Virus record (IMG/VR): IMGVR_UViG_3300025047_000021
Span: 1-23,457 of that record
Origin: a virus
Length of the DNA: 23,457 nt
Strand: one strand, 5' to 3'
The position numbers were made by a program, and so were the translations under genes. Within the stretch, counting starts at the first letter, position 1. Every line of letters starts with the position of its first letter. Of this stretch, positions 1 through 23,457 are shown one piece after another. The notes beneath the pieces were generated by a model, which saw only the letters and a list, made by a program, of their open reading frames with translations, made no database searches and had not been told where the DNA came from.

Positions 1-340
1 TAGCACCGAATACTAATAACGATTTAGCGAATACACCTTTAGATTTTGTGGGCTTCACGGTCTCGGCTTGGGTAACAGTATGTTGCTGTATCCACTGAAC
101 GGCAGAGTCGGTCATGCCGATTGTTTGCCAAACCTCGTGACTGCGATTAAAAGCGGTTTTGTTTTCTTCGCTACTGTTTAACCAGATTAAAAATTCTTCA
201 CGTTTTTTGCTGGAAATGTCACCTGAATATAAATAGGTAAGCCATTCTCTGGCTTGAACTTTGGCTGATGATGCAGGCAGTTCAGTGTTTTGATTGCTGT
301 TCAGCGCGGTAGCGTTCGCCGCATTTTTTGGATCTGTCAT
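1..340 (-). CDS. FecR-family anti-sigma/regulator, N-terminal part (runs off the left edge)
   Basis: Read leftwards from the ATG at 340, the frame stays open for 113 codons to the window edge. Residues about 28-75 contain AREWLTYLYSGD, REEFLIWLNSSEENKTAF and HEVWQTIG, the usual small cytoplasmic N-terminal domain of FecR-type regulators, which binds the partner ECF sigma factor. The last visible residues (SLLVFGA) look like the beginning of the membrane segment that separates this domain from the periplasmic sensor part. The ATG overlaps the sigma-factor stop as TAATG, so the two are probably translationally coupled. In this family the protein relays an outer-membrane signal, often from a TonB-dependent receptor, to the sigma factor. 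The receptor and the rest of this gene lie outside the window. It is absent from simple ORF lists because it has no stop inside the window. Confidence 0.85.
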   Translation of the reverse strand, partial: MTDPKNAANATALNSNQNTELPASSAKVQAREWLTYLYSGDISSKKREEFLIWLNSSEENKTAFNRSHEVWQTIGMTDSAVQWIQQHTVTQAETVKPTKSKGVFAKSLLVFGA

Positions 341-1011
341 TATTTTTGCTCAAAAGAAAAGTTACTAGAAGAAGCGTCTGTGGCCGGCATTTGGTGGCAG
401 GTATTATTTGCCTGCTCGTCGATGCTCTCTAACAAGGCCATCGCGGCGTTTAGTTGGCGACAAATATCCGCGACGCTCCAACCTGTATCAGTGGATATCT
501 GAGTGTATGTTTGACCTTTAATTCTGGCGCGCATCAATATCTCGCGCTGCTTCTCACTCAGTTGCTCAGTGCCTTTTTGAATAGCCGCGATACGTTGTTC
601 TGCCTGTAAAATAGTTTCAGGAGACATTTCGTCACATTGCTCTTGTGTGTGTTGAATGTGCTCATCAATAAATGCGCGCGTTTTACATAGGCGACTGATT
701 GACTTAAGGGTGATATTCATCGCTATTTTGATGATATACGCTTTGGGATCGTCTATTTTTTCTAGATTACGTAATTGCGCGAAGCGGCTAAAGGCTTCTT
801 GGGCGACGTCTTCTGGCTCGGGCGGCCCAGAGCCATAACATGCATGTAGAACTCGACATACATCGCGCCAATGCTCTCGAAACAATCTATCAACTGCGTT
901 CGATTCACGCGCTTTTTTAGGTTTATCAGGCGCGGGCGTGAGCGCCAGGGTTTGGGGTTTCGTATAGGAATTTAGAAAAAACAACGAAGCCTTTTGTAGC
1001 GTTTTACTCAT
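340..1011 (-). CDS. ECF sigma factor, FecI-like
   Basis: This 223-aa protein has the two-domain layout of an extracytoplasmic-function sigma factor. Region 2 lies at about residues 41-105 (LFREHWRDVCRVLHACYG, then PEDVAQEAFSRFAQL and DDPKAYIIKIAMNI). Region 4 is a helix-turn-helix at about 149-195 (LSEKQREILMRARIKGQTY, then ISTDTGWSVADICRQLNAAM). The factor would direct RNA polymerase to a small set of promoters when released by the FecR-like protein encoded immediately downstream with a TAATG overlap. The N-terminal extension of about 40 residues and the Ser/Asn-rich C-terminal tail are longer than in many FecI proteins. The start is the only Met before region 2. No strong Shine-Dalgarno sequence precedes it (GAGTAACCCTA). 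What it controls cannot be seen here. Confidence 0.88.
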   Translation of the reverse strand: MSKTLQKASLFFLNSYTKPQTLALTPAPDKPKKARESNAVDRLFREHWRDVCRVLHACYGSGPPEPEDVAQEAFSRFAQLRNLEKIDDPKAYIIKIAMNITLKSISRLCKTRAFIDEHIQHTQEQCDEMSPETILQAEQRIAAIQKGTEQLSEKQREILMRARIKGQTYTQISTDTGWSVADICRQLNAAMALLESIDEQANNTCHQMPATDASSSNFSFEQK

Positions 1012-1207
1012 TAGGGTTACTCTTACACGCTAAAAACTAACGGATAGTAATAGCCGAGTAAAACAGAAACATGACAGGGGAGTGTGTCACCTGAAATTTA
1101 ATAAAAGCGTCACAATAGGGGGGCTAAACAATGCGTTTTATGTGTACTGTTTTTTTGAGGGATGAAGAAATGACTAAGAGTAGAAGGCGGCTAAACATGC
1201 GGCACTA

Positions 1208-1229
1208 AAAAGCCGGCAAGCCGGCTTTT
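1208..1229 (-). terminator. Intrinsic terminator after the first PEP-CTERM gene
   Basis: The arms AAAAGCCGGC (1208-1217) and GCCGGCTTTT (1220-1229) are perfectly complementary around two bases. On the minus strand the GC-rich stem is followed by a T run. It lies 20 bases after the stop of the gene that ends at 1250. Because both flanks are A/T runs it could also work on the plus strand. The rest of the spacer between this gene and the sigma factor (1012-1249) shows no gene. Confidence 0.8.
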
Positions 1230-1249
1230 CGTCACTGTTTATTTTAACC

Positions 1250-2092
1250 TTATTTTTTAAAGCGTTTGCTCATTCCAAGGCCTAATAGGCCTAATCCTAG
1301 AATGGCAAGGTTAGTTGGGGCAGGTACGTCGCGCTTATCTAAACCAACGACGATATTATCGAACTCGCCTGCGATCCCAGATGACACCACTCTTAAGCGG
1401 TTAAATGCCTCATTTGCATCGAAAGCGATGTTGACGTAAACATTTGATGAGTCCGCCTCCTGATCACCCGCAGTGCCATTTAGCTCAGCCAGTAGTTCCG
1501 CGCCTGTGATGCGGCTCACTAAAATATCATTAGAGTAAAACTCAAACGAATTGTAGGTATCAACTGAGCCCCAATAAAAGCCTAAGTAATTTACGCTTGA
1601 GCCAGCAAGAGAGGGAGCCGTTGAGCCGATACTGTTTAAAAAGTTAGTGTAATCAATATCTACAAAACTATCGACGCCCACCGTGCTTGGTGTGGTGTAA
1701 GCATAACAGGAATTATCACCAGCTGGTGCCGCAGCCACGTTGCGTGAAGAACCTTTACGAACATTTAGTACGGACGCGTCACTCGCTGTCACATCTAACG
1801 GCGAGTTTATCGCACAACCGCTCGACGCCCCTGCGACGTTATAACTTTCGTCGGGTGTGAGGGGTAGGCTATCGATGGCAGTGGCTCTATCAAAGGTCTC
1901 AACAAAAAAACCATCTGATATGTCGCTAATTGTGTTATCAGCGTTGATTTCTGAACTGGTTTTACCTGAGCCATCAGTCGCGGTTTGGCCGCCAAATGTT
2001 ATAACAGCAGCACCAACAGTTTGGCTAACTGCTAGTGCGATTAAGGTGGTTGTAAATACAGCTAATTTGTTCTTGTGCTTTAAAATTTTCAT
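1250..2092 (-). CDS. PEP-CTERM exosortase-dependent surface protein, paralogue 1
   Basis: The protein is 280 aa from the ATG at 2092. I chose this start because GGAG lies seven bases upstream and a signal peptide begins directly (MKILKHKNK, then TTTLIALAVSQTVGAA). The frame extends upstream to 2176, but that extension lacks these signs and covers the promoter. The C-terminus has the PEP-CTERM layout: VPAP, a hydrophobic stretch ILGLGLLGLG and a basic tail SKRFKK. Such proteins are exported, cleaved and anchored by an exosortase/archaeosortase-type transpeptidase, and are often tied to exopolysaccharide and biofilm. The body contains NYLGFYWGSVDTYNSFEFY, which recalls the Npun_F0296-type exosortase-dependent family (from memory, not searched). 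It has two well-spaced Cys (GCAIN, NSCYAY) that are kept in its neighbour and may form a disulfide. The biochemical role is unknown. Confidence 0.88.
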   Translation of the reverse strand: MKILKHKNKLAVFTTTLIALAVSQTVGAAVITFGGQTATDGSGKTSSEINADNTISDISDGFFVETFDRATAIDSLPLTPDESYNVAGASSGCAINSPLDVTASDASVLNVRKGSSRNVAAAPAGDNSCYAYTTPSTVGVDSFVDIDYTNFLNSIGSTAPSLAGSSVNYLGFYWGSVDTYNSFEFYSNDILVSRITGAELLAELNGTAGDQEADSSNVYVNIAFDANEAFNRLRVVSSGIAGEFDNIVVGLDKRDVPAPTNLAILGLGLLGLGMSKRFKK

Positions 2093-2136
2093 GTGTAACT
2101 CCATTACGCAGCTACTATTACTGCTACTAAAGTATA

Positions 2137-2153
2137 AGCATAAATAGTGCCAA
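2137..2153 (-). promoter_or_regulatory. Candidate sigma-54 promoter of PEP-CTERM paralogue 1
   Basis: The minus strand reads TTGGCACTATTTATGCT. GG at 2151-2150 and GC at 2139-2138 are separated by exactly 10 bases, as in the -24/-12 elements of RpoN promoters. TTGGCAC matches the -24 consensus fully, while the -12 box is ATGC instead of TTGC. A start about 12 bases downstream would leave a leader of about 34 bases before the ATG at 2092. A sigma-70 -10 (TATACT) lies nearby, but no -35 sits 17 bases before it. Confidence 0.55.
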
Positions 2154-2280
2154 GAGAAATTAGTGTGATTTATCATGGTATTGTATTTGTTTGGTAAAAA
2201 TACCTGCCGAAAGCGTAAAAAATATTGACCGGATTGCTGTTAAAATGAACACTGTGTGTAAAAATTTCATAGTTGCGTTG

Positions 2281-2368
2281 CAACGCGCTCACTTTCATTC
2301 TTAGCGGCTAATCAGCCGCTTAACTGTGCTTGGGCGAGTGACTCTAAGAATTGAAAGTGAAGGCGTTG
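2281..2368. repeat. Long imperfect inverted repeat between the PEP-CTERM genes
   Basis: The left arm (2281-2304, begins CAACGCGCTCACTTTCA) and the right arm (2344-2368, ends TGAAAGTGAAGGCGTTG) are complementary over about 24 bases, with one bulge and two adjacent mismatches. Inside lies a second hairpin, AGCGGCT-AATC-AGCCGCT (2303-2320). The element fills much of the 337-base gene-free stretch 2093-2429, between the terminator of paralogue 2 and the sigma-54-type promoter of paralogue 1. It could be a small non-autonomous repeat (REP/MITE-like), a structured 3' region or an enhancer site. Nothing in the sequence decides between these. It lacks convincing integron attC boxes. Confidence 0.6.
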
Positions 2369-2388
2369 ACATAAATTTGAGGCACAAA

Positions 2389-2410
2389 AAAAGCCGGCGG
2401 ATCGGCTTTT
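2389..2410 (-). terminator. Intrinsic terminator after the second PEP-CTERM gene
   Basis: AAAAGCCG (2389-2396) pairs with CGGCTTTT (2403-2410) around a six-base loop. On the minus strand the stem is followed by seven or more T residues. It begins 19 bases past the stop of the gene ending at 2430. The stem closely resembles the one after the neighbouring paralogue, so gene and terminator may have been duplicated together. Confidence 0.8.
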
Positions 2411-2429
2411 CAGTGAAAAAATAATAAGC

Positions 2430-3269
2430 TTATTTTTTTAATTTTTTACGTATTACCATGCCCATTATGCCTAAGCCTAAAAAGGCTAAGCTAGCCGGAG
2501 CCGGCACGTTACGATTAGAAAGCCCGACGACTATGTTGTCAAACTCGCCAGCGACACCAGAAGAAATAACACGCAAACGATCGAATGCTTCGTCAACGGT
2601 GAAGTCAATGTTCACGTAAACATTTGATTTATCAGATTCTCTGTCACCTGCTTCACCGTCAAGTGAATCTAAGATTTCTCCACCCGTGATACTTTTCACT
2701 AACGTCGCGCCTGAATAGAATTCAAATGTGTTGTATGTGTCAATTGAACCCCAGTAGAAACCAAGATAATCAATACTTGAACCGGCCAAAGAGGCTTCAA
2801 TATTACCGATGCTGGCCAAAAAGTTAGTGTAGTCAATGTCAACAAAGCTGTCTTGACCCACTGTTTCAGGCGTGGTGTAGGCGTAACAGGTATTGTCACC
2901 TGCAGGTGCCGCGGCAACATTTCGAGTCGAACCAGTACGTACGTTTAGCACGTCAGTTGAGCTAGGTTGTACAACCAGTGGCGAGTTGATCGCGCAACCC
3001 TCTGATGTTCCCGCTACGTTATAGCTTGTGTCATTGGCGCTTGGTAAACCTGGAATAGCGGTAGCCACATCAAAGGTTTCAACAAAAAAACCATCACTGA
3101 TTGCATTAATCGTGTTATCGGAATTAACGTTATCGCTTGTTTTACCGGAATTGTCAGTGGCTGTTTGGCCACCGAAACTAATTATTGCCGCGCTGATATT
3201 TTGCGATGCAGTTAGCGCTAGTAAAGCGGCTGCTGAAATGAATTTAGCTTTCTTAAATAAACGTGTCAT
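2430..3269 (-). CDS. PEP-CTERM exosortase-dependent surface protein, paralogue 2
   Basis: This 279-aa protein aligns with its downstream neighbour almost without gaps and shares long blocks: FGGQTATD, SGKTS, DGFFVETFD, GCAINSPL, RNVAAAPAGDN, CYAYTTP, DSFVDIDYTNFL, YLGFYWGS, SNVYVNI and GEFDNIVVGL. The N-terminus is a signal peptide (MTRLFKKAKFISAAALLALT, ending near NISAA). The C-terminus has the sorting layout VPAP, LAFLGLGIMGMVI, RKKLKK. GGAG stands seven bases before the ATG, which supports the start. Like its twin it should be exported and anchored by an exosortase, with both conserved Cys kept. The main differences lie in the signal peptide, the loop after residue about 95 and the tail. 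Each copy has its own promoter and terminator, so they are separate transcription units, not an operon. No exosortase gene is in view. Confidence 0.88.
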   Translation of the reverse strand: MTRLFKKAKFISAAALLALTASQNISAAIISFGGQTATDNSGKTSDNVNSDNTINAISDGFFVETFDVATAIPGLPSANDTSYNVAGTSEGCAINSPLVVQPSSTDVLNVRTGSTRNVAAAPAGDNTCYAYTTPETVGQDSFVDIDYTNFLASIGNIEASLAGSSIDYLGFYWGSIDTYNTFEFYSGATLVKSITGGEILDSLDGEAGDRESDKSNVYVNIDFTVDEAFDRLRVISSGVAGEFDNIVVGLSNRNVPAPASLAFLGLGIMGMVIRKKLKK

Positions 3270-3323
3270 AGGTTACTCCTTTACGACGACCTAACTGCAA
3301 ACTGTTATTTGAATTAATGGTTA

Positions 3324-3340
3324 TGCACTAACCGAGCCAA
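3324..3340 (-). promoter_or_regulatory. Candidate sigma-54 promoter of PEP-CTERM paralogue 2
   Basis: The minus strand reads TTGGCTCGGTTAGTGCA. GG (3338-3337) and GC (3326-3325) are 10 bases apart. The -24 box matches TTGGCnC and the -12 box is GTGCA. The predicted leader to the ATG at 3269 is about 44 bases. The arrangement mirrors the site in front of the other paralogue although the surrounding spacer sequences differ, which raises confidence in both. Confidence 0.55.
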
Positions 3341-3564
3341 CTTTAATTTTTCTTTTTTATTCAGTGGCTTATACTTTGGTCTTATTACCCTGAGTAAATA
3401 TGTGTAAAAAAGTTGGACATTTTTTATGCGCTTTGTTTCTTCACGCATACGCTTAGCAATGACGCTCATTATAGTCGTGGTGGAATTTTAATCAATCATG
3501 TTTTTCGTAGATTAGTTTTCAAGCAGTTTTTGCAGCCCTGCACTCACTCAATAAACGCAAATGT

Positions 3565-3963
3565 TCATTGGTCGAAAGCAAAGGGTAATATTTCATTCAT
3601 CGAAAGTGTTTTTATTTCTCCTTCGCTGGTGGCCATATGGACTAATGTGTCTTTACTTGCGAATTCGAAAATACGCTGTCGGCAACCGCCACAAGGTGAA
3701 CAAAAATGCTCGTTAGGGCTCGCGATCAGAATTTCTTTTACCTGTCTTGCGCCACCTGCAACCATAGCAGCTAACGCGTTGCCTTCTGCGCATTGGCCTA
3801 GTGGAAAGGAAACATTTTCTACATTACAGCCAGCATAGGTATTGCCGTCTTCAGCCACTAGAGCTGACCCAACTCGATAGTCAGAATAAGGAGCATGGGC
3901 TTTAGCTTGTACATCTAATGCCGCGTTGAATAGACTCTGTAAATCGGTTTGTTGCTTGTTCAA
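3565..3963 (-). CDS. cdd: Cytidine deaminase (small, homotetramer type)
   Basis: The enzyme hydrolyses cytidine and deoxycytidine to uridine and deoxyuridine plus ammonia in pyrimidine salvage, in the cytoplasm. All active-site parts are present in this 132-aa protein: YAGCNVEN near residues 43-50 for ribose binding, Cys58-Ala-Glu60 with zinc ligand and catalytic glutamate, and Pro90-Cys91-Gly-Gly-Cys94 with the other two zinc ligands. The length fits the short tetrameric class, not the roughly 290-aa dimeric E. coli Cdd. The start codon is TTG at 3963. No in-frame ATG lies near it, and the resulting N-terminus aligns well with the family (HAPYSDYRVGSAL begins at residue 23). The only upstream in-frame alternatives are ATT codons, and no clear Shine-Dalgarno is seen. 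It is divergent from nlpI across a 199-base spacer and ends 296 bases before paralogue 2. Confidence 0.92.
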   Translation of the reverse strand: MNKQQTDLQSLFNAALDVQAKAHAPYSDYRVGSALVAEDGNTYAGCNVENVSFPLGQCAEGNALAAMVAGGARQVKEILIASPNEHFCSPCGGCRQRIFEFASKDTLVHMATSEGEIKTLSMNEILPFAFDQ

Positions 3964-4162
3964 AATAATATCGCTTTTTTCTAAGTAGCTGGCTAGTGTG
4001 CATCATTTTTACAACTTGATACAGTAGATTGCAATTTTCACTGGGTTGTTGTCTTTACATTTATAGGTAAATACGCCACCCTGCCTGTTTACTGGGCATT
4101 ATTCTTCTGGCTGATTTGACATTTTTATCGCCATCACTATAGGTCAAGCGTCGTACATTCTT

Positions 4163-5059
4163 ATGCATATTAAATTTCTTTCACTGGTATTGTTCGGATT
4201 ATTGCTTGGGGGGTGTGCGGGCGGTAACCAAGCGCAGCGCAGTCAAGCACAAATGAGTAACTTGTTATTAGCTGAGCCTGCACCGATGAGTGTGCGCTCA
4301 CAAATGGCGATCGCTAGGTACAATCAAATTTTGGCCAAAGCGCCGTTAGAAGACCAAGAGCGTGCAGAGTTATTACATCAGCGAGGAATGCTTTACGACA
4401 GTGTAGGGCTAGCTGGTCTGGCACAGTACGATTTTGATCACGCCATTCGCTTAAAACCCGATATGGCTGAAGCGTATAATTCCTTGGGGGTACATTACAC
4501 CCAACAAATGAATTTTATCCAAGCATATGAAGCCTTCGATGCCACTTTAGATATTAATCCTGAGTACGAGTTTGCTTTTTTAAACCGAGGAATTGCTCTT
4601 TATTATGGTGGGCGCCCGGATTTAGCCGTCAATGATTTTGGCGAGTTTTATCGAAAAGACGAGTCAGACCCTTATCGTGCACTTTGGGCTTTTATCGCGC
4701 AGAGTGAGCTTGATCAGCCGCAAGCTCTGGTCACATTGAGTGAAAATCGTGAAAACTTGAGTAGCGACAATTGGGCAACACATCTGGTTGATCTTTATTT
4801 AGGAAGAATTGACGAGCAGGCCTTATTAAACGGGTTAATTCAAGGGGTGACGAGTCAGCAGGAATTAACAGACCGCCTGTGTGAAGCCTATTTTTACTTA
4901 GGAAAGTACAACTCAGCGCTGGGAAATCGCGGGGTGGCATCTAACTATTTTAAATTAGCTTTAAGCACCAATGTGTTTGAATATGTAGAGCACAGATATG
5001 CCCGTTTAGAGCTTGATATGCTGCGTGATAAAGCTGTCGCCGACAGTGAAGCACCATAA
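4163..5059 (+). CDS. nlpI: NlpI lipoprotein with TPR repeats
   Basis: This 298-aa protein (E. coli NlpI has 294) begins with a lipoprotein signal peptide and lipobox LLGGC, so Cys18 should be lipidated. Tetratricopeptide-like repeats follow at about residues 71-98, 102-133 and 136-166. Blocks characteristic of NlpI include GMLYDSVGLAGLAQYDF, AYEAFDATLDINPEY, LNRGIALYYGGR and the C-terminal FYLGKY and VEHRYARLEL. In E. coli NlpI is an outer-membrane adaptor that brings murein hydrolases such as MepS to the Prc protease and scaffolds peptidoglycan enzymes. That role is inferred here from homology. The usual neighbour pnp is absent. Instead the gene is followed 27 bases later by an exported protein with a zinc-protease motif. 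The Shine-Dalgarno sequence is weak. Confidence 0.93.
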   Translation: MHIKFLSLVLFGLLLGGCAGGNQAQRSQAQMSNLLLAEPAPMSVRSQMAIARYNQILAKAPLEDQERAELLHQRGMLYDSVGLAGLAQYDFDHAIRLKPDMAEAYNSLGVHYTQQMNFIQAYEAFDATLDINPEYEFAFLNRGIALYYGGRPDLAVNDFGEFYRKDESDPYRALWAFIAQSELDQPQALVTLSENRENLSSDNWATHLVDLYLGRIDEQALLNGLIQGVTSQQELTDRLCEAYFYLGKYNSALGNRGVASNYFKLALSTNVFEYVEHRYARLELDMLRDKAVADSEAP

Positions 5060-5086
5060 CGATAACCAAGCGAAAAGTTGCAGTAG

Positions 5087-6505
5087 GTGCTGAAACTCAG
5101 CCTATTGTTCATTTTATCTGCTGCCTGGTTATTCACTGGGCGCAGCGACATGGCATGTTACTTAACCTTTCTAAATGCCCAAGCTTCTCTAAATGAACAA
5201 GCCGCCAATTATCAGGCAACATTTCATTACTTATATAAAGCCTACCTAGTAGGTGACCCAACTGCGTTATCTAGGCTTAGTCAACAAGCTATAAAGCAAA
5301 ATAGCGGTTACTGGCTACACTTCGCGAAATTAGCGGGCTCACCACAGGCGCAGCGCTATTTTTCTGATTTGCAAGGCAATACTAAGCAAAGTAGGGCTTC
5401 TATAAAGGTGCTTTCTTACGCAGCACAGCAGGATGATATAGATGCGCAAGTGGCTCTGTACCATCACTTTGTGGTGAAAAACCAGCGACAAAAAGCCCAG
5501 TATTGGCTCACAAAAGCCGCGTCACGAGATGCGCAAAGTGCTCTGTATTATGCTAAGTGGTTTTCTATAGCGGGGCAAGAGCGCAAAGCGCGTGCGCTTT
5601 TAAACAAAGCGGCCGAGCTTGGTAGTCGAGATGCGGTCGAGCTCTTGTCAATGCGCAGTTCAGCGAATATTGCTAGCTCTAGCGCTAAGGAGCAAGCTTT
5701 AGCGACAGGCTACTCACAGCCCAGCAATAATGCATTGCATAACGCAGCAACTACTCGGTGCGACCAAAAATTGCAAATTGTAGCCAGCACTTTGCATTCT
5801 GTTTTGCAAGGCAAAGAGCTTAAGCATCGCTTCGAAAGCGACACACGATTAACGACGTTGCCTATATGCATTAACCAGCCAATATGGCTAAGCAGTGAAG
5901 CGCTCTCATGCTCGGCCAATTGGCAAGGTGCAGCTCGATTGGGCTGCGACATAACCCAGCTCAGTCATTCTCTCAGTGAGCAGGATTTTACGCATATTGT
6001 GGTGTTAGCTGATACGGGGAAGGCAAATGTGCACAATGGGGTGATGTTTTTAGATAGTAAAGACGATTACAACGTTTTCGTGCATGAATTAGCCCATTTC
6101 GCAGGGTTTGTAGATGAATACCCTTTGTCCTCTGCGTTAGCGCGTAGTATTTGTCACACAAATAATGCACCTAACCTGAGAGTGCGCCAGGGGCAAGAGA
6201 AACCGGTAATTAAGGAGTGGTTAACACAAGGAAACAAGGAAGGGGTAACGATAAGTCCCGCTCGCACCTGTGATAATCATCCGTGGCAAGCATATAAACC
6301 CAGTCAAAAAATGACCTTCATGGAATTTTACGATGTGCCTTATATTCCAAAGTTTTATCTTAAAGCATGGGCCGAACGATTAGGGCAAAAGCCCTTATTA
6401 ACCCCTGCTTACATTAATTTATACCAAGGTTATGAAGCTAAAGGCGACGCTGGACAAGGTGAATACTGGCGTGCCCGCTATCAGCAATACCTACAAGCAG
6501 ATTAA
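5087..6505 (+). CDS. Exported helical-repeat protein with HExxHxxGxxD zinc-metallopeptidase motif
   Basis: The gene starts with GTG directly after an in-frame TAG, 27 bases after nlpI, and is probably in the same operon. The 472-aa product opens with a signal peptide or anchor (MLKLSLLFILSAAWLFTG). Residues about 100-190 hold Sel1/TPR-like helical repeats (DIDAQVALYHHFV, KAQYWLTKAASRDAQSALYY, KARALLNKAAELGSRDAVELL). A low-complexity linker follows. Residues 333-345 read HELAHFAGFVDEY, which fits the extended metzincin motif HExxHxxGxxD, with His333, His337 and Asp343 as likely zinc ligands and Glu334 as catalytic base. Met409 or Met412 could give the Met-turn. The motif also recalls M64 peptidases (HExxH followed by DEY) but is one residue shorter. 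Several Cys lie around the domain. The substrate is unknown; location next to nlpI suggests cell-envelope proteolysis. Confidence 0.75.
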   Translation: MLKLSLLFILSAAWLFTGRSDMACYLTFLNAQASLNEQAANYQATFHYLYKAYLVGDPTALSRLSQQAIKQNSGYWLHFAKLAGSPQAQRYFSDLQGNTKQSRASIKVLSYAAQQDDIDAQVALYHHFVVKNQRQKAQYWLTKAASRDAQSALYYAKWFSIAGQERKARALLNKAAELGSRDAVELLSMRSSANIASSSAKEQALATGYSQPSNNALHNAATTRCDQKLQIVASTLHSVLQGKELKHRFESDTRLTTLPICINQPIWLSSEALSCSANWQGAARLGCDITQLSHSLSEQDFTHIVVLADTGKANVHNGVMFLDSKDDYNVFVHELAHFAGFVDEYPLSSALARSICHTNNAPNLRVRQGQEKPVIKEWLTQGNKEGVTISPARTCDNHPWQAYKPSQKMTFMEFYDVPYIPKFYLKAWAERLGQKPLLTPAYINLYQGYEAKGDAGQGEYWRARYQQYLQAD

Positions 6506-6539
6506 GTCGGTTGATTTTGATATAACAGGAAGTGTGATT

Positions 6540-6553
6540 TTTGTGCGCACAAA
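6540..6553. promoter_or_regulatory. Perfect 14-bp palindrome upstream of nadA, candidate operator
   Basis: TTTGTGCGCACAAA is a perfect 14-base palindrome 51 bases before the nadA start. A possible -10 (TATACT, 6557-6562) follows it immediately. A weak -35 (GTGATT, 6534-6539) would stand 17 bases before that -10, so the palindrome would fill the promoter spacer, a normal place for a repressor. Which regulator might bind is not recognisable. Confidence 0.35.
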
Positions 6554-6604
6554 CGGTATACTACCCAGACGACTTACGATGTTTGCGAAAACCTACTTAG
6601 CACT

Positions 6605-7663
6605 ATGAATCAGGCACTTTCTATCGGCACGGTTGATTATCCGTTCCCAGCAAAACCAGCGCGACTAACTACTGTTCAGCAACAAGATTACATCGACAAA
6701 ATTAAACAATTGTTGATTGAAAAAAATGCCACTTTGGTTGCGCATTACTATACCGATCACGAAATTCAAGCGTTAGCCGAAGAAACGGGGGGTTGTATTT
6801 CTGACTCCCTTGAAATGGCACGTTATGGTCGCGACTGCGATGCGCAAACCTTAGTGGTGGCTGGCGTGCGTTTCATGGGCGAAACCGCTAAAATATTAAG
6901 CCCTGATAAAACCGTGATCATGCCTACCTTGGAGGCAACCTGTTCACTGGATATTGGTTGCCCAGACGCTGAATTTTCAGCATTTTGTGATGCGCACCCA
7001 GATCATACCGTTGTGGTATATGCCAACACATCTGCTGCGGTAAAAGCGCGGGCTGATTGGGTGGTTACATCCAGCATCGCTCTGGAAATTGTTGAGCATT
7101 TAGACGCCCAAGGCAAAAAAATTATCTGGGCGCCTGACCGTCATTTAGGGGCGTACATCGCTAAAGAAACCGGCGCTGATATGTTGATGTGGCAAGGCGA
7201 GTGTATTGTGCATGACGAATTCTCTGCCAAAGCGCTGCGAGACATGAAGCATCTTTACCCCGATGCTGCTGTGCTAGTGCACCCAGAATCACCTGCGAGT
7301 GTGGTTGAGCTCGCTGATGCTGTCGGCTCAACTACCCAACTTATCAATGCGTCTCGTACGTTACCTAATGATACGTTTATTGTAGCGACTGACCGAGGCA
7401 TTTTTTATAAGATGCAGCAGTTAGAGCCAAATAAAACCTTTTTAGAAGCGCCCACCGCAGGTAATGGCGCAACTTGCAAAAGCTGCGCTCATTGCCCTTG
7501 GATGGCGATGAACGGACTCGAAGCTATTTACAATGCGCTAACAGCACCGTCTGGGCACGAAATCTTTGTTGATGACGAACTGCGTAAAAAGGCATTGGTG
7601 CCACTTGATAGAATGCTCGATTTCTCAGCTGAGCTAAAAATGAAGGTTACCGGCAACGCATAG
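6605..7663 (+). CDS. nadA: Quinolinate synthase A
   Basis: NadA condenses iminoaspartate with dihydroxyacetone phosphate to quinolinate, the second step of de novo NAD synthesis from aspartate. The 352-aa protein matches the 347-aa E. coli enzyme along its whole length. The three ligands of the essential [4Fe-4S] cluster stand at the same numbers as in E. coli: Cys113 ([11 protein letters not shown]), Cys200 (WQGECIVH) and Cys297 in [13 protein letters not shown]. Other family blocks are [50 protein letters not shown] and [19 protein letters not shown]. The upstream Shine-Dalgarno is poor. The gene stands alone between the metallopeptidase gene and its own terminator at 7700. The upstream palindrome suggests local regulation. 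Its partner nadB is not in view. Confidence 0.97.
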
Positions 7664-7699
7664 TTCCATTTTATATACGAAGCATTTTGCCATTAAGAG

Positions 7700-7723
7700 A
7701 AAGCCAGCCAACGCTGGCTTTTT
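7700..7723 (+). terminator. Intrinsic terminator after nadA
   Basis: AAAGCCAGC (7700-7708) pairs perfectly with GCTGGCTTT (7713-7721) around a four-base loop and continues into a T run. It lies 37 bases after the nadA stop. Confidence 0.85.
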
Positions 7724-7784
7724 CATTTTTCGGCCATATAAACAGTATAGAGTTCTGTTTTAATTCGACTATTTAGGAGCAATC

Positions 7785-8378
7785 ATGCCAGATTTAAGCC
7801 GTTACAAAGGGATCGTTTTTGATATGGACGGTACGTTAATCGACTCTATGGGATCTCATGCTATTGCATGGCAACAAACCTGCGAACAATTTGGATATCC
7901 GTTTGACGGCCAATACATTCACGATTTAGGTGGCGTACCCACGCGACAAATAGCGCAATTGCTGAATGAGAAACACAGTATGACCCATGACCTAGATGAG
8001 GTTGCAGAATTTAAGCGTCAAGCTTGGTTAGCGTTAGATGAAAGCTTATCGGTCATTCAAGAAACATTTGATGTTATGCAGCGCTATAAAGGCACGCTTA
8101 GAATGGGAGTTGGTACAGGCTCTGAACGAGAAAACGCGATTCGTATGTTAACCGAAACTGGCTTGTTAGAGCACGTAGAAACAGTGGTCACCGCATCAGA
8201 CGTGACACACGGTAAGCCTCACGGTGAAACATTTTTAACAGTAGCCAAGAATATGGGACTTACCGCTGAGGAATGTGTGGTCTTTGAAGACACAGAAATT
8301 GGCCGTCAAGCTGCTGAGCATGCAGGTATGGATTGCATTATGGTGATTAATGGCAAGATAGAGTTGCCAGCAGCTTAA
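7785..8378 (+). CDS. HAD-superfamily phosphatase, YqaB/beta-phosphoglucomutase-like
   Basis: This 197-aa protein has all HAD motifs. Motif I is FDMDGTLIDS with nucleophile Asp13 and acid/base Asp15. Motif II is VGTGSE near residue 110. The motif III lysine is Lys144 in HGKPHGE, and motif IV is VVFEDTEIG with Glu168-Asp169. The helical cap lies between motifs I and II (about 20-85). Length and motif wording match E. coli YqaB (188 aa), which dephosphorylates fructose-1-phosphate and other small phosphosugars, rather than true beta-phosphoglucomutases of about 220 aa. AGGAG at 7773 gives a good ribosome binding site for the ATG. It is a single gene between the nadA terminator and tRNA-Ser. The substrate cannot be told from sequence. 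Confidence 0.85.
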   Translation: MPDLSRYKGIVFDMDGTLIDSMGSHAIAWQQTCEQFGYPFDGQYIHDLGGVPTRQIAQLLNEKHSMTHDLDEVAEFKRQAWLALDESLSVIQETFDVMQRYKGTLRMGVGTGSERENAIRMLTETGLLEHVETVVTASDVTHGKPHGETFLTVAKNMGLTAEECVVFEDTEIGRQAAEHAGMDCIMVINGKIELPAA

Positions 8379-8544
8379 TCCAAATTCATTAGCCAGCATA
8401 ACAATCAAAAGGAATTGGTTGTTAAATCACCGCTATCCTCACTTTATCTCAGTAAACACTTGCGCACGTCAGCGGTTTTCCCTAACATACGCGCCTGCTA
8501 AAAAGCTTGTCTGTATGTCGCTGTTTGTGATTTAAAGACGATAA

Positions 8545-8700
8545 AGCAAATGAAAAGTTTTACAGAGGTGGGTGAAGCCGGTCTCTTTAGGTGCACAGCA
8601 CCGCCCGGCTGAATGGCCGGACATGGATGTACGGACTGGGTGCCGATCATCATGGATGTGTTAACTCTGCGATAGATTCGAAGAGCAAATGAAAAGTTTT
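8545..8700 (+). repeat. Duplicated tRNA-Ser leader and 5' remnant, with structured spacer
   Basis: AGCAAATGAAAAGTTTT occurs at 8545-8561 and again at 8684-8700, just before the tRNA. After the first copy come ACAGAGGTGGGTGA, which resembles the tRNA start GGAGAGGTGGCTGA, so this is a degenerate tRNA 5' end that soon diverges. The spacer holds two perfect 5-bp hairpins (8590-8602 and 8605-8620), an ACATGGATGT near-palindrome (8621-8630) and a second CATGGATGT at 8651. It looks like a small dispersed element or a decayed tandem tRNA. The rest of the gene-free stretch 8379-8544 shows nothing I can name beyond a weak 7-bp hairpin near 8400-8425. Confidence 0.55.
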
Positions 8701-8790
8701 GGAGAGGTGGCTGAGTGGCTGAAGGCGCACGCCTGGAAAGTGTGTTTAGGGTTAAACCTAACGAGGGTTCGAATCCCTCTCTCTCCGCCA
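8701..8790 (+). tRNA. tRNA-Ser (anticodon GGA)
   Basis: The 90-base sequence folds as a class II tRNA. The acceptor stem GGAGAGG pairs with TCTCTCC. The anticodon loop is CTGGAAA, reading GGA (UCC/UCU codons). The variable arm is long (GTTTAGGGTTAAACCTAAC), the T loop is GGGTTCGAATCCC, and CCA is encoded. It is very close to the E. coli serW/serX type. Protein ORFs on the opposite strand here, with the AEREGFEPS-type sequence, are the well-known tRNA-Ser translation artefact. The prophage begins directly after it, so the gene is the likely integration site. Confidence 0.97.
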
Positions 8791-8799
8791 TATACCATC

Positions 8800-8831
8800 A
8801 AGGCCTTGCATGACGCAGGGCCTTGTTGTTT
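8800..8831 (+). terminator. Terminator of the tRNA-Ser transcript
   Basis: AAGGCCTTGC (8800-8809) pairs with GCAGGGCCTT (8815-8824), with one T-G wobble and a five-base loop, followed by GTTGTTT. It lies ten bases past the CCA end. Confidence 0.75.
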
Positions 8832-8866
8832 CTAGGGTTTAGCGGATTGACCTTGTGTAGCCGCGC

Positions 8867-8938
8867 GGTCAGTTTGATAAAAACCGCAGGTCAGTTTGAT
8901 AAACGGATATAGCGCCCACCGCAGGTCAGTTTGATAAA
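8867..8938. repeat. Three direct repeats of GGTCAGTTTGATAAA at the phage edge
   Basis: The exact 15-mer GGTCAGTTTGATAAA stands at 8867-8881, 8889-8903 and 8924-8938. Copies two and three share a longer match (CCGCAGGTCAGTTTGATAAA). The third copy contains the stop codon of the last phage gene. The repeats lie 77-148 bases from the tRNA end. Short direct repeats at this distance from a tRNA attachment site are what tyrosine integrases use as arm-type sites, but this is inference. Confidence 0.7.
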
Positions 8939-9243
8939 ACCATGGGGGTAGCAACTCTCTTAGTTCTGAATCGACCATTAACCTTCCGCTGATAAGAGCC
9001 CGTCTTGTAGCCCATAGATAAAAGTGTTCTGCGTATTGCACTATCCAGAGCTTTGCGCTCTTTGAATGGCATGCGTGGGGACATTAACCCCTTTACTACG
9101 CCGTCACCTACTTCGCCAGTACTAATTACGCACTGGCCGAAATATCTTGAGTCGTTATGCTTGAAAAATTTAAGGATGGAACCGAGTTGTTCGATCTCTA
9201 TATCAATACCCAATTCTGGATACTGGATCTTTTTGAGCGACAT
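8926..9243 (-). CDS. Unrecognised 105-aa phage protein at the prophage edge
   Basis: I do not recognise this protein. It is small, charged and soluble-looking, without signal peptide or membrane segment. The N-terminal half is acidic to mixed (MSLKKIQYPELGIDIEIEQL). The C-terminal half is clearly basic (KERKALDSAIRRTLL and KTGSYQRKVNGRFRTKR), which could fit nucleic-acid or polyanion binding. The start is supported by GAGG seven bases upstream of ATG. It is the last gene of the rightward-to-leftward tail transcript, 59 bases after the preceding gene and separated from it by an inverted repeat, so it may be expressed differently. Genes at this edge of a prophage are often accessory (morons). 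Its stop lies inside the third GGTCAGTTTGATAAA repeat. Confidence 0.65.
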   Translation of the reverse strand: MSLKKIQYPELGIDIEIEQLGSILKFFKHNDSRYFGQCVISTGEVGDGVVKGLMSPRMPFKERKALDSAIRRTLLSMGYKTGSYQRKVNGRFRTKRVATPMVLSN

Positions 9244-9259
9244 TGGCTACCTCATATAG

Positions 9260-9280
9260 CGTTTAAATGCAGTTTAAACG
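9260..9280. repeat. 8-bp inverted repeat before the last phage gene
   Basis: CGTTTAAA (9260-9267) and TTTAAACG (9273-9280) form perfect arms around TGCAG. It is AT-rich, has no following T run on the minus strand, and sits 17 bases upstream of the start codon at 9243. It could be an operator or an mRNA hairpin. Confidence 0.45.
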
Positions 9281-9302
9281 GCCCTAAATAGCAGCCGTAT
9301 AG

Positions 9303-9746
9303 TTAATCAATGCGAGAATTCACAATTGTTATGTATCCGCTAAGCAGGGTTGCTCGGGTTTCTTTGACCACTGCTATCTCAAAATAATGTCGACCGCTCA
9401 TGTACAGCTCAGCTGCACTTATCGAGATCACAATTTTGTTATCCGTATACACAATGCCGCTTAAGTTCGTTTTGGTGATTAGCGGCACTGATCCTGTCAG
9501 CGTAAACAGCTGAAAAACACTTTCTTCTAACAGCGTTACGTCAAAATCACCGCCGTCTACTATCAGCGATATTTCAGCATCCCTAGCTTTAAAAATAGCG
9601 CCAGCGCTAGAATTTAAAAAGGGTTTATCCTGCGCCCCATTAAACAACGTCGCTTTCAGCTCTAACCGGTTTCGCGCCCCCGTTGCCGGGTTCACGACTT
9701 CAACGGTCGAACGCAGCGTATTAAAACCGCCCGCTTGATTAAACAT
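9303..9746 (-). CDS. Unrecognised 147-aa phage protein coupled to the fibre gene
   Basis: The ATG at 9746 overlaps the stop of the 1153-aa fibre gene as TAATG, so translation is probably coupled and the product probably acts with the fibre. The sequence alternates short beta-strand-like segments (STVEVVNPATGARN, RLELKATLFN, AEISLIVDGGDFDVTLLEE, KIVISISAAELY, RHYFEIAVVK) and has no signal peptide or membrane segment. This suggests a compact beta-sandwich of the kind used as fibre-tip, fibre-assembly or baseplate accessory proteins. No catalytic motif or known family is recognised. Confidence 0.7.
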   Translation of the reverse strand: MFNQAGGFNTLRSTVEVVNPATGARNRLELKATLFNGAQDKPFLNSSAGAIFKARDAEISLIVDGGDFDVTLLEESVFQLFTLTGSVPLITKTNLSGIVYTDNKIVISISAAELYMSGRHYFEIAVVKETRATLLSGYITIVNSRID

Positions 9747-12700
9747 TATTCACTTACTCCGAATATTCCCGTGCCGGTTTGTGGTGGGTTGGTACCTAAC
9801 CATCTACCAAACCAACTTACGCCAACAGCAACAGGCAAAGTTACAAATGCAACGCCATTGGTGAACTGCGGCGACCCTTCGTATATTTTGGCGTCTGTCG
9901 CCTCCGAAAATATTTTAATTGGCTGCAGGCCATCGGGCACGTCCAGTATCGTAATTCGACCTATTGACGACTGGGCGTTGTTGGATACAGCAATGGTGTA
10001 CGTGGCTGGGGCACTGTACAGCTCACCGTCAAACGCTCTAAACGTCAGCTCAATGTTTCCTACATAGCTACCAGTGCTTACTGTGACTGTATCACCGTCT
10101 TGAATGTAGCTTATTGACGCTGGCGTTACTGTGACCTCATAAACCAAGTTCGCTGCACCGCCATCGTCCGTTGCCGCAGCGACAATATCCAACTCAGTGT
10201 TAACCTGGGCACTTGTTGCGCCTGAAATTACCGGTGCTGTAGGTTTGGAGTTTGGCGGGGTGACATTCTCAGCAAGAATACCAAAACTGACAGTGGAGAT
10301 ATTACTCGTCGCGTTCTTATCATCAGTTACGGTTAACTCGAAAGACAGAGTTTGGCCGCTGTCTGCAGTTGGCGCTATGAAATAGGGTGTAGGTGTAGAC
10401 GTACCGCCAACCACTACAATAACGGTTCCGGCTGTTTGCGTGACGTTATACGAGACGATAGATCCGTCACCATCGCTTGATCCTGTGAAGTCAAAATCTA
10501 CTCTAGCACCTGCGGCAATACCGGTACGACTGGATCCCGCATCAGCCGTTGGCGGTATATTAGTGACGCCAGTGGTTGTAACTGATTGAATATCGCTAGT
10601 CTCAGAATCACCTAGTGCATTATAAGCTCTGGCCCATACTGTGTACTGCGTACTGGAATTAAGGCCGGTAAACACGCCAGTATCGTTAGATTGTTCATCT
10701 AGGAAATACTTATAGCCTGTGGCACCAGCTACATTGTTAGTGCTTATAGTGATACTATCGTCAGTCACCGAAGTCGTAATAGTAGGTGCATCAGGTACGG
10801 CTACAGCATCAGCACTTGAAGTGGTTACACGTAAATTACTAAACGATACCGCCGCATCTTCTGCTTGAGGTGTAGTTAATCTAGCTCGTATAAAAACATT
10901 TACAGGTGTTGAATAATCAAACCCCGTAATATCTATCACCTCTCTAAACCCAACGCCATATTTAACAATTAATTGGTCTAAAGACGGTATAATTCTAAAC
11001 CCAATTTCATGTTTGGTACTTGCTTGTTCGTTGTTTAAGTATAGTTCTGAATCATTCCAATCATCTTTATTACCAAACGTGTTTATTGTTTCAGTATTAG
11101 AATCTTGTATTGTGCCAACAGTAGCTATCTGCATAGGTTGCGAATCGTCTGCAGGTACACCGCTAGGCCAATAATATGCAACTTCACTAACAGGACTATT
11201 TACATTGCTAGTAGCCCCGAAATAAAAATCAATTGGATCATCTGATTCTTTACCAATTAACACACCATCAATGTCAATATAATCGTAGTCTGCTAATGTT
11301 ATAGGTGTAGAAACAACAGCGGTTGATACATCACCGTTTAAAGGTAGTTTTAACGATGTGTAATTAGTGTAAGTACCATCCCGTACATCACCTACTGTTT
11401 CTTGTGCCTTATAAGCCGTAGCAGTTTCAGAGTAAACAACATTGGTTGCAGGTGTTAAACCATCAGAAATAATTTCAACAGGTTTAGACTTATTCGATAA
11501 TGGTTGTACCAGGTTCCAAGTATGAGGAACTTCCTTAACTCTTACCGCACCCCAAGAAGTAACACCATTTGCATCTACAGTGTTATAAAATCCGTAAGTT
11601 CTCCCGTTCCATTCTGTTTCTGCATAGTTTCTACAAGCTAACTCGTCAAATTCACCCACTGAACTTGATAGAATGTAAGAAGGTGCGGAAATCATATTTA
11701 ATTCGTCATCGATAAGCACTTCTATTATGTACGCTGGGGCAACTTGAGGGCCAAAAGAAAATGCCGCATTAGTACATAAAACCCTGTAATACGCACCCTC
11801 TTTTCTAGCATTATCCAATTGTAAAAAGTTAGTGTTATATTCTTCACGACCGGATAAATTGTAATCATCGAGAAAACCGGTTGTTCCTGTTATTTCCTTA
11901 TAGAAGTACATCTCTTTTGGTGTGTTACCGACTACAATTTGTGTACCGCCGCCGGTTTCCACACCGCCACCACCTTTCAACGCTCTACCTATAAACGCGT
12001 AGGGGATACTATCTATGGTATTTTCACCCATGTTCAAATATCCAGTGTGTCCGTTACCACCTCTTACCCTTGGGTTATATCCAAAATTGTGTATCGTACC
12101 GCCTGTAAAATCCGCTAAATCATCACCAACGAAATCAATACCGTTGGTACTAATTCTATATCTTGAGTTTTGTGAATCTACTAACATATCTCCAAAATTC
12201 ACCAATTGTTCATGATAATTCATATACATAACACCATCATGAAATACAATTTGTGGCGTTTCTGTTTGTCTACCTATATTCACGAATAACGGGTTAGCTT
12301 TTTGATTCACATGCGCAAACTCTGGTCTATCGGACGCTAATTGCCATTCAACCCAACATGCGGGGTCTGATAATATTGCGTCAGGATCAGTAAATGAACT
12401 TAATTCCGGTTGAAATAACCAGCAATATATACCCGCGGTTGGTTCAGAAGCAGGTGCGTGATCGGGTGATGCATAACCTATTAACGGGTATTTAGCTGAA
12501 CAATTAGGATCTGAAAGATTCCAGTCTGGTATGCTTGCGGTTGGTGTAGCAGTAAACCAATACATAGGGCCAACAAATCCAGAAGGGTTCTGTAAGAACT
12601 GACCTAACTTTGTTGTTTTTCTGGTGAAACCTTCAAATTCAAATGGTGGTGCAATCTCAGGTATGGTATTTACCGCGAATCCTAGGAAGTTAAATGAACG

Positions 12701-13207
12701 TAATTCTGCATCGCTACCTAGTGCGATTCTAAGAGGTAAATTGCTGTTATTTTCGTCAGTAAGAATCCCTTTCTTACCAGCTTCACGCTCACCACCTACA
12801 AACAGTTGTTGCTCGTCGCCTGTAGTTACCAATCGATAGCTAGTGCTTTCACCACCTCTATTAGCGTCAGCAAGAGAATTAGCGTAACCCGCATTCGGTA
12901 CAATAGAATCATCAACAATTCTTTGCAAAACCGCTCTTGTATAAACGTTTTTTAAATTCATACGCCAGTAAGTGTTATTACTTACTCTGCGAAATTGAAT
13001 GCCTGTAAAATCAGTTCTGTCACCACTTAAAACTATGTCTGCTCTAAAATTCGCAGAGTTTATATTGTCGAATTGAATTACCGTATTTGAACCGCTAGCA
13101 ATCATACCAGTTCCGTTAAACGATACTGAACCACTAACAACGGAAACGCCCTCCGGTAACGGTGAACCGCTAGGTAGAGCAAAATCTATATTCGCTACTG
13201 TAGCCAC
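9746..13207 (-). CDS. Large multidomain tail fibre / receptor-binding protein
   Basis: The start is GTG at 13207, with GAGGG seven bases before it. The 1153-aa product reads as a chain of beta domains. Residues about 1-190 look like a laminin-G/DUF1080-type sandwich. Residues about 200-560 contain TPQIVFHDGVMYMNYHEQ and resemble, weakly, five-bladed propellers of the GH43/GH32 glycosidase group. Residues about 600-800 look like a second carbohydrate-binding sandwich. A fibronectin-III domain lies at about 802-878, a PKD-like domain at about 882-980 (PPTADAGSS, SSDGDGSIVSYN) and a cadherin-like domain at about 985-1075. A short C-terminal domain follows. DNA for the first 800 residues is AT-rich, while the remainder has the base composition of the neighbouring phage genes. 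It probably binds, and perhaps trims, surface polysaccharide. Enzyme activity is not shown. Confidence 0.8.
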   Translation of the reverse strand: MATVANIDFALPSGSPLPEGVSVVSGSVSFNGTGMIASGSNTVIQFDNINSANFRADIVLSGDRTDFTGIQFRRVSNNTYWRMNLKNVYTRAVLQRIVDDSIVPNAGYANSLADANRGGESTSYRLVTTGDEQQLFVGGEREAGKKGILTDENNSNLPLRIALGSDAELRSFNFLGFAVNTIPEIAPPFEFEGFTRKTTKLGQFLQNPSGFVGPMYWFTATPTASIPDWNLSDPNCSAKYPLIGYASPDHAPASEPTAGIYCWLFQPELSSFTDPDAILSDPACWVEWQLASDRPEFAHVNQKANPLFVNIGRQTETPQIVFHDGVMYMNYHEQLVNFGDMLVDSQNSRYRISTNGIDFVGDDLADFTGGTIHNFGYNPRVRGGNGHTGYLNMGENTIDSIPYAFIGRALKGGGGVETGGGTQIVVGNTPKEMYFYKEITGTTGFLDDYNLSGREEYNTNFLQLDNARKEGAYYRVLCTNAAFSFGPQVAPAYIIEVLIDDELNMISAPSYILSSSVGEFDELACRNYAETEWNGRTYGFYNTVDANGVTSWGAVRVKEVPHTWNLVQPLSNKSKPVEIISDGLTPATNVVYSETATAYKAQETVGDVRDGTYTNYTSLKLPLNGDVSTAVVSTPITLADYDYIDIDGVLIGKESDDPIDFYFGATSNVNSPVSEVAYYWPSGVPADDSQPMQIATVGTIQDSNTETINTFGNKDDWNDSELYLNNEQASTKHEIGFRIIPSLDQLIVKYGVGFREVIDITGFDYSTPVNVFIRARLTTPQAEDAAVSFSNLRVTTSSADAVAVPDAPTITTSVTDDSITISTNNVAGATGYKYFLDEQSNDTGVFTGLNSSTQYTVWARAYNALGDSETSDIQSVTTTGVTNIPPTADAGSSRTGIAAGARVDFDFTGSSDGDGSIVSYNVTQTAGTVIVVVGGTSTPTPYFIAPTADSGQTLSFELTVTDDKNATSNISTVSFGILAENVTPPNSKPTAPVISGATSAQVNTELDIVAAATDDGGAANLVYEVTVTPASISYIQDGDTVTVSTGSYVGNIELTFRAFDGELYSAPATYTIAVSNNAQSSIGRITILDVPDGLQPIKIFSEATDAKIYEGSPQFTNGVAFVTLPVAVGVSWFGRWLGTNPPQTGTGIFGVSE

Positions 13208-13296
13208 AATCTAACCCTCATTCTCTGATCCAGCTCCGCATTCAAGCGTGGCTGATTTGTTTTTTTAAAACTCAATAAACTCATTCGATAATTGTT

Positions 13297-13446
13297 TTAC
13301 TTGCGCTGTTGTCTGCTATCGCCTCTCGACGTTCCACCTGTTCCTGTGCCCTTTTTGGTGGTGTCTTTTTTAGCTGCTAATACACGCCAAACCACCACAA
13401 TAAACACCAAAAACACTAAAATACCTGCCCATTCTTGTTCACTCAT
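13297..13446 (-). CDS. 49-aa single-span membrane protein
   Basis: Read from ATG 13446, this short frame gives MSEQEW, then a continuous hydrophobic helix AGILVFLVFIVVVW (residues 7-20), then a basic, Gly/Thr-rich tail (AAKKDTTKKGTGTGG, ending SRQQRK) and TAA at 13299-13297. AGGTGA stands a few bases upstream as ribosome binding site. It lies between the J-like gene and the fibre gene on the same strand, which rules out simple non-coding spacer. Topology would be N-out/C-in by the positive-inside rule. Single-span proteins of this size in tail regions are sometimes holin- or superinfection-related, but no family is recognised. Confidence 0.65.
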   Translation of the reverse strand: MSEQEWAGILVFLVFIVVVWRVLAAKKDTTKKGTGTGGTSRGDSRQQRK

Positions 13447-13518
13447 AAATCACCTATTTTTGTAATGTAAGTTTCAGGCAAAGCGCTTTTGCTGTGCCCG
13501 CGTTTGTTTGTTATTTCT

Positions 13519-16500
13519 CTATACTTCTGTACTCACTAGCGCTAATTCCTGCCGTGATATGTTTTGTGTGGCGTGGTAACGGCTCTGGCTTGTTATTACA
13601 GCCCTGTATTCAAAGTCCTGCGTTGAGCTGTCAGTGTCCGTATAGGTATAAGAGCCTCCGAGGAATTCAAACGAACGAACGCCAAGCCCTTCGCCCCGCA
13701 TATCGATAAACGTAGCCTCACCAGATAAATTTTGAGTAACACCAACTTGAGTAAAAGAGCTGCTGCCGTTTTTGGCTCGGTAGAGCTTTAACGTTGCGCT
13801 GTTTGGGTAGCTGCTTGGCGGGTTTCCGCTGTAATTATAATCGACGTAATTACCGTTCATGCTGAACGTAACGACAACTTTTTTAGGATTCCCATTTGTT
13901 CCAAATACCCCAGTTTCTACCGAAGGATTAGCTGCTTTTGTTGTTGACGTTCTGCCGGCATAAAGCACGCCGCCTGATAAGCCGCCGCCGAAGTATGATC
14001 CGCCCGTCGTGTCATACCAAATCGATGCATTGGCTTTTGTGCAGTAACTAAGATTAGGATCGCCGCCAGAGGTTAAGTTTTTTGGCCCGTACCAATACCA
14101 AAGCCCCTCAGAACCGAAGCCGTTCGGACGCTTCACTTCCATGAAGTTACCCCCGATTGTATCCATGCTGGCAGAGCGCAAATTGCCTGTGAATTCACCA
14201 TCAGCGTAAATTGTCATGCGGTTCGTAGAGGCATTAACGCTCATTAACGTTGTGCCATTTGTTGCAACGATACGAATAGAGTTACCCACAAACGTCAGGA
14301 CACTTTGCGTGCTGCTGCCCTTAACGAAAACACCGGTGATGCGGCCGTCATTGTTAACTGCGAATTGTATCTCGCCTGAGACCTGCCCGAGCTCGTCTTC
14401 AATCGCTTCAAAGTATGAATAAATAGACAGATTATTGCCCAGTGAGCCGGTTACTTTTACCTCGCTAAACGCTTGCGCGAATGCGGCACCCTGCACCCAA
14501 TTACCTGAGCTGTTTTCATAACCAATTTGGGCGTTTTTAAACGATGTAATTTGAGACGCTACCGAGCTATTACCAACCCGAGCCGAAACGGTGTTTAAAT
14601 CGCTGGCTCTCGCTGCGCCGGCACTGCTGAATAGTTCGCTTTGTTTCACGTAGCTTGCAAGCGAGTTATTAAATGTGCTAGTTAGCTGCTGGCCTAACTG
14701 AATTCGCGCGTCTTCCTCGTCAGCTATCAGGCTTAATGCGTTGTCGGCCTTTGCTGTCGCTGCGACTGTGGCAACTCTGCGCTGCTCAATATCGTCAATG
14801 CGGGCTTGCGTCTCTGTTGCTATCAAGCTCAGCGCATTTACAGCTTTAGCATCTACGGCGGCAGTGGCCACACGTCGTTGTTCAATATCATCGATACGTG
14901 CCTGTTCTTCGTCTGCAATTAACTGCAGAGCATTGTCGGCTTTCGCATCTACGGCTGCAGTGGCAACCCGTCTTGTTTCAATGTCATCGATACGCGCTTG
15001 CGTTTCTGTGGCGATAAGCTCGAGGGAATTATCAGCTTTAGCGTCCACCGCTTCTGTGGCCAGCCGGCGCTGTGTTATATCCTCAATACGCGCTTGCTCT
15101 TCATCAGCTATTAACTGCAGTGAGTTTGTTGCTTTGGCGTCGACCGCCTCAGTGGCGATTCTGCGCTCGGTTATATCGCTGATACGCGCTTGCTCTTCCT
15201 GGGCAATCAGTATTAGGTTGTTTTCAGCTTTCGCGTTCACGTTGCCAACAGTCACGCCCAATTGCGTTAAATCGCTCGCTCGAGCTGCGCCAGCAGACGT
15301 GTACAAATCAACGGTTTTTAAATACACAGACGATAAATCACCAAACTGTGCCTGCAGCTTGCTTTCTAATATTGCTCGGCTCATGCGGTCGCTAGAGATT
15401 GCACTAAACGCCTGCGCCACTTTAGCGCTCACCAAACCCACTTCAACCCCCACAGTGGTCGTTTTTTCATCCACAATGGCTAACGCGTCATTCACCATTT
15501 GAATATCTTCAAATAGGCTAATTTGACCGGCTTCAAGCTCTTCGTTGTAATAATCCTGATCGTTCAGCCACTGCGAAAAACCGCTTAACGTATCAAGCAA
15601 GGTATTGGGTAGACTTGGCAGAGTAATACCCGCAATCACATCAGGGCGAATTTCATCAGACGTCAGCCCAATAAGATTGGGTATAACAACTTGTATCCAG
15701 TTAGGGTCAACCAAATCCCCTTCTTTTAACCGGTACCACAAATACAGCGTGTCATCCTGGCGGGTACCCACAATCGTGACGCTTTTGCCATCTGCAGCGA
15801 TTAATGCGCTATCAAAATCATCGGTAAACGAATAGCGCCATTGATATGTGGCTGAGCTGTTAGGTAACTCAGGTCCTACGATGATGACGCGCCCTGGTAA
15901 AATATCGAACTTCAAGGGGGTATTCGTTGGCGTACTTGGTAAGCCAACGTTAAAGCTGAAACTAGGTGCCGCGCTTCTTTTATCAAAGCGGTTTTCAGCG
16001 GATATCAACGCAGAATAATTACCTGCGCTTAAGTTTTTTACATCGAGCGTGGGGGAAAGTGGCGTCTCGCTATGATACCAACCGTCATCTGGGATTCTTA
16101 CCAACAGCGCTATGTATCTGCGCACCGATGATGGAGTAGGGTGTGACCAGGTCAAAAAACCTTGGCGATGACTATCGTTTGGCGTTGGCGTGTAGTTAAT
16201 ATTCTCGACGGGGGAGATATTCGTCGTGTCAGGCAGTGAAGTGTTTGCAGGAATATTAATTTCAGTGATGGTGAAATCATCTTGATATAGCTCTATGTGT
16301 TCCTCTTCTATCGCTAGAATCGTGCGGCGCTTACTCACATCAACACGATAATCTTGAACGATAAATTCTCTGTCGACTCCTGTTTGTGTGTCTACGTAAC
16401 GTAATACCGCACCTGGCACCACATCTAAACGGATCCCCTGCAGTGACACTTGACTGGTAAAGCCCGCTTGGCTTCGTTCTAACTGACGTTTCTGGAGTCG

Positions 16501-17649
16501 TTGCGCGATAGTGCTGCGATTCGTGAAGTACAGCTTTAAATTGCTATCTAATTCAGTGCCATCATCTTGGGCATAGTTGGCACCAAAGGTTACTGGCGCA
16601 TCGGTTACCTGGTATTTTAAATCTGGCTCAACGTACTCGCCACGCACCAGATTAGTTTTCTCTTTTTCAGGGCGATGAGGCTGATAATTAGGTTGTTCAA
16701 CAAAATCATCAGGCGTTAACGTGACAGTGCTAGGGCCGCCGTACATGGCTGGTTTAATATAAATTTTACCACCGGGGCGGTAGATACGCGCACCACTACT
16801 GGACAATAAATATTTAAGGCTGTCACCGGGTTTTAATGTGCTGTTTATCACACCGTTACACGTAAAGCGGCGTTCACTTTGAGTGTCACCATTGGTATCA
16901 GTGTATTCAACCACTGTGTCGCAATAGTTCGCTGTTAATGCTGCAAAATCCCATGGAATACGGCGAAGTGGAATAGGGCGATAACCGTAGTTACGGATGT
17001 AGTCATACGTACATAATATTGGGTTATCACTCCACGCCCAGGTGCTGCTATCTGTTGCACGCTGCTCACCGTCACCGCCTGCAGTTGTGTCTTTGCGCGG
17101 ATCATATACAGGCTTGCCACGCACTTTGAATTTTATTTGGTTAACGCCTGTGGGGAAAATTTCAGGGTCAATTTTCACTTTTACGTAGGCGTTAGTCAGA
17201 CCAAAACCTACGTGCTCATTCGTCCAGTCCTGTATGTACTGCACAGCTTGTGCATGGGCTGTGGTTTGGTCACCTAGATGAAATACAGCTCCAACAGCGC
17301 CGCCGAATTCAGCGGGGGTGACGCCGTCAATTTCATACACTTCAACCGATTCACATGGATGCCCTGCGAGGTGAATAGCAAAATAGTGATACTCAGTTTC
17401 TCCCTGCTCAAGTTTGCGGTACCCAATAATTTGACCGCCAACAACGGTTTCACCGTAAATGACCTTTCTTGGCTGGTTTGCCGTAGTTGAAAGCTCCTGA
17501 GCTGCTAACGGGTTTGCGCTTTCGTTGTCATAATCTGGAACGTCTGGGGATGCCATTGCAACAGCGGCTACAAATAGCGCAGCGGCAACGTAATAATACG
17601 CAGCGGAATAGGCAACTACCGCGGCTACAGCTAATACTACGGGTGGCAT
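13519..17649 (-). CDS. Host-specificity protein J / TipJ-like tail tip protein
   Basis: I start this protein at ATG 17649, which overlaps the stop of the peptidase gene as TAATG; the upstream 33 codons belong to the overlapping gene. The 1376-aa product opens with a hydrophobic Ala/Val-rich segment (residues 1-32), as many tail-tip proteins do. The conserved TipJ-like core (about 55-480) includes VIYGETVVGG, HYFAIHLAGH, NYGYRPIPL, YRPGGKIYIKPA and ERSQAGFTSQVSLQG. A fibronectin-like domain lies at about 486-566. Residues 804-963 consist of five 32-aa helical repeats, bracketed by two copies of SAGAARASDL. The C-terminal part (about 1010-1376) is a straight-fibre and beta-rich tip region. The protein should form the distal tip and contact the receptor. 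Confidence 0.88.
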   Translation of the reverse strand: MPPVVLAVAAVVAYSAAYYYVAAALFVAAVAMASPDVPDYDNESANPLAAQELSTTANQPRKVIYGETVVGGQIIGYRKLEQGETEYHYFAIHLAGHPCESVEVYEIDGVTPAEFGGAVGAVFHLGDQTTAHAQAVQYIQDWTNEHVGFGLTNAYVKVKIDPEIFPTGVNQIKFKVRGKPVYDPRKDTTAGGDGEQRATDSSTWAWSDNPILCTYDYIRNYGYRPIPLRRIPWDFAALTANYCDTVVEYTDTNGDTQSERRFTCNGVINSTLKPGDSLKYLLSSSGARIYRPGGKIYIKPAMYGGPSTVTLTPDDFVEQPNYQPHRPEKEKTNLVRGEYVEPDLKYQVTDAPVTFGANYAQDDGTELDSNLKLYFTNRSTIAQRLQKRQLERSQAGFTSQVSLQGIRLDVVPGAVLRYVDTQTGVDREFIVQDYRVDVSKRRTILAIEEEHIELYQDDFTITEINIPANTSLPDTTNISPVENINYTPTPNDSHRQGFLTWSHPTPSSVRRYIALLVRIPDDGWYHSETPLSPTLDVKNLSAGNYSALISAENRFDKRSAAPSFSFNVGLPSTPTNTPLKFDILPGRVIIVGPELPNSSATYQWRYSFTDDFDSALIAADGKSVTIVGTRQDDTLYLWYRLKEGDLVDPNWIQVVIPNLIGLTSDEIRPDVIAGITLPSLPNTLLDTLSGFSQWLNDQDYYNEELEAGQISLFEDIQMVNDALAIVDEKTTTVGVEVGLVSAKVAQAFSAISSDRMSRAILESKLQAQFGDLSSVYLKTVDLYTSAGAARASDLTQLGVTVGNVNAKAENNLILIAQEEQARISDITERRIATEAVDAKATNSLQLIADEEQARIEDITQRRLATEAVDAKADNSLELIATETQARIDDIETRRVATAAVDAKADNALQLIADEEQARIDDIEQRRVATAAVDAKAVNALSLIATETQARIDDIEQRRVATVAATAKADNALSLIADEEDARIQLGQQLTSTFNNSLASYVKQSELFSSAGAARASDLNTVSARVGNSSVASQITSFKNAQIGYENSSGNWVQGAAFAQAFSEVKVTGSLGNNLSIYSYFEAIEDELGQVSGEIQFAVNNDGRITGVFVKGSSTQSVLTFVGNSIRIVATNGTTLMSVNASTNRMTIYADGEFTGNLRSASMDTIGGNFMEVKRPNGFGSEGLWYWYGPKNLTSGGDPNLSYCTKANASIWYDTTGGSYFGGGLSGGVLYAGRTSTTKAANPSVETGVFGTNGNPKKVVVTFSMNGNYVDYNYSGNPPSSYPNSATLKLYRAKNGSSSFTQVGVTQNLSGEATFIDMRGEGLGVRSFEFLGGSYTYTDTDSSTQDFEYRAVITSQSRYHATQNISRQELALVSTEV
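14665..15240 (-). repeat. 96-bp tandem repeats in the J-like gene
   Basis: Five full 96-base copies (14761-15240) and a sixth that diverges after ARI (14665-14760) are in perfect phase. The motif encoding QARIDDI or EARI recurs at 14702, 14798, 14894, 14990, 15086 and 15182. Each unit encodes 32 residues of the type DAKADNALQLIADEEQARI followed by DDIEQRRVATAAV, with a strong helical, coiled-coil character. Copies alternate between IADEEQARI and IATETQARI, pointing to duplication of a 192-base pair of units. Confidence 0.9.
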
Positions 17650-18071
17650 TAAATGTCCTCTCTCATGTTTGTTAGTTTCCAGCAGCCCTTTGCCTGAGAA
17701 ATCGGCAATGAAACTAAGCCGGCTGGCGATACAGCCCACACTTTGCAACTTTGTACTACGCCCACGGCATCACCCAATTCAGTATCAATTAAAACCAAGT
17801 CGCCATTTTCAGCGTTTAAACGGGGTTTAATCGCTCCAAAAACCTGTGTAAATGCCGTTTTAATATCACCGCCGCCAATCTTTTTGAGCGCTTTTAACGC
17901 GCCAAGCTCTGTGGTGTATAAGTCACGATACTGCCAACCTGGATCAACTCCCTTTACGGCAAGAACGGAATTGCATGCAAACAAGCAGCAATCGTTCTTG
18001 CCCCAGACGAAAGGCAGTCCTTGCCAGGCATGTAAAAAGTCGATGAGTGCTTTTTCTTCTTCTGGTTTCAT
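17649..18071 (-). CDS. NlpC/P60-like tail peptidase (DUF6950-like)
   Basis: This 140-aa protein has the layout of small tail-associated cysteine peptidases that help the tail cross the cell wall. FLHAWQGLPFVWGKNDCCLF (about 13-32) holds the expected catalytic Cys in NDCC. GALKALKKIGGGD and NGDLVLIDTELGDAVGVVQ follow. The usual histidine after the second block is not obvious (AVGVVQ rather than HVGIV), as is the case for the DUF6950 group as I remember it, so activity is uncertain. It sits between a hub-like protein and J, where lambda carries gpK and gene transfer agents carry gp14. It overlaps both neighbours (ATGA upstream, TAATG downstream), so its production should be tightly coupled to theirs. 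Confidence 0.8.
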   Translation of the reverse strand: MKPEEEKALIDFLHAWQGLPFVWGKNDCCLFACNSVLAVKGVDPGWQYRDLYTTELGALKALKKIGGGDIKTAFTQVFGAIKPRLNAENGDLVLIDTELGDAVGVVQSCKVWAVSPAGLVSLPISQAKGCWKLTNMREDI

Positions 18072-18694
18072 CGCAGGTATCCCCCACGTCCCCGTGGTGT
18101 GTAGTTGTTAATGGTTTTTGTCGGTAGTGCGGATAACGGGGCAGCGCTGATGATTTCTGTTAAATCGAAAATACGGTCTCCCGGGTGTAAGTGCTGCTGC
18201 GCTGAATCGGTGGTTCTGGCATTTTGCGGGGGCTGAGACCAGCGCTCTAACCAGTCGCTGCAGGTAATCTCTAATACATAAGGAATATCTTTTTCGATGT
18301 CTCCGCGCTGAACAGTAAATTTGGCAACGTTACCGTCATACACGTACGGCACTTCATGTTCTATTACGCGATTGTCATCTAATATCGCCATGTGAACGGC
18401 CACTTCTCGCCCCTCCATCGCTTTATTCATCACTAGCGCAACTAAGCCGCCGTCAAGCACTTTTAGCGTCAAACGCACTTGGTTGGGGCTACTGTCAGAT
18501 GCTTCTTGCACTTCGCTTACACCGCCGAACTCGCCAACGCCCACGTAATTTTCACCAAGAAATTCACGATCACCTAGACCGGTGTGCGCACGCACGCGAC
18601 CATCTGGCGAGTCTAAATCAACAAACAGAATGACTGCTGTTTCGGCTTGCTGCAGCGCATTGATCGCTGCTAAGGATATTTCACGTTCAATCAT
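18068..18694 (-). CDS. Tail tip hub-like protein (DUF2163/BR0599-like)
   Basis: The 208-aa protein carries the pattern of tail hub proteins found between the distal-tail and peptidase genes. An N-terminal part reads VDLDSPDGRVRAHTGLG and GENYVGVGEFGGVSEVQEA. A middle part reads VRLTLKVLDGG and VHMAILDDN. The C-terminal TSCDWLERW-like block is here CSDWLERWSQ, followed by PPQNARTTDS and HPGDRIFDLTEII. In DUF2163 proteins of gene transfer agents several cysteines bind a metal cluster. This protein has one cysteine, so the cluster is missing. Starts and stops overlap on both sides (ATGA), placing it firmly in the tail-tip operon. It should form the ring between distal-tail protein and J. Confidence 0.72.
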   Translation of the reverse strand: MIEREISLAAINALQQAETAVILFVDLDSPDGRVRAHTGLGDREFLGENYVGVGEFGGVSEVQEASDSSPNQVRLTLKVLDGGLVALVMNKAMEGREVAVHMAILDDNRVIEHEVPYVYDGNVAKFTVQRGDIEKDIPYVLEITCSDWLERWSQPPQNARTTDSAQQHLHPGDRIFDLTEIISAAPLSALPTKTINNYTPRGRGGYLR

Positions 18695-19305
18695 CGTTTT
18701 TCTACAAAGTCTAAAGTTATGCTGCGGTATAGGCGCCCAACACCTTTGAACTGACGAATTTGCTTTGGGTCAGCCCAGCGGCACGTAATACGTAGCTGGT
18801 TTAAATCAGTGATGATGGTTTGATTGTCAGGGACAGGGTTTCTGATTTCGTTGGCCAGTTGCAACGTGCACTTTCCTGATGCGTTTGAATACGCATCGTC
18901 TGTTAGCTCGTGTACTTGCTCACCGAGTTTGAAACGCATTTGGCGTTTAGCTATTAAACTATTTGTAGGGCAATTTTTTACATTCAGCGCTAGCCCGTAC
19001 TGGCCTATGCCGTCGGTTCGTAATGACGTTGGCCAATCCATTAAATGGCTATACGTTGTGTCTATCAGAGTCACGGCATTTTTATGGCCGCGTAATTTTT
19101 GCAAGAGACTTTTTACAGCTCTGGCATCATCAGGGTAAAGCACACCAAATTTGTATGTCACCTCCCAGCCTTCGCCGGGGTTTTCACTCACTTGCTGAGA
19201 ATTGTTGATACTGCTGATATCCATTGATGAGTTGGACATAATATTGGCATCACAGTTAGACGGGAAAAACTCACCGCCAAAATCTGGAAAATCGAGTACT
19301 TCCAT
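18691..19305 (-). CDS. Distal-tail-like protein
   Basis: This 204-aa protein directly follows the tape-measure stop (one base junction) and overlaps the hub gene by ATGA. Position and wording (MEVLDFPDFGGEFF, GWEVTYKFGVLYPDDARAVKSLL, LRGHKNAVTLIDTTY, LGEQVHEL) match the distal-tail proteins that cap the tube and attach the tip in siphophages and gene transfer agents. The N-terminal half would form the ring and the C-terminal half a beta-rich extension. No enzymatic motif is seen. Assignment relies on gene order as much as on sequence. Confidence 0.7.
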   Translation of the reverse strand: MEVLDFPDFGGEFFPSNCDANIMSNSSMDISSINNSQQVSENPGEGWEVTYKFGVLYPDDARAVKSLLQKLRGHKNAVTLIDTTYSHLMDWPTSLRTDGIGQYGLALNVKNCPTNSLIAKRQMRFKLGEQVHELTDDAYSNASGKCTLQLANEIRNPVPDNQTIITDLNQLRITCRWADPKQIRQFKGVGRLYRSITLDFVEKR

Positions 19306-21735
19306 CTATGCAGCCCTTCCGCTTAGCATTTGTGCACGCATACCGTTATTCGAGAAATCCCGGCGCAACTCACCATCGAATTCCTTCAGGGCGTTATTCA
19401 CTTGTTGGTTAATTTTGTCTTCCATGCCTGGCGTAGCGTTTGTCGCGTCGATATTAATCTGAGGATTAAAGTTATAAACGTTACCCGCTGCACTAGCGCC
19501 ACCACTGGTGTTCTCAACGACTTGCTCGAAGTTTTCGCGCTGCTTGGGGTTCAATACCATTTCGTCTTTGCGTAATAGGTATGTGCCTTCATTTGAATTA
19601 GGTACACGGGCTAAGCCGTCGTGAGCTTGGCCTTGGTATTGAGCCCCCTTAAGCGTGGATACTAAGCTGGCACCTGTCGCTGCAGCTTGAGCCATCGCGG
19701 GAATGTTCGCAGGGAACGGCAATGCACTGGCGTTACTGATAGCCGTTGTAAGGTTTAATATGCCTTGAGCAATTGCAAACCCCTTTTGTACTGCATACAT
19801 AGCTTTGTATGCAGTACTTTGTTCGCCGCCAAATGTTTTCGCTAACCCCGCCAAGCCGCTAAATATTTGCTGGCTGCTGGTTAGCATGATGTTCATGCGG
19901 GCGTTGTTGTAAGCCTGCAGATCAGTAAAATATTTCTGATTCGCAGATAAGCTGAGCTGGATGAATTCGTCTTCCTGCAATTTACCCTGAGCATAAGCGC
20001 CGGCTAACATTGCATGCTTTTGTTCAAGATGAGTTGCAATTAACTCTTCTTGAGACATCAAGCTTTCGCGTAGCTTTTCTAATTCATTGTCAGAAACAGG
20101 GGCGCCGGTCTCGCCAGTGCTTTCAGTGTCTTTATTTACACCGAACTGCCCTAGGTCAAATGACTCATCATTGGCTGCTGATTTTTTACGTGCTTCACCC
20201 AATGCCGTGGCAGCAGCTATTTGCGCTGTAAAACTACTTAGTGACGCTTGGCGCTCATCAAAAATATCTTGTAGGGTTGATTCACGCGCATTGCGCGAAA
20301 TATCGACTTGTTGGTTAGCAGAGTCGAGATACCCTTTTACTAATGAATCTCGTGTTTGGCGAGCTACAGCCAGCTGATTGTCGCGCTCCTGTGCATAAGC
20401 GTTAGTTACGCCTTTAGCCACGGCATCCGCTTGAGATAGGGCGGCACTCACATCGAATGAATCACCATCAAACGGGTTGATAAGATCTAGTATTTCCTCA
20501 CCGTAAATACCAAGTTCGTTAACTACAGCGGTTAATTCTGCACTGATAACGTTAGCAAAAGACTTTAAGTAGATTTTTGCGACATCAGGTAAGTAGGCTA
20601 ACTGCGTACCGATAACCTGCCCGAAAGCAACCGCATGAGCGCTGCCCACATCAATTGCACTGGCTAGTTCAACGGTCAGTACTTTAATCATCGCGCGCAC
20701 GTTGGCAGGATATTGCTTAAGCGAATTGAGCAACAAGTTTTTATAAGCGTTGTCGTATTCACCCATTAACGTGAACAAGCTTTCTAATTCAGGTGGTATG
20801 TGAGTAGCAACTGTATCAATAGCGGTTGTTACATCATCAGCCCAGCCTTCCCACTGCCCAGCAAGCGCATCTAGATACCCGCCAAGTTGACCGCTGGCGA
20901 TGATATTTGTTAACTCATCAATTGCACCGGCAACGCCGCGCACACCCTCTTGCATCAGCTCACTAACACCAGCCTCAGCAATGGTGAATTTCAAGCCGTC
21001 CCAGCTATCACCAAGATTGCTAATTGCTCCGTCAAGCGTGGCGGCTTGACGTGCCATCGCGCCGCCAAATTGTGTTTCACCTAAACTTTGTAAAAAGCCT
21101 TCAATTGCTTGAGCATTATTTTCGACTTCGGTTTTCACCCCGCGAAAGGTAAACGCGATGGTGTCACCTTGGTTTTTGGCTTTAATACCAAATTCTTTTA
21201 GGCGCTCAAATTCTGCAACACTGGCATCTGCTACGGCTTCAATAAACTGATCTAAACTTTTGCCCATTGCACTGGCCGTATTCATGTAGCTGCGCAAGGC
21301 TTCTTGGCTTGGGTTTAAGCCTAGGTTGGTTAACTTAATAAAAGCGGTGGTTATTTCTTCTACAGAATAAGGTGTTGTTGATGCAATTCGCTGTATTTCA
21401 CGAAAGACCTTATTTGCGTTCTCTGCGCTACCTGTGGCGGTCACAAGTGACGCATTGAGAATTTCAAAACGGCGAGTGGTATCAATCAGCCCTTTGATTA
21501 ATGTTGTTGATATAAACGTTGTAATTAGAGCAGGGCCGAGTACTGAAAGCTTACTCAGTAGCTTACCGCCTGCTACCTCCATAGCGGTTATATTGCTACT
21601 GGATTTCTTGGCTTTGTTTCCTGCAACAGTAGTAGCATTACCAAACTCTACGACTTTCCCTTTCGCATTAGTCAGCTGGCCGACTAAGCCTGAGCCGTCA
21701 GCCTTTAGTTTTATACCTACTACAATATCGCTCAT
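19306..21735 (-). CDS. Tail length tape measure protein
   Basis: The tape measure sets tail length and is threaded through the tube. I start at ATG 21735 (MSDIVVGIKLKADG), four bases after the stop of the chaperone fusion; the upstream codons to 21789 overlap that gene and are unlikely. The 809-aa protein has the conserved tape-measure N-terminal domain (about 80-280: RRFEILNASLVTATGSAENA, TTPYSVEEITTAFIKLTNLG, AVADASVAEFERLKEFGI, GAISNLGDSWDGLK). A hydrophobic segment lies at about 60-82. Long Ala-rich helices follow. A TMP-typical C-terminus includes YKAMYAVQKGFAIAQGILN and LLRKDEMVLNPKQ. At about 0.15 nm per residue the tail would be near 120 nm. An 11-bp perfect inverted repeat lies inside the coding sequence at 19788-19817. 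Confidence 0.92.
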   Translation of the reverse strand: MSDIVVGIKLKADGSGLVGQLTNAKGKVVEFGNATTVAGNKAKKSSSNITAMEVAGGKLLSKLSVLGPALITTFISTTLIKGLIDTTRRFEILNASLVTATGSAENANKVFREIQRIASTTPYSVEEITTAFIKLTNLGLNPSQEALRSYMNTASAMGKSLDQFIEAVADASVAEFERLKEFGIKAKNQGDTIAFTFRGVKTEVENNAQAIEGFLQSLGETQFGGAMARQAATLDGAISNLGDSWDGLKFTIAEAGVSELMQEGVRGVAGAIDELTNIIASGQLGGYLDALAGQWEGWADDVTTAIDTVATHIPPELESLFTLMGEYDNAYKNLLLNSLKQYPANVRAMIKVLTVELASAIDVGSAHAVAFGQVIGTQLAYLPDVAKIYLKSFANVISAELTAVVNELGIYGEEILDLINPFDGDSFDVSAALSQADAVAKGVTNAYAQERDNQLAVARQTRDSLVKGYLDSANQQVDISRNARESTLQDIFDERQASLSSFTAQIAAATALGEARKKSAANDESFDLGQFGVNKDTESTGETGAPVSDNELEKLRESLMSQEELIATHLEQKHAMLAGAYAQGKLQEDEFIQLSLSANQKYFTDLQAYNNARMNIMLTSSQQIFSGLAGLAKTFGGEQSTAYKAMYAVQKGFAIAQGILNLTTAISNASALPFPANIPAMAQAAATGASLVSTLKGAQYQGQAHDGLARVPNSNEGTYLLRKDEMVLNPKQRENFEQVVENTSGGASAAGNVYNFNPQINIDATNATPGMEDKINQQVNNALKEFDGELRRDFSNNGMRAQMLSGRAA

Positions 21736-21739
21736 TGCG

Positions 21740-22434
21740 TTACTTTCTCTTTGATAGCTTGCTGTTGATAGCACTGCAATATTCAGCAAACATAATTTTC
21801 AGTTTCGAATACTGCTCAGCGCTAAATTCTCTTTCCGATAGTTCCGCATCGGCTTTAATTGACATCACATCGAGACGAGCACAGTAGTCACCAACCCAAA
21901 TCAACATATTTGCCACTTCTAAAAACCACTCTACTGTGGGCCAGTTTTCCTCAAGCACCTCAAACGTATCGTCTGGTTTAAACCTGCTTAGGTGCTGCTG
22001 AATAACAACATCAGATGCGCCCATTTCTCGCATCTGAATGGTTAATTCCTCTATTTCTTCTTGCGGGATTTCCGGACCGAACGCCCAGAAGCGAGCGGCC
22101 CCTTCGAGTTTTTTGACGCAATACCTGCGGACGCTTCGTGATATGCATTGATAAAACCGAGACGTACAAATCCAGCACTTGCAAATAGGTGACGTTTGTT
22201 TTCGCTGTTGAATGGTAGGGGGGCGCCGTCCTCACCTTGAATGTCGTCCCCGAAACCAACCACTACTCGGTCAAGAAATTTCAGGTCGTCTTTCATTAGT
22301 GAGTTGTAATCATCCTGAGGAATAATTTCGAACTTAGCGGTACAAGTATGTTCTTGAACTTTGCCCCCATCGACGGGCATTGCCAATATGACAGGCCATG
22401 TCACAACGCGGGTTTTGGTTAACTGAAAAGCCAT
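21740..22434 (-). CDS. Tail assembly chaperone fusion (G-T type), made by -1 frameshift
   Basis: In the -1 frame the sequence after the slippery site at 22108-22114 reads without stop as KLEGAARFWAFGPEI, QEEIEELTIQMREMG, LSRFKPDDTFEVLEENWPTV and on to TAA at 21740. The coding look starts well before the first ATG of this frame (22033), so a separate gene from that ATG would lose clearly protein-like sequence. The predicted fusion has 109 residues from the upstream frame and 122 from the second, 231 in total. As in lambda gpG/gpGT, the long form would coat and hold the tape measure while the short form recruits tube subunits. The tape-measure gene starts four bases later. Confidence 0.8.
22051..22434 (-). 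CDS. Tail assembly chaperone, short form (G type)
   Basis: Ribosomes that do not shift make this 127-aa form, which ends at TAG 22051 with a basic tail (GRSVRKSRKKK). The body (MAFQLTKTRVVTWPVILAMP, KFEIIPQDDYNSLM, FLDRVVVGFGDDIQ, SENKRHLFASAGFVRLGFIN, AYHEASAG) follows the pattern of siphovirus G-type chaperones located between the major tail protein and the tape measure. AAAGG precedes the ATG at 22434. It is about 85 bases behind the tail-tube gene, with hairpins in that spacer. It is not part of the finished virion in the related phages. Confidence 0.8.
   Translation of the reverse strand: MAFQLTKTRVVTWPVILAMPVDGGKVQEHTCTAKFEIIPQDDYNSLMKDDLKFLDRVVVGFGDDIQGEDGAPLPFNSENKRHLFASAGFVRLGFINAYHEASAGIASKNSKGPLASGRSVRKSRKKK
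22074..22114 (-). promoter_or_regulatory. Programmed -1 frameshift site
   Basis: The minus strand carries the slippery heptamer A AAA AAC (22114-22108) in the right phase for the upstream frame (TCA AAA AAC). After a six-base spacer a possible stem follows: GGGCCG (22101-22096) with CGGTCC (22079-22074), one G-U pair, loop of 16. The heptamer is one of the most efficient known -1 slippery sequences. The stem is a hypothesis. Confidence 0.75.
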
Positions 22435-22475
22435 GGTATTACCTTTTTAGAATGGGGCCTTCCATGGCTGGTTAA

Positions 22476-22514
22476 GGGCGTAATCCGCACGCCCGCTTTG
22501 AGTGCCCTTCGGGC
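22476..22514 (-). other. Two hairpins between tail tube and chaperone genes
   Basis: GGGCGT (22476-22481) pairs with ACGCCC (22489-22494) around seven bases. GCCC and GGGC (22504-22514) form a second small stem around TTC. No T run follows on the minus strand, so this is not a standard terminator. It may protect the highly needed tube mRNA or lower readthrough into the chaperone gene. Confidence 0.4.
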
Positions 22515-22518
22515 TAAT

Positions 22519-23421
22519 TTATTGGGTAACTAGCTTTGAGTCGTTGCCGCGTATTTCGCGCAAACCAAGCTCCCACATTTTTTTACCTTTATATTCACCT
22601 GGTGCCACTGAGAGGATTTGCACGCCAGTTGAAACCTGCTTGAATATATTTGCGGTATCCTTGCCGTGAGTAAATTCGTACGGCAGTAATACATTAGAAC
22701 CGGCAACTGCGAACGGGTCGAACGTGTCTAGCGTGGGCGCTTCAATGATCACTTTGCCTTCCGCTACCCAGTCATCAATGAAGATTTGCTTCAGTTCTGT
22801 GCCTTCGTCGTACTCAATGGTGTTGTTCTGGGCCATTTCGAACTCAACAGCGTTGAATAACTGTCCGTCCAGACTAAAACTGGTATTCGCTTGGCTGACA
22901 TCCACAGGCATTTGGTATGCACTAAAGTCACCGGCGGGAATGGCCCCTGACACTGTGCCGCCATAAATGCCTGACATTTCAAAGTTCAGGTACGCCAACT
23001 CGCCAATTTTTGCTGATGTCGTGAGCGTTGCTTTGCCTGCAAGAAGGATGTGGTACATGCCTTCCCAGTGAAAATAACAACAGCCATCTAACTCGTCGGC
23101 TGCGTTAAGTACTCGGTTATGACTAACTTCTGTTGCAACATCTGTCACTGAATCGTAACCACCCATGGCAATGACTGGGGCAAACGCGACTGGGGTATTT
23201 ACTGAGCCACTGCCGGTGATTTCGACACTGCCCGAAATTTTAATCATTTCGCCTGTGTGGATAATGGGCTGGCCACCGTTTTTACCATCGTCTAAGTCAC
23301 GGCTGATGGTCTCTGTTATCCATGGCTCAATGGACAGGCCTTTGGTTTGGATGGCTGAAGGTGTCGCGCCATTTAAAATGTAGTCAGTGCCCTTTGTGTC
23401 CTCTGGGCGTTTTAAGGCCAT
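22519..23421 (-). CDS. Major tail tube protein
   Basis: This 300-aa protein precedes the chaperone pair, the fixed place of the tail tube gene in siphophages. The sequence is beta-rich: HTGEMIKISGSVEITGSGSV, VAFAPVIAMGGYD, KATLTTSAKIGELAYLNFEM, GTVSGAIPAGDFSAY and a C-terminal domain KVIIEAPTLDTFDP to GLREIRGNDS. The length is above the lambda gpV range (246 aa). The start at 23421 is the first Met, but the frame stays open upstream to the window edge (KSKRRFLQ just before) and the ribosome binding site is weak, so the true start could lie outside. In another frame a gene could end at 23412, overlapping this start. Confidence 0.75.
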   Translation of the reverse strand: MALKRPEDTKGTDYILNGATPSAIQTKGLSIEPWITETISRDLDDGKNGGQPIIHTGEMIKISGSVEITGSGSVNTPVAFAPVIAMGGYDSVTDVATEVSHNRVLNAADELDGCCYFHWEGMYHILLAGKATLTTSAKIGELAYLNFEMSGIYGGTVSGAIPAGDFSAYQMPVDVSQANTSFSLDGQLFNAVEFEMAQNNTIEYDEGTELKQIFIDDWVAEGKVIIEAPTLDTFDPFAVAGSNVLLPYEFTHGKDTANIFKQVSTGVQILSVAPGEYKGKKMWELGLREIRGNDSKLVTQ

Positions 23422-23457
23422 CTGCAGGAAACGGCGTTTTGATTTATACCCTGGAGT

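Follow-up and report, generated by a model that had tools for sequence, protein, structure and literature searches.

The tail gene region of this virus contains, on the minus strand, two overlapping reading frames, the second at -1 relative to the first, placed between a tail tube gene (assigned by synteny) and a tape measure gene, and the question is whether they are two small genes or one gene with two products. The window, that is, the whole stretch of DNA analyzed, comprises 23,457 nucleotides (IMG/VR record IMGVR_UViG_3300025047_000021). An earlier sequence-only reading had proposed that a -1 frameshift joins the two as tail chaperone frames between tail tube and tape measure, and comparison with relatives strongly supports it. 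On this comparative evidence, we consider it almost certain that the locus represents a single tail assembly chaperone gene of the G/G-T type with a -1 frameshift, and the annotation of the window is corrected to one gene with two products in place of two unrelated small ORFs.

Organization of the chaperone locus

ORF1 (22051..22434, minus strand) has 127 codons and a TAG stop; its phrog_569 match (E 3e-18), its relatives with 54% identity in the corresponding position and its AlphaFold2 (AF2) model point to a G-like tail assembly chaperone. The slippery heptamer A AAA AAC (22108..22114, minus) lies in this frame in the X XXY YYZ phase, its first A (22114) being the third base of a codon in the frame that starts at 22434, as had been proposed. 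Downstream of the heptamer, the 0 frame continues for 18 codons, SKGPLASGRSVRKSRKKK, to the TAG stop (22051..22107, minus). No stop interrupts the -1 frame between 22231 and its terminator at 21742-21740 (minus strand), and the part of this frame after the shift, called ORF2 here (21740..22108, minus), has 122 residues plus the stop and corresponds to a T-like domain of the DUF1799 family (phrog_680, E 2e-10). A tandem -1 slip on A AAA AAC would give AAA AAA, then CTC GAA GGG, and the fusion of ORF1 with the -1 frame has 231 residues. The first ATG of the -1 frame (22031..22033, minus) is the start that a gene caller would pick, cutting the second ORF at 22033; the segment that precedes it reads LEGAARFWAFGPEIPQEEIEELTIQ. 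On re-check, the positions given earlier for the heptamer, both frames and this ATG were all correct, and translation bore out the lengths of 127 and 231 residues.

The same two PHROGs are found in gp15 and gp16 of phage HK578, which belong to phrog_569/phrog_680 and to Pfam Phage_TAC_4/DUF1799, and in the proteins of Synechococcus phage S-CBS1, which reach the Pfam cut-offs; ORF1 and ORF2 of the window, in contrast to the Phage_TAC_4/DUF1799 pair, stay below them. By family membership, ORF1 and ORF2 are thus a pair of the Phage_TAC_4/DUF1799 type, which in some phages is annotated as a frameshift product; a joined CDS is annotated in Smarc2, Sushi and Scapp.

The AF2 models have pLDDT values of 79 (ORF1) and 91 (ORF2). 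That of ORF1 matches BFVD structures annotated as tape measure chaperones (best E with a named protein, 1.9e-4), both Scapp forms included. One 236-residue Scapp protein, annotated as a frameshift product, is matched by both models (E about 2e-2 each; probability 1.00). The match of ORF2 to this long form is weak by E-value (2.5e-2; probability 1.00) and comes from a library of predicted structures; its match to the chaperone of Acinetobacter phage Loki is weaker than that to Scapp. Sequence and fold searches of the PDB returned chance matches only, with no PDB match for ORF1, and the first scan of genome contigs with ORF1 alone gave no match.

Upstream, the gene at 22519..23421 (minus) encodes a probable tail tube protein, judged by its position and by the tail tube annotation of the corresponding gene in Vibrio phage vB-Vv-ZX4290; the protein has no Pfam match. 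Downstream, 19306..21735 (minus) encodes the tape measure protein (PF20155 TMP_3, E 5e-14; phrog_1538, E 6e-65).

Further along the window, 13519-17652 (minus) encodes a large tail-tip-like protein whose translation contains several near-copies of a IADEEQARIEDITQRRLATEAVDAKA-type segment. A tRNA-Ser gene with anticodon GGA (8701-8790, plus) has host-like genes to its left and phage tail genes to its right, and is possibly a prophage attachment site; the ORF at 8498-8791 (minus), most of which runs antisense to this tRNA gene, is probably spurious. At 1250-2176 and 2430-3269 (minus), two similar tandem proteins carry C-terminal PEP-CTERM-like sorting motifs, the first below the Pfam cut-off, and apparent sigma-factor and regulator genes lie nearby at 2-1011.

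Conservation of the heptamer and of the -1 frame

Copies of AAAAAAC are frequent in the window (12 occurrences found against 9.4 expected), so the rarity of this word was dropped as evidence and the case must rest on comparison with relatives: the heptamer is significant because it is conserved among them. Relatives of ORF1 with 100 to 53% identity are encoded by 11 viral contigs; in all 11, the heptamer falls on precisely the same codon, and the -1 product begins with KKLEGAARFWAFGP or KKLEGAARHWAVGP. At this place, every close relative presents A AAA AAC or G GGA AAC in phase. One of the two heptamers also occupies the homologous site, with a TGA directly 3' of it, in Rhodobacter phage RC1, Rhodovulum phage RS1, vB-Vv-ZX4290 and S-CBS1. 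A scan of viral contigs with the ORF2 profile only, in which the heptamer was not used for selection, gathered 30 loci, and the in-phase heptamer was present in all 25 that were examined. In addition, the 11 named phages found through a family ORF2 (HK578, Smarc2, MED16, phiES15 and others) without exception have the in-phase heptamer and an adjacent stop.

Four more distant relatives were also inspected. ACG-M12 has A AAA AAC TAA; Sushi, Op1_ER4 and Scapp have no X XXY YYZ heptamer. In Klebsiella phage Sushi (L417, near 1360) and Serratia phage Scapp (L420, near 1381), the chaperone frames are annotated as frameshift fusions without such a heptamer, and their overlap suggests a shorter slip, on A_AAA or A_AAG, again separated from the stop by about one sense codon.

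The -1 frame is conserved over the 25 residues between the heptamer and ATG 22033, and residues L1 and A4 of its product, just past the slip, are invariant in a 7-member set that was not picked by pattern. Between the window and its sister clade, changes by codon position number 15/17/35 upstream of the heptamer, with the excess at position 3 of the 0 frame, and 7/4/12 in the 75 bases downstream, with the excess at position 3 of the -1 frame; other distant pairs show a substitution bias in the same direction. Since this bias changes frame at the heptamer, the stretch from there to ATG 22033 is selected mainly in the -1 frame. The codons for helix 1 (residues 2-10) and for most of helix 2 (16-28) of the ORF2 model lie 5' of ATG 22033, so that the frame of a gene finder would lose both. 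The earlier claim that the -1 frame codes before any ATG of its own therefore stands, as that part is kept in relatives and supplies the first helices of the modeled domain; both the heptamer and the -1 frame upstream of 22033 are kept in the homologues, where a normal start codon for the second frame had been named as contrary evidence, and no start is shared before the conserved segment.

These data bear on the reading of the locus as two separate genes, the second being translated on its own after reinitiation or internal initiation at ATG 22033. This codon stays a Met codon in the nearest relatives, an AGAGGA lies 13 nt 5' of it, and gene callers have annotated short second ORFs in relatives. 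Against this, the conservation of the -1 frame extends those 25 residues 5' of the ATG, up to the heptamer; a start at 22033 would delete the two helical elements from a domain modeled at pLDDT 91; AGAGGA is missing in the sister clade; and in most of the far relatives no possible start codon (ATG, GTG or TTG) occurs from the slip to the conserved AAxxWA segment. We regard two separate genes as very unlikely, and ATG 22033 is probably an internal Met codon of the frameshift product.

One of the 25 loci examined from the ORF2-profile scan (L027, IMGVR_UViG_2675903252_000002, near 2357) has an extra A in the A run, which gives a single fused chaperone frame of 250 codons; the frames are split in the very similar L028, and L027 represents either a true fusion or a sequencing error. 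Fusion at the DNA level by one additional A, together with the length of the run (A6 in the window, A8-A9 in Vibrio relatives), is what could favor transcriptional slippage on the A run, instead of ribosomal slippage, as the event that joins the frames. Many relatives, however, have G GGA AAC at the same position, a homopolymer too short for polymerase slippage; the X XXY YYZ phase is exact and a stop directly follows the site in most of them, which makes transcriptional slippage highly improbable. The fused frame of L027 could also be taken to mean that the window record contains a single gene split by an indel or a sequencing error, but L001 and L002 (identical in protein), as well as diverged relatives, have the same split arrangement, which is a family-wide pattern; we give this explanation practically no weight. 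Ribosomal frameshifting at the heptamer is thus the reading followed below.

Stop codon and elements flanking the heptamer

The codon after the heptamer was surveyed with a search pattern composed of the heptamer, a T, free bases and the fixed bases of the AAxxWA codons, so that this codon was free except for its T. Once the -1 product had been checked with an HMM and an open 0 frame required, at least 317 non-redundant loci remained. Among the matches listed, a 0-frame stop lies directly 3' of the heptamer in 292 of 317 loci (92%), as TGA in 148, TAA in 113 and TAG in 31, and in all 115 of the listed loci with G GGA AAC. Also among the matches listed, 279 stops were observed in 304 loci, against about 54.6 (~18%) expected from the loci's own CTN codons and 150.7 expected given each locus's own next base. 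Clustering of the matches listed at 50% identity gave 103 clusters, of which 84 have the stop in all members, 15 in none and 4 are mixed; in 10 of the 25 exceptions, the stop comes one codon further on. These figures are descriptive, as the loci are phylogenetically non-independent and the counts are those of the matches listed.

The window itself has TCG directly after the heptamer and hence no adjacent stop, so it does not present the "shifty stop" form. Its clade (the window, L004, L005-L011, L320 and L371) has TCG, TTG or TTA at this place and 18-21 extra codons: compared with the rest of the family, it has lost the adjacent stop and gained a 0-frame tail of 18-21 codons. We tentatively suggest that the family-wide adjacent stop is a selected part of the signal, that competition between release factor and slippage sets the ratio of the chaperone forms, and that the window's clade is a natural case of loss with a new 0-frame tail; this proposal is possible but doubtful, and if it were true, the supply of release factor would affect the ratio.

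When a stop was put behind an HIV slip site in bacteria, frameshifting fell, and the effect depended on release factor (PMC4373837); on this basis, the chaperone phages may amount to a large natural collection built in the same way. The mean distances from slip site to 0-frame stop in two phage sets are 26 and 36 nt (PRFect, PMC10885494), which places zero distance at one extreme. A literature search that covered few subscription journals found no paper treating the adjacency as a family-wide rule, and its novelty is unproven. The family thus offers a testable rule, with adjacent stops in hundreds of phage chaperone genes, all three stop codons in use and natural exceptions. As this type of frameshift gene is already known, the specialist interest would lie in the family-wide stop and its loss in the window's clade.

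Upstream of the heptamer, the energy of pairing with the 16S 3' end peaks, over 313 loci among the matches listed, at 8-mers ending about 6 nt before it (mean -4.3 kcal/mol); further upstream it is mostly between +1 and -1 kcal/mol in these listed loci. The best pairing within the span of positions scanned was -4.7, against -3.8 after synonymous recoding (p about 6e-14; matches listed), and about -1.3 to -2.2 elsewhere within 90 nt. Because the synonymous control already reaches -3.8, the Shine-Dalgarno (SD)-like peak follows mostly from the encoded amino acids, with a modest remainder that does not. In the window, the SD-like AGGT (22123..22126, minus), 8 nt 5' of the heptamer, is weak, and the 8-mer CGCAGGTA at 22129-22122 pairs at -3.9 kcal/mol.

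Downstream, a predicted hairpin of 28 nt, GGGGCC..CGCT/GGGC..GGTCC (22101-22074, minus), starts 6 nt after the heptamer. For 40 nt, the MFE is -16.8 kcal/mol (z about -1.4 relative to dinucleotide shuffles); longer downstream stretches of the window gave z near 0 or positive, with +0.4 to +1.0 for 88 nt. Over the family, among the matches listed, downstream folding is stronger than in synonymous -1-frame recodings (mean z -1.46, against -0.23 in a control region). RNAalifold detected no single shared helix across the family, and the helix of the window is not kept in the sister clade. The stem suspected earlier at six bases is thus present and accompanied by a family-wide signal, but the window alone does not make it significant. 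The SD-like stretch and the hairpin are likely candidate stimulators.

Proposed expression and comparison with known systems

From these features we infer that most ribosomes would finish ORF1 and release the 127-residue G-like protein, while a minority would slip by -1 on A AAA AAC, where the tRNAs on Lys-AAA and Asn-AAC would re-pair as AAA AAA, and read on in the -1 frame to produce the 231-residue G-T fusion. The SD-like stretch 5' and the hairpin 3' of the heptamer probably increase slippage. In most of the family, where a stop directly follows the heptamer, slippage would compete with termination; in the window's clade, unslipped ribosomes would add further codons, 18 in the window, before stopping. 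By analogy with lambda, the G part may bind the tape measure protein and the T part may recruit the tail tube protein, the ratio of short and fused forms being important in tail assembly.

One point against this reading is that A AAA AAC slips only modestly in E. coli, where A_AAA_AAC is far less shift-prone than A_AAA_AAG, and G_GGA_AAG is highly shift-prone (PMC5009743). These data leave unsupported the earlier claim that the slip sequence is stronger than that of lambda.

As far as lambda G/G-T is described in the works cited in PMC5009743 (Levin 1993; Xu, Hendrix and Duda 2004), the window resembles it in the position between tail tube and tape measure, in a -1 shift close to where the first frame ends and in the short and extended chaperone forms; the lambda heptamer is G GGA AAG, against A AAA AAC here. 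The lambda G and T proteins probably belong to other sequence families, and the 18-codon 0-frame tail of the window is unlike lambda.

The dnaX-type -1 frameshift combines an internal Shine-Dalgarno, A AAA AAG and a hairpin. The window has the same layout, an SD-like stretch 5', a slip heptamer and a hairpin 3', with putative stimulators; the dnaX gene is unrelated and its heptamer differs.

Another slip site, T TTT TTC, has been proposed in the Mu-like phages of P. aeruginosa of the D3112 group (PMC4378225). Single tail-chaperone heptamers with an adjacent stop have been published for Burkholderia phage KL1, with GGGAAAC immediately 5' of TGA (PMC3483164), and for Loki, in which AAAAAAC adjoins the stop (PMC5313236); the window, in contrast, has lost this stop. 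Also among the closest known systems are the Phage_TAC_4 (PF08748)/DUF1799 (PF08809) pairs that precede the tape measure gene, such as gp15/gp16 of HK578, with which the window has PHROG families 569 and 680 in common, and the "pre-tape measure frameshift protein" of Serratia phage Smarc2; both present the gene order of the window and the heptamer at the homologous codon, but their 0-frame stop touches the heptamer, whereas that of the window comes 18 codons later.
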